Notes under the pieces: generated by a model
Database searches by the model: none
Told to the model about the DNA's origin: nothing
What the model saw: only the letters and a program-made list of their open reading frames with translations
Shown here: positions 1 through 64,000 of the stretch, one piece after another
Layout: every line of letters starts with the position of its first letter
Position numbering within the stretch: the stretch's first letter is position 1
Source of the DNA: Alphaproteobacteria bacterium
Lineage (GTDB): Bacteria > Pseudomonadota > Alphaproteobacteria > Micavibrionales > Micavibrionaceae
Length of the DNA stretch: 64,000 bases
NCBI GenBank assembly: GCA_030750865.1
Contig: JASMHE010000008.1
Location: 620,001-684,000, forward strand
Direction: 5' to 3'
Position numbers and translations under genes: made by a program

Positions 1-316
1 TCTCGTCAAACCAGCGCGGATCGCGCATGAAAAACGGATCAAGATAATGACCCGGCTGTAGCGGCGCATCACTCTTGTCGAAGTTGGCGCTCAAAGCCGC
101 CATAAATTCCATATAGGCTTTTTTGTTACGTTCGATCAAACGGCGGCGTTCTTCAATATCGTCTTCCGCTTTCTGGCGTTGCGCTGCAGCCGAGGCCGCG
201 CGCTCTTCTTCCTGACGCTTTAGCTCGTCATCACTAAGAATGCCTTCTGCCAGATCGACATTCTCATCGAATGTTCTCTGCTTCAGATCCTGACTAATAA
301 AACCGGTTGCTTCCAT
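1..316 (-). CDS. Hypothetical protein, N-terminal part only (runs off left edge)
   Basis: The frame begins at an ATG at 314-316 and is still open at the window edge, so only about 105 residues are visible. I do not recognise the product. After MEATGFISQDLK comes a Glu/Arg/Ala/Gln-rich stretch (about residues 33-62) likely to be a charged helix or coiled coil, then a Pro/aromatic segment (GHYLDPFFM, RDPRWFDE). There is no signal peptide or membrane segment in the visible part. Purine-rich GGAGTTAAGGGG just upstream of the ATG can serve as ribosome binding site. It follows ssb in the same direction but a terminator separates them, so it is probably its own transcript. Confidence 0.6.
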   Translation of the reverse strand, partial: MEATGFISQDLKQRTFDENVDLAEGILSDDELKRQEEERAASAAAQRQKAEDDIEERRRLIERNKKAYMEFMAALSANFDKSDAPLQPGHYLDPFFMRDPRWFDE

Positions 317-471
317 GCCCCTTAACTCCGCTCTGTAAACCTTTTAAATACACGGTATCCCGCGATTTTCACATCGCCATTATTTATCATAGTCATTAAT
401 ATAACGTAAATAAAATAATTATGGAAATTAAAAATATAGCAACACGGATAAAAAACATCCAAAAACAAAGA

Positions 472-495
472 AAAGCCCCGAAAAATCAGGGCTTT
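472..495 (-). terminator. Rho-independent terminator after ssb
   Basis: The arms AAAGCCC and GGGCTTT flank a short A/T-rich loop; on the minus strand the stem is followed by TTTTC and further T-rich bases. It lies about 30 bases after the ssb stop codon. Confidence 0.75.
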
Positions 496-527
496 CATTC
501 ATTACGTTTATCAATAGCGCTCACGCC

Positions 528-995
528 CTAGAACGGAATTTCGTCTTCCAGGTCATCAACGGGTGCCGGTGCGGCCTGACTTGCGGCCGGAGCGCCACCA
601 CCATAAGACTGTCCCGCAGGAGCAAAACCACCTGCCCCGCCTTCGGCGCGACTATCAAGCATGTTCAGCTCACCTTTATAAGGGCGCAACACAACTTCGG
701 TCGAATATTTGTCCTGACCGTTCTGGTCCTGCCATTTACGAGTCTCTAACTGGCCTTCAAGATAAACTTTCGAGCCTTTTTTCAAATATTGCTCTGCAAT
801 TTTCACAAGCGGCTGACTGAAAATGACAACACGATGCCATTCCGTACGCTCCTGACGCTCGCCATTACGGTCTTTCCAACGTTCACTTGTTGCGATAGAC
901 AGGTTACACACCTTGTCACCGCTTTGCATTGATCTGACATCCGGATCAGCGCCCAGATTGCCGACTAAAATTACTTTATTAACACTACCAGCCAT
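528..995 (-). CDS. ssb: Single-stranded DNA-binding protein SSB
   Basis: Binds and protects single-stranded DNA during replication, recombination and repair. The 155 residues show the family layout: an N-terminal OB-fold ([21 protein letters not shown], then the conserved TEWHRVV and [13 protein letters not shown] segments, to about residue 112), a Gly/Ala-rich flexible linker, and the acidic tip DDLEDEIPF at 147-155 that docks partner proteins. The start is well set by a GAGGAG ribosome binding site. Alone in its transcript, with a terminator downstream. No GTTC-N7-GTTC SOS box was seen in its upstream region. Confidence 0.97.
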
Positions 996-1305
996 ATTGC
1001 TCCTCGATTCGTATCATGCGTGTCTTACAAAAGCAGAACACCGCGAAAAACGATGCTCTTCTTCAGAATTCTTTACGTTTGTGTGTGATGCCCCACTATA
1101 AAGATGTCACATAGACATGAAAGAGTTTTTTTGAAGTTATCACGGACATAATCAGAACAATTTTCCGTGACAAAAGCACATTTCTCCGCAATATCATTAA
1201 TATGAAAAATATTTTTCTTGTAATAAAACATATTTTCTGCTTAATTTTATCACCAAGCAATATTATACATAAAAATAAAATGACGAGCACAGGGGTAGCG
1301 TACAA
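996..1305. other. Divergent AT-rich intergenic region
   Basis: 310 bases between the divergent ssb and AAA+ genes must hold both promoters. An imperfect inverted repeat TTATCACGGA (1137-1146) / TCCGTGACAA (1164-1173), nine of ten paired, is the only clear structure and could be an operator. The 69-codon minus-strand frame here (1096-1305) is Ile/Lys/Phe-rich in the way translated AT-rich spacer usually is, and I do not count it as a gene. Confidence 0.4.
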
Positions 1306-2955
1306 ATGAGCTTAAGAAGTGGTGTAAAGAATCAAAGAACAAAACAAACCGCCAAACTGGTTGATGATATCCAGAAACTCTTCGAGGAAATCAACATTGA
1401 CCAGAAAGACAGTGACGAGCTTCAAGCCGCTGTCCAGCAAGCGCCAAAGGAAATCCGTCAGGGACGCGGTTTCGACAAGATCATCTGGGACGACATGATG
1501 GATGCGTTTTATCGCATCATGGCGACGTATCTGATCAATAGCGATGTTGATGAGACAGACCAAAATCAACTCAAAACATCCTTAAAAGACCTGCCGCACG
1601 AGATTCACTATTATCTTTACCGCAAGGTCAACGAAATTACGGCAGATCAGGATGAAGCCGCCAATAAACGCGCCGCAGACAAGCATCTGTTCCAGCAAGT
1701 CGGTCAGGAAATGACAAACATCAAAGAACACGGCCGTGACCGTCCGGAAGATGATCTGCCCGATTTCTATCAAGTGATCAGAAACAAATTGCATCCCGGC
1801 ACAGTCAGCCTGGTCACCTATCACTGGAAAGAGGTTATTTCAGGCTTTTCCGCCCTGCTTATGCCGGATGAAGGACTGGAATCCTATCTGGATTTCGAAC
1901 TCATCACGAAAAGAATGCGTAACGAACAGCAACTGCGCGGCAATAAAATGCAGCAAGCCGCCCAGCAAGCAGGTGCCGCAAATAGCGGCGCAGGCAAAAA
2001 GAAAAAGAAAGGCGAAAAAGATCCGGCCTATAAAATTCTTGATGTCGAAGAAATCGGCGACTTACAAGAAGAGCTTGACGATCTGGTTGGCCTTGAAAAA
2101 CCGAAAGCATTATTGCCAAAACTGGCGGCCAGCAAGAAATTACAGGCAACTCTTGTCAAAAATTTCGGTGCGGACGACAAAGTTTTTGACGTGTTTAACC
2201 ATTATATCTTCCGTGGCAGCCCGGGCACAGGCAAGACAACCTTCGCCCGCTTGATCGGGAAAATGGAACACGACTCCGGTCGCCTGAAAAAAGGTCACGT
2301 CGTTGAAGTTGACGCCGGTGATCTGATCGCGGGCTATGTCGGACAAACAGCCGAGAAAACCAGCGAAGCCATTCAGGCCGCGCTTGATGGCGTTTTGTTC
2401 ATCGACGAAGCCTATATGCTGAATGACGCCGTCGGCAGCGGCAAAGGGTTCGGCCCACAAGCCATTGCGACATTGGTCAAAGACATGGAACTGTATAAAG
2501 ACCGCCTGACAATCATTTTTGCCGGCTACCCGAAAGACATGGATCTGCTTGTTGATATGAATTCGGGTCTGACACGCCGGACAAAAACGATTGATTTCGA
2601 AGATTATACGCAAGAGCAATTGATGCAAATCTTCGATACAAGACTGGAAAAAGTCGGCCTGAAGATTACCGAAGATGCCAGAAACGCGGTCGCCGACCGC
2701 ATCGAATATTCAAAACGGCGCGACGGTAAAAACTTCGGTAATGCCGGTACGGTCATCAATATTCTGAATATGGTTATTGATCAGCACGCCGTTTCACTGG
2801 ACGGTCTGGGCGTGATCGACCAATTCAATGCGGCGGCCGATTCAGCCTCTGCAGACCTAACGGAAAAATTAACGATGATCACACGTGAAACTGTTGATTC
2901 CGTTGATTTCGCCAACAAAACATCAGACAGAAAACCAACACTGAGCATGTCCTGA
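1306..2955 (+). CDS. CbxX/CfqX-type AAA+ ATPase with a long unknown N-terminal region
   Basis: 549 residues. The C-terminal half is a CbbX/SpoVK-like AAA+ module: Walker A GSPGTGKT at 304-311, Walker B with Asp367-Glu368 (LFIDEAYM), sensor-1 segment FAGY at 405-408, and an arginine-finger candidate at Arg424-Arg425 (GLTRR). Residues 1-240 match nothing I recognise and include a Gln/Ala/Lys-rich linker (about 215-245, with GKKKKKGEK). Relatives include Rubisco activase CbbX and type VII secretion EccA; this length and N-terminus fit neither. A ClpP-like peptidase gene follows 49 bases later without a terminator, so the two probably form one operon. I saw no ClpX/ClpA-type IGF/IGL ClpP-docking tripeptide in an obvious loop. 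Function unknown; remodelling or unfolding of a protein substrate is the likely activity. Confidence 0.85.
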   Translation: MSLRSGVKNQRTKQTAKLVDDIQKLFEEINIDQKDSDELQAAVQQAPKEIRQGRGFDKIIWDDMMDAFYRIMATYLINSDVDETDQNQLKTSLKDLPHEIHYYLYRKVNEITADQDEAANKRAADKHLFQQVGQEMTNIKEHGRDRPEDDLPDFYQVIRNKLHPGTVSLVTYHWKEVISGFSALLMPDEGLESYLDFELITKRMRNEQQLRGNKMQQAAQQAGAANSGAGKKKKKGEKDPAYKILDVEEIGDLQEELDDLVGLEKPKALLPKLAASKKLQATLVKNFGADDKVFDVFNHYIFRGSPGTGKTTFARLIGKMEHDSGRLKKGHVVEVDAGDLIAGYVGQTAEKTSEAIQAALDGVLFIDEAYMLNDAVGSGKGFGPQAIATLVKDMELYKDRLTIIFAGYPKDMDLLVDMNSGLTRRTKTIDFEDYTQEQLMQIFDTRLEKVGLKITEDARNAVADRIEYSKRRDGKNFGNAGTVINILNMVIDQHAVSLDGLGVIDQFNAAADSASADLTEKLTMITRETVDSVDFANKTSDRKPTLSMS

Positions 2956-3004
2956 GCATGCCAAAGCAATATAAGAAAGTTCTACGCAAGAAAGGGAGTT
3001 TATT

Positions 3005-3904
3005 ATGAGTTCAACAGATCCGAGAGATATTCAGGGAAAAGGCAACCTGTCCGGTCAATTCGACCAGCAGTCAAAACAGACGCCGGCACGGGGCGCACCT
3101 TATCATCCGAACGTCACCGAAGAAGACAAGAACGGCCGCGAATATCTGACCGACGTCTTTTCCAAAATGTACCAGAGAAACGCTATTCTGGTACAAGGCG
3201 GCGTTGACGAACATATGGCCACATCCATTGTCGCCCAGATCATGTTGAAAATACATGAAATTGAAGAAGACAATGCGGCCTCTACACCAAAAACAGAAGC
3301 AGAGATCATGGAGATGAGCGAAGCAGACCGCGAAGCCTATGCCGAGCATAGAAAACTTCTCATTCTGATCGACTCGCCCGGCGGATATTGCAGCGAAGGT
3401 CTGCGTATCGTTGATGCCATGATGCAGGCCCGCAACAAGGGCGTTGTTGTTGAAACCGTCGTAAACGGCATTGCGATGTCAATGGGGTCTGTCATTCTGA
3501 CGGCAGGTACACCCGGCTTCCGTAAATGCTGGCCGCATTCCGAAATCATGTTGCACATGGCCAGCGGCGGCGCACAAGGCACGGCGCGCGATGCGACAAT
3601 CAGCATCGATGAATTGAACTTCACCAACGAAAATCTGAAAGCATGGTTCCGTACATCAACAACCATGACCGAAGAGCAACTCGCGCAATGTTTCGACGTT
3701 GACAGCTTCATGCGCGGCGAAGAGGCACTGGATAAAGGCATCATCAACAAAGTCACATATCCGGAAAATCTCGGCACAGATTATCAGGAATACCTGAAAT
3801 ACGAGAACATGCGTCACTGGCACATGAACGAAGAACGCCGCAAAGCCAAGCATGTGAATACACATTGGGCACCAGGCAAATCTATGTTGCTAAAGCCGGA
3901 ATAA
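3005..3904 (+). CDS. ClpP-like serine peptidase (S14 fold)
   Basis: 299 residues with a ClpP/crotonase-fold core: LILIDSPGGYCSEGL, then GIAMSMGSVILTAG and IMLHMASGGAQG. The catalytic triad aligns as Ser159, His184 and Asp233; the gaps of 25 and 49 residues equal those of E. coli ClpP (Ser-His-Asp 111/136/185 in the precursor). A Ser/Gln/Lys-rich ~55-residue N-terminal extension, an acidic insert (about 80-115) and a ~45-residue C-terminal tail make it longer than ordinary ClpP (about 200). A strong AAAGGGAG site precedes the ATG. Co-directional with the AAA+ gene just upstream, suggesting a paired unfoldase and peptidase, though the interaction is inference. It is not the housekeeping clpP, which normally sits with clpX. 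Confidence 0.85.
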   Translation: MSSTDPRDIQGKGNLSGQFDQQSKQTPARGAPYHPNVTEEDKNGREYLTDVFSKMYQRNAILVQGGVDEHMATSIVAQIMLKIHEIEEDNAASTPKTEAEIMEMSEADREAYAEHRKLLILIDSPGGYCSEGLRIVDAMMQARNKGVVVETVVNGIAMSMGSVILTAGTPGFRKCWPHSEIMLHMASGGAQGTARDATISIDELNFTNENLKAWFRTSTTMTEEQLAQCFDVDSFMRGEEALDKGIINKVTYPENLGTDYQEYLKYENMRHWHMNEERRKAKHVNTHWAPGKSMLLKPE

Positions 3905-3943
3905 CAACACCGCGCAACGCGCCGGTACCATGACCACTTATCG

Positions 3944-3973
3944 AAAAAGCCCCGACCATCGGGGCTTTTTTAT
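3944..3973 (+). terminator. Rho-independent terminator after the ClpP-like gene
   Basis: AAAAAGCCCCG and CGGGGCTTTTTT pair around a four-base loop, followed by a T run on the plus strand. It closes the AAA+/ClpP-like unit and separates it from uvrA. Confidence 0.85.
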
Positions 3974-4058
3974 GCCTTTTTGAGCCAGGTGCGTTGATTT
4001 TATAAGGCATGCGCCTATTTCTATTGGCAAAGCTGTTTCCAACGATTATAAAAACACC

Positions 4059-6932
4059 ATGTTAAAAGAAATTACAGTTTCCGGCGCACGGGAACACAAC
4101 CTGAAAGACATCACAGTGACCTTGCCGCGCGATTCTCTTGTCGTCGTGACGGGGCTGTCAGGGTCGGGGAAATCGTCCCTCGCCTTTGACACCATCTATG
4201 CCGAAGGGCAGCGCCGCTATGTCGAAAGCCTGTCTGCCTATGCGCGCCAGTTTCTGGAATTGATGCAAAAACCCGACGTTGACCAGATTGACGGCTTATC
4301 GCCCGCAATTTCTATCGAACAGAAAACAACAAGCAAAAATCCGCGCTCTATCGTCGGGACTGTTACCGAAATTTACGATTATATGCGTCTGTTGTGGGCG
4401 CGCATTGGTGTGCCGTATTCCCCCGCCACAGGCAAGCCCATTGAAAGCCAGACAGTCAGCCAGATGGTTGACCGCATCAAGGATATGGGCGACGGCACAC
4501 GTCTTTACCTGCTGGCGCCAATCGTACGCGGCCGCAAAGGCGAGTATAAAAAGGAAATTATCGAGCTGCGTAAAAAAGGGTTCCAGCGGATCAAAATTGA
4601 CGGCACGCTGTATGAAATCGAAGACACGCCCGCGCTCGATAAAAAACTAAAACATGATATCGAGGTCGTCGTGGACCGTCTTGTCATCCGCGATGATATG
4701 GGCAACCGCTTAGCAGATTCCGTAGAAACGGCACTGCGCCTAACCGACGGCCTGATGATTGCCGAAAACGCCGACACGGGCGAACACACGCTGTTTTCCG
4801 AAAAATTTGCTTGCCCTGTCTCCGGCTTTACAATCCCGGAAATCGAACCGCGCTTATTTTCGTTTAACAGCCCGCACGGCGCGTGCCCGTCTTGTGACGG
4901 TCTGGCCGTAAAATTGTCTTTTGACGAAAATCTGATTATCCCCGATAAAACAAAACCGGTTTGTGATGGCGCGATCGAACCCTGGTCAAAGAGCTTTGCC
5001 ACATACTATCTGCAAGCGCTGGAACAAGTCCTGCACCATTACAAGATGAGCGCAAAGACACCCTTTGAAGACTTGCCCGAAAAAATACAAAACATCGTTC
5101 TGTATGGGTCCGGCACAGAAAAGATTGCCATCACCTATGAATCCAAAAACAATACATACCGCAGTCACAAACCGTTTGAAGGGGTAATCCCTAATCTGGA
5201 ACGCCGCTTGCTTGAGACCGAGAGCAACCATGTCCGCGAAGAGCTGGAACAATATCAATCCAGCCACCCGTGCGAGGCCTGTAACGGCCACCGCCTGAAA
5301 CCCGAAGCACTGGCCGTCAAAATTGCGGACCACCATATCGGCGAGGTCACGCAAATGAGCATCGAAGAAGCCGACCTGTGGTTCAAGGCGCTGCCGGACA
5401 AGCTGACAAAACAGCAACTGGAAATCGGTTCCCGCGTTTTAAAAGAGATCACAGAACGTCTGACATTCCTGATGAATGTCGGCCTTGATTACCTGTCTTT
5501 ATCGCGTAGCGCGGGGACATTATCAGGCGGGGAAAGTCAGCGTATTCGCCTCGCCAGTCAGATCGGATCGGGCTTAACAGGTGTATTATACGTACTGGAC
5601 GAACCCTCCATCGGTTTACATCAGCGCGATAATAACCGCCTGCTGACCACATTGAAGCGCCTGCGCGATCTGGGCAACACCGTCATTGTGGTCGAACATG
5701 ACGAAGACGCTATCCGCGAAGCCGATCATGTCATTGATATGGGACCGGGCGCGGGCATTCACGGCGGTGCCGTTGTCGCCGAAGGCACGCCGCAGGACAT
5801 CATTAAAAACAAAGACAGCCTGACCGGCCAATATCTAAGCGGCACAAAAGAAATTCCCGTCCCGCAGGAACGCCGCAAAGCCAAAAAAGCAGGCAAGAAC
5901 GGGCAGCAATTTATCGAAGTTGTCGGCGCGACAGGGCATAATTTGAAAAATATCTCTGCAAAAATTCCGCTCGGCACGATGACATGCGTGACGGGCGTGT
6001 CCGGATCGGGGAAATCGACATTCACCATCGAGACGCTTTACAAAACCGCCAGCCAGCGCGTGATGAAGTCCAAAGAAGTGCCCCTGCCCTGCAAAGACAT
6101 TCAGGGGCTGGAATTCATTGATAAAATCATTGATATCGACCAAGCGCCGATCGGCCGCACACCGCGATCCAATCCGGCCACTTATACGGGCGCATTCACC
6201 CCCATTCGTGACTGGTTTGCCGGACTTCCGGAAGCAAAAGCGCGCGGTTATAATGCAGGCCGTTTTTCATTCAACGTCAAGGGCGGGCGCTGCGAAACCT
6301 GCCGCGGTGATGGTGTCATCAAAATCGAAATGCACTTCTTGCCTGATGTGTATGTCACCTGTGAAAGTTGTGACGGCAAGCGCTATAACCGTGAGACGCT
6401 CGAAATTAAATTTAAAGATAAAAATATCGCCGACGTACTGGATATGTCGATCGAAGAAGCCGCCGATTTCTTCAAAGCTGTGCCTTCCATTCGTGACAAG
6501 CTGGAAACACTCAAAGATGTCGGCCTGTCTTATATCAAGGTCGGACAACAAGCCACAACGCTATCCGGCGGCGAAGCGCAGCGGGTCAAACTCGCCAAAG
6601 AGCTTTCCAAGCGCTCGACAGGCAAAACCCTTTATATTCTGGATGAACCGACCACAGGCCTGCATTTCGATGATGTGCGGCAATTGCTGGACGTTTTGCA
6701 CCGTCTGGTCGAACAAGGGAACAGCATCGTCATCATCGAACACAATCTTGATGTTATCAAAACCGCAGACTGGATTATCGATATCGGTCCAGAGGGCGGC
6801 GATAAAGGCGGCGATGTGATCGCAACCGGTACGCCCGAAGATATTTGTCAGGTGAAAGACAGCTATACAGGTCGTTTCCTCGCCCCGCTTTTGCAACCAC
6901 AAAGCGGAAAAGCCAAGAAAACGGGCAGCTAA
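4059..6932 (+). CDS. uvrA: Excinuclease ABC subunit A
   Basis: Damage-recognition ATPase of nucleotide excision repair, acting as a dimer that loads UvrB at lesions. 957 residues, close to the family norm of about 940. The first ABC module opens with Walker [10 protein letters not shown] at 32-40; CPSC and CEAC/CETC/CESC pairs supply the zinc sites; the ABC signatures LSGGESQRI and LSGGEAQRV each precede a Walker B (VLDEPS, ILDEPT); the second Walker A reads GVSGSGKST. The C-terminal GKAKKTGS tail is typical. No clear ribosome binding site precedes the ATG, but homology starts at residue 1. No GTTC-N7-GTTC SOS box was found upstream. Confidence 0.98.
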
Positions 6933-6985
6933 CGTCTATCGTCCCCTGCTAGCACGTCACTCTGCCTATACTTACTGGACCTTAC

Positions 6986-7085
6986 ACGCAGACATCACGG
7001 ACGCACACCTCACGGACACAGACATCACGGCGCAGACCTTACCCCACGCACCTTTCCCCGTAGACCTCACGACGCAGGCATCTCT
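6986..7085. repeat. Degenerate short tandem repeats downstream of uvrA
   Basis: The spacer after uvrA carries related 13-15-base units: CAGACATCACGG at 6989-7000 and 7019-7030 (30 apart), a CACCTCACGG variant between them, and further decayed AGACCT-type units up to about 7085. The rest of the 274-base spacer shows no gene. Confidence 0.55.
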
Positions 7086-7144
7086 CCGCGGCGCTTTCCT
7101 GTGCACCATTTTCTTACCTCCTCATTTTCTTACAATTCTTCTTC

Positions 7145-7173
7145 TTGCAACCTTCCGTGCATTATGTTAAATT
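7145..7173 (+). promoter_or_regulatory. Possible sigma-70 promoter for the 258-residue membrane protein gene
   Basis: TTGCAA and TAAATT are 17 bases apart, ending about 33 bases before the start codon. Both boxes are imperfect, so this is only a candidate. Confidence 0.3.
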
Positions 7174-7206
7174 AATATTCCGGTAATTTAGTGTGGCGAC
7201 AAAAAT

Positions 7207-7983
7207 ATGAGCAATTTATCTTCATATCAAAAAACAGCGGCTTCTGGAAAAACACCAAGCGGCAACCCGACAGGCTTTAACAAGTCGAAGTCCGGCCCAA
7301 AACAAGACAAACCCGGCTTTTTGCGCCGTCACTGGGCCTCAGCCGCCAGCTTACTTGTGGTCGCCTTTTATCTTGGCGAAGCCTATTATCACACTGAAAA
7401 AGCAGAGCATTTTGTCGATCACCAGAACATGTTCAGTCACGCCGCAAGCGAAGTGCAATATGATATCGGTGATGTAATTCATTTTTACAAAGATGCGGCC
7501 GGCCGCGTCACACGCATGTTTTCAGACGAACCCGCCCCGTCTGATTTATATACGGCATCCTCGCCGATATCCGAAGATAGCCGCATGAAAATCGTTTTCC
7601 ATACACCCGTGCTGTATGACGATGATCAGAATATCGCACCGCCGGATGCCCAAACACAGCGTTTTTATGATTACCAGAAAGAATATATTCTGGATCAGGT
7701 AGAGCTGAAAGGCACGCCGATCGGCCAGCGTATCGCACATGAACAATATCTCGATATTTTTCTGGCGACAGAATATGACACATTAAACAATCTGAATCCC
7801 AAGCGTGAACGCCGTCTGGAATACACGAAGGATCCAGAGCGCAGAACAGCCTTAATGGCGCTTTATGCCGTGCGCGACCAGTTAACGGTCGAAGCATCAC
7901 GCGATTACAGAAATCAGGGCGTGACCGCATATCCGTCACATTATAATTCAACCATTACATATCTTGAGCCACCCGCCCCTTAA
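7207..7983 (+). CDS. Hypothetical single-pass membrane protein
   Basis: 258 residues, family not recognised. A Ser/Gly/Lys-rich cytoplasmic N-terminus (about 1-38) leads into RRHW and one hydrophobic segment (about 42-58, ASAASLLVVAFYLGEAYY); the remaining ~200 residues are polar and should lie in the periplasm if the positive-inside rule holds. The outer part includes VIHFYKDAAGRV and an Arg/Glu-rich region near 190-215. No Cys and no catalytic motif stand out. Monocistronic by position, between the uvrA spacer and the convergent tRNA-Leu. Confidence 0.7.
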   Translation: MSNLSSYQKTAASGKTPSGNPTGFNKSKSGPKQDKPGFLRRHWASAASLLVVAFYLGEAYYHTEKAEHFVDHQNMFSHAASEVQYDIGDVIHFYKDAAGRVTRMFSDEPAPSDLYTASSPISEDSRMKIVFHTPVLYDDDQNIAPPDAQTQRFYDYQKEYILDQVELKGTPIGQRIAHEQYLDIFLATEYDTLNNLNPKRERRLEYTKDPERRTALMALYAVRDQLTVEASRDYRNQGVTAYPSHYNSTITYLEPPAP

Positions 7984-8058
7984 CAAATAAGGCGCATGAC
8001 AAGCTTCACACAGGCAAAAATGCCTGCAAACCGGGAATAATACTGGGGCAGGAAAATA

Positions 8059-8145
8059 TGGTGCGGGTGGAGGGACTTGAACCCCCACGGCCTTGCGGCC
8101 AGTAGATTTTGAGTCTACCGCGTCTACCAATTCCACCACACCCGC
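8059..8145 (-). tRNA. tRNA-Leu (anticodon CAA)
   Basis: The minus strand folds as a class II tRNA: acceptor GCGGGTG pairs with CACCCGC, discriminator A is followed by an encoded CCA, the anticodon arm GTAGA-CTCAAAA-TCTAC gives CAA, an extended variable arm follows, and the T arm holds GGTTCAAGTCC. It decodes UUG. Confidence 0.97.
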
Positions 8146-8240
8146 ACATCAGGAAGGCTTTCTCGTCGGTAAAAGCGCTCGTAAGACTTCGGACTATACT
8201 GATTTTGATTTAAAATTCAAACTGAAAATTTCATTTTCCC

Positions 8241-8439
8241 AAAAAAATAGCCGGCCCAATGGCCGGCGAGTTGAACAGGGAGGTATTACCTGTATCTTTA
8301 AGAATAAATCCCAAAGATTAAGAATTCGTAAATGTAAAGCGCCAAAAGAAATTATTCGGCTAAAAGAGAGAAGTGTTTCCAAAAACACAAAAGAGAGATA
8401 TAAATTAGATAAGCGGGTTTAGAAAATATCCCACCGTAT
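8241..8439 (-). ncRNA. Candidate small RNA (about 200 nt)
   Basis: The 388-base gap between tRNA-Leu and the ExoD gene holds a complete minus-strand transcription unit without a convincing reading frame. A consensus -35 TTGACA (8468-8473), 16-base spacer and TATTCT (8446-8451) predict a start near 8439. It ends in a strong terminator: GCCGGCC-CAAT-style 7-bp perfect stem (8250-8267) followed by seven T. Internal hairpins are GTGTTT-TTGG-AAACAC and ACAGG/CCTGT, the latter exposing an ACCTC loop with CCTCC overlapping, a possible anti-Shine-Dalgarno motif as seen in some alphaproteobacterial sRNAs. I do not recognise a named family; it does not look like 6S RNA. Confidence 0.5.
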
Positions 8440-8457
8440 GACTTAAGAATAACATCT

Positions 8458-8463
8458 TATAAT
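8458..8463 (+). promoter_or_regulatory. Possible -10 box for the ExoD-family gene
   Basis: A consensus TATAAT on the plus strand lies about 70 bases before the start codon, between the -35 and -10 of the divergent candidate small RNA. No good -35 is visible, so support is weak. Confidence 0.3.
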
Positions 8464-8533
8464 ATAATGTCAAGAGTCTTAATGATTCTAGTAAGTTATA
8501 CGGCGAAACTAATACGAAACAACGAGTAGCACA

Positions 8534-9163
8534 ATGCATATCAGGCCCCTGTCTGAAGTTCTGGAAGACTTTACTGAGACTCATCTTCAGGCCGAAGAGA
8601 ACATCACCATTCAGGCACTTATTCATTATTTTCGCGATCGCGGCATCGCGATGGTGTTACTGGTTTTTGCCCTGCCGATGGCCTTACCTATCCCTGTACC
8701 GCCGGGGGTTAATATCGCGCTCGCCTCACCGCTTATTTTCCTAACGCTCCAACAAATTCTGGGGCTACATGAAATATGGCTTCCGAAAAAGGTGCAGGAT
8801 AAACAACTCGACAAACAAGGCACACGCACCCTTTTTCGCAAAATGATCCCGTTTCTACAAAAGCTTGAATATTTAACAAAGCCGCGGATTGCTGCGCTCA
8901 CCGCTCCCTCTATGATGCGTCTTTGGGGGCTACTCGGATTTATTATGGCGCTAACAGTCTGTATTCCCGTGCCGTTAACAAATACCGTCCCCAGCTTCGG
9001 GATCGCCCTGATGTCACTGGGCGGCATCATGCGGGACGGCCTGATGACCCTGACAGGCGCCCTTATCGGCATTGCATGGGTTTCGATGCTGGTAATTACA
9101 GCACTTGTTTTCGGACCGGAAGCAGTTGATATTATCAAAGATGTGATTAAATCATTTCTGTAG
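8534..9163 (+). CDS. ExoD-family membrane protein
   Basis: 209 residues of the exopolysaccharide synthesis ExoD family (PF06055). The family pattern is clear: an N-terminal amphipathic part (PLSEVLEDF, then ITIQALIHYFRDRG), followed by a first hydrophobic region with ALPMALPIPVPPG, a polar segment with LPKKV, and two or three further membrane helices from about residue 125. ExoD was named for its effect on exopolysaccharide and alkali tolerance in Sinorhizobium; the biochemical role is unknown. dsbB follows 25 bases later and may be co-transcribed. Confidence 0.85.
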   Translation: MHIRPLSEVLEDFTETHLQAEENITIQALIHYFRDRGIAMVLLVFALPMALPIPVPPGVNIALASPLIFLTLQQILGLHEIWLPKKVQDKQLDKQGTRTLFRKMIPFLQKLEYLTKPRIAALTAPSMMRLWGLLGFIMALTVCIPVPLTNTVPSFGIALMSLGGIMRDGLMTLTGALIGIAWVSMLVITALVFGPEAVDIIKDVIKSFL

Positions 9164-9188
9164 GCTCTATAAAAAAGGCAAAAACATC

Positions 9189-9707
9189 ATGATCGCTTAC
9201 TTACGTTCTTCCCTTACAAACGCACGGCTCGTCAGCGCCTTTGTTGTCTTTATATCTGCATTTTCATTGGTGTCGGCCCTGATTGCCGAACATGTCTTCG
9301 GCCTGCAACCTTGTATCCTGTGCTTGTATCAGCGCGTTCCGTTCGCGATCAATATTGTGTTGGGGCTTGCTGCCTTCGGTTTCCTGCTGTTGCCCCGCCC
9401 GGCCATTGCCCGCGCATTTCTCTTGCTGTGCGGTCTTTCATTCACAGCATGCGCCGTAATTGCTTTTTATCATACAGGCGTAGAACAACATTGGTGGGCA
9501 TCTTTTCTGGAAGCATGCACCGTATCATTCGACAATCTTGATCCGGAAACGTTACTGGCAAAGATTGAAAGCACACAGGCCGTGCGCTGCGATGAAATTC
9601 CGTGGCAAGACCCGATCATCGGTCTTTCGATGGCAAATTACAATATCGCGCTATCTGCCGTGTGCGCTGCAATCTGTTATTACTGCGTCTTTAAGAAAAC
9701 GCAATAA
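9189..9707 (+). CDS. dsbB: Disulfide bond formation protein DsbB family
   Basis: Inner-membrane oxidoreductase that reoxidises DsbA and passes electrons to quinone. 172 residues with four predicted membrane helices. The first redox pair is the CxxC of LQPCILCLYQR (about residues 41-44); a second pair, EACTVSF and VRCDE, lies in the second periplasmic loop, as in DsbB. Preceded closely by the ExoD-family gene. Its last 17 bases overlap a small convergent gene on the other strand. No dsbA is visible nearby. Confidence 0.88.
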   Translation: MIAYLRSSLTNARLVSAFVVFISAFSLVSALIAEHVFGLQPCILCLYQRVPFAINIVLGLAAFGFLLLPRPAIARAFLLLCGLSFTACAVIAFYHTGVEQHWWASFLEACTVSFDNLDPETLLAKIESTQAVRCDEIPWQDPIIGLSMANYNIALSAVCAAICYYCVFKKTQ

Positions 9708-9816
9708 TATCCACGATTGTTGACGCGCCGATAAAGAGCATCAGATAGAACAGATAAAAACCGACAGATTGTTTAAAACTGCGTTTTTTGGATAAATCGA
9801 ATAAATCGTCAAACAT
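9691..9816 (-). CDS. Small membrane protein of 41 residues
   Basis: A short frame from ATG at 9814-9816 to TAA encodes MFDDLFDLSKKRSF, then one hydrophobic helix (about 19-40, with GFYLFYLMLF and ASTIVDIIAF). The charged start followed by a single membrane span looks like a genuine small membrane protein, and it resembles short hypothetical proteins I have seen in alphaproteobacteria with an FDLSKKR start. It overlaps the 3' end of dsbB tail to tail. G-rich sequence (GGGGGCGG) lies just before the start. Function unknown; it is too short for family assignment by eye. Confidence 0.5.
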   Translation of the reverse strand: MFDDLFDLSKKRSFKQSVGFYLFYLMLFIGASTIVDIIAFS

Positions 9817-9966
9817 TGCCGCCCCCGTGACCGCATACATATAGATAAAAACCGCCCTAACTCTTTTCTAAAAAGAGATATAGACCATAAACCATTAAAT
9901 AAATATGGAATTACATTTCTACAAAGAATGCAATAATATGTCAAGATATTATTTTGCAACGCAACA

Positions 9967-10554
9967 TTACGGAGGTGGAACGCGATGATGCGGCGCGCTT
10001 CTATGTTTGACCAACGCCAGCGGCGTTTTCAGGAAAATACCGATATCATAGAACAATCCTTTGACAGCGCCTTTTTCACGCATTGTGTCAATATAGGCAT
10101 GATCCAGCGCAACCATTTCCTCGCGCGTTAGACTGTTTGCGCCGCTAATCTGATAAAGCCCTGTTAAACCGGGCTTCACAGACTGCCGCACGGGATCGGC
10201 CGCCGTTTCCCAGATCGCACGGATCGGGCGCGGTCCGACAAGGCTCATATCACCTTTTAACACATTGATAAATTGCGGAATTTCGTCGAGCCTTGTCTTG
10301 CGCAAAAACGCCCCGACACGCGAAACACGTTGATCATCCGGCAGCGGCTCGCCCGCATCATTAAACGCATCACGCATTGTTTTTATCTTGAATATTTGAA
10401 ACGGCTTGCCGTGTTGTCCCACGCGTTCTTGCACAAAAAGCGGCGATGATTTTGTAATGAACGCCATCGTCACAGCCACAGGCAACACAATAGGCGCGCC
10501 CAACACAAGGCCCGCACCGGCAACAGCAATATCAAAACTGCGTTTTAACGACAT
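9967..10554 (-). CDS. Undecaprenyl-phosphate sugar phosphotransferase (bacterial sugar transferase)
   Basis: Transfers a sugar-1-phosphate to undecaprenyl phosphate to begin polysaccharide assembly. 195 residues, the short form with only the catalytic domain (PF02397): membrane re-entrant helix near 10-32 after SLKRSFDI, then [37 protein letters not shown] and [12 protein letters not shown]. The large polytopic N-terminal part of WcaJ/WbaP-type enzymes is absent. It stands alone, not in a polysaccharide cluster; the sugar is unknown. Confidence 0.9.
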
Positions 10555-10648
10555 AAAACATCCCTATCCGGCGTTTTTACGCTGTGTTCGCACACGCCCC
10601 TTTAATTATTATGACAATATATTCAATCCGCAACGAAAAAGCAAAATA

Positions 10649-10675
10649 AAAAAGCCGGGAAAAACCCGGCTTTTT
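10649..10675 (-). terminator. Rho-independent terminator
   Basis: AAAAAGCCGGG and CCCGGCTTTTT pair around a four-base loop with T runs on both strands. It lies 20 bases after the stop of the three-helix membrane protein and separates it from the sugar transferase gene. Confidence 0.85.
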
Positions 10676-10695
10676 GTCGTGATATTTATTTGTCG

Positions 10696-11052
10696 TTACT
10701 TATCGTGAATAGTCGTCATCAACGCAATCGGCACAAGACCGAGAATAACGCTGAAGGTCCATGCAAGATAGATACCTGCAATCACCATAATAACAGACAT
10801 GATGTCGTTATTTTTGCCTCTTTTGCTAACCATCATACCACCGAGCCACATCACAAAGAGTGATCCGACGATCGTATGGAACTGGCCACCTTCGAAGAAG
10901 CCGCCGATACCTGCATCAACCATTCCGGTCATTGCAAAGAAATGCAATGCCACTGATGAGATACCAACTAACAGAATAAGATGAACGATGAAGAACATAA
11001 ATGCTCCACCAAAGTCTCTCTTCTCTCCTACATCAAAATATTTTCCAAACAT
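10696..11052 (-). CDS. Hypothetical membrane protein with three helices
   Basis: 118 residues. An amphipathic start (MFGKYFDVGEKRDFGG) is followed by hydrophobic spans at about 17-40, 57-74 and 84-113, with a Lys/Arg-rich loop SKRGKNN between the last two. I do not recognise the family. The start is certain: AAAGGAGG lies six to seven bases before this ATG. The frame stays open further upstream to 11286, but that would run into the HNH gene and lacks a binding site. Confidence 0.8.
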   Translation of the reverse strand: MFGKYFDVGEKRDFGGAFMFFIVHLILLVGISSVALHFFAMTGMVDAGIGGFFEGGQFHTIVGSLFVMWLGGMMVSKRGKNNDIMSVIMVIAGIYLAWTFSVILGLVPIALMTTIHDK

Positions 11053-11092
11053 GACAACCTCCTTTGGTTTGGTTTCTTTGACGTCAAAAATA

Positions 11093-11662
11093 CTAGTCCA
11101 CCAACTCGGTGTCCCAGTACAGAAAATCCCCCCAGCTTTCGTGCAGGAAATTAGGAGGGAACTTTCTTCCGTGTTCCTGGAGTTCGTATATTGTCGGCTG
11201 TCGCGGATTATGCACCGGAAACATATTGCACTGATCGGGCATCTTGTTTCCTTTGATGGTGTTGCAATCACGACATGCTGTGACAATATTGTCCCAGGAT
11301 GTTCGTCCGCCGCGTGAACGCGGAATTAAATGATCAAACGTCAGATCATTGGTTTTGAACCCATCGCTGCAATATTGGCAGGTGAATTCATCACGCAGAA
11401 ATACATTAAATCGTGTAAAGGCCGGCCGTCTCGCCATCGGGATATATTCTTTGAGCGCCAGCACACTCGGTAGCTTGATTTCCCGCGACGTGGAACGCAC
11501 AACGCGCTCATATTCGGATAAAACAACAACGGAATCTCTGAAAACAGCTTTGACAGCTTCCTGCCAGGACCATAATGACAATGGAAAATAACTAAGCGGT
11601 CTGTAGTCGGCATTTAATATAAGCGCCGGACATTGTTCTAGCGGGGTTTGTATATCACTCAA
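11093..11662 (-). CDS. HNH endonuclease family protein
   Basis: 189 residues. The C-terminal half has the zinc-stabilised HNH core: CQYC at 95-98, DH at 110-111 (TFDHLIPRSRGG), Asn125 (WDNIV) and CRDCN at 130-134. The N-terminal half (LILNADYRPLSYFPLSLWSW, residues 14-33 and on) belongs to the widespread alphaproteobacterial form, which is kept outside mobile elements, so it is more likely a housekeeping or repair nuclease than an intron enzyme. Translation starts at TTG (11660-11662) behind AAAGGAG. No partner gene is evident. Confidence 0.88.
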   Translation of the reverse strand: MSDIQTPLEQCPALILNADYRPLSYFPLSLWSWQEAVKAVFRDSVVVLSEYERVVRSTSREIKLPSVLALKEYIPMARRPAFTRFNVFLRDEFTCQYCSDGFKTNDLTFDHLIPRSRGGRTSWDNIVTACRDCNTIKGNKMPDQCNMFPVHNPRQPTIYELQEHGRKFPPNFLHESWGDFLYWDTELVD

Positions 11663-11736
11663 TATACGTCTCCTTTCCCAAGATCACTTCGTCTATAGAG
11701 CGCTATAGTCAAAGTGACGATCCGCTGGCTGCGGCG

Positions 11737-11774
11737 GAAGTCCTTTTAGAGTTACTATACAAATCAAGGACTTC
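11737..11774. promoter_or_regulatory. Inverted repeat upstream of the HNH gene
   Basis: Perfect nine-base arms GAAGTCCTT (11737-11745) and AAGGACTTC (11766-11774) flank 20 bases containing TACTATA. Sitting 75-110 bases before the HNH start it could be an operator around a promoter or a leader hairpin. No matching regulator is known to me. Confidence 0.35.
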
Positions 11775-11921
11775 GCGTAGTCTTTATAATTATATTATAC
11801 AATATTTTCGAAGTTATACCTAGAAAACCCACAAAGATTCCCACAATGCACCGCAGCATTATGCGTTTTATTTCAACAGCTTATATTTTTGGGTAATTTT
11901 ATTACAATCGTTAACGATTTC

Positions 11922-12581
11922 TTAGGAGAAAATCTGCGATAAAAATGCAGCACCATCACGAATCCCTGATTCGTCAATACCGTGCGAAAGCCCCTCTGTG
12001 ACCTCTCCCTGCACATCATAACCGCCCTCTTCCAGAGTCTTTTTGGCTTGTTTATACGCCGACAGCGGCACAACATCATCTTCATCCCCGTGGATCAACA
12101 TGATCGGCATTTTGTGCAGATTGGCGGCAATCGTATCATCGCCCCAGACCAGCGCGCCGGAATACCCCAGAATACCAGCAAAACACTCTTTGTAACGCGG
12201 GCCGGTATATAAACTCATCATCGTGCCTTGTGAAAAACCAAGCAGCGCCGCTTTATCTGCGCCCAGATCATATTTGGCGAGCTGCGCGTCAATATAGTCG
12301 CTTAAGACCGGATGCGCCTCTTCAACGCCTTTTATCAGCGCTTCATCCGTACGCACCTGTAACGAAAACCATTGATAACCGAATGGCGCCATATCACACG
12401 GGAACGGCGCATCCGGCGAGACAAAAACGGTATCAGGCAATGTTTTGGCCAGAAACGGCGCAAGCGAAATCAAATCCTGCCCGTTCGAGCCAAGACCATG
12501 TAACAAAAACACGATATTTTTCGGCTTCAACCCTGATGCCGGACCATATGTATATGTTTTTAATTCTTTGCCTTGAACCAT
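11922..12581 (-). CDS. Carboxylesterase/phospholipase of the alpha/beta hydrolase family
   Basis: 219 residues of the Abhydrolase_2 family (PF02230), cytoplasmic enzymes that hydrolyse small carboxylic esters or lysophospholipids. The oxyanion region HGLGSNGQD is at 28-36, the nucleophile elbow GFSQG at 115-119 (Ser117), the acid in HGDEDDVVP (Asp168) and the histidine in GLSHG (His200). Length is normal for the family. The natural substrate cannot be read from sequence. It is transcribed away from the iron permease gene. Confidence 0.9.
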   Translation of the reverse strand: MVQGKELKTYTYGPASGLKPKNIVFLLHGLGSNGQDLISLAPFLAKTLPDTVFVSPDAPFPCDMAPFGYQWFSLQVRTDEALIKGVEEAHPVLSDYIDAQLAKYDLGADKAALLGFSQGTMMSLYTGPRYKECFAGILGYSGALVWGDDTIAANLHKMPIMLIHGDEDDVVPLSAYKQAKKTLEEGGYDVQGEVTEGLSHGIDESGIRDGAAFLSQIFS

Positions 12582-12627
12582 ATCGAACCACCTTGTGACT
12601 TAATTTTGTCCGTTCCGTATTTTACAC

Positions 12628-12677
12628 TTGTCAATGTAACATGACCGCCCTATTAATTGAGAATGATTTTCATTAAC
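12628..12677 (+). promoter_or_regulatory. Promoter with overlapping Fur box
   Basis: TTGTCA (12628-12633) and TATTAA (12651-12656) stand exactly 17 bases apart. Immediately after the -10, 12659-12677 matches 15 of 19 bases of the classical Fur box (GAGAATGATTTTCATTAAC). A repressor bound here would cover the transcription start, so the permease gene is predicted to be shut off when iron is plentiful. Confidence 0.75.
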
Positions 12678-12700
12678 AACATATCATAAAGGTAGATATC

Positions 12701-13489
12701 ATGTTTGAAACAATGCTTATCACGTTTCGCGAAGGGCTTGAAGCCTTTCTTATTGTCGCCATTACACTGGCTTACCTGCAAAAAACAGGACGCGCCCATC
12801 TGGCCAAAGCTGTGTACGGCGGTATCGCGGCAGCCCTGCTTATCAGCGCAACCACAAGCTTCCACATTCAGGAGCTCGCCGAAGATCCCGTCATGGAAGG
12901 CGCACTGGCGATGATTGCAGGTGTCCTTGTTGCAAGCATGACATTCTACGTCATCAAAAATGCACGCAACATCAAAACAAACATCACAGATAAAATCGAA
13001 CACAGCGCGGCAAAAACCGGCAACGCGGCTTATATCGGCGTTTTCCTGTTCATCACACTGATGATTGCCCGCGAAGGCATGGAAACAGCGTTGATGCTGG
13101 GCGGCATATCCACATACGCACACGCCACTGCTATTTTTGGCGGCGCGGTCGGCGGCTTGTTAATTGCAGCCCTGTTCGGTGCGCTATGGGTCAAACAAAG
13201 CAGCAAAATCAACCTGCGCCTTTTTATGCAGGTCACAGGTATCTTTTTATTCCTGTTTTCTATCCAGCTTTTCCTGTACGGCATTCACGAGCTTTCAGAA
13301 ATGAATGCGTTGCTGCCTGTTGAAGAATGGAATTACCCCGTTCATATGGCGACAGAGATGTTTGCGCACGGCCACTGGGTTGCACAGACGATCACCTACA
13401 GCCTGCTTGCCGTTCCGTGCGCATGGCTGGCCTTTTCATTCATCAGTGAAAAATGCGGCACAAATAAACAATTCAGCGCCGCCGAATAA
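12701..13489 (+). CDS. efeU: FTR1/EfeU-type iron permease
   Basis: Inner-membrane iron permease, 262 residues with about seven helices. The two family REXXE motifs are present: REGLE at 10-14 and REGME at 124-128, the expected iron-binding glutamates of the conduction path. The Fur box and promoter just upstream support an iron-uptake role. The partners EfeO and EfeB, usual in the E. coli-type ferrous system, are not adjacent, so the protein either works alone or with partners encoded elsewhere. A terminator follows. Confidence 0.9.
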   Translation: MFETMLITFREGLEAFLIVAITLAYLQKTGRAHLAKAVYGGIAAALLISATTSFHIQELAEDPVMEGALAMIAGVLVASMTFYVIKNARNIKTNITDKIEHSAAKTGNAAYIGVFLFITLMIAREGMETALMLGGISTYAHATAIFGGAVGGLLIAALFGALWVKQSSKINLRLFMQVTGIFLFLFSIQLFLYGIHELSEMNALLPVEEWNYPVHMATEMFAHGHWVAQTITYSLLAVPCAWLAFSFISEKCGTNKQFSAAE

Positions 13490-13513
13490 ACGCCGCATAA
13501 AAAACACAGCAAT

Positions 13514-13544
13514 AAAGGCCTTGTCTTTTCAGCAAGGCCTTTTT
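13514..13544 (+). terminator. Rho-independent terminator after the iron permease gene
   Basis: AAAGGCCTTG and CAAGGCCTTT form a ten-base perfect stem around a nine-base loop, ending in TTTTT. Confidence 0.88.
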
Positions 13545-13561
13545 GTTATAGTGATAAAGCT

Positions 13562-14446
13562 ATGGAACATCTCATCACGCGGTTCGCACCGTCACCAACA
13601 GGAAGATTACATATCGGGCACGCTTTTTCCGCGCTATTTGCCTATCGCAAGGCAATGGAAAGCGACGGAACATTCATCTTGCGTATCGAAGATATCGATC
13701 TGGGCCGCTGCCGCGATGAATTTATCGATGGCTTTTACGAAGATTTATCATGGCTCGGCATCACGTGGGCGCAGCCCGTGCGCAAACAATCCGATCATTT
13801 TGAAACCTACGCCGCCTATCTGGACAAGCTTAATGATATGGGCGTTCTCTATCCGTGTTTCTGCACACGTAAAGATATCGCGGCTGAAATCGAAGGAATC
13901 GGATCAGCCCCGCATCACATCCCCACAGGACCGGAAGGCCACCATTACCCCGGAACATGCCGTCATTTATCCACGCAAGAACGGCAAGACAAGATCAATA
14001 GCGGCGCGCCCTATGCCCTGCGCCTTGATCTTGATAAAGCCCTCGCCATTGCCGGTACAGACCTGACATGGACAGATCAAGACAAAGGCAAGCAAATCGC
14101 GACCCCTGCGATATTGGGCGATGTGGTTCTGGCACGCAAAGATGTGAAAGCAAGCTATCACCTCTGCGTCACCATTGACGATCATCTGCAAGATATTTCC
14201 CTTGTGACGCGCGGCAGTGATTTATTCTATGCCACACATCTGCACCGCTTATTACAGGCGCTGCTTGATCTGAATGTACCTGAATATTGCCATCACCCGC
14301 TGTTACTGGACGAACACGGTAAACGCTTTGCCAAACGCAATAATGCCGTCACACTCCAGCATATGCGTGAACAAGACGGCCTCAGCGCCGCACAGGTCAT
14401 TGCCCAAATAGACAGCTACGAAAAATCCGAACACCCCGTTCAATAG
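13562..14446 (+). CDS. gluQ: Glutamyl-Q tRNA(Asp) synthetase
   Basis: Attaches glutamate to the queuosine base of tRNA-Asp. 294 residues, the catalytic half of a glutamyl-tRNA synthetase without the anticodon-binding domain. HIGH is at 17-20 within FAPSPTGRLHIGH; zinc ligands Cys99, Cys101, Tyr129 and Cys133 are in place (CFCTR, YPGTC); the KMSKS-like loop reads GKRFAKRN near the C-terminus. It begins 17 bases after the upstream terminator, so its promoter must overlap that region. Confidence 0.93.
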   Translation: MEHLITRFAPSPTGRLHIGHAFSALFAYRKAMESDGTFILRIEDIDLGRCRDEFIDGFYEDLSWLGITWAQPVRKQSDHFETYAAYLDKLNDMGVLYPCFCTRKDIAAEIEGIGSAPHHIPTGPEGHHYPGTCRHLSTQERQDKINSGAPYALRLDLDKALAIAGTDLTWTDQDKGKQIATPAILGDVVLARKDVKASYHLCVTIDDHLQDISLVTRGSDLFYATHLHRLLQALLDLNVPEYCHHPLLLDEHGKRFAKRNNAVTLQHMREQDGLSAAQVIAQIDSYEKSEHPVQ

Positions 14447-14485
14447 CGACATTTTTTATGATATGTTGCGAATAGAAACATGATT

Positions 14486-14577
14486 CTCGTCATTGCGCGC
14501 CTATGTCGTCTTCATTTTATTTTTTTAGCAGGCACAAATGACGAAGCGCAGTCAAGCTGCGTGAGGAATGACGTAAC
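14486..14577. repeat. Palindromic dispersed-type repeat
   Basis: CGTCATTGCGCGC at 14488-14500 faces AATGACG at 14537-14543 and again at 14568-14574, with a CGCAG/CTGCG hairpin between. Sequences of this style (TGACGAAGCGCAGTCAAGCTGCG and the like) are typical intergenic repeats of alphaproteobacteria. It marks the left edge of the XRE/GIY-YIG insertion. Confidence 0.6.
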
Positions 14578-14607
14578 GCACTAAAAAGATAAAAGGACAA
14601 GACAGAG

Positions 14608-14931
14608 ATGAAGCATGACCTCATTCACATTCAAGGTAAACCTTACGCGCTTGTTCCGTTGCATGAATACCGCCTCATGAGCGGCATCAAGCAAGACAAC
14701 ACCAATGACGACCTACCTGATGACTTAAAAGACGCGCTCTTTGCGCGTCAGGAACATCCGGTTAAAATCCTGCGGGAATATCGCGGCTGGACACAAGCCG
14801 AACTGGCCAACAAAGCAGGCATATCCCGCCCTTACCTCACCGAAATCGAAACAGGCAAGAAAAACGGCTCGGTCCAGGCGATTAAATCCCTCGCGGACGC
14901 ACTGGATGTTGATACAGGCACGATTATTTAA
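14608..14931 (+). CDS. XRE-family regulator with antitoxin-like N-terminus
   Basis: 107 residues. The C-terminal part (about 53-107) is an XRE helix-turn-helix: LREYRGWTQAELANKAGISR, then YLTEIETGKK and LADALDV. The N-terminal 40 residues (HIQGKPYALVPLHEYRLM) resemble the short strand-helix start of Phd-type antitoxins. It precedes the GIY-YIG gene by one base, so the two are surely translated together and this protein probably represses the pair. Its own function as antitoxin is inference. Confidence 0.85.
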   Translation: MKHDLIHIQGKPYALVPLHEYRLMSGIKQDNTNDDLPDDLKDALFARQEHPVKILREYRGWTQAELANKAGISRPYLTEIETGKKNGSVQAIKSLADALDVDTGTII

Positions 14932-14932
14932 G

Positions 14933-15805
14933 ATGAAAAAAAATAACGCAAAAACGATTGAAATCTTCTTACCAGACGGAAGCCCCAAGAGCATAAAAGT
15001 GGCGAGCATAACAAGTCGCACTGCTGAAGTCACTTACATCCCTCGTTCAAAATTAGAACATGCAAAAAAACGAGATAGTCTCCACAATGTAGGCATATAC
15101 CTATTGGTAGGCTCTTCAGAAGAACACGCAAAAAAAGAAGTATATATCGGAGAAGCAGAAAACTGTTTAATTAGGTTATCTCAGCATAACGCGACTAAAG
15201 ATTTCTGGGACTATGCCCTAGTCATTACGTCGAAAACAAATCAGTTCACAAAAACACATGTAAAATATTTGGAATGGCTTGCTTGCAAACTTGGGCGAGA
15301 AACCAAAAGATGTACTATAAACAATTCTACAACGCCATCAAAACCTTACGTCAGCGAATCTATGGAAGCTGACCTAATTGACTGTTTCGAGACTATCTCA
15401 ACACTGGTATCCACTCTTGGCCTTCCTATTTTCCAATCAACTAGAAATCAGGAAAGCGCAGAAAAAGAAAACCAACAAATTTTCACAATTTCGCGCCGTG
15501 GCATATCAGGAAACGGTATGTATACCGATGAAGGTTTTGTTGTACTAGCAAACTCCAAATTTCACAAAGAAACAACTCCTTCTCTTGCCCCTGCCGTCAT
15601 AAAAGAGAGAGAGCAACTCTTGAATGATGACTTACTACAGGAAACTGACAAACACTACGAACTGAAGGAAGATGTCTTGTTCAACAGTCCATCCTACGCA
15701 GGTGCTTGTGTTACGGGCCGAAGCACAAATGGCTGGACAGCATGGAAGCTACAAACTGGGGAAACACTTTCCGATGTCTACAGAAAAGACACAACAAAAG
15801 CCTGA
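14933..15805 (+). CDS. GIY-YIG nuclease-type protein with DUF4357 C-terminus
   Basis: 290 residues. GIY at 54-56 and YIG at 71-73 (VGIYLLVG, VYIGEA), Arg81 and Glu114 fit the GIY-YIG nuclease core. The C-terminal part (about 250-285: FNSPSYAGACVTGRSTNGW) is DUF4357, often found in restriction- or defence-related proteins. The start at 14933 is chosen because it sits one base after the XRE stop; an upstream in-frame start (14741) would bury it inside that gene. The base use is more A+T-rich than its neighbours, with AGA, ATA and CTA codons, suggesting acquisition by transfer. It ends two bases before the convergent amidase gene. Confidence 0.85.
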   Translation: MKKNNAKTIEIFLPDGSPKSIKVASITSRTAEVTYIPRSKLEHAKKRDSLHNVGIYLLVGSSEEHAKKEVYIGEAENCLIRLSQHNATKDFWDYALVITSKTNQFTKTHVKYLEWLACKLGRETKRCTINNSTTPSKPYVSESMEADLIDCFETISTLVSTLGLPIFQSTRNQESAEKENQQIFTISRRGISGNGMYTDEGFVVLANSKFHKETTPSLAPAVIKEREQLLNDDLLQETDKHYELKEDVLFNSPSYAGACVTGRSTNGWTAWKLQTGETLSDVYRKDTTKA

Positions 15806-15807
15806 AG

Positions 15808-16674
15808 TTATTTAAAAATCTCCGGCGTATCGAGCTGCTTATGATGCATTAAAATCGGGAATCGTTTGCGAATACGGTCCAGACGGTCGTGACTGATTTC
15901 CGCTGTGATGTACCCGACCGCATCGGCGGCCTGCGCAATGACTTCGCCCCACGGATCGATGATCATTGAATGGCCGTAACATTTGCCTTTATCACCATAA
16001 TCGCCCGTCTGTCCGCAGGCAATCATGTAACACCCGTTTTCCAATGCGCGGGATTTCAAAACAGGCTCCCAGTGCACCTTTCCTGTCGGCACGGTAAAAG
16101 CGGCGGGCGCGGCAAATATCTGCGCGCCGGCCTGTGCCATTGATGAAAACAGATACGGAAAACGGATATCATAACAAATCGACAAACCGAACATGCCAAG
16201 ATCGGTATCTACCATCACGGCCCGCTTACCTGCCCGTATAAAGGCGCTTTCCCTGTGTGTTTCACCATTCGGCAGGCACACTTCAAACAAGTGGATTTTG
16301 TCATAGGTCGTCATCAGGCGGCCATCCGGCGCAAAAAAATGACTGCGATTTGCCGTCAGATCATCCGTGACACGCACGGATAATGACCCGATATGCAGGT
16401 AAATACCCAACTCTTTGGCCAGATCACTGAAAAAGGCGGGCGCAGGATGGTCTGCTTCATACGGCGCGTCGCGAATCCAGCGCTTTTTATCATCATGCTG
16501 ATAATCCGTATATTCCGGCGTCAGAATATATTTGCACCCTTCTGCGGCTGCCGCCCGGATCATCTCTGCGCTATCCGCCAGATTTTTGGCACGATCCTCG
16601 CGGCTGTTCATCTGGATACATGCCGCCTTGAAAGACCGTTCCCCACTTTGATTTGCCTCTTTTTGATCTGTCAT
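15808..16674 (-). CDS. Carbon-nitrogen hydrolase (Nit1-like amidase)
   Basis: 288-residue member of the nitrilase superfamily. The catalytic triad is visible as Glu in LTPEYTD, Lys in YDKIHLF and Cys in SICYDIRFP, and the Nit signature segments LPNGETHRES and SRALENGCYM are present. Members of this branch hydrolyse deaminated glutathione (omega-amidase-like). In many alphaproteobacteria this gene lies beside comF and a glutaredoxin gene; here comF is two genes away on the same strand and no glutaredoxin is seen between them. Confidence 0.9.
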   Translation of the reverse strand: MTDQKEANQSGERSFKAACIQMNSREDRAKNLADSAEMIRAAAAEGCKYILTPEYTDYQHDDKKRWIRDAPYEADHPAPAFFSDLAKELGIYLHIGSLSVRVTDDLTANRSHFFAPDGRLMTTYDKIHLFEVCLPNGETHRESAFIRAGKRAVMVDTDLGMFGLSICYDIRFPYLFSSMAQAGAQIFAAPAAFTVPTGKVHWEPVLKSRALENGCYMIACGQTGDYGDKGKCYGHSMIIDPWGEVIAQAADAVGYITAEISHDRLDRIRKRFPILMHHKQLDTPEIFK

Positions 16675-16750
16675 GTGCGTTATTCTCTTTAAGTTCAGTT
16701 CCTTTGCGTTATATTAGCATAAATATCGTTAAAAACGTGATAGCAAAACC

Positions 16751-17983
16751 ATGATCGGCCGGAAAAACACACAAACAGATATCGTCATCAGCGGCGCAGG
16801 CGCACCGGGTTTGACGCTTGCGATTCTGCTGGCACGGCTGGGGTTAAATATCTCCGTTATCGACCCGCACACACCGCAGACGCTGAAGAACATTACACCC
16901 GAGGGCCGCACATCTGCGCTGATGGACAGCTCCATCAATATCATCAAGGCGACCGGCGCATGGGATCATTGCGCCCCCTATGGCGCGGCACTATCAACAT
17001 TACGTATCATTGATGATTCCGGTCAGAACGCCGCCAAAACAGTCGATTTCCAGTCAAAAGAACTCGGCCTTGAGACATTTGGCATGAATATCTCGAATAA
17101 TGTCCTTCACGCCGCCCTCGCGCATGTTGCCGCCAAAGAGAAGAACATCAAGACGTTTTACGGCGATCTGGTTACGCAGATGACACAAGATGACACCACG
17201 ACCAACGTAGAATTACGCGGCGGCAAAACAATATCCGCAACATTGATGGTTGCCGCAGACGGCCGCAATTCACCGACGCGAACAATGGCCGGCTTGAGCG
17301 CCGATATCACGACCTATGACCAGAAAGCCATAACCTGCATCCTAAACCACACCAAACCGCATGATAATGTCTCGACCGAGTTTCACCGTCCGTCCGGTCC
17401 ATTTACCCTTGTCCCGATGCCCGGCAAGCAATCCAGCCTTGTCTGGGTGGATACAACCGACAATATCGACAACATATTGCGGCAAAACAAAGACAGCCTG
17501 CAACGCGCGATACAACAGCGCACAAACAACCAGTTGGGCGAAATCACCCTTGCTTCGACACCGCAATCATGGCCGTTAATTTCCGCCATTGCCCCAAAGC
17601 TGACAGGCAATCGTTTTGCCTTAATCGCCGAAGCGGCACATGTCCTGCACCCGATGGGCGCGCAAGGCCTAAACCTCAGTATGCGTGATGTTGCCGCCCT
17701 TGCCGAAATTATCGCAGATCAAGCCAGAATCGGTATGGATATCGGATCGGACACAACATTAGCCATGTATGAAAAACGCCGCCGTCATGACATACAATTA
17801 CGGCATCGCGGCTCCTTTGCATTAAATAAACTGGTCAGCAACCATTCGACGTTTTTATCAATGGCGCGCAAGAAAACATTATCGGTCATTGAAACGATTG
17901 AACCGCTGAAAAAGCATTTGATGCAGCAAGGATTACAAGATTACGCCGATCAAGGACGCTTGTCACAAGGACAGCCATTATAA
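16751..17983 (+). CDS. UbiH/UbiF/COQ6-family FAD-dependent monooxygenase
   Basis: 410 residues of the ubiquinone-biosynthesis hydroxylase family, which hydroxylate the benzoquinone ring at the membrane. The FAD-binding GAGAPG is at 15-20, DG motif VAADGRNSP follows near 168, and the third FAD segment reads IAEAAHVLHPMGAQGLNLSMRD. In that segment the usual Gly-Asp before AAH is replaced by Ala-Glu, a difference seen in part of the UbiH group. Which ring position it acts on cannot be told. It stands alone between two minus-strand genes. Confidence 0.88.
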   Translation: MIGRKNTQTDIVISGAGAPGLTLAILLARLGLNISVIDPHTPQTLKNITPEGRTSALMDSSINIIKATGAWDHCAPYGAALSTLRIIDDSGQNAAKTVDFQSKELGLETFGMNISNNVLHAALAHVAAKEKNIKTFYGDLVTQMTQDDTTTNVELRGGKTISATLMVAADGRNSPTRTMAGLSADITTYDQKAITCILNHTKPHDNVSTEFHRPSGPFTLVPMPGKQSSLVWVDTTDNIDNILRQNKDSLQRAIQQRTNNQLGEITLASTPQSWPLISAIAPKLTGNRFALIAEAAHVLHPMGAQGLNLSMRDVAALAEIIADQARIGMDIGSDTTLAMYEKRRRHDIQLRHRGSFALNKLVSNHSTFLSMARKKTLSVIETIEPLKKHLMQQGLQDYADQGRLSQGQPL

Positions 17984-18000
17984 ACAGACCTGATTGCACC

Positions 18001-18051
18001 GCACGGTACAGCACGGCACACCGTCGCTATGACTTAATTTCGCTATGACTT
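18001..18051. repeat. Tandem repeats spanning the comF stop codon
   Basis: Two adjacent repeats lie in the ubiH/comF spacer: a ten-base unit GCACGGTACA/GCACGGCACA at 18001-18020, and CGCTATGACTT at 18025-18035 and 18041-18051 (period 16). The right copy of the second includes the comF stop codon and its last two codons, so the gene's 3' end is duplicated just beyond itself. Confidence 0.8.
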
Positions 18052-18780
18052 GATCACACGCGCCACCGTCAAAACAGAAACACCGGCCGCGCCGCCATCT
18101 TTCTTCAACACACGCGCACATTCCGAAATGGTCGCCCCCGTTGTAAACACATCATCAATCAGCACAATATGCTTATCCCTGATCTGCGACTGACAACGGG
18201 GATTCACGGCAAATGCTTTGGCCACATTCTTGTGCCGTGCGGACGATGATAAAACACCTTGTGTGGCCGTTGCCCGCGTCCGTAACAAGCCATCAAGCAA
18301 AACGGGGATTTCATTTTTACAGGACAGCGCTTTTGCAAGCTCGGCCGCTTGATTATAGCGCCGCCGCACAAGCCGCGTATAATGCAGCGGCACAGGCACA
18401 AGATAATCAGCACGCGCGAACAAAGGTTGCCCGGCCCGCACAAGCCACGGTGTTAAGGCGTTCACAAGATGCATTTGATCGGCATGTTTAAATCGCAAAA
18501 TAATATCGCGGCTCGTATCATTATAACGTACTGCGGACCGCGCCAGATCGAAAGCCGGTGTTTCATGATGGCAAGCCGCACAGATTTGATCGTCACCACC
18601 TGCATCAAAATCAAACGGATAGCCACACGTGTCGCAATGCGGATCGGATATAAACGCCAGCCCGCTCCAGACTGCCGCCGATAACATGCCGTCATCATCA
18701 ACGATATCCCCCGTCACCGGACAGCGCGCCGGGAGAATAAGGTCGATGCCTTGCCGTATCATGTTCTTGAATCGCTGCAA
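18043..18780 (-). CDS. comF: ComF-family phosphoribosyltransferase-like protein
   Basis: 245 residues. An N-terminal zinc-finger region (CPVTGD, then CDTCGYPF and CAACH, about residues 19-80) precedes a type I phosphoribosyltransferase domain with PRPP loop IVLIDDVFTTGATI near 203-216. ComF proteins act in DNA uptake in competent bacteria, though many carriers are not known to be transformable and the biochemical role is unsettled. Other competence genes are not in the window. Confidence 0.9.
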   Translation of the reverse strand: MQRFKNMIRQGIDLILPARCPVTGDIVDDDGMLSAAVWSGLAFISDPHCDTCGYPFDFDAGGDDQICAACHHETPAFDLARSAVRYNDTSRDIILRFKHADQMHLVNALTPWLVRAGQPLFARADYLVPVPLHYTRLVRRRYNQAAELAKALSCKNEIPVLLDGLLRTRATATQGVLSSSARHKNVAKAFAVNPRCQSQIRDKHIVLIDDVFTTGATISECARVLKKDGGAAGVSVLTVARVIKS

Positions 18781-18938
18781 TATAGACTATCCCTGTCTTT
18801 TGATAAAAACCCCTTCGTAACGTAGCAAAAAATTGCGGACGGTATAACTTTTTTTATTGCACTGCGAAGGGCAAAAACAGTATAAGATCGCTATTAGGTA
18901 AAGTAAGAGTAATAGAGTGTAAATCACAAGGGACGTCC

Positions 18939-21494
18939 TTGATTAAAAAATTGAAAGATGTGCAAAACGAAGCCTTTGCATCGGGTTTCTCTGAAAAGGA
19001 GAAACAGGAGAGGACATCTTTAACTCCGTTTACAACATCCCTCCCCGCGACGACCTTCCTTCAAGACTATTACAGCAGACACGAAAAACTTCGTAACATT
19101 AAACCTTCTATTATCCGCCGCGCCTGGTTTGCGATGTCGCATTTATTGCTCGCAAACGGCAGCAAAGTACTGGATATCGGCTGTCACAGGGGGGCTGTTA
19201 CTTACGTGATGGCTGCGCTGAACCCGCATCTGGAATTTGTCGGCATGGATATCAACGAAAAACGCGTTGCCGTCGCCCAAAGCCGTTATCAGTTACCGAA
19301 CCTGAAATATATCCACGGCGATCTGTCCGATGCTGACACCTTCCCCGATAATAGCTACGATGCCGTTGTGCATTCCTATGTTCTGCACGAAATTTATTCA
19401 AAATATGCCCCGAACGAACAACCGGTCATCGAACATCTGGATGAATCGCTGCGTGTCTTGAAAGAATACGGACTTCTGTTCATCCATAGTTATCCGATGC
19501 CACCGCCCGAGGAATTCGTGTTGCTGGAACTGCCGGACCAGAAAAGCGACGGCGAAGACATTGAAAATCTGTCAACGGCAGACCTGCTTGTCTATTACTC
19601 GGAAAATGTACGCCCCAATCATGATAACAGCCATGACGGGTTTCTGCTGGAGGAGATACCGGCCCGCACGCCGCAGACACGGCTCTTCCGCCTGCCGTTC
19701 AAATGGGCCTATGAATTCATTATGCGCAAAGATGACCGCGAGGACTTCAACGAAGATCTGGACAAGGAGTTCACATTCTTCACCAAACGGGAATTCCGCA
19801 AAAACCTGCGCTCCCTCGGCGCGCGCGCGCTGTACACAACGCCCTATTGGAACGAACAATATATCAAGCAGCGCTTCGAAGACCAATTCCAGCTTTATAC
19901 AACAGACGGCCGGAAAATCAGTAATCCGCCGACCAGCTTCATTGCCGTATCCCAGAAACTGGCCAACGGAAAAAGCCTTCAAATCAATGAACGCCGCTTT
20001 TTGAAAGATGCCGTCGAAACAATCGAAGTCTCCGCCGTACGGAACGATTCCAACAACAAGACCTATGATATTATTTCACGCGGGATTGAATATACCGAAG
20101 TACTTCCATTCCGCACAACGGCCGACGGGCAGCTCTTTGTTTATATTCATGAAAATCTGCCGCGCGGCATTGCCAATTATATTCCGCGCGAAGGTAAGCC
20201 CGTTGACGGTAAAAAATGGTCCGGTCACATGACGGAAGCCATCGCTATCCCGACAGAGAAAATTGCCGAGCTCGGCGTGCCGAATTATAAGGATCTGGTA
20301 AAGTTCTTCATGCATGAAACCGGCCTGAAAGTGGCACAAGATGCCACATTGATGGAGGGAACGTCATATCTGCCCGCCCCTGATTTGATTGATGAACGCG
20401 TCCATACGCGGTATGTCCGTGTTCTGGAACAGGACTCTGTGATCCACCCCAAAGAGGTCAACAGCGATATTGACGGCTATTCCACGCAAGGCTGTTACCG
20501 CGAGATCAATGCGCAAAACCTGCTGAACGCCATTTCGGTCGGATTCATTCCGAACGCACGACTGGAAATGCAAATCCACAATCTGTACGAAAAGCTAGGC
20601 CTGACCTATGAAAACTGGGCCAACTGCCCGCTGAAACTGGAACTGGAAACACCGGAAAATATCGGCAGCGTTGAAAAGCTGAAAGAACAGATGGAAGAAA
20701 AAGACGACCGTTTCAAAAAGGTCAAAGGCATCGCCGGACAGGTCCGCGCCATGCACTCCCTGTTTGTCGAAGAAGGTTGGATTGATAACGGTATGAAGGG
20801 GCTGAAATCGCGCAAAGTCGAATTCGCCATCGCCGAAGACCAGATCATCAATCAGGCTGTCGTCCTGCCGCTGACAAAACACGCCAAATCCGGCAAGGTC
20901 ATGGCAGGTGTTGTGGCCGAATATCTGCCTGTGCCGCAACGCTATAAAGGCAACGGCCTGTGCCTGAACGCGCCGAGCTATAAATTACCGGCGTCTGTTA
21001 AAACAATGGAAGATGCACGTCATTTCATTGCCGAAGAATATAAAGTGACACCGGACAAAGTCTCGGCCCTCGGCCCGAGTTATTTCTGTCATGTCGGCGT
21101 CACACCAATGAGGATATTCCCCTTTGCCGTGGCCGCATCGAAAGCCGGAAAAACGCCGTTTGGCGGCCCTGTTACCTTTATGCCGGTTGCCGAACTTTAC
21201 AACATGATCAACATGGATAAACGGCACAATTATTTCTCCAGCTTTACGCTGCTGAACAGCATGAAACACGTCAATTTCTTCATGTGCGGCGAAAGTAACG
21301 TGCATGATTATGACTGGATGGGACTGGCAGAACAGGCGCAAGCCCATGAAACAGGATCGGCCATTCAATCTTCGATCGAAACGGCCCGCGCCGGTGCAGT
21401 CAGTATCCTGAAGAGCGCGCAAAACGATACAGATCACAGCACACGCGAAATCCGCACGGCCGTCGGCGGACATCAAAAATACGAAGCAAACTAA
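18939..21494 (+). CDS. Large methyltransferase fusion with Nudix-like C-terminal segments
   Basis: 851 residues, function unknown. Residues about 45-220 are a class I SAM-dependent methyltransferase: motif I KVLDIGCHRG near 74-83, acidic end of strand 2 in VGMDIN, then IHGDL and AVVHSYVLHEIY. The middle and C-terminal two thirds contain two segments that look like degenerate Nudix folds, each with a short helix pattern near the Nudix-box position (LVKFFMHETGLKV; ARHFIAEEYKV), but neither keeps the full GX5EX7REUXEEXGU signature. Translation begins at TTG behind AAGGGA; no earlier start is likely. No signal peptide or membrane span. The second methyltransferase follows 41 bases later. The domain reading beyond residue 350 is inference. 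Confidence 0.75.
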   Translation: MIKKLKDVQNEAFASGFSEKEKQERTSLTPFTTSLPATTFLQDYYSRHEKLRNIKPSIIRRAWFAMSHLLLANGSKVLDIGCHRGAVTYVMAALNPHLEFVGMDINEKRVAVAQSRYQLPNLKYIHGDLSDADTFPDNSYDAVVHSYVLHEIYSKYAPNEQPVIEHLDESLRVLKEYGLLFIHSYPMPPPEEFVLLELPDQKSDGEDIENLSTADLLVYYSENVRPNHDNSHDGFLLEEIPARTPQTRLFRLPFKWAYEFIMRKDDREDFNEDLDKEFTFFTKREFRKNLRSLGARALYTTPYWNEQYIKQRFEDQFQLYTTDGRKISNPPTSFIAVSQKLANGKSLQINERRFLKDAVETIEVSAVRNDSNNKTYDIISRGIEYTEVLPFRTTADGQLFVYIHENLPRGIANYIPREGKPVDGKKWSGHMTEAIAIPTEKIAELGVPNYKDLVKFFMHETGLKVAQDATLMEGTSYLPAPDLIDERVHTRYVRVLEQDSVIHPKEVNSDIDGYSTQGCYREINAQNLLNAISVGFIPNARLEMQIHNLYEKLGLTYENWANCPLKLELETPENIGSVEKLKEQMEEKDDRFKKVKGIAGQVRAMHSLFVEEGWIDNGMKGLKSRKVEFAIAEDQIINQAVVLPLTKHAKSGKVMAGVVAEYLPVPQRYKGNGLCLNAPSYKLPASVKTMEDARHFIAEEYKVTPDKVSALGPSYFCHVGVTPMRIFPFAVAASKAGKTPFGGPVTFMPVAELYNMINMDKRHNYFSSFTLLNSMKHVNFFMCGESNVHDYDWMGLAEQAQAHETGSAIQSSIETARAGAVSILKSAQNDTDHSTREIRTAVGGHQKYEAN

Positions 21495-21535
21495 CCCTTT
21501 CCAATGTTCATCCAATGACGTAAATTGGGCCTCGT

Positions 21536-22423
21536 ATGAAAAATGATATGCACATATTCGACCTGAACGCCGTGCGCCGCAACCGCGAACGCGCCATGCG
21601 CGGAGATGCTAATTTCCTGCATGACTGGTGCCTCGATAATGTGAAAGAGCGCCTTGCCGTCATCAAACGGGAATTCGATACAGCACTGATTTCAGGCGCG
21701 CGCGATTCCTTCAATCACGAAAAAATCGGGCACACTATTCATCTTGATCTGTCGCAAAAAACATTACCCGCGCAGAATGCGCATCCGGCGCACCTGATTT
21801 GTGACGAAGAAACACTGCCCCTGCGCATGAACAGCGCGGATGCCCTCATCGACATTTTATCCTTACACACAAAAAATGATTTGCCGGGAACCCTTATCCA
21901 AATCAACCGCGCCCTGAAACCTGACGGCCTGTTCGTCGGCACATTATTCGGCGGGGAAACACTGTTCGAACTTCGCAAGTCCCTGACCCATGCCGAAATG
22001 CAATGCCGCAACGGGGCGCGCCCGCGCGTTTACCCCTTTGTTGATAAACAGCAAATGGGCGCATTGATGCAGCGCGCCGGATTTGCCTTGCCGGTGATTG
22101 ACAGCGAATTAATCACCGTTAGCTACAGCGATATGTTCAGTCTGATGCGTGATGTGCGCCATATGGGCGAAGCCAGCGCGTTACACGACCGCACAAAATC
22201 CTTTACGGGGCGCGATATATTTATGACCGCCGCCGAATATTACCACAATACATTTGCCGAAACGGACGGCCGCATTCCCGCAACATTCGAGATTATTTTT
22301 GTGCTGGGCTGGTCACCACATGAAAGCCAGCAACAACCGTTAAAACCGGGCAGCGCAGAAGTCCGCCTTGCAGACTTGCTCAATACAACGGAAATCACAA
22401 CAGGGGAGAAAGCAAAGCCATGA
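21536..22423 (+). CDS. BioC/NDUFAF5-like methyltransferase-fold protein
   Basis: 295 residues. The start IFDLNAVRRNRERAMRG and later MNSADALIDILSLH, LKPDGLFVGTLFGGETLFELR and ARPRVYPFVDK are the marks of the alphaproteobacterial group related to NDUFAF5 (complex I assembly hydroxylase in mitochondria) and BioC. The glycine-rich SAM motif I expected near residue 45 is not visible (ALISGARDSFN stands there), so catalytic methyl transfer is doubtful. An alternative start is the ATG four codons later. gloB begins inside its stop codon (ATGA), so the two are coupled. Confidence 0.8.
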   Translation: MKNDMHIFDLNAVRRNRERAMRGDANFLHDWCLDNVKERLAVIKREFDTALISGARDSFNHEKIGHTIHLDLSQKTLPAQNAHPAHLICDEETLPLRMNSADALIDILSLHTKNDLPGTLIQINRALKPDGLFVGTLFGGETLFELRKSLTHAEMQCRNGARPRVYPFVDKQQMGALMQRAGFALPVIDSELITVSYSDMFSLMRDVRHMGEASALHDRTKSFTGRDIFMTAAEYYHNTFAETDGRIPATFEIIFVLGWSPHESQQQPLKPGSAEVRLADLLNTTEITTGEKAKP

Positions 22424-23145
22424 CCGCAACCGTAGAGATCATCCCTATTTTGGAAGATAATTATTGCTATATCCTGCAGGACAGCGCCACACAGAAAACG
22501 GCTGTGATTGATCCCGGCGAAGCCGAACCGGTCATTGCCTATCTGGAAGGCCGCGATATCACCCCTGACTTCATTCTGAACACCCATTACCACTGGGATC
22601 ACACAGACGGCAACGCCGCCATCAAAAAACAGTTTGGCTGCAAAATTATCGGCCCGACATACGAGGCCGCAAAGATACCGGGCATCGACCAGACATTGCG
22701 CGATGGCGACATTTTCCAATGCGGGGATATTGATATCAGCGTCAAATTAACCCCCGGCCACACGCGCGGCCATATTTGTTTTTACCTGCCACAGGATCAT
22801 ATTCTGTTTTCCGGTGACACCTTATTTTCAATGGGCACGGGACGCTTATTCGAAGGGTCTGCCGAACAGATGTTCGAAGGATTATGCTGGATCAAATCTC
22901 TGCCGCCGGAAACGATGATCTATGCCGGTCATGAATATACGCTGGATAATGCGGCCTTTTGCCTGTCTATCGAACCGGACAATGCCGCCCTGATCAAACG
23001 CGGAGAGCAAGCCCACGCCCTGCGCGCACAAGACAAGCCAACCCTGCCCGTTTCACTGGCGACCGAGCTTGAGACAAACGCCATGCTACGCGCATCAACA
23101 GCGGCGCAATATGCAGATTTGCGCACAAAGAAAGATCATTTCTGA
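22420..23145 (+). CDS. gloB: Hydroxyacylglutathione hydrolase (glyoxalase II)
   Basis: Hydrolyses S-D-lactoylglutathione in methylglyoxal detoxification. 241 residues of metallo-beta-lactamase fold: metal motif THYHWDH at 55-61, further ligands in TPGHTRGH and SGDTLF, and the C-terminal GHEYTLDNAAF that marks glyoxalase II. The C-terminal substrate-binding helix region is a little shorter than in the E. coli enzyme (251). It overlaps the preceding methyltransferase gene by four bases. Confidence 0.93.
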   Translation: MTATVEIIPILEDNYCYILQDSATQKTAVIDPGEAEPVIAYLEGRDITPDFILNTHYHWDHTDGNAAIKKQFGCKIIGPTYEAAKIPGIDQTLRDGDIFQCGDIDISVKLTPGHTRGHICFYLPQDHILFSGDTLFSMGTGRLFEGSAEQMFEGLCWIKSLPPETMIYAGHEYTLDNAAFCLSIEPDNAALIKRGEQAHALRAQDKPTLPVSLATELETNAMLRASTAAQYADLRTKKDHF

Positions 23146-23158
23146 TCGGCTGATTTAA

Positions 23159-23518
23159 TTAATTACCGGATTTATTATTGTTGCGTGATGAACGGCCGCG
23201 CTTTGGCTTGGTTTCCACCTGCACGGACGGTTTGTTATCATCATTATTTTTATTGCCCGCTGAATTATCATTGCCGTCATTATCGACTTTACGTTTCGCG
23301 GAACGGTGCGGCGGCACGGGGATAGGCTTATTCTTGCGCAGATCGCGTTCACTGACAGCCATTTCAATCTCAAGACGGGCTGACACTTTGCGCAACTCGT
23401 GCAACGCTTCCATCAACTGCTCACGGGAACTTTCGTCTTTTTTGTTCTGAGACCAGGCATCGTAATGCTGCAAACATTCTTTGGTTGCTTCTGTCAGTCT
23501 GTCTTTAATCTCTGCCAT
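23159..23518 (-). CDS. Hypothetical charged protein
   Basis: 119 residues from the ATG at 23516-23518, chosen over one five codons upstream because GAAGGA stands at the right distance. The first 65 residues (MAEIKDRLTEATKECLQHYDAW onwards) are helical and likely a coiled coil; from about 70 the chain is Asn/Asp/Lys-rich and disordered (RSAKRKVDNDGNDN, ending NNNKSGN). No family recognised. It converges with gloB and lies before guaC on the other side. Confidence 0.65.
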   Translation of the reverse strand: MAEIKDRLTEATKECLQHYDAWSQNKKDESSREQLMEALHELRKVSARLEIEMAVSERDLRKNKPIPVPPHRSAKRKVDNDGNDNSAGNKNNDDNKPSVQVETKPKRGRSSRNNNKSGN

Positions 23519-23603
23519 GATGCCATCCTTCACTTATATTCATTCAAACGACGTACAGAATAGCGCGATGACTTTAAAATCGCAAGATCAAAGCACGGGC
23601 ATT

Positions 23604-24647
23604 TTACGACGAACCGAAAACATTATTGATCTGCTGTGTGACACGCACAAATGTTGTGCGCTTTGACAGTTCTTTCAGTTCAACCGCGCCGACATAAGTA
23701 CAAGCAGACCGGATACCACCAAGCACATCCTGCAAGGTCGGTTCAATCGGACCGCGATACGGGATATGCACGGTTTTACCTTCGCTTGCGCGATATTCGG
23801 CGACACCGCCGGCATGTTTATTCATCGCGGTGCTGCTGCTCATGCCGTAAAATTCGAGGAACTTCTTCCCGTCAATTTCAACGACTTCGGTTTCGCTTTG
23901 CTCGTGTCCGGCAAGCATACCGCCAAGCATCACAAAATCAGCACCGGCACCAAAAGCTTTTGCCAGATCACCCGGCACGGTACAGCCACCATCGGCACAC
24001 ACAAACCCTTTCAAACCATGCGCGGCATCGGCACATTCAATCACGGCAGACAGTTGCGGATACCCGACGCCTGTCATTTTGCGTGTTGTACACACACTGC
24101 CCGGACCGATACCGACCTTCACGACATCAGCGCCGCCAAGAACCAGTTCTTCAACCATTTCACCGGTCACAACATTCCCGGCCATGATGGTTGTTTCCGG
24201 CAATTTATCGCGCATGCGCTTTACAAAATCGGCAAAAGGCTCACTATAGCCGTTTGCCACATCGATACACAGCTTATCAAGCTTACCGTCCGTTTTGGCC
24301 AGAAAGCGATCCAGTTTTTCGACATCGCGTTCTGTGACACCAATGCTGTACCAGACATTATCACTGCCGTTTTCCGTGTAAAAATCGACCAGCTCGTCAA
24401 CCTCGTAATGTTTTACAAGGGCTGCAGTCAGACCGTTTCCGTCAGCGACAAAAGCTTTGGCCATTGAAAATGTGCCGACCCCGTCCATATTGGCGGCAAT
24501 AATTGGCACGCCGTGATATTCGCGGCCGCTCCACTTGAATGTATAGCGCCGCTTGATATCAACTTCGCGGCGGCTTGCCAATGTGGAACGCTTCGGACGG
24601 ATCAATACATCTTTGAAGTCCAGCTTTATATCTTGCTCAATACGCAT
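23604..24647 (-). CDS. guaC: GMP reductase
   Basis: Reduces GMP to IMP with NADPH, feeding guanine nucleotides back to the adenine branch. 347 residues, the family length. [12 protein letters not shown] at the start, [10 protein letters not shown], and the catalytic-loop [17 protein letters not shown] with Cys186, the same number as in E. coli GuaC. The CBS domains of IMP dehydrogenase are absent. Salvage context fits the adenine deaminase gene elsewhere in the window, though they are not linked. Confidence 0.96.
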
Positions 24648-24680
24648 AATGAATACTCACCCTTATATATTACGATTCAT

Positions 24681-24716
24681 GCACTTTGTGTGTTTCAGGC
24701 ACTGTGTGTATTTCAG
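24681..24716. repeat. 18-base tandem repeat including the DUF1192 stop codon
   Basis: Two 18-base units (24681-24698 and 24699-24716) differ at two positions: GCACTTTGTGTGTTTCAG and GCACTGTGTGTATTTCAG. The right unit contains the stop codon of the DUF1192 gene, so the left unit is a duplication just beyond its 3' end. Confidence 0.8.
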
Positions 24717-24895
24717 GATTTAAAGAATGCATCGGCGGCGTTTTTGGATGCTTCTTTCTTCTCAATCTCGGCCTCCACACGCGCAATTTCCGCTTTCAGA
24801 TTATCGATATATGTCTCGAGTTCATCAACCGACATATCATCCAGAACACGCGGCGCAGATTTTTTGCTCGTGAGGGCGTCATCATCCTCAAACAT
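24713..24895 (-). CDS. DUF1192-family small protein
   Basis: 60 residues with the DUF1192 pattern: MSVDELETYIDNLKAEIARVEAEI, residues 21-44 in part, followed by KKEASKNAADAFFK. It is almost entirely one coiled-coil helix. The family is conserved in alphaproteobacteria next to a PIG3-type quinone oxidoreductase gene, which here lies divergently 74 bases away. No biochemical role is known. Confidence 0.88.
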   Translation of the reverse strand: MFEDDDALTSKKSAPRVLDDMSVDELETYIDNLKAEIARVEAEIEKKEASKNAADAFFKS

Positions 24896-24969
24896 TACAA
24901 ATGATCCTCTTGATTATTGCCTGAAATCACTCCAACATTAAAAGCTGAAACAGCAAAAGGCAATGATTT

Positions 24970-25941
24970 ATGAAGGCAATCAACATAAAAGACGCGGGCA
25001 AACAGGCCCGGCTGGATATCGGCACGGCAGAGCGCCCCATACCGGCACAAGACGAGGTGCTAATCAAGGTCACAGCGGCCGGAATCAACCGCGCCGACCT
25101 GTTACAAAAACGGGGATTATACCCTGTCCCCAAAGGCGCGTCTAACATTCTCGGGCTTGAAGTCTCCGGCATCGTCGCCGAAACAAACACCCCGCACCTG
25201 AAGATCGGCGATCAGGTCTGCGCGCTTGTCAGCGGTGGCGGCTACGCCGAATATTGTACCGCGCATGCAGCGCATTGCCTGCCCGTTCCTGACAATATAG
25301 CGCTGTCCGATGCAGCCGCCCTGCCCGAAGCGGTCTTTACCGTCTGGCAGAATATTTTTCACAAAGCAAAACTCAAATCCGGCGATACGCTTTTAATTCA
25401 TGGCGGCAGTTCCGGCATCGGCACAATGGCAATACAGATGGCAAAATATAAAGGCGCACACGTCATTGTCACGGCAGGCACCGATGAAAAATGCGCCGCA
25501 TGCCTTGATCTGGGCGCGGATCATGCCATCAATTACAAGCAGGAGGTCTTCGAAAAGCGCGCGGCCGACATTACACAAGGCAACGGCGTTGATATCATTC
25601 TGGATATGGTAGGCGGTGATTATACGGGCCGGAATATAAAGGCACTCGGTTTTAACGGCCGCCTGATGAATATTGCCTTTATGGGCGGGCGCACCTCGGA
25701 AATTGATATGGCGCAGCTTCTCACCAAGAATATCGCGCTGCACGGAACGACACTGCGCGCCCAATCCGATGATACAAAAGCCTTGTTTGCCACAGAGATT
25801 AAAGAACAGATATGGCCCGCCATTGCAGATGGCACCATTTCACCCGTGATTGACCGGACATTTCCGCTCGCCGACGCCGAAAAAGCCCACCAACATATGG
25901 AACGAGGGCAAAATATCGGCAAAATCCTGCTTGCGGTGTAA
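24970..25941 (+). CDS. NAD(P)H quinone oxidoreductase, PIG3 family
   Basis: 323 residues of the zinc-independent medium-chain dehydrogenase/reductase group. The N-terminal GroES-like domain has AGINRADLLQKRG and LGLEVSG; the nucleotide-binding domain carries GGSSGIGTMAIQMAKY near 140-155. Zinc ligands of alcohol dehydrogenases are missing, as expected for quinone reductases. The end GQNIGKILL is typical of the PIG3 subgroup. The start has no strong ribosome binding site beyond CAAAAGG. Confidence 0.9.
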   Translation: MKAINIKDAGKQARLDIGTAERPIPAQDEVLIKVTAAGINRADLLQKRGLYPVPKGASNILGLEVSGIVAETNTPHLKIGDQVCALVSGGGYAEYCTAHAAHCLPVPDNIALSDAAALPEAVFTVWQNIFHKAKLKSGDTLLIHGGSSGIGTMAIQMAKYKGAHVIVTAGTDEKCAACLDLGADHAINYKQEVFEKRAADITQGNGVDIILDMVGGDYTGRNIKALGFNGRLMNIAFMGGRTSEIDMAQLLTKNIALHGTTLRAQSDDTKALFATEIKEQIWPAIADGTISPVIDRTFPLADAEKAHQHMERGQNIGKILLAV

Positions 25942-26058
25942 AAAGAGGTTGGATTTTACGGGAAAAAACGTTATAACACCTTCATTCCCTACAGTGCTCC
26001 ATAGCCTAAGGCCGTTGATCTGCGGAAGAGTGATCGACAAAGCGCCCCTATCGTTATT

Positions 26059-26087
26059 TTGCACTGTACAGGACAACAGATTAAAAT
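26059..26087 (+). promoter_or_regulatory. Possible promoter of trcR
   Basis: TTGCAC and TAAAAT are separated by 17 bases; the predicted transcript start near 26094 leaves a 26-base leader before the preferred trcR start. The -35 is a weak match. Confidence 0.35.
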
Positions 26088-26119
26088 ATGCAGATTGAAA
26101 CATGCGGAAGGATTTAGAC

Positions 26120-26824
26120 ATGAGCGCAAAGAAAGAAACTGCCCCTCTTCTGATGCCAAAAGCAACAGCTGTATGGCTTGTTGAAAATACAGGGCTGACA
26201 TTCGAACAAGTCGCACAATTCACAGGATTGCACGCCATCGAAGTGCAGGCACTGGCCGACGAAGAAGTCGGACGCGGTATTGTCGGACGCAACCCTGTCG
26301 ATAATAACGAAATCACACAAGAGGAGCTTGATAAAGCGGCAGAAGATCCGACATATGAAATGAAGCGCTCTTCTTCGAACCTGCCACCTGTGAAGGCCCG
26401 TTCAAAAGGACCAAAATACACACCTGTGTCAAAACGCGGTGACAAGCCGGATGCGATTGCATACTTGCTGAAAAATCATCAGGAGATCAGCGAAGCACAA
26501 ATCACGAAACTGATCGGCACAACCAAACTGACGATCGAACGTGTCCGCAGCCGCACACACCCGAACAGCCCGAACATCAAGCCGCGCCACCCTGTGGATC
26601 TCGGCCTGTGTACATATGCTGAACTGGAAGCGGCCTCAAACAAAGGCTTCAAAGCACAAGGGAAAGACCCCGAAGAAATGAAACGTCAAAAAGAAGAAGC
26701 GGCGCAAAAAGAACAAAACACCGCCAACCCGTTTGACGATACATCATCAAACAAAAACGATATGAATGGCTTTGATTTCAGTAACTTCATCAATTCAGGC
26801 ACGTCTGGTGATTCAAGTAACTAA
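26120..26824 (+). CDS. trcR: Cell cycle transcriptional regulator TrcR (DUF1013)
   Basis: 234 residues. The sequence is the alphaproteobacteria-specific DUF1013 family: LLMPKATAVWLVENTGLTFEQVA with a predicted helix-turn-helix (about 9-45), then ADEEVGRGIVGRNPVDNNEIT and IAYLLKNHQEISEAQITKLIGTT, a second helix-turn-helix-like part. TrcR was described as a transcription factor of the cell-cycle network in Sinorhizobium/Brucella relatives. After residue 185 the chain is disordered and Glu/Lys/Asn-rich. The ATG at 26120 is preferred to 26102 because AAGGA lies seven bases ahead of it. Confidence 0.92.
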   Translation: MSAKKETAPLLMPKATAVWLVENTGLTFEQVAQFTGLHAIEVQALADEEVGRGIVGRNPVDNNEITQEELDKAAEDPTYEMKRSSSNLPPVKARSKGPKYTPVSKRGDKPDAIAYLLKNHQEISEAQITKLIGTTKLTIERVRSRTHPNSPNIKPRHPVDLGLCTYAELEAASNKGFKAQGKDPEEMKRQKEEAAQKEQNTANPFDDTSSNKNDMNGFDFSNFINSGTSGDSSN

Positions 26825-26847
26825 TTCTGCCACGCATATAACATTAT

Positions 26848-26887
26848 AAAAAAAGCGCCGTGTCCTCTGACAACCGGCGCTTTTTTG
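26848..26887. terminator. Bidirectional terminator between trcR and the DUF465 gene
   Basis: AAAAAAGCGCCG and CGGCGCTTTTTT pair around a loop of about 14 bases, with T runs on both strands; it serves the two convergent genes. Confidence 0.85.
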
Positions 26888-26901
26888 TTTTCATTCTATC
26901 T

Positions 26902-27096
26902 CTACGCTGTTTCGTGAATATGTGTAATCTGCTCTTTTAAAACAAGTTTTTCTTTCTTGAGTGCGGCAACAGAGGTCTGGTCCACAAACGGCCTACTCTG
27001 CTCCTCCGATATTCGTTTTTTCAACTGTAAATGTTTCTTTTTCAATGTGTTAAGATGACTATTGAGGGCAGCGCTGCCCGTCTTGCCTTCCTGCAT
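26902..27096 (-). CDS. YdcH family protein (DUF465)
   Basis: 64 residues in two helices: SHLNTLKKKHLQLKKRISEE, then VAALKKEKLVLKEQITHI. This helix-turn-helix coiled coil is the DUF465/YdcH pattern, common and often present in several copies in alphaproteobacteria. Function not established. Confidence 0.85.
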   Translation of the reverse strand: MQEGKTGSAALNSHLNTLKKKHLQLKKRISEEQSRPFVDQTSVAALKKEKLVLKEQITHIHETA

Positions 27097-27178
27097 AAAA
27101 ACCTCGCGATATTTCTATTTTATTTAATGGCTATACTTCCAGTATGCCGCGATTCGGTTTAAAGAAGCGTTAAGGCAC

Positions 27179-27216
27179 AAAAAACAACCGTCCAGAAGTG
27201 GGATCTGAGACGGTTG
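27179..27216 (-). terminator. Rho-independent terminator upstream of the DUF465 gene
   Basis: Perfect eight-base arms CAACCGTC and GACGGTTG flank 16 bases; on the minus strand TTTTTTG follows. It lies 135 bases beyond the aldehyde dehydrogenase stop, far for its own terminator, which leaves room for a small transcript. Confidence 0.8.
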
Positions 27217-27264
27217 AGTAGTTTTTGCGTGTGAGGAGGATCATAGGTCTTCCCTATACCCTAT
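27179..27264 (-). ncRNA. Possible short RNA ending at the 27179 terminator
   Basis: A TATAAT on the minus strand (27271-27276) could start an ~86-nt transcript. Its unpaired part contains CCTCCTC (27233-27239), complementary to Shine-Dalgarno sequences, and it ends in the strong CAACCGTC/GACGGTTG terminator. No good -35 is visible, and the stretch may simply be the 3' leader of the aldehyde dehydrogenase transcript. Confidence 0.3.
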
Positions 27265-27351
27265 AATTTAATTATACATAATAAATATTAATTGAGCATA
27301 AAATATAGATAAAATTCGAAACAAATATAATATTTGTTTTATATCAACGAT

Positions 27352-28893
27352 TTACAGATCAAAACTTACGCCCTGCGCCAACGGCAATTCCGACGAATAG
27401 TTAATTGTTTGCGTCTGACGGCGCATATAAACCTTCCATGCATCCGACCCGCTTTCTCGGCCGCCGCCCGTTTCTTTCTCGCCGCCGAACGCGCCGCCGA
27501 TTTCTGCGCCGCTTGTTCCGATATTGACATTGGCAATACCGCAATCACTGCCGCCTGCCGACAAAAAGCGCTCTGCTTCGCGCACATTCATCGTAAAGAC
27601 AGCCGATGACAATCCCTGCGGCACATCATTTTGTTTGAACAGCGCATCGTCATAATCTGTATAGCGCATCACATACAAGATCGGCGCAAATGTCTCGTCT
27701 TTAACAATTTGCGTTTGATCCGGCATTGCGACCAAAGCCGGACGCGCATAATACGCATCCCCGCCGCAATCGCCGTCTTCGTAACGGCCGCCACCGGCAA
27801 GAATCTCTCCGCCCTGTGCTTTGGCTTGCTCCAGCGCATTTTCCATTGCGTCAAAAGAGGCCTTGTCAATCAACGGGCCAACAAGTGTATCCGAATCCAG
27901 CGGATTGCCGATACGCACAGCATCATAGGCTTTTTGCAAGGCAGGCATCACCGTGTCATACACACTGTCATGCACGAAAAGACGGCGTGTCGTCGTGCAG
28001 CGCTGTCCTGCCGTTCCGACAGCCCCGAACAAAATGGCACGCACAGCCATATCAAGATCGGCCGTATCCGTCACAATCATGGCGTTATTACCGCCAAGTT
28101 CCAACAAAGACCGCCCCAGACGTGCGGCAACACGCGGTGCAACCGCTTTCCCCATGCGCACACTGCCGGTCGCACTGATCAGCGGTACATCTTCGTGATC
28201 GACCAGCTTCTCGCCGACTTTGTAATCCCCGATCAACAATTGAAGTAACCCTTCAGGCACACGTTCGCCGCTTTCTTCTTCGAACTGGGCGCACGCATCT
28301 TCGAATAATTTACAACAGGCCATTGCCGTTAATGGTGTCTTCTCGGACGGCTTCCAGATAATCGGATCACCACAAACAACCGCGATCGTCGTATTCCACG
28401 ACCAGACTGCAACAGGGAAGTTAAACGCGGAGATCACGCCAACCGGCCCTAATGGCTGCCACATTTCACGCATATGGTGTGACGGGCGTTCAGACTGGAT
28501 TGTCAGACCGTAAAGCTGACGGGACAAGCCGACAGCATAATCGCAGATATCAATCATTTCCTGCACTTCACCCAGTCCTTCGGAGACGATCTTGCCGCAC
28601 TCAATGGACACAAGCTTTCCAAGCGCCTGTTTATTTTTCCGCAGTACATCACCAAAAAGACGAATCAAATGACCGCGCGTCGGCGCAGGCATCACCCGCC
28701 AGACATTGAACGCATCCACGGACTTTGCGACGATACCGTCAACATCGGATTCTTTATGCGCTTTCACAGACGCAATTCTCCGGCCATGTATCGGTGAGTT
28801 CACATCAATATCACCCGCAGTATCCGTCAAATCCTGTAAACCGAATATCGAGAGCGTTTCTTTAATCTGCGTGTCCAGTTCCTGATGAGCCAT
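27352..28893 (-). CDS. Aldehyde dehydrogenase, ALDH7 (antiquitin-like) family
   Basis: 513 residues; oxidises semialdehydes, in this group typically alpha-aminoadipate semialdehyde of lysine breakdown, with NAD+. FNFPVAVWSWN, WKPSEKTPLT, catalytic Glu in LLELGGNNAMIV and catalytic Cys in GTAGQRCTTTRR are in place, as is the ALDH7-type end GGGRESGSDAWKVYMRRQT. The exact substrate is uncertain because no other lysine-catabolic gene is adjacent. Confidence 0.92.
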   Translation of the reverse strand: MAHQELDTQIKETLSIFGLQDLTDTAGDIDVNSPIHGRRIASVKAHKESDVDGIVAKSVDAFNVWRVMPAPTRGHLIRLFGDVLRKNKQALGKLVSIECGKIVSEGLGEVQEMIDICDYAVGLSRQLYGLTIQSERPSHHMREMWQPLGPVGVISAFNFPVAVWSWNTTIAVVCGDPIIWKPSEKTPLTAMACCKLFEDACAQFEEESGERVPEGLLQLLIGDYKVGEKLVDHEDVPLISATGSVRMGKAVAPRVAARLGRSLLELGGNNAMIVTDTADLDMAVRAILFGAVGTAGQRCTTTRRLFVHDSVYDTVMPALQKAYDAVRIGNPLDSDTLVGPLIDKASFDAMENALEQAKAQGGEILAGGGRYEDGDCGGDAYYARPALVAMPDQTQIVKDETFAPILYVMRYTDYDDALFKQNDVPQGLSSAVFTMNVREAERFLSAGGSDCGIANVNIGTSGAEIGGAFGGEKETGGGRESGSDAWKVYMRRQTQTINYSSELPLAQGVSFDL

Positions 28894-28937
28894 CCTGTTT
28901 CTCCCTTATGTTTATATATCAATACGCCCGTGATCTC

Positions 28938-30686
28938 TTACGATTGTGACGACTTTGATGTCTTGGATGTTTTTCTTGTTTTCTTTTTATCCTGCTTTTT
29001 CTTGTCATCTCTGTCAATCGGACGGAGTCTGTTTCGGCGCAAATCCCCCGTTGTGTGCAAGATCGGATAGGCCACTGACGCCATGTAGCTGTTCAAGCGG
29101 CGGTAATCACGCATAATATCAAGATGCAGGGAGCTGCTGGTGATGCTTTCCGGCCGCCCTTCACGAATACGGTCAAGGTGGTTTTCCGTCGCATCTTCTT
29201 CCAGTAACCGGACCTTATCTTTGCTTTGCACCAGATCGCGTGCAAGCTTACGGTCACCCATCAGGAACACATTCTGCGCCATACGCATATTTGTCAGCAC
29301 GGTTTCGTGCATCTCCTCGATTTCTTCCCAACCCTCTTCCGAGAACAGCTTCTTGTCCTTGATTTTCTTCAGCGCCATATCAATCAGGCTTTTATCAATC
29401 AAGTCACCGGCACTTTCCAGATTGGTCGAGAATTTCAACACCTGCGCATATTGCTTGGATTCGTTGTCATCCAGCTTTTCATGCGCAAGGCGGGCAATAT
29501 ACATTTTCACAGCCTTATAAATATCATCGACCACATCATCGCGCTTACGGATATCACGTGCCAGTTTTTCGTCATTATCACGCATCACCAGCAAAGTATC
29601 TTCCAGCATTGATTGTAAAATATCGGACAAGCGCAATGTTTCACGCACCGCAGCCGACAACGCCACAGACGGCTTATCAAGTTCGCTTTCCTTCAGATAA
29701 ATCGGACGGCCGGGATCTTTGGCATCATCCTTTGCCGGCACAATGGATTTCACAAAAGAAGAGACCTGTTTTGTCAGCGGCAGGAAGATAATCGTAAGCG
29801 CAACATTAAAGAATGTATGGAAGTTCACCAAAAGGCGTTCCGGCGCATCACTGATCACCATCAGATATTCGCCGATGATATGAATAAACGGCAAGCACAG
29901 AATAACCCCGGTGACACGGATCACAATATTGGCAATCGGCACATATGTCGCTTCAGGATTATCCTTGATCGTCGCGATGAACGGTGCAATTACGCCGCCA
30001 AGATTGGCACCAAGCACCATGAACATCGCAACATCAACCGTCACGATACCACCGACAGACAATGACACGAGCAGCAAGATAATCGCCAATGACGAATGCG
30101 CCAGCCATGTCAGAATAGCTGTAATCAAAATGGCCATAACCGGATCATTCTGCAATGACCCCAGAACAAGCCTGATAATTTCGGATTCTTTCAACGGTAC
30201 AGATGACTGCGCAATCCAGACCAGCGAGAACAGCATAATCCCGATACCGATCAAAAGCGTTCCGATATGCGGGGCTTTGCTATGCCCTTTGCCAAGCCCG
30301 TTAAACACAAAGCCAGAAATCATCAACAGCGGCGCAAACCACGACAGGTTGAGCGTCAAAAGCTGGGCGACAAGTGTTGTTCCGACATCCGCGCCGAGAA
30401 TAACCCCGACACCTGCGCTCGTACTCATCACACCGCGACCGCAGAATGATGCAATAATCAAAACCGTCGCCGTAGAGCTTTGCAGCAACGCGGTCACGCC
30501 AATACCGGACAAGAACGCAGAAAAACGGTTACCTGTGCTCTTGGCGATAATCTTGTATAAATTGGCACCGAATGCTTCGGTGACACTATTGCGCACATGT
30601 CGCAAGCCCCACAAGAGCAAGCAAACACCGCCGATTATATTGAGTAATATGAGGGTTCCGCCCATAAAAATCTCCACAATAGTCAA
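28938..30686 (-). CDS. Na+/phosphate cotransporter family protein with PhoU-like tail
   Basis: 582 residues. Residues 1-310 carry about eight to nine membrane helices with the duplicated QSSTAT/HSSLA-type motifs of NptA-like Na/Pi cotransporters (GVTALLQSSTATVL near 62-75; LTWLAHSSLAIILL near 193-206). Residues about 340-560 are helical and PhoU-like, with repeated acidic/basic helices. The last 20 residues are a Lys/Thr/Ser tail (KKKQDKKKTRK). Phosphate uptake or efflux is likely. It is the third gene of a minus-strand run that begins with the bc1 operon. Confidence 0.9.
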   Translation of the reverse strand: MTIVEIFMGGTLILLNIIGGVCLLLWGLRHVRNSVTEAFGANLYKIIAKSTGNRFSAFLSGIGVTALLQSSTATVLIIASFCGRGVMSTSAGVGVILGADVGTTLVAQLLTLNLSWFAPLLMISGFVFNGLGKGHSKAPHIGTLLIGIGIMLFSLVWIAQSSVPLKESEIIRLVLGSLQNDPVMAILITAILTWLAHSSLAIILLLVSLSVGGIVTVDVAMFMVLGANLGGVIAPFIATIKDNPEATYVPIANIVIRVTGVILCLPFIHIIGEYLMVISDAPERLLVNFHTFFNVALTIIFLPLTKQVSSFVKSIVPAKDDAKDPGRPIYLKESELDKPSVALSAAVRETLRLSDILQSMLEDTLLVMRDNDEKLARDIRKRDDVVDDIYKAVKMYIARLAHEKLDDNESKQYAQVLKFSTNLESAGDLIDKSLIDMALKKIKDKKLFSEEGWEEIEEMHETVLTNMRMAQNVFLMGDRKLARDLVQSKDKVRLLEEDATENHLDRIREGRPESITSSSLHLDIMRDYRRLNSYMASVAYPILHTTGDLRRNRLRPIDRDDKKKQDKKKTRKTSKTSKSSQS

Positions 30687-30785
30687 AGCTCTAGATCATC
30701 AACGCCCCATCACGGAAAGTCATGGTGCAGCGCACATAAAAATTATTTAGAAACAATGCGATAGATGATAAAATCCACACCCATT

Positions 30786-31337
30786 CTACAGAACAGATCG
30801 GGGATCAGCAAGATATTCTTCTTCTTCCGGTGTATTCTCGCGTCCCAAGACAGCATTTCTTTGCGGGAAACGGCCAAATGCTTCAATCACCTTGCACCGT
30901 TTTTGCGCATGCATGTATGCGACGGGATCACCCTCTTTGTTTTTCTCGAAATATTGTACCGACTTTTGCTGGTCCGCCAAATTCTCGCTTTGCGTAAAAG
31001 GCATGTAAATAAAGCGCTGCTTGATTAAATCCAGTGCCTGATCACACTCGCGTGCAATCGCGCGCTTTGCCACCAGTAAGGCTTGTTTGTCGGCATGATA
31101 GGCCTGTTCAGTGCCGCGAAACATGCGGCGCGGGAACTGATCCAATAACAAACACAGTGCAACAGTCCCGTCCGGACTATCCTGCCAGCCATCACACGCC
31201 CCTTCGCGCGCCAGCTTGTAAGATATCTTGAAACGCTCCAGAATTTGCTGGTCAAACACATCGCTCTTTTGAAACCATTGCGGTGACGGCGTTTCAACAA
31301 ACCAGAAATTCAATATGTCTTGGCGTGTATCACGCAT
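30786..31337 (-). CDS. DUF924 family protein
   Basis: 183 residues with the DUF924 pattern: ILNFWFVETP, then LLLDQFPRRMFRGT, and YMPFTQSENLADQQKSV. All-helical, TPR-like fold is reported for the family; function unknown. Its Shine-Dalgarno AGGAGG is eight bases before ATG but is paired in a hairpin. Confidence 0.9.
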   Translation of the reverse strand: MRDTRQDILNFWFVETPSPQWFQKSDVFDQQILERFKISYKLAREGACDGWQDSPDGTVALCLLLDQFPRRMFRGTEQAYHADKQALLVAKRAIARECDQALDLIKQRFIYMPFTQSENLADQQKSVQYFEKNKEGDPVAYMHAQKRCKVIEAFGRFPQRNAVLGRENTPEEEEYLADPRSVL

Positions 31338-31345
31338 AATAAGCC

Positions 31346-31360
31346 CTCCTTTTTCAGGAG
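31346..31360 (-). promoter_or_regulatory. Hairpin covering the ribosome binding site of the DUF924 gene
   Basis: On the minus strand CTCCT-GAAAA-AGGAG folds into a five-base perfect stem whose 3' arm is the Shine-Dalgarno itself. Such a structure would lower translation unless opened. The stem is short, so regulatory meaning is uncertain. Confidence 0.4.
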
Positions 31361-31392
31361 TCCTCCCGGCATTTTCAAAAGAATTTTATTGT

Positions 31393-31701
31393 TTATTTTC
31401 CTGTCTTATCAGACGGCGCGCCCTTGCTCTTCTCAAGCTCGGCGTAAATATTCATGAATTGTTTTTCAACTTTGGCGGCAATGATACTGAGAACAATCGC
31501 CGGCAAAAGCGGCACAATAATCGCAACGATGATAACAGGCTCTTTCAACGCAATCGCGATGTCGCCTTCATATTGGTGCGCATAAATAAAGATGAACAGC
31601 ACCAGCCCGACAAGCGCAAAGACGCTGGCCAAAATTTTATAGACCTTCGCTTTAATCAGAAGCTCCCGCGCTTGTTGGCGTTTTTTATCAATATCAGACA
31701 T
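31393..31701 (-). CDS. Hypothetical two-helix membrane protein
   Basis: 102 residues. A basic amphipathic start (DKKRQQARELLIKAKVYK) precedes two hydrophobic segments at about 24-41 and 52-74, and a charged C-terminus (KVEKQFMNIYAELEKS). No family recognised. It lies between the cytochrome c1 gene and the DUF924 gene on the same strand and may be the tail of that transcript. Confidence 0.7.
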   Translation of the reverse strand: MSDIDKKRQQARELLIKAKVYKILASVFALVGLVLFIFIYAHQYEGDIAIALKEPVIIVAIIVPLLPAIVLSIIAAKVEKQFMNIYAELEKSKGAPSDKTGK

Positions 31702-31781
31702 AAATATAACTGCTCACAACGTTGGTTCAGAGCGCACGCGACACAACGATCTACTATAAATAAAACAGCGCATAGCTGAGA

Positions 31782-32561
31782 TTATTTTTTCAGATCAGAC
31801 CATACTTTGCGCTTCACGGCATACATGATAGAAGCAAAGACAGCGAGAAACAAGAGAGTCATAATACCAATGCGTTTACGCTCTTCCATATCCGGTGCTG
31901 CGGCCCATGTCAGGAAATGCGCAACATCACGTGAATATTGTTCCACCGTTTCGGCCGTGCCGTCTTCGTAAGCAATCATACCGTCAGCCAATGGCGGCGC
32001 CATCGCGATTACATTACCGGCCATTGCTTTGTTCCAGTACTGACCGTCAAGCAAATGCGCATCCTTTGGCGCATGCTCATATCCCGTCAGAATACTGTAA
32101 ACATAATCAGCGCCACCGGCTCTGGCTTTTGTAATCAAAGACAAGTCCGGCGGAAAAGCCCCGTTATTGGCATATGTTGCCGCTTTACGGTTCGGGAACG
32201 GCGAAACAAAACGATCACTTGGTTTACCGGGACGTGAAAACATCTCGCCCTCATCATCCGGCCCGTCTTCGACCATATATTCAGATGCAATCGCTTTGAC
32301 CTGCGCTTCGTTATACCCAAGAGCGCCGATATTGCGGTAATACATATGCTTCATCGAATGGCATGCAGAACAAACCTGTCTGTAAACCTGCAGGCCGCGC
32401 TGAAGGGCGCCGCGGTCATACGTGCCAAACGGACCGTCAAACGACCATTCCAGATTTTCCATGTGCGTCTCATGACCACCGGCGGCCAGCGATTTATCGC
32501 TTTGTACAATCGCACCCAGCATCAGGACCGATACAAAAATAATAATAGCTGTGTTTTTCAT
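31782..32561 (-). CDS. petC: Ubiquinol-cytochrome c reductase, cytochrome c1
   Basis: Membrane-anchored c-type cytochrome of complex III. 259 residues: signal peptide ending near residue 27 (KSLAAGG), covalent haem motif CSACH at 64-68, the distal Met in VIAMAPPL near 173-180, and a C-terminal anchor (about 230-250, TLLFLAVFASIMYAVKRK). Last gene of the Rieske-cytochrome b-cytochrome c1 operon. Confidence 0.95.
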   Translation of the reverse strand: MKNTAIIIFVSVLMLGAIVQSDKSLAAGGHETHMENLEWSFDGPFGTYDRGALQRGLQVYRQVCSACHSMKHMYYRNIGALGYNEAQVKAIASEYMVEDGPDDEGEMFSRPGKPSDRFVSPFPNRKAATYANNGAFPPDLSLITKARAGGADYVYSILTGYEHAPKDAHLLDGQYWNKAMAGNVIAMAPPLADGMIAYEDGTAETVEQYSRDVAHFLTWAAAPDMEERKRIGIMTLLFLAVFASIMYAVKRKVWSDLKK

Positions 32562-32591
32562 TCTTATACTCCGTAAATCCTTATGCTTTTC

Positions 32592-33869
32592 TTAGGCTTT
32601 CTTTTTCTTCTTTTCCAGTACAGCGGCATTAATGCTTTCCGGCACAGGCGTCGCTTTTTCAATGCGAGAGAGTACAGGAACAATCACAAAGAAGAACAGG
32701 AAGTAATAGCCTGTCAGCAGTTGCCCCAGAATAACCCAGATGCCTTCTGCGGCCTGCGCGCCGACATATCCCAGTCCGAACACAGCCGCAACAAGTGCAA
32801 TCAGTGACAAGCGGTAAAGCGGTCTGAAACGGGCACTGCGCACTGGATGTGTATCAAGCCACGGCAAGATGAACAGCACACCGACCGCACCAAACATTGC
32901 CAGCACGCCGCCAAGCTTGGCTTCGATGAATACGATATCTGTAAACGGAATACCAATATCAAACGTGATCGCACGCAAGATGGCATAGAATGGCAAGAAG
33001 TACCATTCAGGCACGATATGCGCCGGTGTTTGCATCGGGTTATATTCCACAAAATGGTCCGGATGCGCAAAGATGTATGGCAGGAAGAAACTGACCAATA
33101 CATAAAGCATCAGGAAGACCAGCAGACCGAACGTATCCTTGACTGTATAATAAGGATGGAACGGAATTGTGTCTTTCTTGGTTTTCGGCTCGACACCCAG
33201 CGGGTTGTTTGACCCTGTGATATGCAGCGCCCACACATGCAGGAAGACCACAGCAAAAATCACAAACGGCAACAGGAAGTGAAGCGCGAAGAAACGTTTC
33301 AGTGTCGGGTTATCGACAGAAAAGCCGCCCCACAGGAATGTCACAAGTGTATCACCAATACCGGGAATGGCAGAAAACAGGTTTGTAATAACGGTGGCAC
33401 CCCAACCGCCCATTTGGCTCCAGGGCAATGTATAACCGAGGAAAGCAGTCGCCATCATCAACAAGAAGATCAGCACGCCTAAAATCCAGAGCAATTCGCG
33501 CGGCTGCTTATATGAACCGTAATACATACCACGGAAAATATGGATATAGACGGCAATGAAGAAGAACGACGCACCGTTCATATGCAGATAACGCAGCATC
33601 CACCCGTAATTCACATCACGCATAATACGCTGCACACTTTCAAAGGCCAGATCGGCATGCGCCGTATATTGCATGGCAAGAACGACCCCTGTGATGATCA
33701 TGGTCACAAGCATCACCATTGCGATCGCACCGAAATTCCAAAAATAATTGAAATTCTTCGGTGTCGGGAACACGCCATATTCTTTTTGCATCAATGTAAA
33801 GACAGGAAGACGGGAATCGATCCACTCTACAACGGGATTATCAAATTTTTCACGCTTGCCAGAAGCCAT
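32592..33869 (-). CDS. petB: Ubiquinol-cytochrome c reductase, cytochrome b
   Basis: The quinone-oxidising, haem-b-binding core of complex III. 425 residues, eight membrane helices. Conserved features include the haem-ligand histidines in [12 protein letters not shown] and [14 protein letters not shown], the Qo-site segment [14 protein letters not shown], and [16 protein letters not shown]. The fused b/c1 form of some alphaproteobacteria (fbcH in Bradyrhizobium) is not used here; b and c1 are separate. The start lies 14 bases after the Rieske stop. Confidence 0.97.
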
Positions 33870-33883
33870 ATTTCTTACTCCAA

Positions 33884-34429
33884 TTATCCAATTTTCAGCG
33901 TTGTGTCATTCAGGAATTCATAGGGCGGGATCGCCAGATTCTTCGGGGCCGGCCCCTTACGGATACGACCGGAAATATCATAGTGGGAACCATGACATGG
34001 GCAGAACCACCCATCAAAGTCGCCTTTCGGGTCTGTTGGTTTTTGTCCCAGCGGGATACAGCCCAGATGAGTACACAAACCGATCATCACAAGCCATTCC
34101 GGCTTTTCAACGCGATCCGCATCGGCTTGTTTATCGCGCAGCGCCGATACGTCCACCCCTTCGGCACGTGCAATTTCTTCCGGTGTTCGGTGACGAATGA
34201 AGACAGGTTTACCTTGCCATGTCACCTTCGCACTCTGCCCGACCTGAATGGGCGACAAGTCAACCTCAACCGTTGCGAGTGCCAGCGTATCTTTGGCCGG
34301 GTTCATAGAATCAATAAAAGGCCAAGCAAAGCTGGCCGCCCCGACAGCGCCGAATGCGCCTGCTGTCAAATAAAGAAAATCTCTGCGTGTTTCGCTTTGT
34401 TGTGGTTTTGACGGAGCCTTTGTTGCCAT
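33884..34429 (-). CDS. petA: Ubiquinol-cytochrome c reductase, Rieske iron-sulfur subunit
   Basis: 181 residues. A twin-arginine signal-anchor ([12 protein letters not shown] at 13-24) leads into one membrane helix and a periplasmic domain with the 2Fe-2S cluster: CTHLGC at 119-124 and CPCHGS at 143-148. Ligands are Cys119, His121, Cys143 and His146, with Cys124-Cys145 as the disulfide. First gene of the operon; 242 bases of leader and promoter region lie upstream. Confidence 0.96.
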
Positions 34430-34480
34430 GACATCTTACCTGCTGTTACCAATCAATAATTCCAATAATTCGTTACATAC

Positions 34481-34500
34481 GTCTGGACGGGTATCCAGAC
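34481..34500 (-). promoter_or_regulatory. Hairpin in the leader region of the bc1 operon
   Basis: A perfect seven-base inverted repeat GTCTGGA/TCCAGAC with a six-base loop lies about 50 bases before the petA start. It could be a leader hairpin or an operator; no T run follows, so it is not a terminator. Confidence 0.4.
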
Positions 34501-34608
34501 AAAATGAAAATTGCATGGACGGATAATAAAGAAATAGTTTTGCTTATCCAACCATTTAATTTTTAAAAAATCAGTATAAAACTTCTTTCTTGCGCATTTA
34601 TTTGGCAT

Positions 34609-34628
34609 GTTGCACAACTCTATGCAAC
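34609..34628. promoter_or_regulatory. Small inverted repeat upstream of trmL
   Basis: GTTGCA and TGCAAC are separated by eight bases, about 45 bases before the trmL start. A candidate operator in the divergent petA/trmL region; nothing links it to a known regulator. Confidence 0.25.
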
Positions 34629-34671
34629 GACTTTTAACATTAGAGTATAAGAATTTGCAGGATTAAAAGAC

Positions 34672-35127
34672 ATGCATCTGGCTTTATATCAACCCGATAT
34701 CCCCCAGAACACAGGGGCTGCAATGCGTTTATGCGCCTGTCTTGGCCTGACGCTGGATATTATCGAGCCATGCGGCTTTTTGTGGAATGACAAAAAAATC
34801 CGGCGCAGCGGTATGGATTACACAGAATCGGTTTCCCTGACACGCCACACATCCTGGGAAAAATTTTGTGACACTTATCAAGGAAAACAACGGATCATCC
34901 TGATGACAACAAAGGCATCTGTTCCATATCACAATATCGACTTCCGCGCCGATGACATTCTGCTCGCCGGACGGGAAAGTGCGGGCGTTCCGGACAATGT
35001 CCATGATGCGGCCGATGAACGCATCCTGATCCCGATGCACGCAGGACAACGATCCATGAACGTGATTAACAGCGCGTCTTTCATTCTGGGATACGCACTC
35101 CCGCAAACAAACGGACTTATATCATGA
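34672..35127 (+). CDS. trmL: tRNA (cytidine(34)-2'-O)-methyltransferase
   Basis: SPOUT-class enzyme methylating the wobble ribose of tRNA-Leu species. 151 residues, the minimal SPOUT length. [21 protein letters not shown] at the start (first 20 or so residues), [19 protein letters not shown] and the knot end [15 protein letters not shown] are the family marks. hemF begins within its last codons (four-base ATGA overlap), so the two are translated together. Confidence 0.94.
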
Positions 35128-36077
35128 ATGACACAGCCCAACAGCCCATACAGACAATGGATGACCGCAAAGACGCCGCAAGCGCGTGGTTTTCTGCCCT
35201 CCGGGACCGCATTTGCAACAGTTTCGAAACACTCGAGGATGAACTGACAGGCGGGCCGCTCAAAGACAAAGCGCCGGGCCGTTTCAAACGTAAACCGTGG
35301 ACAAAGGAAGACCAAAGCGCGCCACAAACAGCACCTGAACAAGCCACATCTGAGCAAGACACGCCCGAAAAAAGCGGGCAAGCCCTGCATGGCGGCGGCG
35401 AAATGTCGATGATGTATGGCCGTGTTTTTGAAAAAGTCGGCGTCAATATTTCAACCGTTTACGGCACATTTTCAGAAGAATTCCGCAAAAAAATCCCCGG
35501 CGCACTGGAAAGCGACGGCGTGTTTTGGGCCAGCGGCGTATCGTTGGTGGCGCATATGCACTCCCCGCTGGTCCCTGCCATTCACATGAATACGCGTATG
35601 ATCGTCACATCAAAACACTGGTTCGGCGGCGGCACGGATTTGAACCCGATTTACCCGGACGATACCGAAACGGCACAGTTTCACGCCGCACTGAAAGCGT
35701 GTTGCGATCGCCACGACGACACCTATTACCCCGCCTATAAAAAATGGTGCGATGAATATTTCTTCAACAAGCATCGCGGTGAAGCGCGCGGTGTCGGCGG
35801 TATTTTCTATGATTATCTGGATTCCGGATCATGGGATGACGATTTTGCCTTCACAAAAGATGTCGGTCTGACATTTGATCAAATCTATCCCGAGATTGTC
35901 CGCAAACACATGAATGACAGTTGGACAGACGAACAGCGCGAACAACAACTGATTAAGCGCGGCCATTATGCCGAATTCAATCTGGTTTATGATCGCGGCA
36001 CACAATTCGGTTTAAAAACCGGCGGGAACACCGAAGCTATCCTGATGTCTCTGCCGCCCGAAGCGAAATGGCCTTAA
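35124..36077 (+). CDS. hemF: Coproporphyrinogen III oxidase, aerobic, lacking the usual C-terminal tail
   Basis: Oxygen-dependent oxidative decarboxylation of coproporphyrinogen III in haem synthesis. 317 residues with [52 protein letters not shown] and [22 protein letters not shown]. Homologues continue after LPP with a W-[ER]-Y motif and about 20 residues ending in W-[VA]; here the chain stops at LPPEAKWP. Reading the other frames past the stop does not restore the tail, so this is a true shortening rather than a simple frameshift. An acidic, Pro/Gln-rich insertion occupies about 55-88. Confidence 0.93.
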
Positions 36078-36126
36078 ACCAAAGCACCGAAAACAACAAC
36101 ACCGCCAGCGCCATACGCGGCGCGAC

Positions 36127-37413
36127 TTAACGACCTTCATCGTCCGCATCAATCAAATCCGCCAAACGGGCCAGGCACGCCTCTCTGTCTGCCACACAGC
36201 CACCATCGGCCCACCATGCTTCGACCTGCCCCAACAAAGCCCCCAGTAATGGCCCGGGATCGATGCCCTGCGCAATCACATCACGGCCGGACACCGGAAA
36301 TACCGGAATATCTGCCGCTTTGATCATCGCCACGCAAGCCTCAAGATCATCCGGCGGGCATTGCAACAAGCAGGTCTGCAACGTGACATCCCGATCATAA
36401 AAATACAGCATGCGTCTGATATATGGCTGAATGCGCGCTGCACCCCAGTCTGCATCCGTCTGCGGTGCGACAGACGCGCACGCCCGCATATCATCAAAAA
36501 ACCGTATCGTCCGCAGCGGCAACACAAAATCGGATTGCAACGCTGCAAACAACACATCTTCGCGTAATAACACAAAAAAGCGGGCCGCATTATGAGGCGT
36601 CCCATATGTATTTTGCCGTAAAACAAGCGCGCCCAGACGCGATAAGAGCGCCCCGTCAAACGCTTCAGAAACAGCGGACAACACATTGTTTTCAAACATA
36701 AGTTCAATCGCATCAACAACCCGCCGCGCATGTAATATTTTAAAAAATTCCTCTGTAATGCGTTCTTTCGACAACCCATCCAGCAAGGTTACATGACGGG
36801 CGCATGCCTGCACGGCCGCATCATCGGGTTCCCCCGTATCATAAGCCGCATAGAACCTGAAAAAGCGTAAAATACGCAGAGCATCTTCGCGGATACGCTG
36901 GCCGACATCGCCAATAAAACAGACATGCGCTTGCTGTGCCGCTGAAAGTCCGGTGCCGAGCGGGTCATAAACCCCGCCATCCAAATCCATATAAAGCGCA
37001 TTCATTGTAAAATCACGCCGCTTTGCATCTTCCCGCCAGTCCTGCCCGAAGGCGACTGTAGCATGGCGGCCATCACATTCAATATCAATACGAAGCGTTG
37101 TGATTTCAATAGAAACACCTTCAATCACCGCTGTCACAGTTCCGTGCGCAACCCCCGTCGGAATAACTTTGATACCGGCAGATTCTAATTTCTCCATCAC
37201 GATTTCCGGCGTAAAAACCGTCGCAACATCAACATCTTTCACCGGCACGCCCAGCAAAAGATTACGGACGGCACCGCCAACGATTAACACCTGCGGGTCT
37301 TTAGCGCCCCCTTTGGCTCCATCGTCGTCACCCGCGCCAAGCACACCAAACAGATGCCTTAACGGCTTTACAGGGAAATCGTCAGGCAATTCAATATGAT
37401 GCACAGGATTCAT
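36127..37413 (-). CDS. cca: CCA tRNA nucleotidyltransferase / poly(A) polymerase family
   Basis: 428 residues. The class II nucleotidyltransferase head has VLIVGGAVRNLLLGVPVKDVDVAT (about 43-66) with the catalytic DxD in KDVDV, then RRDFTMNALY and DPLGTG, and the neck region RIREDALRILRFFRFYA. In alphaproteobacteria such enzymes add or repair the CCA end of tRNAs. The tRNA-Leu gene in this window already encodes CCA. It overlaps the DUF1285 gene by four bases (ATGA). Confidence 0.92.
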   Translation of the reverse strand: MNPVHHIELPDDFPVKPLRHLFGVLGAGDDDGAKGGAKDPQVLIVGGAVRNLLLGVPVKDVDVATVFTPEIVMEKLESAGIKVIPTGVAHGTVTAVIEGVSIEITTLRIDIECDGRHATVAFGQDWREDAKRRDFTMNALYMDLDGGVYDPLGTGLSAAQQAHVCFIGDVGQRIREDALRILRFFRFYAAYDTGEPDDAAVQACARHVTLLDGLSKERITEEFFKILHARRVVDAIELMFENNVLSAVSEAFDGALLSRLGALVLRQNTYGTPHNAARFFVLLREDVLFAALQSDFVLPLRTIRFFDDMRACASVAPQTDADWGAARIQPYIRRMLYFYDRDVTLQTCLLQCPPDDLEACVAMIKAADIPVFPVSGRDVIAQGIDPGPLLGALLGQVEAWWADGGCVADREACLARLADLIDADDEGR

Positions 37414-37967
37414 GACAAAACACCCAATGTAAAATCATGTGTGCCGCAATGTAAAACATACCCCGCATCAGCCTCATCAAGAACACCGTCAAAAATCAGT
37501 GATGCAAAAACCGCGCGACTAACACGCGCCACCAACCCTTTGCGTACATGACAATATAAAACAGGCTCTCCGCACAGCGGTTCTTCCTTCAAAAACACAT
37601 CGCCAGATTCCCGTACAAAGACCTGTTCATCAAAATTTGTAACAAAAACAAGATCGCCATTGCTGTCAAAGCTATAATCGACGATCACAAACGGGACATC
37701 TTCAACATCGACCCCATATTGCCCGTCCGGACTCCGCAGCCAATACTTGCCGTCTTCATCAATCAACAGCCCCTTGCCCGCCATAAAGCCATGCCCTGCA
37801 CCGCCAAAAAGCGCCGCCAGCTTCTCACGTTTGATCGGTCCGGCCAGCGCACCGGAATGGTAATACCAGTTCCCATCATAATCGATCGTGAAATCATACC
37901 CGTCACGCTGCTTTTGCGCATGATCATATGATCGGTACTGTTTTGCTGTGGTATTGTCTGCATTCAT
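37410..37967 (-). CDS. DUF1285 family protein
   Basis: 185 residues. DFTIDYDGNWYYHSGALAGP, then LIDEDGKYWLRSP and DVPFVIVDYSF are the DUF1285 pattern, a beta-rich cytoplasmic fold with two related halves. Its placement directly before the CCA-adding enzyme with a coupled stop/start is common in alphaproteobacteria. A TTG five codons upstream is the other possible start; the ATG at 37967 is preferred. Confidence 0.87.
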   Translation of the reverse strand: MNADNTTAKQYRSYDHAQKQRDGYDFTIDYDGNWYYHSGALAGPIKREKLAALFGGAGHGFMAGKGLLIDEDGKYWLRSPDGQYGVDVEDVPFVIVDYSFDSNGDLVFVTNFDEQVFVRESGDVFLKEEPLCGEPVLYCHVRKGLVARVSRAVFASLIFDGVLDEADAGYVLHCGTHDFTLGVLS

Positions 37968-38046
37968 GGCACAAAGGTACAATCTGTGATGGAGAAAGTA
38001 TAGATCGTTTGTGCGGCAAACAGGGTGTCTAAATGCAGATTATCCA

Positions 38047-39768
38047 TTATCGGTCGCTGAAACAATCAACAAGGGCGCGTTCCAGCGTCGCTTTGTCCAC
38101 TGGCTTTTTAATACTGGCTTTCACATACGGATATTCTGCCAGCACATCTTCCAGCTTTGCCTGACTATATCCCGATAACAAGACAAACGGCAGTTTCGGA
38201 AAATCTTCATGAGCTTGTTGTGCAAGCTCCAGCCCTGTCACATATGGCATGGTGTAATCCGTTAGAACCGCGTCATAACAATCAGGATGTTCACGCAAAT
38301 GATCGATTGCTTCCAGACCATTTTCGCACGCATAAACCTTGTGTCCCATGCGTTCCAACATATAGGTCAGCATTTCCCGAACAGAATCCTGATCTTCGAC
38401 CAACAATATAGAAATTTCATCCTGCATTGTCGCTGTCACAGAGACATCACCATGATTTGCGCCACGTATTACATCATCCTGCACGGGGAAAAACATCTCG
38501 AATCGGGTTCCCGCCTGCGCGGTTGATCGTACGCGCATAGCAGCCTGATGCCCGATCAATATCCCCAGAACGGATGACAGGCCAAGACCACTGCCTTTAT
38601 CAAACGATTTGGTTGTAAAAAACGGATCAAAAACCTGTTCCATGATTTCGGCAGGGATTCCGCCGCCCGTATCTTCAACCACCAGCCGGATATAGGGCAA
38701 AGAACGACACACCGTGCCCAATGTATAAAGAGCCGTCCCATCCTCCGCTGTTTCGAAATGATGTTCATAGTCTTTTCTTACCGTAATCAACTCATCCGCC
38801 AATAACGCCTCATCATCGAAATCTTCCGGTTTTGCAGGCGATAATGATAATGAAAGCGTGCCATGCTGCTCACCAATTGCGTCAACCGCATTCAAACACA
38901 AATTCATCAAGAGCTGCGAAAGCTGTGTTGTGTTGCCGTATAAAATATACTTACCGGGCGCGACATCGAGCTCCACCCGCGTTGTCTTGGATAGCGTTGA
39001 TTTTAACAAAAGGGCATTATCAGACACCAGATTTGCAAAATCCACCACATCACGATCACCGCTGGACTGGCGCGAGAAGTTCATAATCTGATCGACCAAA
39101 TAACGCGCTTGTATCCCGGCCTGACGGATTCTGGCCGCAAAACCATGCTGTGCGCTCTCCGGTGACAAGTCTTCATAAAGAAATTCGGCATAGCCCATGA
39201 TCGAGGCCAGAATATTATTAAAATCATGCGCAATACCGCTAGCAAGACGTCCGATTGCTTCCATCTTCTGGCTCTGAAATATTTGTTTTTGCAGCGCTTC
39301 ATTTTCTTTTTCAGCGCGCACACGGTCCGATACATCACGCGCCGTGCCGACCAGACTGCCATCATCCAGACGTGTCAGCGACAGCTCGGCATATTTCAGC
39401 GTCCCATCCTGACATTCCACGATAGATTCACCAAACCATTCTCCGTGCCGGGAAAGATGCGGCAACACATGATCACGAATTTGGCGCTGTCCTTTGACCG
39501 AGTACACCAGTTCCCACGGCTTACCAAGAACGGCCTGCTCTTTTCCGGATGGAATTTCATGAATATCGCAGAACGCCTTATTCATATAAATAAGACGCCC
39601 TTCGGCATCAATAAAGCCAATACCGTCCCGCAACCCTTCGATCGCGGTCAACAGATGCTGCTGGCTCGAAAATGAGTCATAATCGATCTTGTCATACAAA
39701 AAACCGCCACCCTGCTTACGCGTGCCGTTTTTGTCTTTCTCTTGACCTTTTTTGGCAAATAATTTCAT
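38047..39768 (-). CDS. Hybrid sensor histidine kinase (PAS-HisKA-HATPase-receiver)
   Basis: 573 residues, no membrane segment, so cytoplasmic. A PAS domain occupies about 40-155 ([19 protein letters not shown]), the dimerisation helix has phosphoacceptor His181 in [11 protein letters not shown], the ATPase domain follows ([20 protein letters not shown], then GGGIPAE and GSGLGLSSV), and a receiver ends the chain with Asp504 in VLTDYTMP. Architecture resembles CckA without its membrane part. The LuxR-type response regulator 30 bases upstream in the same direction is its likely partner. Confidence 0.92.
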
Positions 39769-39798
39769 GCTTATTCATTTGCCCCTTACACTTTAAAC

Positions 39799-40488
39799 TT
39801 ATGATTTCACTGGCTCGACAAGTTCCATTTCCTGCGCAATTAACGCGGCCTGCGTTCTGTTCTTTGCACCCAACTTGCGGCACACGCCCCTGACATGCAG
39901 CTTGACCGTCACAACCTGCAGATCAAGCGCCCGCGCAATATCTTTGTTGGATGCGCCTGCCAGCAAATAAGAGAGAACTTCACTTTCACGCCGTGTTAAA
40001 TTGCTGCCATCCGGCATATCTGTCGTAGCCGTTTTCTTATCCTTGCCCGTAACATGCGCACCGCCATTGAAATAAGACGGCATAATGTCATTCGTATTGT
40101 GATCCATCGCGACAAACACCTTGTCATGTTGCACAATGTCGCGCATACCGTTTAATAGCGCCTTGCCCGTCAATGTCTTGGGAAAATAGCCGACAGCGCC
40201 CATATCCAGCGCTTCGTCAACATCTTTCTTTTCCGCAAGACCGGACAATAGCGCCACTTTTATATCGGGGAATTCGTGCCTGATTTTGCGCATACCTTCC
40301 AGTCCATCCATCCCCGGCATCTTGAAATCTAGCAAAACCAGATCAATACCCTCATGCGATTCCATTTTCTCGATCGCTTCATGAATATCTCTGGCAATGA
40401 TAATTTCCGTGTCCGGGTCGGCACGACCGATATATTGCACAAGCGCTTCCCTGAACAATGTATGGTCATCGGCAAATAAAATTTTCAA
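39799..40488 (-). CDS. LuxR/NarL-family response regulator
   Basis: 229 residues. Receiver domain at 1-120 (MKILFADDHTLFRE; phosphoacceptor in VLLDFKMPGMDG) and C-terminal LuxR helix-turn-helix (LTRRESEVLSYLLAGASNKDIAR, about 165-225). A TTG start at 40488 is chosen because MKILFADDH is the usual first stretch and GGGG lies ahead; the frame is open 15 codons further upstream. It begins the transcript with the hybrid kinase and probably acts downstream of it. Confidence 0.87.
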   Translation of the reverse strand: MKILFADDHTLFREALVQYIGRADPDTEIIIARDIHEAIEKMESHEGIDLVLLDFKMPGMDGLEGMRKIRHEFPDIKVALLSGLAEKKDVDEALDMGAVGYFPKTLTGKALLNGMRDIVQHDKVFVAMDHNTNDIMPSYFNGGAHVTGKDKKTATTDMPDGSNLTRRESEVLSYLLAGASNKDIARALDLQVVTVKLHVRGVCRKLGAKNRTQAALIAQEMELVEPVKS

Positions 40489-40639
40489 AATTAGCCCCAC
40501 GCTTTTATTTACACACACATAAATCACCCACAACCCAGGGTAATCAACGCATTATCGCATGGTAGCATAAATTGGTAAATTTTTTATTGTGATGAATACG
40601 CGGATATTGGTCCACAGACAGTGATCACGCGCGAAGCTA

Positions 40640-42634
40640 TCAACAGCTTCTGCACTGTCCCATATCGTTGAACATATGCTGATAGACATACCAGCCTTCC
40701 ATCACGCGTTGCACATAATTTCTGGTTTCATAGATCGGAATCATTTCAATCCAGTCAATCATGTCGATTTGGCTTGTGCGAGGATCGCCCATTTCCCGCA
40801 ACCATCGCGACACACGCCCCGGACCGGCATTATAAGACGCAATGGCAAGCGGCGCGGATTGATCAAAGCGGTCAAGCATTTCGCGAATATAATACGCCCC
40901 CAGCGATACGTTATATTCAGGCCGCTGGGTCAACCATGCCTTGCTGTATTTCATGCTGTGTTTACGCGCCACACCTGCGGCCGTCGATGGCATCAACTGC
41001 ATTAAACCGCGCGCACCCGCAGGGCTTTGCGCCGTATGGTTAAATTCGCTTTCCTGCCGGATCAAGGCATGCACAAGCCCCCAGTCTATGTCCATGTTCA
41101 AACGGCTAACCTTACTGAGGATCGTCGGGTACGCATACGTAACAGGCAGATTCGTTTTACCCATCGCCCGTTTCGACAAGCGGATGGCATTGTGCAGATG
41201 GTTAAAACGGACCGACAGGCGCGCCAGCAAATCAAGCTCGTTATGATCCGATATCTGCACAATCAGCGCATCAAGGAAATCGGTTGTCTCTTCACGCAAG
41301 CCCGCCTCATGTAAAATCATTGCAATCTGGACCATATCCCTGCTGTAAAACTCCGCCGCACTGCGCGGGTCAATCGACTGCATGACCGGATCTTTGATTG
41401 ATGGCTTTTGCTGCAAGATATCCAAAGCGCGCTGACCGTAAAACGTTGTTTCATAGCGCGCCGCAATTCTATACCACTGTGTGGCGACGTCTTTACGCCC
41501 CATCGCCTGACTTGCCCGTCCCGTCCAGTATGCGCCGCGCGAAAGGCTGATCGGCATGGATACGTTTTTGTACAAACGTTCAAAATGAACAAAGGCCTGA
41601 TCCGGCTTATTCAGAAAACGCAACGATAGCCAGCCACATAAAAATTCGGCCTGCGCAAAACCGAACCCGTCCGTCTGAATATGCCGCGACGCCAGTACAT
41701 ATGCGCTTTCATATTGTTTTTTCTCGATCAAACGCCGGATAATCACGTGCCGTTCATGCCACCATTCATATTGGTTTGTAATACGGTTATCACTGGACGC
41801 GTAATGTAGCAGTTCCATCGCGCCAAAATCATCATCATGTTCGCGGCGCCATTTGATACGGTCCAGTGTCAGTCCCGGATCACGTGTTAACCGCGCAGGC
41901 ACTTTGCCAATCAACGCATCCACACCCGGCGTATTTGTAGCCAGTGCAATACGGGCCTCGATCAATGCGGCATAGCCGTTTGGCATGGTAGCTGCCAGAT
42001 TACGGGCATTGGTGTAATAATCATGCTGCAATAACAGATCAAGGCGCCGGGCATTTGTATCCGTATCCAACAGCCGTCCGTATTTTTTCAGAAATTCCGT
42101 TTGCGTTTCCGTGGCCAGTAACGTTGTCGCCCACCATTCCCGGAACACATCTTTTTTCCGGTGACGCAACCCAATCGCATCAAGCGCGCGCAGATAAAGC
42201 GCCATACCATCAGCCGTGCGCGGCTCATGCTCTGTGAACCATTCAATAATATCCCACGCGGACAAGCGGTCTGACATGGCTTTTTCCGCCTCGAAAATCA
42301 ACAAGCCGCGCTTGGGCCAGTCCGGATTCTGTTTCACGAAGGCCGATACGCGTTCGAACTGCACGTTATTACGGCCTTTTGTATAGTAAAACCAGTAATA
42401 TAGCCGTTCTAACAACGGGTCTTGTGCTGCGACGACCAGCTTTTTCGCTTTCGTCCATTGGCCTTTATCAATCGCCTGCAAGGCCTGTATCACCTTTTGT
42501 TTTTCGTCTGCGGATTCAAGCCAGCGTGGCGTGGATTGATCCCATGCGTAATCCTGTGCCGAAGATGGCGCAGACACGCACAAAAGCCCCATCAATAGGC
42601 TGCCAAGAAAAACACGGCTTTTCTTGCATGACAC
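40640..42634 (-). CDS. slt: Soluble lytic murein transglycosylase
   Basis: Periplasmic enzyme cleaving peptidoglycan glycan strands with formation of anhydromuropeptides. 664 residues from a GTG at 42634, which gives a proper signal peptide (MSCKKSRVFLGSLL to SAPSSA, cleavage near 27). A long helical superhelix (about 50-490) precedes the goose-lysozyme-like domain with catalytic Glu528 in IRQESEFN, GARGLMQLMPSTA and IASYNAGPGRVSRWL. The frame stays open upstream to 43036 but that part overlaps dapA and has no signal peptide in place. Divergent from dapA. Confidence 0.9.
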   Translation of the reverse strand: MSCKKSRVFLGSLLMGLLCVSAPSSAQDYAWDQSTPRWLESADEKQKVIQALQAIDKGQWTKAKKLVVAAQDPLLERLYYWFYYTKGRNNVQFERVSAFVKQNPDWPKRGLLIFEAEKAMSDRLSAWDIIEWFTEHEPRTADGMALYLRALDAIGLRHRKKDVFREWWATTLLATETQTEFLKKYGRLLDTDTNARRLDLLLQHDYYTNARNLAATMPNGYAALIEARIALATNTPGVDALIGKVPARLTRDPGLTLDRIKWRREHDDDFGAMELLHYASSDNRITNQYEWWHERHVIIRRLIEKKQYESAYVLASRHIQTDGFGFAQAEFLCGWLSLRFLNKPDQAFVHFERLYKNVSMPISLSRGAYWTGRASQAMGRKDVATQWYRIAARYETTFYGQRALDILQQKPSIKDPVMQSIDPRSAAEFYSRDMVQIAMILHEAGLREETTDFLDALIVQISDHNELDLLARLSVRFNHLHNAIRLSKRAMGKTNLPVTYAYPTILSKVSRLNMDIDWGLVHALIRQESEFNHTAQSPAGARGLMQLMPSTAAGVARKHSMKYSKAWLTQRPEYNVSLGAYYIREMLDRFDQSAPLAIASYNAGPGRVSRWLREMGDPRTSQIDMIDWIEMIPIYETRNYVQRVMEGWYVYQHMFNDMGQCRSC

Positions 42635-42685
42635 GAAAGATAGCGCTAGTGTAGCGGCACGACTTATATCATGGAGAATAGCACA

Positions 42686-43582
42686 ATGTTTTATGGATCG
42701 ATCACAGCGTTGGTAACACCATTCAAAGATAACGAAATCGACTGGGATTCCTTTGAAAATCTTGTCGAACGACAGATCGCAAGCGGCACGCATGCGCTTG
42801 TACCATGTGGAACGACCGGTGAATCTCCTACGCTTTCTCATGAAGAACATATGCGACTTGTAGAGCGCTGTGTCAACATTACACAAAAACGCGTACCCGT
42901 TATTGCGGGGACAGGATCGAACTCCACAAAAGAAGCCATCTACCTGACCGAACACGCGAAAAGCGCCGGTGCAGATGCCGCACTGGTGGTTACACCCTAT
43001 TACAACAAGCCGACACAAGACGGTCTTTACGCCCATTACAAAGCGATCAACGATGCTGTTGATATCCCGATTATTATTTACAACATCCCGGGGCGCTGCG
43101 TGATTGAAATGAACGTCGAAACAATGGCCGAACTCGCAAAACTGAAAAATATTGTCGGTGTCAAAGATGCCACAAACGATTTGTCACGCGTCAAGAAAAC
43201 CCTTGATGCCATCGGACCGGATTTTTGCCAGCTTTCCGGCGAAGACCCCACCATTTACGAATTCCTGAAAGAAGGCGGACATGGCTGCATTTCCGTCACA
43301 TCCAATGTCGCGCCCGAATTATGCGCCACACTGCATGAAAAATGGCGCGCAGATGATCACGCCGCGGCGCATGCCCTGCACGAACGCCTATCGCCCCTTC
43401 ACGAGGCTCTGTTCGTCGAGTCTTCTCCGCAACCTGTTAAATATGCGCTGTCCCGTCTTGGCCTGTGCACAGACGAAGTCCGCTTGCCCCTGATACCGGC
43501 GTCGGCGCATGCACGCCAGACTGTCGATGCGGCGATGGAAAAAGCAGGTATCGCAACAGAGACGGCAAGTCAGGTCGCATAA
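42686..43582 (+). CDS. dapA: 4-hydroxy-tetrahydrodipicolinate synthase
   Basis: Condenses pyruvate with aspartate semialdehyde in lysine and diaminopimelate synthesis. 298 residues, the usual length. GSITALVTPF at the start, GTTGESPTL, VTPYYNKPTQ with the catalytic Tyr, and the Schiff-base Lys160 in GVKDATND. The ATG at 42686 is preferred to 42671 because GGAG sits nine bases ahead and family members begin MF-GSITALVTPF. The slt-dapA-smpB order recurs in alphaproteobacteria. Confidence 0.96.
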   Translation: MFYGSITALVTPFKDNEIDWDSFENLVERQIASGTHALVPCGTTGESPTLSHEEHMRLVERCVNITQKRVPVIAGTGSNSTKEAIYLTEHAKSAGADAALVVTPYYNKPTQDGLYAHYKAINDAVDIPIIIYNIPGRCVIEMNVETMAELAKLKNIVGVKDATNDLSRVKKTLDAIGPDFCQLSGEDPTIYEFLKEGGHGCISVTSNVAPELCATLHEKWRADDHAAAHALHERLSPLHEALFVESSPQPVKYALSRLGLCTDEVRLPLIPASAHARQTVDAAMEKAGIATETASQVA

Positions 43583-43628
43583 CAGAACAAAATAACAACA
43601 CTCACATCGTCACAAATCAGTTGATCCC

Positions 43629-44123
43629 ATGTCTTCAGGTAAAAAGAAAAAGTCCGGTATGTTATCGGTGAACGCAACATTCGCCGAAAACCGCCGTGCA
43701 AAATTCGAATATCATATCGAAGACACATTCGAAGCCGGCATTGCGCTGACCGGCACCGAAGTAAAATCACTACGCCTGTCCCAATGCAGTATCAACGAAG
43801 CCCATGTCGGGTTCAAAGACGGTGATGTCTGCCTGTTTAATGCGCATATTGCAGAATACATGCAAGCTGGCGAACATTTGCAACATGACCCGAAACGTAT
43901 CCGCAAATTGCTGTTACACAAGCGCGAAATTCATAAGTTACTCGGCGCCGTAAACCGCGAAGGATATACAATCGTTCCGCTTAAGGGGTACTTCAACGAG
44001 CGCGGTATCGCCAAGCTCTTGATCGGGCTGGCAAAAGGTAAAAAGCAGCACGACAAACGCGACACCATGAAAAAACGTGACTGGGGCCGCGAGAAACAGA
44101 GACTCCTGCGCGACAAAGGGTGA
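43629..44123 (+). CDS. smpB: SsrA-binding protein SmpB
   Basis: Binds tmRNA and guides it to stalled ribosomes. 164 residues: beta-barrel core with NRRAKFEYHIEDTFEAGI, TGTEVKSLR, and HDPKRIRKLLLHKREI, then the basic C-terminal tail KKQHDKRDTMKKRDWGREKQ that enters the ribosome. No tmRNA gene is visible in this window. Confidence 0.97.
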   Translation: MSSGKKKKSGMLSVNATFAENRRAKFEYHIEDTFEAGIALTGTEVKSLRLSQCSINEAHVGFKDGDVCLFNAHIAEYMQAGEHLQHDPKRIRKLLLHKREIHKLLGAVNREGYTIVPLKGYFNERGIAKLLIGLAKGKKQHDKRDTMKKRDWGREKQRLLRDKG

Positions 44124-44212
44124 TGGAGCAGCGCAATAAAATTTGCATTATCGCAAATAAAAGCGTATAAGTCTTACCATTCCAAAATCACAACGCGACA
44201 GGACATATAAAG

Positions 44213-46036
44213 ATGAGCCACACCGTAGATACGACAAATCTCGAACAGCGCATTGATGCAGGTCAGGGACACAAAAAAGCCGATCTGGTCATTAAAAATG
44301 TCAACATCATGAACATGAAAATGGGCAAGACCTATCAAGGGGATATCGCCATTGTCGATAACCAGATTGTCGGTGTATGCGATTCTTACGACGGTGTCGA
44401 AGAAATTGACGGCACGGGCCTGTATGCCGCACCCGGTTTTATTGATACGCATGTACATATCGAAAGCTCTCTTGTCACACCGATGGAATTTGACCGCATG
44501 GTCCTGCCGCGCGGTACAACAACCGTTATTTGCGACCCGCATGAAATGGCCAATGTGCGCGGCACGGAATCATTTGATTTCTTCTTTGAATGTGCCGAAG
44601 CCGCGTTGCTGGATATCGAAGTCAACCTGTCATCCTGTGTCCCTGCCACACCGATCAGCACATCCGGTGCGGCGATCTTTGCAAAAGACCTTATTCCGTA
44701 CATGGACCGCGCACTCGGTCTCGCCGAGGTCATGAACATTCCGGGCGTATTGAACAAAGACCCGGACATGATGCAAAAACTCGGCCTTTTTCAAGGCCGT
44801 CATATTGACGGTCATATGCCCGGTCTTGGCACCGATCGATCACACGGCCCTATGATTAACGCCCTGTCTGCTGCGGGTATTTCAACAGACCATGAATGTT
44901 CCAAACAAACACCGGCGCACGAACGCAAAGCCCCGTCCATTACAGAAATTTTCGAGAAAATGAAACGCGGCGTCAACATTCTGGTCCGCGAAGGCACAAC
45001 AGCCCAGAACCTTGAAGATTTGCTGGAAATCATCACAACGGAAAACTCTTATTCAACAGCCTTTTGTACAGATGATTTCCACCCTGCCGATATCATTGAT
45101 AACGGCCATATCAACCACCTGATCAAAAAAGCCATCGCGCTTTACGATCCTGAAATTCACGAAACATCAAAAGAACGCCACATCATGAATGTGTACCGTA
45201 TGGCAAGCTATGCGGCCGCGCTGAATTTCGGCTTACATGACAAAGGCTTGATCGAGCCGAACAAACGCGCCGATATCGTATTGTTGTCCGATCCGGAAAC
45301 ATGTGAAATCGCAAGTGTGATTAAAGACGGCAAAGTCATCACAGAACAAAGTTTTGAAAACCGTCCGGTCGTTGAACTGAAAGGATTGAATTCCGTTCAT
45401 ATCGACCCGATCACGGCAGACAAGCTGCAACTCAAGTCCGACAATCCGCAAATTCCTGTGGCCCGTGTTTTACCAAACGATCTGATCACACCGGGATTTG
45501 ACGCAGAGCTGGATATCAAAGACGGCACGCTGCAACCCGATCTGGATAAAGACATCCTGAAATGCGCCGTTCTGGAACGCCACGGCAAAACAGACGGGAA
45601 TATCGGCATTGGCTTTGTAAACGGTTTTGGCTTCAAAGACGGCGCGATCGCGGCCTCTGTCGGCCACGACGATCACAACATCACCGTTGTCGGTGCCAAT
45701 GATGATGATATGGCCCTTGCGGTCAATACCATTCGTGACATGGATGGCGGATATGTTGTTGTCAAAGACGGCGAAGTCAAGGCCAAGCTGGCATTGCCGG
45801 TCGCAGGTCTGATGTCGGACCAGACATTCGAAAATGTTGCCGCACAAGAGCGCGACATTCGCAGAGAAGCACTGGCCCTGTCCGCGGAAGGTAATTCACC
45901 ATTGACGCAACCATTGCAAACACTGGCCTTTATTTCTCTCAGCGTTATTCCGGATGTGCGTATTTGTGATGTCGGCATCACCAGAAATGACGGCAAAGGG
46001 CCGGTTCTGGTAAATGACCAACGCCCGAAACCATAA
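44213..46036 (+). CDS. ade: Adenine deaminase
   Basis: Deaminates adenine to hypoxanthine in purine salvage. 607 residues of the amidohydrolase-fold AdeC type: metal-binding DTHVHIESS near 82-90, CDPHEMANV, HIDGHMPG, then GISTDHE and FCTDDFHP. The C-terminal half (DHDNITVVGANDDDM, LALPVAGLMSD) is the family's own domain. Expression is from its own unit; a terminator-like stem follows about 200 bases on. Confidence 0.95.
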   Translation: MSHTVDTTNLEQRIDAGQGHKKADLVIKNVNIMNMKMGKTYQGDIAIVDNQIVGVCDSYDGVEEIDGTGLYAAPGFIDTHVHIESSLVTPMEFDRMVLPRGTTTVICDPHEMANVRGTESFDFFFECAEAALLDIEVNLSSCVPATPISTSGAAIFAKDLIPYMDRALGLAEVMNIPGVLNKDPDMMQKLGLFQGRHIDGHMPGLGTDRSHGPMINALSAAGISTDHECSKQTPAHERKAPSITEIFEKMKRGVNILVREGTTAQNLEDLLEIITTENSYSTAFCTDDFHPADIIDNGHINHLIKKAIALYDPEIHETSKERHIMNVYRMASYAAALNFGLHDKGLIEPNKRADIVLLSDPETCEIASVIKDGKVITEQSFENRPVVELKGLNSVHIDPITADKLQLKSDNPQIPVARVLPNDLITPGFDAELDIKDGTLQPDLDKDILKCAVLERHGKTDGNIGIGFVNGFGFKDGAIAASVGHDDHNITVVGANDDDMALAVNTIRDMDGGYVVVKDGEVKAKLALPVAGLMSDQTFENVAAQERDIRREALALSAEGNSPLTQPLQTLAFISLSVIPDVRICDVGITRNDGKGPVLVNDQRPKP

Positions 46037-46048
46037 AGACCGATGCTA

Positions 46049-46100
46049 CTAGCACCCTAGCACCACAAGATGGCGCAAGCCTATGGCACACTATGGCACA
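46049..46100. repeat. Two perfect short tandem duplications downstream of ade
   Basis: CTAGCACC is repeated head to tail at 46049-46056 and 46057-46064, and CTATGGCACA at 46081-46090 and 46091-46100. Both begin soon after the ade stop codon. The rest of the 294-base spacer up to recA holds only the terminator. Confidence 0.8.
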
Positions 46101-46230
46101 GTACGAGCCGTGACCAGTATAGCCCACAAGCACAGGCAAGAGAAAAGCGCGGCCTGACACGCACCACGACAGCACGGATTACAAAGGCACGCACCCCGAA
46201 AACACACAACACGACGCGCACAATCATAAT

Positions 46231-46269
46231 AAAACGCCCCGCTCCCGCAGGAGAAGGGCGTTTTCTTTT
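46231..46269. terminator. Terminator between ade and recA
   Basis: AAAACGCCC and GGGCGTTTT pair around a loop of about 16 bases that itself can pair (CTCC/GGAG). T or A runs flank both sides, so it can serve convergent ade and recA. Confidence 0.75.
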
Positions 46270-46330
46270 ATCTAAAGTCTTCGGTAAGGCGCACGCGTGG
46301 ATTAGCGCACACCGACACTTATATTGTTTT

Positions 46331-47482
46331 TTATTCTTTGTCTTTCTTTGGCGTTTCGGCCTTCTCATCCGTTTCTGCAGCCGGTGCCTCAGGCGGATTG
46401 TCCTGATCAAGACCAACCAACATTGCATCCGCCACAAGACCCGCATTTTTACGGATTTTCGCTTCGATTTCATTCGCAACGTCCGGATTTTCCCGCAAGA
46501 AGTTTTTCGAATTCTCGCGGCCCTGCCCCATACGCTGATCACCATAAGAGAACCACGCACCGGATTTTTCAACAATATTGCCCTGTACACCCAGATCCAG
46601 CAATTCACCGAGTTTGGAGATGCCTTCGCCGTACATGATATCGAATTCCACCTGACGGAAAGGAGGCGCCATTTTGTTTTTCACAACCTTCACGCGGGTC
46701 TGGTTTCCGACAACAATGTCACGATCCTTGATCGAACCGATACGGCGGATATCCATACGCACAGATGAATAGAATTTCAGCGCGTTACCGCCTGTTGTTG
46801 TTTCCGGTGACCCAAACATGACACCGATTTTCATACGAATTTGGTTAATGAAGATCACCACACAATTCGATTTTGAAATCGACCCTGTCAATTTACGCAA
46901 AGCCTGCGACATCAAACGTGCCTGAAGCCCGACATGTGTATCACCCATTTCGCCTTCAAGCTCAGCTTTCGGCACAAGCGCGGCGACCGAGTCAACCACC
47001 AGCACGTCCAGCGCACCCGAGCGCACCAGCGTATCGGCAATTTCAAGAGCCTGTTCACCGGCATCGGGCTGTGAAATCAAAAGATCATCAACCTGCACCC
47101 CAAGCTTACGGGCGTAAGACGGGTCAAGCGCATGCTCGGCATCCACAATGGCACATGTTCCGCCCAGCTTTTGCGCTTCGGCCATGACGTGTAGTGCAAG
47201 TGTCGTCTTACCGGAGCTTTCCGGTCCGTAAATTTCCGTGATACGACCGCGCGGCAAACCACCAATCCCGAGACCGATATCCAGCCCCAGCGATCCCGTT
47301 GAAACCGCTTCGATTTCGTTGGGTTTGTGTTCGCCATTCAGCTTCATGATCGAACCTTTACCAAAGGCGCGTTCGATCTGCGTTAATGCAGCATCCAATG
47401 CTTTTTGTTTTTCTGAATTCTGTGCGCTCATATTTGCCCCCGAATCTTTCTTATTTGCGGCTTTTAACTGTGTAACACTCAT
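46331..47482 (-). CDS. recA: Recombinase RecA
   Basis: Forms the filament for homologous recombination and induces the SOS response. 383 residues from the ATG at 47482, which has AAGGAG nine bases ahead. Walker [10 protein letters not shown] at 86-94, Walker B in [13 protein letters not shown], the loop 1 and loop 2 regions ([31 protein letters not shown]), and an acidic C-terminus ([14 protein letters not shown]). A second ATG with a GGGGG stretch ahead, at residue 18, is also possible. Confidence 0.97.
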
Positions 47483-47610
47483 TTGTAGCTCCTTTTGTGA
47501 TCGCATAGATAGGTGCTGATTGCAACGCTATCCGGTCGGTTGAATTGTTTCGTCAACGAGAATTTTCTGAAGACAATAGTACACGCTTTGTTCTCACTTA
47601 CAAGCAAAAA

Positions 47611-47625
47611 GAACAAAAATGGAAC
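47611..47625 (-). promoter_or_regulatory. LexA (SOS) box upstream of recA
   Basis: The minus strand reads GTTCCATTTTTGTTC, an exact GTTC-N7-GTTC direct repeat, the LexA site of many alphaproteobacteria. It lies 129 bases before the recA start. No copy was seen before uvrA or ssb. Confidence 0.75.
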
Positions 47626-47695
47626 AATTTATTTTAAGCAAGAACACACCCGCCGATAGGAACATCGCACAGGAAACAGAAAAAACGCTTTATTA

Positions 47696-50206
47696 TCAGG
47701 TATCAAGAACCTCTTTCACCTTTGCGGCAAGCTGCTTCAAGGTGAACGGTTTTGCCAGGAACCATATATTTTCACCCATATGGTCCTTGAGTTTTTCTTC
47801 CGTATAGCCGGACATGAAGATGATTTTAAGATCAGGATTCTCTTCGCGCATCTTGGCGGCCAGCGTCGGCCCGTCCATATCGGGCATAATCACGTCCGTC
47901 ACAAGCAGGTCAAGGGAATGAATATCTTCGGTTTTCAGGATATCAAGCGCCGATTCGCCGCCATTGGCGTCCATGACCTCGTACCCTTTGTTCGACAAAG
48001 CGCGGCTGCTGAACGTGCGCACGGCATCTTCGTCTTCCACAAGCAGGATACGCGCCGTTCCGGTCAAATCCTGCGCTTCGTCTTTCACATCTTTTGCATC
48101 ACTTTCCGAATCGTCTTCTTCGGAGGCCGTCGGCAAATAAATCGTAAAGGTCGTTCCCTGCTCGACCACACTTTCAACACCGAGATAACCGCCCGTCTGG
48201 CGCACGATACCGTAAACCGTCGCAAGGCCAAGTCCTGTGCCTTGCCCGACTTCTTTTGTGGTGAAGAACGGTTCAAAAATACGGCCCAGATTTTCATCGG
48301 TAATACCGCAGCCCGTATCGGTCACGGCGATCGACACCCATTCACCGGGCGGCATTGTATCACCACTGCCAAGATCGAAAGGCCCGTCATTTTTCAACAA
48401 GCCCGTTTCGATCTTCAAATGCCCCGATCCATCCATTGCATCACGTGCATTCACCGCCAAATTCATCAAGACCTGTTCAATCTGGCCCATATCGACCTTA
48501 ATCAATCCGGCATCCTGTCCGTGCAGGACTTCCAGCTCGATCGACGCCCCGATCAAACGGCGCAACAAGTGTGATACTTCCGACAAAATATCAGACACGT
48601 CATGCACACGCGGCCGTAATGTTTGCTGACGCGAGAACGCCAGAAGCTGACGTACCAGATTGGCCGCACGGTTCGAATTTTGTTTGATCTGCATGATATC
48701 GGAAAAGGACGGATCGCCGGGTTTGTGACGCAACAACAGCAGATCACAGAACCCGATCATCGCCGTCAGCAAGTTATTAAAGTCGTGCGCAACACCGCCT
48801 GCAAGCTGCCCGATCGCCTGCATTTTCTGTGACTGGACAAATTGCGCCTCCAGCGCTTTTTGATCTGTCAGGTCAATAAAGTGAAGCGCAAGATGCTTGT
48901 CCTGCCCTTCAATCCGGCGGGCATACATCTGCACGGTTACTTCATGCCCTTCTTTGGCAATCATGCGGACCTCGATCGGTGTCATGGAACGGCGATCATC
49001 GAATTCGATCGTATCCAGCGCCCGAATCGTCTTCTCGCGCACATCTTCGGGCAATAAATCTTTGAGCGGCTTTTCGGCAAGTTCTTTCATGTCATAGCCG
49101 ATCAACTTCGAAAAAGCAGGGTTAAAGTCGTTAATCACGCCTTTCTGATTCACGATGGCAATCCCGAGCGGCGCTTCTTCGAAGAAACGCTGGAAGCGGT
49201 CTTCTGACATTTTCAAGGCCTGATACATTTCACGTTCGGCCGTCATGTCATGCAAAACGCCGCGCGTGCGGACAATACCGTTACCTTCATGGACAACCGC
49301 CTGACTGATGGATGCCGTGAATGTGCGGCCGCCATGCCCCTTCATCACGACTTCGGCAATTTGCTTGGCCCCGCCATTTTCAATCACATCATAGGGATTT
49401 GCATTTTCCGGTACATTTTCAAAATAGGTATGTAATGTGCGCGTCTGCATAATGGTGCGGATATCATCACCAAGCCAGCGCGCAAGGGTCGCATTCACAA
49501 ACACAAAACGGCCTTTTTCATCAACGGAAAAGAACCCGACCGGCGCGTTATCGGTGAAATCAATCAGCTTTTCACGTTCATCCCGTACAGCCCGTTCAAT
49601 CGCATGGCGCTCGGTAATATCATCAATCCGCCAATGCACATATCCGGCCCAACCGGCAATTGGCTGCGCTGTGACCTGATACCAGACCGGATGTTCTTCG
49701 AAACGGCTTTCAATTTCGATGGAATCCGTCAGACCGCGAAAGGCCTGATCGGCCAGAAAACGGAAATGCGCGCGCGCTTCTTCGTCTTTATCAAATAATT
49801 TTGATAAAGACACCAAAGACGGCGCACCGATTTTTATACAGAGCCGTTCGAATTTTTGATTACAATACACCGTATTATCTGCCGCATCGGTAATCAGGCG
49901 TGCGCCGCGACTACCCTCCAGCACTTCGTAAATCAGGCTGTCATGCTTGCGTTTTTTGCGTATTACATGCACCACATAGGCCACAGCCGACACGACCGCA
50001 CCGACAACAACCGCAATCAATAATCCCTTTGCAACATAGACAAACGGATAATCCAGCACGAATAATCCCAGCACAACCCACGCCGCACACAGCACGGCAA
50101 ACAGAACCGGCGCATGCCACCGGAACCGTGATTTCTTTTCCAGAAATTGTTCACGATCCGTGGTGCGGTGATATTTCTCAATAAATTCAGAATGGTCGAT
50201 TGTCAT
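47696..50206 (-). CDS. cckA: Cell-cycle hybrid histidine kinase CckA
   Basis: Phosphorelay kinase/phosphatase controlling CtrA through ChpT. 836 residues: two membrane helices at about 30-50 and 57-80, three PAS domains (about 95-205, 215-330, 335-455), dimerisation domain with His474 in [11 protein letters not shown], the near-invariant [15 protein letters not shown] and [14 protein letters not shown], an ATPase domain ([19 protein letters not shown]), and a receiver with Asp771 in [12 protein letters not shown]. The adjacent fliQ-fliR-flhB order, which I recall also in Caulobacter, supports the name. Own promoter likely in the 27-base gap or from upstream flhB. Confidence 0.95.
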
Positions 50207-50233
50207 ACTCGTATCGCTCTATCATATAAACTT

Positions 50234-51310
50234 CTAATTTAAACGTCCTTTTAATCCAAATACATAGGAAATAATCTCTGCAACGGCTTTATAATGCTCG
50301 GTGGGGATAATTTCATCAACATCGACCGTATCAAACAATGCCCGCGCCAGCGGCCTGTTTTCATACAGCGTAATATCATGTTCTTTGGCAATCTCACGAA
50401 TACGCAGCGCGACTTCGTCAATCCCTTTGGCCACGCAGACCGGCGCATCCATTGTATCGGGATCATACTGCAGGGCGATGGAATAGTGAGTCGGGTTTGT
50501 GATGACCACATCGGCCTGCGGCACATTCTGGATCATCCGTTGCTGGGCGCGCTGCTGGCGCAATTGCCGCAACTTGCCTTTAATTTCCGGATCACCTTCA
50601 GATTGCTTATATTCGTCTTTCACTTCCTGCTTGGTCATTCGCATTTTCATGTAATGCTCATGCCGCTGGAACACCAAATCCATCAAGGCAATGATTGTCA
50701 TCACAATCAACACCCCTGTCATCAACCGCAAAAACAGCGTCATCAACTCTTGCAACACCAGAATCAACGGTAGCCCGATCATATGATCAATCTGGCCATA
50801 GAACGGCTTGATCAGAATGAACCCGACCAAGGCAATAACCGAAATTTTTGAAACACCCTTTAGAAATTCCACAATCGACTTTTTCGAAAATAAGCGCTTC
50901 GCCCCTTCGAGTGGTGAAATCTTGCTGAGTTTCGGTTTAATCGATTCGGCGGAAAAGAGCGGTCCGACCTGTAAAAGCGGCCCGAGGATGGCCGCAACAA
51001 ATAAAATCAATAGCGGAAACAACAACATCATACCGACCGTCAGGACCCCTTCACGGAAAATCGTCGTGACGCCCTCCGGCAATTCCGGCATCTGGTCTGA
51101 ATTTTCAATAAAAAGTTTTAAATGATCTTTCAGGCGCGACATAAAGCTGGGCCCCATCGTGGCCACAACAATTGTAGAGGCCAGCAACATCACCCAGCTA
51201 TTCACCTCGCGGGAATTGGCGACCTGCCCTTTGCGGCGGGATTCATCCAGCTTTTTCTGGGTAGGTTCTTCGGTTTTCTGTGAATCGTCCGGCTGTTCTC
51301 CGTCTGACAT
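50234..51310 (-). CDS. flhB: Flagellar export switch protein FlhB
   Basis: Substrate-specificity switch of the flagellar type III export gate. 358 residues: basic N-terminus (KTEEPTQKKLDESRRKGQV), four membrane helices (about 32-215), and a cytoplasmic domain with the self-cleaving NPTH at 272-275 (ITNPTHYSIALQY), ending VAEIISYVFGLKG. A separate gene further along encodes a paralogue of this last domain. It follows fliR by 15 bases. Confidence 0.96.
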   Translation of the reverse strand: MSDGEQPDDSQKTEEPTQKKLDESRRKGQVANSREVNSWVMLLASTIVVATMGPSFMSRLKDHLKLFIENSDQMPELPEGVTTIFREGVLTVGMMLLFPLLILFVAAILGPLLQVGPLFSAESIKPKLSKISPLEGAKRLFSKKSIVEFLKGVSKISVIALVGFILIKPFYGQIDHMIGLPLILVLQELMTLFLRLMTGVLIVMTIIALMDLVFQRHEHYMKMRMTKQEVKDEYKQSEGDPEIKGKLRQLRQQRAQQRMIQNVPQADVVITNPTHYSIALQYDPDTMDAPVCVAKGIDEVALRIREIAKEHDITLYENRPLARALFDTVDVDEIIPTEHYKAVAEIISYVFGLKGRLN

Positions 51311-51325
51311 GCGTGCGCGCTCCCC

Positions 51326-52102
51326 TTATCCCAGACTAAACAGATACACCAGACCGTTTTCAAAACGACTGATCCAGAAAAGCATTATAACAGAAACCGT
51401 ACCAAATAAGGTCAGCATCGAAAGCAGAATTTGGATCGGCAACGACAGAATAAAGACCTGAATTTGCGGCATCAGACGGGTTAAAACCCCCATACCGATA
51501 TACACCAGAAGCGACATCACCATAAACGGTGCAGACATCTGCACCCCGATCAGAAAGCTTTGCGATACGGTTGCAGCGACCATCTCGCTCATATCCGCCG
51601 TATCGGGAATATTGCCGAGCGGGAACAAATCGTAACTGCCGATAATGCCGTAAATCAGCAAGTGATGCATATTGGTTGCAAATAAAATCAGCATCCCTGT
51701 GATCGAAAAGAGCGCACCGATAATCGACCCTTGCGCCGAAGAACTGGGATTAAAGATTTGCGCGTTACCAAGACCTGACATAAATGAAATCACCATCCCG
51801 GCCGTATCCAGTGCCGCCATCAAAATCCGTGCAATCGTTCCGATAAAAATACCGATAATGAATTCCGCAACCAGCAACACCGCCAGCGTTGCCATCGGCG
51901 GCAAAGGTGACGGCATATATTGCGATACAAACGGTGACAGTGCCAACGAGATTCCCAGCGCCACCACAAGACGCACACGCTGCGGCGTGAAACTGTCACC
52001 AAGCCCCGGCATAATCATCAATGCCGAACCGATCCTGACAAATGTCAGGATGAAGGCGAAAACGCCGTTCGTTACAAAGTCTTGTAGTGTCATTTCTAAC
52101 AT
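51326..52102 (-). CDS. fliR: Flagellar export protein FliR
   Basis: Inner-membrane part of the FliPQR export gate. 258 residues from the ATG at 52102, the normal length for the family; the frame extends 11 codons further upstream. Six hydrophobic stretches; GLGDSFTPQRVRLVVALGISLAL and PVMVMSLL-like later parts are typical. The stop lies 15 bases before flhB, so the two are co-transcribed. Confidence 0.93.
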   Translation of the reverse strand: MLEMTLQDFVTNGVFAFILTFVRIGSALMIMPGLGDSFTPQRVRLVVALGISLALSPFVSQYMPSPLPPMATLAVLLVAEFIIGIFIGTIARILMAALDTAGMVISFMSGLGNAQIFNPSSSAQGSIIGALFSITGMLILFATNMHHLLIYGIIGSYDLFPLGNIPDTADMSEMVAATVSQSFLIGVQMSAPFMVMSLLVYIGMGVLTRLMPQIQVFILSLPIQILLSMLTLFGTVSVIMLFWISRFENGLVYLFSLG

Positions 52103-52215
52103 GAATCCATCATAAAAGCTTAAGAACGCCGACACAAACCCAAATATAGGCTTCTCCCGCGCAAAACGACGTTTTCATGCGCATGGCGTCAGATAAATGA
52201 TATCAGATGATTGAA

Positions 52216-52479
52216 TTACATCGACGAAATACGGTCCGCGATAATCTGCATGAAGTTCTGCATAATAGAAATCATACTGGGAAACATCACGGCAATGGCG
52301 GTAAAGATCGCCAGAATTTTCGGCACGAAGACCAGTGTCATTTCCTGAATTTGTGTCAAAGCCTGGAACAGTGCCACGATCACACCAATACACAATCCGA
52401 TCAGCATCGGCGGCGCGCCAATCTGCAGCACCAGAAAAAGTGCATGCCGCAGTAAATCTATGATTTCGCCTTGTTCCAT
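52216..52479 (-). CDS. fliQ: Flagellar export protein FliQ
   Basis: 87 residues, two membrane helices (about 15-40 and 50-75), with IGAPPMLIGLCIGVIVALFQALTQIQE spanning the family signature (first 20 or so shown by GAPPMLIGLCIG and FQALTQIQEMTL). Forms the FliPQR gate. About 110 bases separate it from fliR, containing no gene. Confidence 0.94.
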   Translation of the reverse strand: MEQGEIIDLLRHALFLVLQIGAPPMLIGLCIGVIVALFQALTQIQEMTLVFVPKILAIFTAIAVMFPSMISIMQNFMQIIADRISSM

Positions 52480-52640
52480 TGTACTACCCTTAATTCATGC
52501 CGCAACAGTGATATCACGACATCATGTCTTAACACGGCAACTATAGCACAGCTTTTTTTGAATGTCTTGAGGGCTTGATCGTCTTATCCCGCCAGAATAC
52601 CGTTATCCGCAAGCAACCGGCCCATGTCCCAGGCCGCGTA

Positions 52641-52955
52641 TTATATCGGCATTCTCATAATTTCCTGATAGGCGCTGATCATGCGATCACGCACAGCGAC
52701 AACTGTTTGCAATGTAATTTCCGCTTTGTTCACCGCATCAACAACAGCAGCAATATCCGCATCACCCGTAATGGCCGATGCACTCGCTTTTTCACTGTTT
52801 CGCACGGTTTCAACCGCATCAGACAGGCCTTCTTTGACCATGTTGCCGAATGACACGCCATCTTTATCCGAGGCAACGCCCTTATCAGCGCCGATATTTT
52901 GCGCTGTCTTGTAAATATTTGCTGCTGCTGCCGTGTTTACTTTATCAATTGCCAT
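52641..52955 (-). CDS. fliE: Flagellar hook-basal body protein FliE
   Basis: 104 residues; connects the MS ring to the proximal rod. The C-terminal half (NKAEITLQTVVAVRDRMISAYQEIMRMPI in two parts, about 76-104) is the FliE signature; the first half is Ala/Asp-rich. It follows flgC by 40 bases in the flgB-flgC-fliE order usual for the rod operon. 160 bases to fliQ hold no recognised gene. Confidence 0.93.
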   Translation of the reverse strand: MAIDKVNTAAAANIYKTAQNIGADKGVASDKDGVSFGNMVKEGLSDAVETVRNSEKASASAITGDADIAAVVDAVNKAEITLQTVVAVRDRMISAYQEIMRMPI

Positions 52956-52995
52956 TTTTAAAACTCCTACCCTCTATTATACGCCTTTCAAGTGC

Positions 52996-53409
52996 TTAAC
53001 GCAAAAGGTCTATTGTCTGCATCATCATCGTTCTGCTTTGCTCGATCATACCGAGGTTTGCTTCATATGTGCGCTGTGCTTCGCGCATATCCATTGCTTC
53101 GATCAACGGATTTACGTTCGGCAAACGGACATAGCCTTGCTCGTTCGCGCCCGGATGATCCGGCATAAATTTCAGCGGGTATGGCTCTTTTGTTTCCTGT
53201 TCGACTTTATCGACCTGCACCTTGTTAACCCCGATCTCACGGTCCAGTTCGTTTTTAAATGTCACGACCTTGCGTGTATATGGATCTTCTTCCGGTGTCG
53301 GCGCCGCTGTGTTTGCGTTCGCCATATTCTCTGAAATCACCCGCATACGCGTCCCCTGCGCGCGCATACCGTATGAAGAGATTGTCATTGCTTCGAATAA
53401 ATCACTCAT
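52996..53409 (-). CDS. flgC: Flagellar basal-body rod protein FlgC
   Basis: 137 residues. N-terminal ISSYGMRAQGTRMRVISENMANANT is the rod/hook-family helix with the ANANT-type motif, and the C-terminus EAQRTYEANLGMIEQSRTMMM is the matching helix. Secreted proximal-rod subunit. Second gene of flgB-flgC-fliE. Confidence 0.95.
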   Translation of the reverse strand: MSDLFEAMTISSYGMRAQGTRMRVISENMANANTAAPTPEEDPYTRKVVTFKNELDREIGVNKVQVDKVEQETKEPYPLKFMPDHPGANEQGYVRLPNVNPLIEAMDMREAQRTYEANLGMIEQSRTMMMQTIDLLR

Positions 53410-53458
53410 TGTTTGTTACTCCTTAATCCTTACCCGTTTTGAACCCGTTTTTTATTGA

Positions 53459-53878
53459 TTATCGTGCGCCCTGTCCGATGGCCGTGCGCAGCATGTTCAT
53501 GTTTTTCATGTACAGATTTGATGTCATTGTGTAATCCATCGTTGTCTGTGCGGCTTTCATCATCTGTTCTTCCAGAATGACCGCGTTTCCTGATGGTGAC
53601 ACTTCATACGCATGAGACTGTTTTTTGGCGCTAAAATCATCCAAGACTTTGCCGCGTGCGCTGAAATGCTCTGAATCCGTGCCGCCCAGACGCACGCTTT
53701 TTGTTTTGCCTTGCGCACTTTCAAGCACCGCACCGAAATCGATAGGCTTTAAATCCTGTGGCTTGTAATTCGGTGTATCCGCATTTGCAATGTTCTGCGA
53801 AATAACGGTCTGGCGCTGGTTCAGATAGCGCATCTTGGCCGAAAGTCCCTGAAAAAGTCCGATATTATCTATTGTCAT
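53459..53878 (-). CDS. flgB: Flagellar basal-body rod protein FlgB
   Basis: 139 residues. LSAKMRYLNQRQTVISQNIANADTPNY marks the family (NIANADTP), and the C-terminal YTMTSNLYMKNMNMLRTAIGQ is the second coiled helix. First gene of the rod operon, divergent from the FlhB-paralogue/fliO/fliP run; the 107 bases between hold both promoters. Confidence 0.95.
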   Translation of the reverse strand: MTIDNIGLFQGLSAKMRYLNQRQTVISQNIANADTPNYKPQDLKPIDFGAVLESAQGKTKSVRLGGTDSEHFSARGKVLDDFSAKKQSHAYEVSPSGNAVILEEQMMKAAQTTMDYTMTSNLYMKNMNMLRTAIGQGAR

Positions 53879-53985
53879 TGCTCTTACCCTATGTCTTTGT
53901 ATAATTATTGTTCAGATGCGTATTTTTACGCTTTTTCCCACTTCTACAGGGAAATGTTGCAGAAACCGTGCCAAAAGGGATCAAC

Positions 53986-54465
53986 ATGGCTGATGACTAC
54001 GGAGAAAAAGAAGAGAGCTCCATAACCCATTCAAATATAAAGAAAAAACCAAAGAACCCTGTCGCAGTCTCCATTGACGATGCCAAGAAAAAAGGCGATT
54101 TACCGACCATTTCTGCCGCCGGACGGGGAAAAATTGCCGAGCAAATTTTGCAGCTTGCCTTTGAAAACGACATCAAAGTGCGTGAAGACAGCGCGCTGGC
54201 CGAAATGCTGGCCAACATCGAACTCAACAGCCCCATCCCGTCAGAAGCCTTCATGGCTGTTGCAGAAATCATGTCATATGTTTATAAAGCCAATGGAGCA
54301 GAAAATCCTTTTGATACTGTATTACAGGAGGAAATTTTGCGGGCCTATGAAGATCATATGCCCGAGACCACCGAAAATAAAAATACAGAAACCGGCAGCC
54401 CCGACAACGCTGACACCGATACGCAAAAAACGGGCCATCAGGCCGACACGCAAACAGAGGAGTAA
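53986..54465 (+). CDS. FlhB C-terminal-domain paralogue (FhlB-like)
   Basis: 159 residues with no membrane segment. Residues about 25-110 align with the cytoplasmic domain of FlhB: PVAVSIDDAKKKGDLPTISAAG, IAEQILQLAFENDIKVREDSALAEMLANIEL, and VAEIMSYVYKANG. The NPTH autocleavage motif is absent; NPVAV stands in its place. The C-terminal 45 residues are Thr/Glu/Asn-rich and disordered. FhlB proteins can stand in for the cleaved FlhB domain in other bacteria, so a role in export switching is plausible. The ATG at 53986 is preferred (AAAGGG ahead) over one 78 bases earlier. Confidence 0.88.
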   Translation: MADDYGEKEESSITHSNIKKKPKNPVAVSIDDAKKKGDLPTISAAGRGKIAEQILQLAFENDIKVREDSALAEMLANIELNSPIPSEAFMAVAEIMSYVYKANGAENPFDTVLQEEILRAYEDHMPETTENKNTETGSPDNADTDTQKTGHQADTQTEE

Positions 54466-54468
54466 AGG

Positions 54469-54861
54469 ATGGACGTTATCGAACTGGATCAAATATTGCG
54501 ATTTGCATTTTCGCTCATTCTGGTGCTGTGCCTGATGGGGATTCTGGCGCTTATCCTGAAGAAAATAAACGCCGGATCATCACACATCAAAACCAAAGAA
54601 AGACGGCTTTCCATCATCGAAACCCTGCATATTTCACCGAAAACAAAGCTGTTTCTGGTTGCCTGCGATCATAAAAACTATCTGATTTGCTCCGGCCCGC
54701 ACGGTGAAACGGTTGTTGATCCGTCCATTTATCCGCCACATTCATTCACATCGGGCGACGACGAATTAAAAACAAAAATTGAAACATCCGGAGAATCAAC
54801 GCAAACTGCTTCTTCATCATCACCAACGGGATTAAGAGCACCCAAAAAGAACGCACTGTAA
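54469..54861 (+). CDS. fliO: Flagellar biosynthesis protein FliO
   Basis: 130 residues. One membrane helix at about 8-30, then a short beta-rich cytoplasmic domain with RRLSIIETLHISPKTKLFLVACDHKNYLI, the FliO pattern, and a Ser/Thr-rich tail. FliO helps assemble FliP. Position directly before fliP and four bases after the FlhB-paralogue stop (GAGGAG ahead) supports the call; the family is weakly conserved. Confidence 0.85.
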   Translation: MDVIELDQILRFAFSLILVLCLMGILALILKKINAGSSHIKTKERRLSIIETLHISPKTKLFLVACDHKNYLICSGPHGETVVDPSIYPPHSFTSGDDELKTKIETSGESTQTASSSSPTGLRAPKKNAL

Positions 54862-54883
54862 CAGCTCACCACAGGGATTATTC

Positions 54884-55732
54884 ATGTCATCACCTCTTCA
54901 GCAAAAACAGCTTCGGCCTACATTTGATATGAAGCGCTTTGTCACAATCAGCGCCTCTTTGTTTTTGTTTATGGTGATTGCGACATGGCTGATTTCGTTG
55001 TTTAACCCTGCACTGGCACAGGCACTCACACTTGATCTGGGGCCGGATGCCGAAAATGGCAGTGTCACCGGACGCCTGATCCAGATTGTCGCAGTCATGA
55101 CAATTTTGTCACTGGCCCCGTCGATCCTGATCATGATGACATCCTTTACCCGTATCATCGTCGTGCTATCGTTCCTGAGAACCGCGATGGGTATTCAGCA
55201 AACACCGCCGAATACCGTGCTTATTTCACTGGCGCTTTTCCTGACCTTTTTTATCATGAGCCCAACTATTCAGCGGGCCTATGTTGATGGCGTCGAACCG
55301 CTTGTACGCGAAGAAATTGACGAAATCACCGCCTTTGAACGCGCCACACAGCCTTTTAAAGAGTTCATGGCCGTTCACGTGCGCGAAGATGATCTGCTAC
55401 TGTTCCTTGATATTGCAGAGATCGAAGACCCGCAAACACTGGACGATATTCCATTGCAAACCCTTATTCCGGCTTTCATGATCTCGGAACTGCGACGTGC
55501 CTTTGAAATCGGCTTCATGCTGTTTCTACCGTTCTTGATCATTGATATGGTGACGGCCTCTATCCTGATGTCGATGGGTATGATGATGCTGCCGCCGATC
55601 ATGATTTCATTGCCGTTCAAGATTGTCTTCTTCGTGTTGGTTGATGGCTGGTATCTGATTACAGGCTCACTGGTCCGCAGCTTTGAAGGCACGGCGGCAA
55701 CGGCCGCTATCCCCCTCGGCGGCGGTGGTTAG
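54884..55732 (+). CDS. fliP: Flagellar export protein FliP
   Basis: 282 residues. Signal-type first helix with a cleavable end near 45 (PALAQALTL), then MTSFTRIIVVLSFLRTAMGIQQTPPN (signature) around 92-117, and PAFMISELRRAFEIGFMLFLPFLIIDMV. Forms the pentameric core of the export gate with FliQ and FliR. Ends the FlhB-paralogue-fliO-fliP run. Confidence 0.96.
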   Translation: MSSPLQQKQLRPTFDMKRFVTISASLFLFMVIATWLISLFNPALAQALTLDLGPDAENGSVTGRLIQIVAVMTILSLAPSILIMMTSFTRIIVVLSFLRTAMGIQQTPPNTVLISLALFLTFFIMSPTIQRAYVDGVEPLVREEIDEITAFERATQPFKEFMAVHVREDDLLLFLDIAEIEDPQTLDDIPLQTLIPAFMISELRRAFEIGFMLFLPFLIIDMVTASILMSMGMMMLPPIMISLPFKIVFFVLVDGWYLITGSLVRSFEGTAATAAIPLGGGG

Positions 55733-55821
55733 AAATACACGCGATACACTTAGTCATGACAGGAGAGCAGCGCGCATAGACCTGCGCAGTGCCGCGTGCT
55801 CCATCTGCGCGCATTCTCTCT

Positions 55822-55893
55822 CTTATGCTTCTCTATGAACCGGATAGCACGCAAATCAGTGCCCCTTATGCTTCTCTTATGCCTCCCTTATGC
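55822..55893. repeat. 11-base tandem repeats with CTTATGC core
   Basis: CTTATGC occurs at 55822, 55865, 55876 and 55887; the last three are spaced exactly 11 bases apart as units of CTTATGC plus four variable pyrimidine-rich bases. The 305-base spacer between the convergent fliP and TPR gene otherwise shows only G+C-rich filler and no frame, tRNA or clear terminator. Confidence 0.75.
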
Positions 55894-56037
55894 ACGCTTC
55901 ATGTGTGTGTGACATTACCCGCTACACAACCCGCACGCACAGACCACTTTACGCCTGCCCCTTCTTCCAGGGCCGGATCAGCACGACAAACGTGACGCTT
56001 TGGTACACGTGAGGGTATTCTTGCAAATGATGGTGTA

Positions 56038-59000
56038 TTATTCTTCGCTCTCGCCAGCTCGATCGGCTTGATCAGCGTTATATTCGTCGAGGAAGTCTTT
56101 GAACATATCAACTTCGCTGACAATGCTGCGCAACGTTTCCTGATCGGCGATAATCGTGTTCTGGCGCGAACGTGAAATAACCTCGAACAAACGCGCGCGG
56201 GTTGTGCGCTTCATCTTGTCTCCGAAGCGGGAGCGCAAATTGGCGATCGCCACACGATCCCCTGCAAGGTTCAACGCCACAGCACGGTTTAGAATAAGTT
56301 CGGCCTGCTCTTCGGTCAGCGGCGCATTATCGCCGATTTTCTCGTCCAGAATTAACAGATTGATGGCATCCGCCGCATCTTCCCAAAGCCCGGCTTTCCA
56401 AGCAATATCGGCGCGCAATCGATTGACTGGTATTGATGTCCCCAGCGCATCTAACGTCTCCAAAGCTTCCTCGGCCTTGCCTTGTTGAGACAAGGCGCGG
56501 GCTTGTAACAGGTTAATTTCAAACAATCCGGCATCATCATCAAGTGTCGTCCGGATATCCCGCGCGATGGCAAGGGCATCGAGTGCTTTTTCAGGCTTTT
56601 TATCCAGCAAGTAGATCGTTCCCAAACGCACAGCGGATTCCGCACGATCTTCGTTCGCCAAACGGAAATCAACCTGATGCTGCAAGAGCTGTGATGCACG
56701 CCCCATAAGTTCGGCTTCGACCAAGCGTTCAGCCAAGCGGCGAATAACGACATCGCCATCTCTGCCAGCAGGTGTTAGCTCGCGGAATTCTTCGAATAAC
56801 GTCACAGCATCCAGCGCCGACAAATCCTCTTTATGCACCAGAATATCTTCGAACTGGTCACGCATATAATCGGTAATATCCTGACTGATATTCGCATCCG
56901 GTCTGAGGCTGGTTGCCTCACGCAAAATGGTAAAACCACGCATAAAGACGTCTTGTTCAATATATAAACGCCCCAGCATAAAGTTGATTTGCGCCTCAAG
57001 CTCGTCACCGCGCCACGCAAAACGCAAGCCCTCTAAACGATCAATCGCTTCTTTGGCCGAGATTTCGTCCTGACTATATTCCAGCATCACCAGCGCAAGT
57101 CCGGCCTTCGCACGGAACAAATCATCATACCCCTTTGTCAAAGGCACCCAGAAGCTTTTCGCCAGGTCATATTCACCGCTAATACTATGCGCAACGCCCT
57201 TCAGATATGCCGCATTTGCGCGCTTGGCCGGCCATAAATCATCTTCGTTAATCTTGATCACGGCCAGCAAACGTTCGGCCGTCAGGACATCACCATTGCG
57301 CAGCGCAATCTCGGCCAGTTTCAGTCCGATACGCTGCAACAGATCATTCGGATAATCCATCAGGACATACATATTATCGGGCAATATTTCTGCCGCCTGC
57401 CGCCAATCTTCGAGCCATGCAAGCGTATAAGCCCGCCAATAATCCAGTTCGGAATATTCTTTCAATGACGGATGGAACAAGTCCTGATACGCATATTCAT
57501 ATTTCCCTGAAATCGCATAAGCGGCCCCGCGCAATGCTCTGTATTCCAGACTATTCACCACCGGCGGATAAATATATGCCGCATGTTTCAGAAAACCGAT
57601 CGCTTCTTGCCCGCGGTTATTGGATAGATTCATCTTTGCCAGCGTTACAAGGTCTTGTGCTTTACCTGCATTATCCTTGTTCGAAGCCGAAGTCAGCAAA
57701 ATGCGCTGATTTTCTTCCAATGTCCGCTTTCCACCCAGCATCCAGCGGTCAAAGTCGAAAATCTGCACAATTTCTTCTTTCGTGCCTTCTTCTGCCTGCG
57801 GGCTCTTCGGGGCTTCCTCTTCAGAGATAACCGACGCATCCCTTACATTTTCGCGCATTTTCCGTGTGTTCATATCCCGGCGGGACGATAGCGCCAAACC
57901 ATCCGGCCGCTTGATACCGATACCGGTTGATTGCGTTTCAACAACCAAATCGTCAGCTTCCGGTTTTACAGCCAGACCAACCGCTGAATAGAATGTGTCA
58001 AAATCAACAAAATCATGCGGCATGCCTGCAAATTGCTCGGCCGAACTCACCGTCACCAGAACAAGTTCATCACCAACCGCAGGATCGCGCACTTTGAAAA
58101 TGCCCGTAATATCTTTCAGCGGCCAGACAACCTCGCCATTACGCACCTTGTCTTCTTTCGAGAAGACCGTGCGGAAATCAACAGGCGGAAACGGTCCCGG
58201 TTCTTCTTGGACATAAAGACGCCAGACGAGTCCGCCGCCCTCACCATAGAAATGGTAATCTTTATACGCGTCGGGCAGACGGGCATGGTACAATGTGCCC
58301 GCCGGTGTATCGACACGTTTAAACGCGCCAATTTCATCGGCCAGCGGTCCGCTTGCCAACGGCTCGACCTGCAAAACAGTATCAACAAAATAATATAAAT
58401 TCGTACCGCGTTTATACACGGCAATCCCGACCGCTTCGGTCAACGATAATGTGAACACGGTCGGCTCGGCAAAGGCTTCGTCCCCTTCATTTTCCAACGG
58501 GTTCGTTTTGACAACTGTCTTCGCCGGTTCTACATCCGCGCTTGCCGCTGCAGACTCTGCCGCTGTTTGGGCCTGTTCGCTATCCGGTTTATCAGCGGGC
58601 AGTTCCACTTGAACAGGAACATTTTTCACAGTCCGGTTAAGCGGTTTCGGCAAAGGCGGCGGGACCATATCGCTCTGCACAACCTTTTTATCTTTTGTGT
58701 CTGCCTCCGTAGAATCATCCGTTTGTGGCGGCGTCTGTACCGCGTCACCGGTACTTTGATCCTGTGCGTCTTGCGTCTGGTCTGACGCAGGCGGCGCGCC
58801 AAACACATCAAACACCAAACGGTTTCCGATTTTAAAATCACGCATATCGCGCGCTTGATCCAGCGTCAATGCAATCACGACCTGCCCTGTCCGGGGGCGG
58901 CGTATCGTGGCATCTTCAAAAACGCCGAGAGACAGAATATCCGTCAAATCAACGTCATATACGGCATCTGATGTAATGGTAATTTCAACACGATCATCTG

Positions 59001-59163
59001 CTGTCTTTTCGACCTGATGGTCAACCGTTTCGGGGAAATCAAAAACAAGGCGCGTATAGTCATCGTGAATACCGCTACGGACATTCACAGCTTGCTGTGC
59101 ATATGAAGGAGAATTACACAGGCAAATCAATGACAAAACTAAAACCAGAACTACGCGTTTCAT
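56038..59163 (-). CDS. Large periplasmic TPR-repeat protein of the flagellar motor region
   Basis: 1041 residues. A signal peptide (MKRVVLVLVLSLI, ending SPSYA near 22) is followed by an AMIN-like beta domain (about 25-128: RLVFDFPETVDHQV, NRLVFDVFG), an acidic Gln/Thr/Pro-rich linker (about 130-235), a second beta part (about 240-420), and an all-helical region from about 490 to 1010 made of degenerate TPRs (LVTLAKMNLSNNRGQEAIGF, ALDALAIARDI, EALETLDALG). No catalytic motif. It precedes nothing but follows the two MotB-like genes in the same direction, so a structural role in the motor or in peptidoglycan attachment is the reasonable guess. Confidence 0.82.
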   Translation of the reverse strand: MKRVVLVLVLSLICLCNSPSYAQQAVNVRSGIHDDYTRLVFDFPETVDHQVEKTADDRVEITITSDAVYDVDLTDILSLGVFEDATIRRPRTGQVVIALTLDQARDMRDFKIGNRLVFDVFGAPPASDQTQDAQDQSTGDAVQTPPQTDDSTEADTKDKKVVQSDMVPPPLPKPLNRTVKNVPVQVELPADKPDSEQAQTAAESAAASADVEPAKTVVKTNPLENEGDEAFAEPTVFTLSLTEAVGIAVYKRGTNLYYFVDTVLQVEPLASGPLADEIGAFKRVDTPAGTLYHARLPDAYKDYHFYGEGGGLVWRLYVQEEPGPFPPVDFRTVFSKEDKVRNGEVVWPLKDITGIFKVRDPAVGDELVLVTVSSAEQFAGMPHDFVDFDTFYSAVGLAVKPEADDLVVETQSTGIGIKRPDGLALSSRRDMNTRKMRENVRDASVISEEEAPKSPQAEEGTKEEIVQIFDFDRWMLGGKRTLEENQRILLTSASNKDNAGKAQDLVTLAKMNLSNNRGQEAIGFLKHAAYIYPPVVNSLEYRALRGAAYAISGKYEYAYQDLFHPSLKEYSELDYWRAYTLAWLEDWRQAAEILPDNMYVLMDYPNDLLQRIGLKLAEIALRNGDVLTAERLLAVIKINEDDLWPAKRANAAYLKGVAHSISGEYDLAKSFWVPLTKGYDDLFRAKAGLALVMLEYSQDEISAKEAIDRLEGLRFAWRGDELEAQINFMLGRLYIEQDVFMRGFTILREATSLRPDANISQDITDYMRDQFEDILVHKEDLSALDAVTLFEEFRELTPAGRDGDVVIRRLAERLVEAELMGRASQLLQHQVDFRLANEDRAESAVRLGTIYLLDKKPEKALDALAIARDIRTTLDDDAGLFEINLLQARALSQQGKAEEALETLDALGTSIPVNRLRADIAWKAGLWEDAADAINLLILDEKIGDNAPLTEEQAELILNRAVALNLAGDRVAIANLRSRFGDKMKRTTRARLFEVISRSRQNTIIADQETLRSIVSEVDMFKDFLDEYNADQADRAGESEE

Positions 59164-59229
59164 ATATTAAAACTGCCACAGGAAAGGACTCACGGCAAGA
59201 GACCTTGCGGTCCTACGGTCATTTTATCA

Positions 59230-60036
59230 TCATTGAAAAATCAAATCGGGGGTAAAAGTCCGTTTTTCACCATCATCTGACATAATAATAATGTCAATAC
59301 GATCGGCCACTTCCCGCCTTTCCTGCTCATCCGTGATTGAATCAAGACTATCGTACAAGGCACTGGAATAGCCTGAAATAGCAATATTTCTTCGGTATCC
59401 GACGGCTTCAAACACAGCGGCAACCGTTGCCGCCTTTTGCATAGAGGCTTCCCATTGCCGCTGGTATCGTTCGCCAGCCGAAGAAATGCGCGGAATCACA
59501 TGACCCTGTATCTCGATACGGTTGCGAATGCGCCGTAAAATACCGGCCACAGCGTAAAGTGTTTCCCGTCCCTCATCCGAGAGCGTGTCATCATCACCCA
59601 CAAACAGAAAATCAACCGGCACCGATAGAATCAGGCGGTCTTTTTGCAGCGTAAACCAAACTTTGCGCAGCGCTTCATTTTCATCAATGTCCGATAAAAT
59701 AATTTTTTCGACATACCCCAAATCCAGCGCTTCGTTCGATCCGATATGCTTTAAACTGAATGACTTTTCCGATCCCGCCCTGAAGCGCGCGCCATACTCG
59801 GTATAAAACTCTGTCTTAAGCGCCGTTGTCATGCCATCCCATGCATCTTTATCCGGATCAGACATAGAGAACAGCAAAACAAAGAACGTTAGCATCAATG
59901 CCATCACATCCGTGAAAGATACAAGCCACGCCTGTGACTGCTCTTCCTGATCACCGCCGGATGACGGCAAAGCCTTGCCTTTTTTGTTTTTCCCCGACTT
60001 GGATTTCGCGGATGCGGGCGATGTCGACAAAACCAT
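59230..60036 (-). CDS. motB: MotB-type stator protein with membrane aspartate
   Basis: 268 residues from the ATG at 60036. Basic N-terminus (KSKSGKNKKGK), then the stator helix SFTDVMALMLTFFVLLFSMS with Asp43, the proton-carrying residue of MotB, and a C-terminal OmpA-like peptidoglycan-binding domain (about 150-255: LSVPVDFLFVGDD, IEIQGHV, AVFEAVGYRRNIAISGYSS). It starts one base after the upstream MotB-like gene ends. motA is not in the window. A start four codons or so earlier is possible but lacks a binding site. Confidence 0.88.
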   Translation of the reverse strand: MVLSTSPASAKSKSGKNKKGKALPSSGGDQEEQSQAWLVSFTDVMALMLTFFVLLFSMSDPDKDAWDGMTTALKTEFYTEYGARFRAGSEKSFSLKHIGSNEALDLGYVEKIILSDIDENEALRKVWFTLQKDRLILSVPVDFLFVGDDDTLSDEGRETLYAVAGILRRIRNRIEIQGHVIPRISSAGERYQRQWEASMQKAATVAAVFEAVGYRRNIAISGYSSALYDSLDSITDEQERREVADRIDIIIMSDDGEKRTFTPDLIFQ

Positions 60037-60037
60037 A

Positions 60038-60859
60038 TTACCGCCCCCCTCTTTCATTCATGCTCTGTTCACTTACAAGCGGCACATAGCGACTGAAGAA
60101 AAGCTCGACAAAGTAACTGTTCTCATCGCCGGATAAGCGCTCTCCGCCGGAATCCGAAATATTCGCGTGCAGTAAATGTTTGGGGATACCTGCCTTTTCA
60201 AGGCGCGCCGTCAGCGATGACACTTTATCAAAATAATCTTTCAGCAATACCGGATTTTCATTGGCTAGCTGCGCCGGACTTGCATCCACATTCAGCACAA
60301 CCGCAACCTGATAAGGGCGCCCTTCATATTTTCGTTTCATGAAGGCGGCAAATGTCGGGGCAAAATCCTGTCTCGCACCCTCTTCATCCCCATCGGCTGT
60401 AGAAATTTCCGGCGGCTGTGTTTCACCGGATGCGACACGGGCGGCAAATGTTTCTCCGTCGAGCATTTCGTCAAACACATCATACGGCACTTTCAGATAC
60501 AACTCGCCACGAATATCATTGATTTGCGCTTCATATCCGGTCAATTCCGCATTAAACATGGCCTGCAGTCTTTCAAGCGCACTGCCTTGCCCCGACGATC
60601 GATCTTCATGCGCTGTTTCGGACGGCATATCGCCACTTTGGACTTTTTGCGCAAGTAATTGATCATAATGCGATCCGAATGTCTTGCCGATGCTTTCCAT
60701 GATCGGATCGACTTTGTCTTCTTCAAAATTTGAAATCGCATTCATGACAATAAAAAAGGCCAGCAACATAATAAACAAGGCCAGCGCCAGCAATTGCCCT
60801 GACTTGCCGTTTCCTTGATCTTCTGATTGTTGTTGCTGTGCGTTATCTAATAGTGTCAT
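60038..60859 (-). CDS. MotB-like protein without the membrane aspartate
   Basis: 273 residues. One hydrophobic helix near 23-43 (LLALALFIMLLAFFIVMN) sits where the MotB stator helix is, but no Asp is in it. The remainder resembles a degenerate OmpA-like domain (VAVVLNVDASPAQ, AGIPKHLLHANI). It is directly followed by the canonical MotB gene, and the two are likely partners. It may be a structural rather than conducting subunit. Confidence 0.75.
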   Translation of the reverse strand: MTLLDNAQQQQSEDQGNGKSGQLLALALFIMLLAFFIVMNAISNFEEDKVDPIMESIGKTFGSHYDQLLAQKVQSGDMPSETAHEDRSSGQGSALERLQAMFNAELTGYEAQINDIRGELYLKVPYDVFDEMLDGETFAARVASGETQPPEISTADGDEEGARQDFAPTFAAFMKRKYEGRPYQVAVVLNVDASPAQLANENPVLLKDYFDKVSSLTARLEKAGIPKHLLHANISDSGGERLSGDENSYFVELFFSRYVPLVSEQSMNERGGR

Positions 60860-60914
60860 AGCGTGTTATTATACCATTTCGTTGGTTAATAATAACACCT
60901 AATCTGCAAAAGAT

Positions 60915-61568
60915 TTAGTCAAAATCCGCCAATAATTTATCGATATCCGCCTGAGTCGGAACATCATCCGGCATCTGTGGCCCGTTCAGAAGTGCGCTAT
61001 CATCATTCCGCCTCTTCTCTTCTTGCCGATCAGCATCACCTTCTTCAGACGACGCATCCACATCATGCCCTAACATCGCCAGAATATGACGCACCTTTGC
61101 ATCAATGTCCTTTAATGTCCCCACGACTTTACTGATTCGCTGCCCCGTAATATCCTGAAACGTGCAAGCTTCGAATATCTTGATAACCTGCCCTTCAATC
61201 GTCTGTTTATCCGGCATCTGTTCAACCAGACACGCCTGTATCGCTTCACAGGAATCCATGATCGCGCCGGTCGCATCTTCCGTTGCGCCGACAACCGCAT
61301 CCAGTTCATCCGTTGCCGCAGGAATATGCCTTTGATTAATGTCACCGGCCCCTAACTTCCCTATTTCAGCCCGCGTGTCCTGAATAACACCCTTTAACGC
61401 ACTAATTTCTTTAAATATACCGGCGTCATGCGCATCTTTTTTATGAATCGCTTTTGCAAGAACAGAATTAATCAACTGAATCACTTCATCCCGTTCATAA
61501 ACATCGCGATCAATCACAACAGTGTCGCAATTGTCTTTAGTAAGTGAATCATCAGGGTGATTGGTCAT
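60915..61568 (-). CDS. cheZ: Protein phosphatase CheZ
   Basis: Dephosphorylates CheY-P. 217 residues from the ATG at 61568 (AAAGG ahead). The catalytic helix has Asp139 and Gln143 in TFQDITGQRISKVV, matching Asp143/Gln147 of E. coli. The C-terminal tip QADIDKLLADFD is the CheY-binding helix. cheY lies immediately upstream on the same strand. Confidence 0.9.
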   Translation of the reverse strand: MTNHPDDSLTKDNCDTVVIDRDVYERDEVIQLINSVLAKAIHKKDAHDAGIFKEISALKGVIQDTRAEIGKLGAGDINQRHIPAATDELDAVVGATEDATGAIMDSCEAIQACLVEQMPDKQTIEGQVIKIFEACTFQDITGQRISKVVGTLKDIDAKVRHILAMLGHDVDASSEEGDADRQEEKRRNDDSALLNGPQMPDDVPTQADIDKLLADFD

Positions 61569-61624
61569 ACTGACAAGCCTTTCCAAGAGAACATCAAAAT
61601 ACGAAAAACAGAAGAGTCAATCCG

Positions 61625-62014
61625 TTAAAATTCACCGAGAACGCTGGTGATTTTTTGTTTTAATGTGTCGGCATTGAACGGCTTCACGATGTAATTATTC
61701 ACACCGGCTTTCTTCGCCGCCACAACATTTTCTGTTTTGCTTTCCGCCGTCACCATAATGAAGGGCACATTGGCATTATCATCGCCTTTCGCGCGCACCT
61801 GTTTCAGTAAATCCAGTCCTGTCATCGGCTCCATATTCCAGTCAGAGATCACCAGCCCATATCGCTTATTCTTCATAGAATTCAGAGCCATTGTACCATC
61901 GGTCGCTTCATCAATATTACGGAACCCGATCTGGCGTAACAAATTCCCGATAATGCGCAGCATTGTTTTATAATCATCAACGATTAAAACATTCATATCC
62001 ATATCAACAGACAC
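61625..62014 (-). CDS. cheY: Chemotaxis response regulator CheY
   Basis: 129 residues, a single receiver domain: NVLIVDDYKTMLRII, phosphoacceptor Asp58 in VISDWNMEPMTG, and TAESKTENVVAAKKAG with the conserved switch Thr and the C-terminal Lys in VKPFNAD. Starts at GTG behind AAAGGA. Next to cheZ, whose product reverses its phosphorylation; it will bind FliM encoded nearby. Confidence 0.95.
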   Translation of the reverse strand: MSVDMDMNVLIVDDYKTMLRIIGNLLRQIGFRNIDEATDGTMALNSMKNKRYGLVISDWNMEPMTGLDLLKQVRAKGDDNANVPFIMVTAESKTENVVAAKKAGVNNYIVKPFNADTLKQKITSVLGEF

Positions 62015-62067
62015 ATCTATATCCTTTCATATGCGCTTCATTTTCTTCGTTGTGCAGGCGACACCAT

Positions 62068-62099
62068 CATCATAAGACACTGGCATCATAAGACACTGG
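62068..62099. repeat. Perfect 16-base tandem duplication between cheY and motE
   Basis: CATCATAAGACACTGG occurs twice in direct succession (62068-62083 and 62084-62099), followed by another CAT. The 269-base spacer also has a CCGATC/GATCGG palindrome at 62243-62256. Confidence 0.85.
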
Positions 62100-62257
62100 C
62101 ATTCCGCACAATTCACGTTTGGCACGACATCGCCGCGCCGGACACAATCAAGGATAGCGGAGTTCAAAAACGGACCAAACTCATTTTTCAAAGGGAATTC
62201 AGGTGTAACCACCATCAGGAAAATAGGCAACGCGCATAGAGGCCGATCGAGATCGGA

Positions 62258-62296
62258 TTAGCGTGAGAGGTTAACGTGAAAAATTAGCGTGAAAGG
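62258..62296. repeat. 13-base tandem triplication including the motE stop codon
   Basis: Three 13-base units begin at 62258, 62271 and 62284 with TTAGCGTGA, TTAACGTGA and TTAGCGTGA. The third holds the last three codons and stop of motE read on the minus strand, so the gene end has been copied twice downstream. Confidence 0.85.
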
Positions 62297-62994
62297 GCTG
62301 GCATCTGTTTTTCTTGCGCAAGCATCAACGTCACGGTACGCGCACGATCCGCATTCATCGCCGCGATAATCGGGGCCGATTTCCGTTCGGACATATTCAT
62401 CAACACATCCACCAGAATATCCAGATCAAGCGTGTTAAAGATACGTGCCGCATCTTTTGCTTTCATGCCTTCATATATTTTCACAAGGCTTTGCATGCGC
62501 CGTTCATTTTCGGCATCCTGCTTATCAAGCATCTTTTCAATTTCGCCTTGCACGGCTGTCAGCTCACGCATTTTCTGCTCAAGCTCTCTTTCAGCCGCTT
62601 CAAGAAGTGCTTCACGCATCAGCAATTCCTGCTCGCGTTGCTCGATCACTTCGCGCCGCTCGGCCAGATCTTTGTAAAGCTGTACCTGAACGTCCGAAAA
62701 TTCAATGTCATCATTCACCGGATCAACCCAATCCGTCAGCGGGTTATCCTCATCCATAATATCCTGTTCGGATTCCATGCCTTGAAATTCGTCTTCATCA
62801 CCCAGAATGATCACGCCACCGGATTCATCGGCATTGTCGGCCGCCGCATCACCTTCTGCGGCGCTCTCCTCCTGCTGCGCAAGCGCATCACCAACACCCT
62901 GAACACCAACAAGAAAGTCACCAATTCGTATCGAAAAAGAAAGCAGCGACACAAGAATAAGGACCGACAGAAAATTCGGACGAACCAAACGCAT
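62284..62994 (-). CDS. motE: MotE-family flagellar motor chaperone
   Basis: 236 residues. A signal or anchor helix (SVLILVSLLSFSIRIG, about 9-25), an acidic spacer (about 40-95), a long coiled coil (about 105-175: REVIEQREQELLMREALLE), and a C-terminal MgtE-N-like part with YEGMKAKDAARIFNTLDLDIL and MNMSERKSAPIIAAM. MotE in Sinorhizobium is a periplasmic chaperone for MotC, so the name is by family. It lies between the DUF6468 gene and cheY. Confidence 0.85.
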   Translation of the reverse strand: MRLVRPNFLSVLILVSLLSFSIRIGDFLVGVQGVGDALAQQEESAAEGDAAADNADESGGVIILGDEDEFQGMESEQDIMDEDNPLTDWVDPVNDDIEFSDVQVQLYKDLAERREVIEQREQELLMREALLEAAERELEQKMRELTAVQGEIEKMLDKQDAENERRMQSLVKIYEGMKAKDAARIFNTLDLDILVDVLMNMSERKSAPIIAAMNADRARTVTLMLAQEKQMPALSR

Positions 62995-62996
62995 TT

Positions 62997-63659
62997 TTAC
63001 GCCCCACTTCCCTTCTTGGCCTTACTCTGCACCAACGCTTCGTAAAGATCGCGCTCTGCTTCAGAATAAAAATCTTCATCACCCGGGAAGTCTTCTTCCT
63101 CATCATCAAGATCATCAAGCGCCGCGCCATCTGCATCAAATTCAGGGTCACGGATGACAAAGGCAGGAAAGTTTTCTTCGATCACGTCTTTGGTTGTATT
63201 CAAACGTTGGCGCGGTTTGTCCTTGCCATCATCAAAATGCGCGATATGGCCTTCGTCAGAATCTTCGCCATTGCTGTCTTCGTCATGGTCGCTATCCGCC
63301 GGTTGTGCGGTAATACCGCCACGACGGCCTTTTGATGAATGATCGATCGACTGTTCAAGACGACCGGCCAGACGATCTGCCGTATCGTTCATAAGCGATA
63401 ATTCATCGCGAAACGCCACAGCATCATCAATCAGTTCCTGCAAATCACGGCCGGCATCCTTTGACGCCTGTCTCATATTGCCGATCACATTTTCCGCATG
63501 CGTAATCTGTGTCGATAATTCCTGAATCAGTTTTTCAATCCCCGTACGGTTTTCTTTAAACGCACGCAGTGCCTTCGACAATTTTATTGCAAAAAAGATC
63601 GTGCCCGCCAGAAACAGCAGAATTAAACCGTCCATAATGACCGATACGAGTTCGTTCAT
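62997..63659 (-). CDS. DUF6468-type flagellar-cluster membrane protein
   Basis: 220 residues. One membrane helix at about 8-27 (VIMDGLILLFLAGTIFFAI), a helical coiled coil (about 30-105: LIQELSTQITHAENVIGNMR, ELSLMNDTADRLAGRLEQ), and a long acidic disordered tail (about 120-205, with DDLDDEEEDFPGDED). This matches the DUF6468 family that follows fliM in alphaproteobacteria. I recall related proteins linked to flagellum placement, but the function here is open. Its ATG overlaps the fliM stop. Confidence 0.75.
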   Translation of the reverse strand: MNELVSVIMDGLILLFLAGTIFFAIKLSKALRAFKENRTGIEKLIQELSTQITHAENVIGNMRQASKDAGRDLQELIDDAVAFRDELSLMNDTADRLAGRLEQSIDHSSKGRRGGITAQPADSDHDEDSNGEDSDEGHIAHFDDGKDKPRQRLNTTKDVIEENFPAFVIRDPEFDADGAALDDLDDEEEDFPGDEDFYSEAERDLYEALVQSKAKKGSGA

Positions 63660-64000
63660 TGATTATCATCCTCCTCTGCCGGTGGAATGTAGCGTTCAAT
63701 CCGGACAGATGCATGCCCCTGACGCTGGCCAACCGGCCCCCTGAACATCGGGAAGTTACCACAGCGCAGTTCAAGCTCGTCATCAATCGTCGTATTGAAC
63801 ATAATCTGCGTACCGACTTCCCAGTTCAGCATATCGTTCAACGAGACCGTTTTTTCACCGAGAATGGCCTGCAACTTCACATCCGTTTTATACAGCTCTT
63901 GCGTCAAGTGCGTTTCCCAGATCGAATCGCGACCAAATTTTTCACCCATGAACATCTGCAGCAGCAATTCACGGATCGGTTCCAATGTCGCGTATGGAAT
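63656..64000 (-). CDS. fliM: Flagellar motor switch protein FliM, C-terminal part
   Basis: The frame is open at the right edge; about 114 residues are visible. It shows the FliM C-terminal SpoA domain: IPYATLEPIRELLLQMFMGEKFG, then LGEKTVSLNDMLNWEVGTQIMFN and GPVGQRQGHASVRIE. FliM carries the CheY-P binding site on its N-terminus, outside the window. Four-base overlap with the DUF6468 gene. Confidence 0.93.
   Translation of the reverse strand: MPYATLEPIRELLLQMFMGEKFGRDSIWETHLTQELYKTDVKLQAILGEKTVSLNDMLNWEVGTQIMFNTTIDDELELRCGNFPMFRGPVGQRQGHASVRIERYIPPAEEDDNQ

Follow-up and report, generated by a model that had tools for sequence, protein, structure and literature searches.

A CbxX-type AAA+ gene and a ClpP-type peptidase gene form one unit

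The locus described here raises the question of whether a CbxX-type AAA+ protein and the ClpP-like peptidase encoded directly behind it work together as an ATP-dependent protease. AAA+ proteases are normally fixed motor-peptidase pairs in which N-domains are the variable part. The pair lies in the window, the whole 64,000-nucleotide stretch of DNA that was analysed, which belongs to the genome (G000; 2.19 Mb in 14 contigs, 99.75% complete) of a Micavibrio-like alphaproteobacterium. As described in an earlier note on this DNA, the two open reading frames (1306-2955 and 3005-3904) are adjacent on the forward strand; they are separated by a 49-base gap (2956-3004) with a GGAG ribosome-binding-like site at 2994-2997, and a single strong, intrinsic-terminator-like hairpin of 13 pairs (3943-3971, forward strand) closes the two-gene unit. 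The divergent gene upstream is ssb (528-995, reverse strand), which marks the locus in relatives, and the gene downstream is uvrA (4059-6932, forward strand); both are conserved neighbours in the relatives' loci.

The first gene encodes an AAA+ protein of 549 amino acids, here termed ND-CbxX for its lineage-specific N-domain (ND). From residue ~253 onwards it is of the CbxX/SpoVK/CbbX type, matching PF00004 (8e-14), AAA_lid_6 (3e-7) and the NCBIfam models for SpoVK (2e-61) and CbbX (6e-43), and the nearest PDB chains are CbbX, the best match, and EccA1. The CbbX/SpoVK likeness proposed earlier is thereby confirmed, with scores (207, 153 and 147) that all stay below the respective equivalog cut-offs (423, 467 and 459) within the CbbX/SpoVK/EccA group. 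Alignments place the AAA+ core at 2062-2805, with Walker A at 2215-2238, the pore loop Y344-V-G at 2335-2343, Walker B at 2392-2415 and the Arg fingers at R424/R425, so that Walker A and B, an aromatic pore loop, an Arg finger and the CbxX lid are all present. Unlike CbxX-type comparators, which retain the sensor-2 Arg, the window subfamily has lost it: Gly481 stands at the expected position, and the FGN[AG]R pattern fails, reading FGNAG both in alignment A2 (four rows of four) and in alignment A3 (the three window-subfamily rows). The stretch between sensor-1 and the Arg finger is short and contains no IGF-type docking tripeptide. The C-terminal tail was considered as a docking element on account of VGF in G048 and LKFG in G107 and G110; it is not conserved in the window, and these matches were judged to be due to chance.

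In a comparison set of 142 genomes of the order, which includes the window's own genome, relatives of near full length were found only in G110, G107 and G048, and the four motors form a clade with 100/100 support. A 560-residue CbxX-type AAA+ protein from another family of the order (L010, G121) has an N-terminus that the N-domain profile does not match. Searches of genome and viral contigs with single window proteins returned no relatives, because the patterns used lay in non-conserved stretches. Profile searches were more successful. A role in defence was also considered and set aside, since PADLOC gave just weak matches for the AAA+ protein (IetA, TRIP13) and none for the peptidase.

The peptidase is an accessory ClpP with an intact triad and an altered docking face

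The second gene (3005-3904, forward strand) encodes a serine peptidase of 299 amino acids, here termed ClpP2. It matches PF00574 at 1.7e-37, its AlphaFold2 model (pTM 0.71) has the ClpP fold, and its top Foldseek hits are ClpP without exception, with the P. aeruginosa ClpP1/ClpP2 heterocomplex bound to ClpX among the nearest. The catalytic triad (3479-3703) consists of S159 (3479-3481), H184 (3554-3556) and D233 (3701-3703), with spacings of 25 and 49 identical to those of E. coli S97/H122/D171; with this fold and this Ser-His-Asp triad ClpP2 falls among the S14 peptidases, at a ClpP equivalog score of 106 against a cut-off of 309. The claims of a ClpP-like peptidase with E. coli spacing, an acidic insert and extensions at both termini all held up in the alignment. 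The insert (3254-3346), acidic and helical, lies on the apical side between E. coli positions 50 and 60, where ClpP2 has 37 residues versus 10 in E. coli. The earlier note had also stated that a housekeeping ClpP/ClpX pair with the same role, combined with a dead active site in this peptidase, would tell against the pair: the genome does encode a housekeeping ClpP with an intact pocket elsewhere (G000:C8:393457), and the triad of ClpP2 is intact. A phage origin was considered in view of a resemblance to phage head proteases (PHROG 94, 1e-27; a score of 70 with the NCBIfam head-protease model, whose cut-off is 120) and was rejected: the likeness does not extend beyond the ClpP core, and the unit is flanked by the housekeeping genes ssb and uvrA.

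The hydrophobic pocket that receives IGF/IGL loops is not preserved in the window ClpP2, where N154, K174 and T251 (3755-3757) are polar replacements at E. coli positions 92, 112 and 189. Over 13 pocket positions, the ClpP1 proteins and the ClpP2 proteins of G024, G035 and G048 that are encoded in ClpA clusters are largely hydrophobic; several of these positions are occupied by Lys, His, Asn, Thr or Gln in the ClpP2 proteins of the window, G107 and G110, which also have an apical loop 16-27 residues longer. Loss of the pocket is also seen in the ClpP2 proteins of G045 and G046, genomes with ND-Clp motors. Neither half of the canonical IGF/pocket handshake is thus present, the AAA+ protein being devoid of an IGF loop and ClpP2 having a degenerate pocket. 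A comparable loss, confined to one side, is known from ClpP1 of M. smegmatis (PMC6889138). In addition, V232 replaces the Arg that precedes the catalytic Asp, so that assembly of ClpP2 into a homo-tetradecamer is uncertain.

Conservation of the pair across the order

The earlier note had suggested genome neighbourhoods as a check on the pair, and these give a divided answer. The order ssb-AAA-ClpP2-uvrA recurs on the same strand in G107, which belongs to a second genus, at 36-40% identity. In the other two genomes the genes are unlinked: in G048 the AAA+ gene lies between ssb and uvrA and ClpP2 is clustered with ClpA1, ClpA2 and Aat, and in G110 the AAA+ gene adjoins ssb and ClpP2 lies beside ClpA and ClpS. 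ClpA clusters containing ClpP2 also occur in G024, G025, G035, G045 and G046, a recurrence which suggests that the cluster was the earlier location of ClpP2. In G108, a genus mate of G107 and G110, ssb and uvrA are adjacent and enclose nothing homologous. Outside its own genome, the window ClpP2 has its best matches in G110, G107 and G048, which are precisely the remaining ND-CbxX genomes, and trees of ClpP paralogues unite the proteins of the window, G107 and G110 in one clade (support 98/100 and 100/99). AU tests on whether the G000 and G107 proteins are sisters gave p = 0.39 and 0.31, a result that does not distinguish between orders of relocation.

Several other features of these clusters were recorded. 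In the window's own genome ClpA1 and ClpA2 lie on contig 6 and retain MGF/IGF loops; ClpA2 (L080:8450-10999) is a divergent second ClpA of 849 amino acids directly after ClpA1; it has an IGF loop, and the Pfam matches listed for it do not include Clp_N. In the ClpA cluster of G110, ClpP2 has as a neighbour a gene that Pfam reads as a fusion of a response-regulator receiver and a cytidine/deoxycytidylate deaminase (L073:8595-9488), with similar genes at L273 10383-11264 and L077 8489-9391. Between the ClpP2 and ClpA genes a single-helix protein of pseudopilin-like appearance is conserved ('ESGS..FYILIAIALFAALSFA...VLIAR'; L073:10563-11309, L269:4715-5419, L271:6246-6962 and L273:8767-9477), the G110 copy of which has no Pfam match. 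The Micavibrio-like genomes G095, G036 and G076 contain five or six CLP_protease matches each, some with possible N-terminal leader segments.

One N-domain is found on four types of motor

The ND covers residues 1 to ~235 (1306-2010, forward strand). As noted earlier, the first ~240 residues of the AAA+ protein are unrecognised, in that no family model scores above its curated cut-off there. A profile (A5) that covers the N-terminal ~225 residues of all four ND-CbxX proteins has no sequence match in the PDB; the AlphaFold2 model of the domain is all-helical at ~50 pLDDT, a confidence at which a fold search is not meaningful. Searching with the CbxX motor alone had suggested a family confined to four genomes, a view that was abandoned when the ND profile matched 16 of the 142 genomes (E-values from 1e-103 to 1e-6), bringing in other motors. 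Four of these genomes encode ND-CbxX (G000, G107, G110, G048). Three encode ND-Lon (G109, G054, G024), with a Lon_C protease domain and its GPSAG serine. Another eight encode ND joined to a ClpA-like tandem AAA motor (G035, G049, G045, G046, G096-G098 and a partial gene in G025), with two copies each in G045 and G046; almost every ND-Clp protein of sufficient length has an [ILV]GF docking-type loop at the position where one would be expected. In G045 (L450:6586-12326) and G046 (L451:7758-12988) two tandem ND-Clp fusions stand between ssb and uvrA, their NDs only ~25% identical. The single ND-FtsH gene (G042) is cut by a contig end before any M41 domain, and its N-terminus shows no strongly hydrophobic segment.

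The locus is shared as well as the domain. ND genes adjoin ssb in G000, G107, G110, G048, G109, G042, G035, G049, G054, G024, G046 and G025, and lie between a few hundred bases and two genes from it in G096-G098; across the 16 genomes uvrA often comes next. The window protein, with an N-domain homologous to A5 and ssb adjacent, belongs to this ND-defined family. After the ND, the motor starts at a comparable point in all types (residues ~185-254), namely at ~185 in the ClpA-like proteins, 210 in Lon, 211 in FtsH and ~254 in CbxX. Lon model positions 252-795 align from residue 210 and FtsH positions 147-382 from residue 211. The NCBIfam models begin past the motors' own N-terminal parts (at ~250 for Lon, 147 for FtsH and ~125-133 for ClpA), which indicates that the ND replaces the N-terminal part of each.

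The histories of domain and motor disagree. Although the CbxX motors form one clade, their NDs reject a single clade (AU p = 0.0008), and the AU test gave p = 0.013 for the Lon NDs as a single clade. The ND of the window protein groups with that of its genus mate G042, which is on FtsH (98/93), and the ND of G109, on Lon, groups with those of its genus mates G107 and G110, on CbxX (86/82); ND identity is 46% between G110 and G109 and 39% between G110 and G107. The ND tree is limited by long branches and about 225 columns, and the genus pairs and the locus agree with it. Since the ND and the locus are constant and the motors differ, it would be the motor, and the source of the peptidase with it, that has been exchanged. 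The simplest reading of these sequence comparisons is that the motor was replaced in place, with ND and locus kept and with swaps within genera. Chimeric assembly is unlikely to account for this, because each of the four ND-CbxX genes stems from an assembly of its own, and the genomes G045, G046 and G054 consist of one contig each.

Motors without a peptidase domain co-occur with an extra ClpP

Every genome with a peptidase-less ND motor, four CbxX and eight Clp-like, has an extra ClpP (12/12), versus 9 of the 88 genomes of the family without ND (Fisher p about 3e-10, a value that overstates the evidence, since the 12 genomes fall in 6 genera and are not independent). Apart from the truncated ND-FtsH, ND motors come either with the peptidase in the same chain, as in the three ND-Lon proteins, or with an extra ClpP, and peptidase-less ND and extra ClpP occur together in genera g1, g38 and g21. 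In G098 a ClpP paralogue is present instead of the housekeeping ClpP. No extra ClpP was found in G109 (ND-Lon) or in G042 (ND-FtsH; 87% complete); G024 and G054, also ND-Lon, do have one. Incomplete metagenome-assembled genomes can hide genes in such presence/absence counts.

Which partner for ClpP2?

We put at about 60% the probability that the pair represents, in its CbxX-motor form, a lineage-specific, ND-defined and ssb-adjacent ATP-dependent protease with ClpP2 as its peptidase. The ND would select the substrate; a CbxX-type hexamer would unfold and thread it through Tyr-Val-Gly pore loops, whose motifs are present and whose action is presumed; and ClpP2, from the same two-gene unit, would form the proteolytic barrel, for which fold and triad are observed and assembly and docking are presumed, degrading the substrate alone or with ClpP1. 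In relatives, the same domain would serve a Lon motor with the protease in the chain, a ClpA-like motor with an IGF-type loop and a separate ClpP, or an FtsH-like motor. The earlier proposal of an unfoldase-peptidase is thus supported in part. Strong indirect backing comes from the presence of the ND on Lon, FtsH and IGF-bearing ClpA-type motors at ssb and from the extra ClpP in every genome with a peptidase-less motor; against it stand the unlinked genes of G110 and G048, the lack of an IGF-type loop, the polar pocket of ClpP2 and the extra ClpP in two of the three ND-Lon genomes. At somewhat less than even odds, a CbxX-type ring would act as unfoldase to a ClpP-type barrel by way of a non-IGF interface, within an ND family whose complete motor has been repeatedly replaced.

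The main rival is a partnership of ClpP2 with ClpP1 and ClpA. ClpP2 would then be an accessory of the ordinary Clp system, forming mixed barrels in which ClpA1, ClpA2 or ClpX docks on the ClpP1 face, with ND-CbxX a separate remodeller that the operon merely co-regulates. The conserved clustering of ClpP2 with ClpA1/ClpA2 in seven genomes (G024, G025, G035, G045, G046, G048, G110), in several of which ClpS was called, speaks for it, as do the docking loops retained by the genome's own ClpA proteins, the P. aeruginosa heterocomplex among the nearest folds and the precedent of M. smegmatis ClpP1P2, in which one ring has a degenerate pocket and a C-terminal extension (PMC6889138). Yet ClpA2 occurs without an extra ClpP in G042, G109 and G047 (absences that are weaker for G042 and G047, 87% and 81% complete), whereas an extra ClpP accompanies the peptidase-less ND motors in all 12 genomes, and in two genera ClpP2 has left the ClpA cluster to adjoin the ND-CbxX gene. 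We consider this rival unlikely, at roughly one chance in four, and ClpA2 as the sole partner of ClpP2 was rejected as the main explanation on the same occurrences of ClpA2.

Less probable still is action in series, in which ND-CbxX would be a non-proteolytic remodeller and ClpP2 would receive the unfolded or disassembled substrate from it with no docking of the two. Rings of the CbbX type are known for chaperone-like remodelling, in the case of CbbX of Rubisco, rather than as protease motors (PMC5385338), and the missing docking loop and degenerate pocket would suit such an arrangement; the fusion of the ND to Lon with its protease domain, to FtsH-type and to IGF-bearing ClpA-like motors at the same locus points instead to coupled proteolysis. 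That ordinary gene shuffling inserted ClpP2 behind the AAA+ gene with no functional link can be very nearly dismissed. Linkage in only two of the four ND-CbxX genomes and the abundance and mobility of ClpP paralogues in this family would be expected of chance neighbours, but order and strand are the same in G000 and G107 at the divergence noted above, and co-occurrence is complete, both for CbxX (4/4) and for all peptidase-less ND motors.

Relation to known systems

If the pair is an ND-defined protease, the usual arrangement is reversed, with the ND and its genomic place as the constant elements and a motor-peptidase part of four types as the variable one, down to the level of single genera. 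Such a locus is a natural experiment that asks which properties a substrate-recognition domain requires of its motor. It also predicts a ClpP partner without an IGF loop in the form of a CbxX ring, and it makes function testable for one branch of the CbxX family, which is large and for the most part uncharacterised. AAA+ proteases as such are familiar, as are N-domain adaptors and paralogues of ClpP; the exchange of one ND among four known motor types (CbxX, Clp, Lon, FtsH) at a single locus is probably without earlier report, as the open-access papers searched describe neither this nor a CbxX-type ring with ClpP.

The window AAA+ protein shares its core, Tyr-Val-Gly pore loop and AAA_lid_6 with CbbX, SpoVK and EccA, and differs from them in its sub-cut-off scores, its own N-domain, the change of sensor-2 Arg to Gly and its separate four-member clade. 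ClpP2 has the fold, intact triad and triad spacing of the S14 peptidases of ClpAP and ClpXP, whereas its degenerate docking pocket, acidic insert and long tails set it apart; it resembles phage head maturation proteases in the ClpP core, but has ssb and uvrA rather than phage head genes as neighbours. Compared with LonA, whose own N-domain the ND replaces in the three ND-Lon proteins, the window protein has a CbxX-type motor and its peptidase on a second chain. Mycobacterial ClpP1P2 likewise combines two unlike ClpPs, one with an altered pocket and a C-terminal extension (PMC6889138); there ClpX and ClpC1 dock on the ClpP2 ring, whereas in the window it is a CbxX-type AAA gene that accompanies the gene of the second ClpP.

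Follow-up and report, generated by a model that had tools for sequence, protein, structure and literature searches.

Within the window, the 64,000-nucleotide stretch of a Micavibrionales genome that was analysed here, a gene at 18939-21494 on the forward strand encodes an 851-residue protein in which a class I SAM methyltransferase is followed by two tandem domains predicted to have the Nudix fold and to lack the Nudix box. The gene is real, and the Nudix reading put forward in a preliminary description of the sequence is right in essence. That description also stated that no described enzyme with this layout was known to it. No description of a methyltransferase-Nudix pair architecture was found among the open-licence PMC papers listed in literature searches, but a tandem degenerate Nudix pair is already known from EvaA. 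The parts that appear new are the fusion and its wide presence in one bacterial order.

The gene and its methyltransferase part

In the ORF list and the genome check, 18939-21494 (+) is one open frame of 851 codons in a 2.19 Mb genome. It is coding, since homologues found throughout the order align with the greater part of it. Its first codon, TTG, is a plausible translation start and has GGGA a short way 5' of it. Scans for promoters and terminators performed no better than on shuffled sequence. The full-length predicted model reached a pLDDT of 78.3 and a pTM of 0.79, and residues 341-768 modelled alone reached 81.9 and 0.83; these models were built on alignments of only 39 and 37 sequences, respectively. 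Not a single column conserved at 97% or above was found in the variable N-terminus (residues 1-52, 19094 being its last base from the start at 18939; 50 sequences), where pLDDT is low at residues 13-34, or in the linker at residues 566-600 (20634-20738). The C-terminal tail (residues 769-851, 21243-21491) likewise has no conserved columns, and pLDDT is below 50 from residue 759 on.

The class I SAM methyltransferase takes up residues ~53-343 and includes a conserved insert. Its core (residues 53-199, 19095-19535) carries D104, H150 and, at residues 77-85, the motif I VLDIGCHRG, which is intact as the preliminary description had reported for the N-terminal part of this frame. Seven Pfam methyltransferase models matched above their cut-offs, the best being Methyltransf_11 at 5e-14 over residues 78-182. 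In structural comparison residues 55-343 aligned with TleD and YcgJ at a VIA Z of 21.1, in keeping with a Rossmann methyltransferase fold. Core fold and motif I are thus shared with the class I small-molecule SAM methyltransferases TleD, YcgJ and RebM (Z ~21), to which the protein described here adds the conserved insert and the C-terminal Nudix pair. Among 50 family members D79 is kept in 45, G81 in 49, C82 in 47 and D104 in 48, and 10 of the 147 columns of the core are conserved at 97% or above. The insert at residues 200-292 (19536-19814) has 9 such columns out of 93 and contains the motif GFFLEE...RLFRLPyKWAYEFimRKD.R. The last part of the methyltransferase, residues 293-343 (19815-19967), was placed by the model and aligned to methyltransferases.

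Other searches with the whole protein also led to this part. The matches listed from full-length structure searches are methyltransferases and the related cyclopropane-fatty-acid synthases. The NCBIfam matches listed (25 of 38) cover the same region as those of Pfam and are all below cut-off, and residues 190-851 are covered by none of the Pfam and NCBIfam matches listed. A PADLOC match to mad2 is confined to residues 10-190, and all five records returned by a plasmid search match the methyltransferase part only.

The tandem Nudix folds

From residue ~344 to ~768 the prediction shows two Nudix domains in tandem, both lacking a Nudix box. Copy 1 comprises residues 344-565 (19968-20633) and consists of N-terminal beta strands and a Nudix core; copy 2 comprises residues 601-768 (20739-21242). 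The top structural match of residues 341-768 was EvaA, whose alignment takes in both halves (8% identity over 318 residues, rmsd 4.4, VIA Z 16.3). With Foldseek the EvaA match had an E of 6.1e-8, a TM-score of 0.49 and an rmsd of 8.0, nearly tied with NudF and NudK, whose E values begin at 1.2e-7. Copy 1 matched the NudF ADP-ribose pyrophosphatases and the GDP-mannose hydrolase NudK at a VIA Z of ~11 (rmsd ~3, 15-21% identity), and the Nudix domains of NrtR at ~9.5, below NudF. NudF and NudK have in common with copy 1 the N-terminal strands, the Nudix core and a YYPSPG-like loop followed by an acidic residue, whereas the protein described here lacks the Nudix box, has the fold doubled and carries it fused behind a methyltransferase. 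NrtR has a single, degenerate Nudix copy that is not used as a plain hydrolase and is joined to a DNA-binding partner domain.

Nudix topology therefore occurs twice after the methyltransferase in the predicted structure and fold search, as had been proposed. The preliminary description had named, as outcomes that would speak against it, a fold without Nudix topology and a match to a single known large domain; the former did not occur, and the match to EvaA over both halves comes close to the latter.

At the level of profiles, neither PF00293 nor any other Nudix model was among the Pfam matches to the C-terminal part at E values up to 10, and the two PF00293 matches of the host genome lie elsewhere than in this gene. 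A C-terminal profile searched against PDB sequences gave four matches, all to unrelated proteins and at E values of at least 0.015. Aligned by hhalign to 30 NudF sequences, copy 1 scored 30.5 over 123 columns, which none of 150 column shuffles equalled (maximum 24.9). In this alignment WSGHMvE falls on the strand preceding the Nudix box and the helix segment LVKFFMHETGLKV on the Nudix helix, and YYPxPxxIDE corresponds to the YYPSPG-like loop. Copy 1 and copy 2 aligned to each other with a score of 34.5 over 43 columns (0/150 shuffles reaching it), and copy 2 to NudF with 19.5, a score matched by 11/150 shuffles. When repeated on 50 non-redundant rows, the three comparisons scored 31.1 (0/150), 33.9 (0/150) and 19.4 (4/150), respectively. 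The probabilities that hhalign itself assigns are 25.5% for copy 1 and NudF, 50.3% for copy 1 and copy 2, and 1.3% for copy 2 and NudF; the first two are modest, and the argument rests on the column shuffles. These profile comparisons support a relationship of copy 1 both to NudF and to copy 2, while a relationship of copy 2 to NudF appears weak. Copy 2 would thus be a Nudix fold mainly by virtue of the model and of its similarity to copy 1, and of the two Nudix-like segments originally proposed it is the first that has a profile link of its own to NudF.

The helices that had been singled out as broken Nudix boxes sit where they were placed. The segment LVKFFMHETGLKV lies at residues 453-465 (20295-20333), in the place of the Nudix-box helix, and ARHFIAEEYKV at residues 693-703 (21015-21047), where hhalign aligns it to the helix of copy 1; the model has helices at residues 450-460 and 690-701. 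Their letters, on the other hand, resemble a Nudix box partly by chance. E460, the glutamate of HETG, is found in 1/63 rows of the family alignment and E700 in 4/63; at least seven of these rows repeat the same gene, and counts redone on 50 rows less than 90% identical left the readings unchanged. What is conserved here is G462 (46/50) together with the YYPxPxxIDE that follows it. The strict Nudix box GX5EX7REUXEEXGU occurs in none of the 50 non-redundant members, the same pattern detecting 16 of 30 NudF controls, and the reading of the protein as an active Nudix hydrolase was rejected on this ground.

Copy 1 is conserved more than copy 2, with 16 of 222 against 6 of 168 columns at 97% or above in 50 sequences. 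R409, R417, S428, H430 and E433 of copy 1 are present in 50/50 members, D485 in 45/50 and E486 in 46/50. Because the first five of these are invariant while the Nudix box is absent, copy 1 conservation suggests that a working pocket has been kept without the glutamates of the hydrolases.

EvaA (PF03559; PDB 4J7G and 4J7H) has two degenerate Nudix copies per chain, as is predicted here. According to PMC8987622, it is an NDP-hexose 2,3-dehydratase whose pocket A is active through E139 and E190 and whose pocket B is a remnant; it is the first copy that is active in EvaA and the first copy that is better conserved here. The solved chains of EvaA, however, are 444-448 residues long and have no space for a methyltransferase, and identity is 8%, at which no dependable alignment of individual residues to E139 and E190 was obtained. 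No PF03559 match was obtained in the protein with Pfam scans or in its own genome, and hhalign to 11 sequences of the PF03559 family gave an E of 0.42, that is, no profile link. This absence counts for little, because hhalign also misses the link between PF03559-family sequences and NudF (E 0.87). Membership of the EvaA family was considered and rejected as unproven, there being no PF03559 match, an hhalign E of 0.42 and no TIGR01181 protein in the host at 1e-60.

Distribution within and outside the order

With the C-terminal profile at 1e-15, matches were obtained in 134 of 142 Micavibrionales genomes, some of them in short or split frames (e.g. G886, G883 and G939); among good-quality genomes the count is 94/98, and 53 of 54 genera are represented. 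Four of the eight genomes without a match belong to one genus, g48, in which four of the five genomes searched (G049, G052, G950 and G952) had none, possibly a natural loss. A search with the whole protein gave matches in 56 of 58 relatives' genomes at E values up to 0.001, some being weak matches to the methyltransferase only. The doubled and fused pair occurs in 134/142 genomes of the order, so its role in these bacteria is probably a general one.

The gene is rare outside the order. In a sample of 385 genomes of the class, full-length matches outside the order were found only in G204 and G242, and in a sample of 398 genomes of the phylum only the gene's own genome matched at 1e-30, with at most two candidates scored per genome in these searches. 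Within the families of G204 and G242 the gene is present in 2/17 and 4/75 genomes, respectively, in one genus each. The C-terminal profile, for which up to four candidates per genome were scored, gave eight matches in the 385 class genomes. Six are confident and lie in frames of 752-905 codons, room enough for the fused protein; the other two are marginal and from outside the family, and one of these, in G087, shares its reading frame and part of its extent with a match to NudF, which in turn stays below the family cut-off. No confident copy of a free-standing Nudix pair was thus present among these eight matches.

A tree of 25 of the 69 collected sequences, rooted for drawing only, separates two clades with full support on both sides. 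The first holds 19 members from the order, including the protein of the window. The second holds six shorter sequences, of which L086, L087 and L088 are second copies from within the order and L084, L085 and L150 come from outside genomes. Branches are long for L085 and L159. At one of the second-copy loci (L087, 4554-10259) the gene directly follows that of a 1163-residue repeat protein, whose repeats we take to resemble the ones found in haemolysin-type calcium-binding (RTX) proteins. At another (L086, 5011-10518) the second copy lies on the same contig as the usual copy, ~11 kb from it, behind a gene for a 100-residue membrane protein and others, presumably cytochrome b/c1-like.

Gene neighbourhood and possible function

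Gene context, in itself no proof of common function, was compared between the window and 43 loci from relatives. Upstream and divergent in the window is a comF-like gene (18043-18780, reverse strand; TIGR00201 at 1.2e-27, below cut-off), and of the 43 loci that could be tested, 40 have comF at most two genes upstream and on the opposite strand. Downstream follow a gene at 21536-22423 (+), matching BioC (TIGR02072) at 4.1e-21, below cut-off, and, overlapping it, the hydroxyacylglutathione hydrolase gene gloB (22420-23145, +; TIGR03413 at 5.7e-82, above cut-off). We refer to the former as BioC/NDUFAF5-like, the name NDUFAF5 being our assumption. On the same strand and within the next three genes, this partner is found in 31 of 36 testable loci, gloB in 28/36 and one or the other in 36/36. 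In 29 of the 31 loci, with starts taken from the longest ORFs, the partner overlaps the Nudix-pair gene or starts at most 41 bases downstream, and the two genes are probably in one operon. At eight loci from other families of the order (L154-L161) the partner lies within four genes in seven; it is kept in L155, L156, L157 and L160 though comF is not adjacent, and at L161 neither is near. SAM motif I of the partner is eroded in the window, degraded or deleted in many of 37 aligned relatives and deleted in L027, L028 and L042, yet the region NDLPGaLiQIrraLKPDGLF stays conserved in this alignment. Judged from these sequences, the partner may be a methyltransferase fold that serves another purpose.

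The explanation that we tentatively prefer, with confidence a little short of even, is a three-module protein, in which a methyltransferase with an insert is joined to a NudF-type Nudix pair unfit for hydrolysis, the pocket of copy 1 binding the substrate for methylation. The insert at residues 200-292 would perhaps be a substrate cap, and the tandem NudF-type folds would be unable to act as ordinary Nudix hydrolases. NudF-type enzymes bind molecules with a nucleotide or diphosphate-like group, and the copy 1 pocket (R409, R417, S428, H430, E433 and D485/E486) would bind a small molecule with a group of this kind. Copy 2 would mainly complete the pair, as in EvaA, and the methyltransferase would modify the bound molecule or a group attached to it; the BioC/NDUFAF5-like product probably belongs to the same process. 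The suggestion in the preliminary description that the Nudix-like segments are binding domains is accordingly a possible one. Were the substrate identified, this would establish a new role for the Nudix fold as well as a step of methylation, the C-terminal half of which escaped the Pfam and NCBIfam scans here. A more specific history, which we regard as rather unlikely, is a new enzyme type in which a NudF pair was duplicated independently of EvaA, lost hydrolysis, gained a new reaction or holding role on a nucleotide-linked metabolite at a conserved SxHxxE site and became permanently coupled to the methyltransferase. If this were true, a conserved step of metabolism, present in almost every genome of the order that was searched, would so far have gone unrecognised.

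In the strongest rival to substrate binding by copy 1, the Nudix pair would act as a regulatory sensor, turning the methyltransferase on or off in response to, e.g., ADP-ribose or an NDP-sugar. To our knowledge few degenerate Nudix domains with roles beyond hydrolysis have been recognised, the regulatory ones of the NrtR regulators and the TRPM2 channel among them, and these would be the precedent for a sensor. The fold kept without its Nudix box and the match of NrtR to copy 1 at Z ~9.5 agree with such a role, but NrtR scores below NudF, and the five residues invariant in 50/50 members would fit an active site equally well; we hold a sensor to be unlikely. EvaA is itself a degenerate Nudix protein with a role beyond hydrolysis, and its active pocket A and remnant pocket B, as given in PMC8987622, parallel the stronger conservation of copy 1. 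With EvaA also ranking first among the structural matches to the two copies together, this would be consistent with the C-terminal part being an EvaA-type NDP-4-keto-hexose 2,3-dehydratase, one chain then yielding a deoxy, methylated sugar. PF03559 and the profile comparison with its 11 members give no sign of this, however, and dehydration of the EvaA kind is less likely because dTDP-glucose 4,6-dehydratase (TIGR01181) was not detected in the host genome at 1e-60. That enzyme is present in 20/56 relatives, against 134/142 genomes of the order for the Nudix pair, and we consider an EvaA-type reaction very improbable.

In another alternative the protein and its NDUFAF5-like neighbour would jointly serve the assembly of the respiratory chain or the synthesis of quinones, with the Nudix pair as a protein-binding scaffold. 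This role draws on the tight pairing of the two genes, which persists at the four loci without adjacent comF, on the eroded SAM motif I of the partner and on a UbiH-type hydroxylase gene present in 27 of 49 loci. The partner was not seen, however, at L084-L088 and L150-L153, which are loci of the second clade or of its close relatives, and it is BioC, below cut-off, that the search tool names, the identity with NDUFAF5 being our own supposition; we regard this role as distinctly unlikely. The three-module explanation with substrate binding by copy 1 is the one that we retain.

At three of these loci (L085, 7304-10255; L152, 8053-11047; L153, 1392-5108) a metallo-hydrolase of the gloB cluster adjoins the gene, the other neighbours being unlike those of the window; these three come from family f73, which is represented by four genomes. 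Elsewhere in the window, at 14608-15805, the gene for a small helix-turn-helix regulator and an ORF containing VGIYLLVG...VYIGEAENCLIRL, a stretch that is presumably GIY-YIG-like, overlap each other.

Follow-up and report, generated by a model that had tools for sequence, protein, structure and literature searches.

The motE-like gene end and other stop-spanning arrays

The window, which is the whole stretch of DNA that was analysed here, is 64,000 nucleotides long and corresponds to positions 620,001 to 684,000 of contig C8 of the genome G000. The motE-like gene is found on its minus strand at 62284-62994 and encodes a 236 amino acid protein that contains an MgtE_N domain (Pfam PF03448, 26.6 bits); the name motE is the label of the first-pass annotation, and the domain match is barely over the Pfam cut-off of 25.9. 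It adjoins two genes, both downstream, which encode a CheY-like protein and CheZ (Pfam Response_reg PF00072 and CheZ PF04344). The cheY-like open reading frame (Response_reg) is located on the minus strand at 61625-62014, with its start at 62014.

At the end of the motE-like gene, three degenerate 13-base units follow each other on the minus strand (62258-62296). Read from 62296 to 62258, these are the gene end itself, CCTTTCACGCTAA (62284-62296), which includes the TAA stop, then TTTTTCACGTTAA and then CCTCTCACGCTAA. By direct count, copies 1 and 3 are identical in 12 of 13 bases, copies 1 and 2 in 10 of 13 and copies 2 and 3 in 9 of 13. TRF places the array at 62257-62294 with a period of 13, 2.9 copies and 76% matches, and the autocorrelation scan places it at 62258-62294 with a score of 9. 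Direct reading, TRF and autocorrelation all confirm the first-pass description of three 13-base units that include the last codons and the stop of motE. In mononucleotide shuffles of the 286 nt that extend from the motE end to cheY, a score of at least 9 with a period of 8-20 is reached at any position with P = 0.014. Three-copy arrays of the same identity are not unique: the window contains six, and 796 kb of the same genome contain 52, of which 19 are mostly noncoding.

Two further minus-strand genes carry an array over their stop codon. The comF array consists of two units of period 16 over a TAG stop (18024-18051, autocorrelation score 12). The gene itself, at 18043-18717 or 18043-18780, shows a DZR_2 match above its cut-off and scores 97 bits against the NCBIfam comF model, which is under the 234-bit cut-off of that model. 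The DUF1192 array consists of 2.3 units of period 18 over a TGA stop (24676-24717, found by TRF and by autocorrelation with a score of 15), and its gene is located at 24713-24895 (Pfam PF06698, 71 bits). Among the three arrays that of motE is the weakest (score 9, 76% matches). All three minus-strand genes with a duplicated stop that had been listed are thus real cases, but the list was incomplete. A fourth array with a period of 11 and an autocorrelation score of 9 was detected on the plus strand at 2941-2960, where it spans the stop (2953-2955) of the gene at 1306-2955. As this gene is encoded on the plus strand, the pattern is not limited to the minus strand.

A different tandem repeat is the strongest one around the motE site: a perfect 16-base unit in 2.2 copies in the gap between motE and cheY (62068-62102, minus strand), which is not at a stop codon and lies 53 nt upstream of the cheY-like start. 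With a TRF score of 70 and an autocorrelation score of 19 it is much stronger than the motE array, and it probably represents a recent duplication.

Short tandem arrays in the spacers

Arrays were defined by a period of 8-20 and an autocorrelation score of at least 9 (match +1, mismatch -2), with simple repeats removed. This threshold equals the score that the motE array itself reaches, and thresholds of 8, 10 and 12 were also run. Gene calls were made with a custom hexamer caller and no curated annotation, and spacers of at least 40 nt were compared with their dinucleotide shuffles.

The spacers of the window contain 10 arrays against a shuffled mean of 0.8 or 1.0 in two runs, an excess of about tenfold. 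Outside the window, the first 796 kb sampled from this genome comprise C8:1-620k, C8:684-740k and C1:1-120k, where we found 26 arrays against 7.4 in shuffles, 7 against 0.6 and 35 against 3.3, respectively, so that in these three regions beyond the window the excess is about 3.5- to 12-fold. In three relatives, with 400 kb taken from each, the counts were 24 against 4.3 (G022), 18 against 4.4 (G030) and 9 against 5.0 (G004). With 10 arrays in the window where shuffles give about one, arrays as a class exceed chance, and in this respect the earlier impression of something more than chance was right; the part of it that concerned stop codons is not supported, since there is no excess at stops over the adjacent spacer (below).

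Among the spacer arrays listed for C1:1-120k, the top score (38) belongs to the one at C1:104497-104558, in which a 12-base unit of the type GTGTTCYGCCGC is repeated roughly five times.

Arrays over stop and start codons

The stop codon analysis covered 1.036 Mb of the 2.19-Mb genome, all of it outside the window. A stop was counted as spanned if an array covers its middle base, at least 30 nt of downstream spacer were required, and the expected count was derived from each stop's own downstream gap, up to 400 nt (own-gap control). Among the controls used, this is the one to which we give most weight. In the own genome 18 of 621 stops are spanned where 15.6 were expected (P = 0.28), and the three relatives together have 3 spanned stops of 577, with 6.2 expected. 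The pooled count of 21 of 1198 stops against 21.8 expected shows no enrichment over the adjacent spacer, and thresholds of 8, 10 and 12 give no significant stop excess either. Within the window itself 4 of 49 stops are spanned against 2.6 expected by the same control (P = 0.24); measured against the whole noncoding coverage of the window, the result is P = 0.07.

The own-gap control includes the gap part of the stop-spanning arrays, which biases it against detecting enrichment, and for this reason array coverage by distance was also examined. Among the own stops, 371 are followed by a gap of at least 60 nt. Their coverage amounts to 2.7% both at the stop and at +10, 1.35% at +20, 2.4% at +30, 4.0% at +40 and 4.3% at +50, and the stop itself forms no peak.

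When all noncoding DNA serves as the reference, the share of own stops that are spanned is nominally high (18 of 621 versus 1.72%, p = 0.024), and with the relatives pooled in the value is p = 0.13. This excess stems from twelve stretches that were added late (8 of 147 stops), two of which have 13-14 kb called noncoding, which may lower the baseline; in the first 796 kb of the own genome 9 of 477 stops (1.9%) are spanned versus 2.0% of the noncoding DNA. Comparing the window with the rest of the sampled genome gives 4 of 58 versus 12 of 691 stops (Fisher p = 0.029), a comparison qualified by the fact that the window was picked because of the pattern. When the 11 hits of the contig were randomly reassigned to stops, at least 4 hits fell into some 64-kb stretch in 32% of the reassignments.

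The comparison with shuffles and relatives, which had been suggested in the first-pass annotation, gives a divided answer: arrays do exceed shuffles, but stops match their adjacent spacer. The enrichment of stops over other intergenic positions is absent relative to the adjacent spacer and nominal relative to all noncoding DNA, and a special tie of the arrays to gene ends is not supported.

Start codons behave in another way. Pooled over the own genome and the three relatives, only 7 of 1434 are spanned where the adjacent spacer predicts 19.95, and stops and starts differ in this with a Fisher p of 0.0019. Arrays are depleted over start codons, and purifying selection would be the likely cause.

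Occurrence in relatives

The motE-like gene was matched in 52 of 57 relatives, DUF1192 in 31 and comF in 35, and for each gene the arrays were examined in 29 relatives. None of the 29 shows a stop-spanning array at the motE end, and the same result (0 of 29) was obtained for the DUF1192 array and for the comF array. One of these relatives does have an array at +8 to +30 of the motE end, which is unrelated, and three of them carry arrays at a distance of over 150 nt downstream. In the single genome of the same genus that the searches returned, where the motE-like protein is only 48% identical, the motE and DUF1192 arrays are absent and comF has no match. The arrays are very probably lineage-specific, as they are not conserved at orthologous sites in the relatives examined.

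Array density along the chromosome

The density of spacer arrays is 0.28 per kb in C8:1-540k, 0.78 in C8:540-620k, 0.95 in the window, 0.98 in C8:684-740k and 1.46 in C1:1-120k, with shuffled rates of 0.06-0.12 per kb in all of these regions. The spacers of the region around the window thus have about three times the array density of C8:1-540k. Compared with C8:1-540k, density is higher in the far part of C8 with the window left out (p = 0.002) and in C1 (p = 6e-9); the split at 540 kb was chosen post hoc from the density profile. That several arrays are found in the window follows from this regional density, which also helps to account for the impression recorded in the first-pass annotation.

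Turns of the GC skew conventionally mark the terminus (plus to minus) and the origin (minus to plus) of a chromosome. Here the plus-to-minus turn is found near 290 kb of C8 and the minus-to-plus turn near 80 kb of C1; dnaA is located on yet another contig, C9. Between the putative terminus (C8, ~290 kb) and the putative origin (C1) array density increases about fivefold, and the window is located on the ascending part of this gradient. In twelve more stretches of 20 kb each, taken from other contigs, the density varies between 0 and 1.45 arrays per kb. The gradient is absent in G022, the sole relative sampled along a whole contig (its second 400 kb served the gradient only and were excluded from the stop test), and an origin-to-terminus gradient as a family trait was rejected on this result. 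It is conceivable, and in our view rather doubtful, that in this species the formation or retention of short tandem duplications depends on chromosome position. If this were true, a replication-linked duplication rate would account for the clustering of stop-spanning arrays here, and a regional gradient, if upheld, would be a small lead on how the duplication rate varies along a chromosome.

Origin of the arrays

Copied stops resemble design, yet stops behave as the adjacent spacer does, while starts repel duplications. Arrays that are found throughout the spacers, that show no stop excess over the adjacent spacer and that are absent from the relatives examined look like tolerated copying noise. 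Based on this, the arrays are very probably neutral short tandem duplications that are tolerated over stops.

In bacterial spacer DNA, short tandem duplications arise by replication slippage, which is the most likely cause of the arrays described here. Replication slippage, or a similar local duplication, would create tandem units of 8-20 bases in spacers generally, and these units would then decay by point mutation. A duplication that runs from the last codons past the stop would leave the protein unchanged, as the first stop still ends it; the stop codon would be transparent to such events and duplications over it could persist. Start codons would not be transparent, because a duplication there would disturb the ribosome-binding site and the start and would be removed. 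The slippage at gene ends that had been proposed is therefore upheld in one half: slippage-type duplication fits the arrays best, but without a special tie to gene ends.

The arrays share with slippage duplications the head-to-tail units of 8-20 bases, the two to three degenerate copies, the lineage specificity and the higher density in spacers than in genes. We see no difference from them; some arrays here happen to include a stop codon. Direct repeats of TAACTGA reported in Beggiatoaceae (PMC4679880) are likewise short spacer repeats of which some overlap stop codons, but they represent one motif at many loci, whereas the three arrays here differ in their units and that of motE is not dispersed. 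Among the papers listed by the literature searches, none was seen that treats tandem arrays spanning bacterial stop codons as a class of their own, although such work may exist.

One alternative is that the copied stops are selected as back-ups, because they halt ribosomes that slip or read through the first stop. In its favour, both TGA copies of DUF1192 (+18 and +36) keep the reading frame, the junction of the two comF copies creates an in-frame TAA at +9, and the three TAA of motE (0, +13 and +26) occupy all three frames; the nominally high count of own stops against all noncoding DNA (p = 0.024) would also fit. Yet DUF1192 is the sole array of the three with an in-frame copied stop. The copied stop of comF at +16 and those of motE at +13 and +26 are out of frame, and the next in-frame stop of motE comes only at +69. 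Selection of this kind is also at odds with the match between stops and adjacent spacer (21 of 1198 against 21.8) and with the absence of the arrays from all 29 relatives examined per gene. Additional in-frame stops, which resemble the copies in lying downstream of the true stop, are reported to be under-used and not enriched across 644 bacterial genomes (Ho and Hurst, 2019; PMC6764699), and two of the three arrays described here have their copied stop out of frame. Frame, the lack of enrichment over the adjacent spacer and this published work all disfavour back-up stops, which we regard as improbable.

Another hypothesis, to which we give an equally small chance, is that the array acts as a 3' transcript element or a protein-binding array, such as a terminator, an RNA-stabilising element or a regulator site for the cheY-like gene. 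It could draw on the motif CGTTAA, which lies within unit 2 and occurs in 8 of the 19 gaps between motE and cheY, the own gap among them, where 0.88 would be expected from shuffles. However, this hexamer was chosen among all hexamers, another of which reached 12 of 19 in shuffles, and it is located 69-119 nt before the start of the next gene in 7 relatives and 262 nt before it here. At the motE end, the only one of the three analysed in this way, neither a terminator-like site nor a match to Rfam was found and RNA folding is not unusual (z = 0.33), so the 3' transcript features proposed in the earlier reading received no signal from any of these. The sole promoter-like match is on the plus strand, against 0.8 expected. 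In the form TYTCACGYTAAY the unit matches one other site in the genome, compared with four for a reversed-pattern control, and by the same count it is not a dispersed repeat.

Pure coincidence of sequence, with no duplication at all, is the least probable reading: the motE array is indeed the weakest (score 9, 76% matches), its shuffled region reaches the same score in 1.4% of cases and reading 64 kb amounts to many looks, but spacer arrays are about tenfold over shuffles in the window and about 3.5- to 12-fold over them in three other regions of the own genome.

CtrA sites have the consensus TTAA-N7-TTAA. A CtrA-type site was rejected for the region between motE and cheY, with no match of one mismatch or fewer in the own gap (62015-62283); of the 19 gaps, one contains an exact match. 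Apart from the array, CGTTAA in the motE-cheY gaps of the 19 genomes may be a candidate regulatory site.
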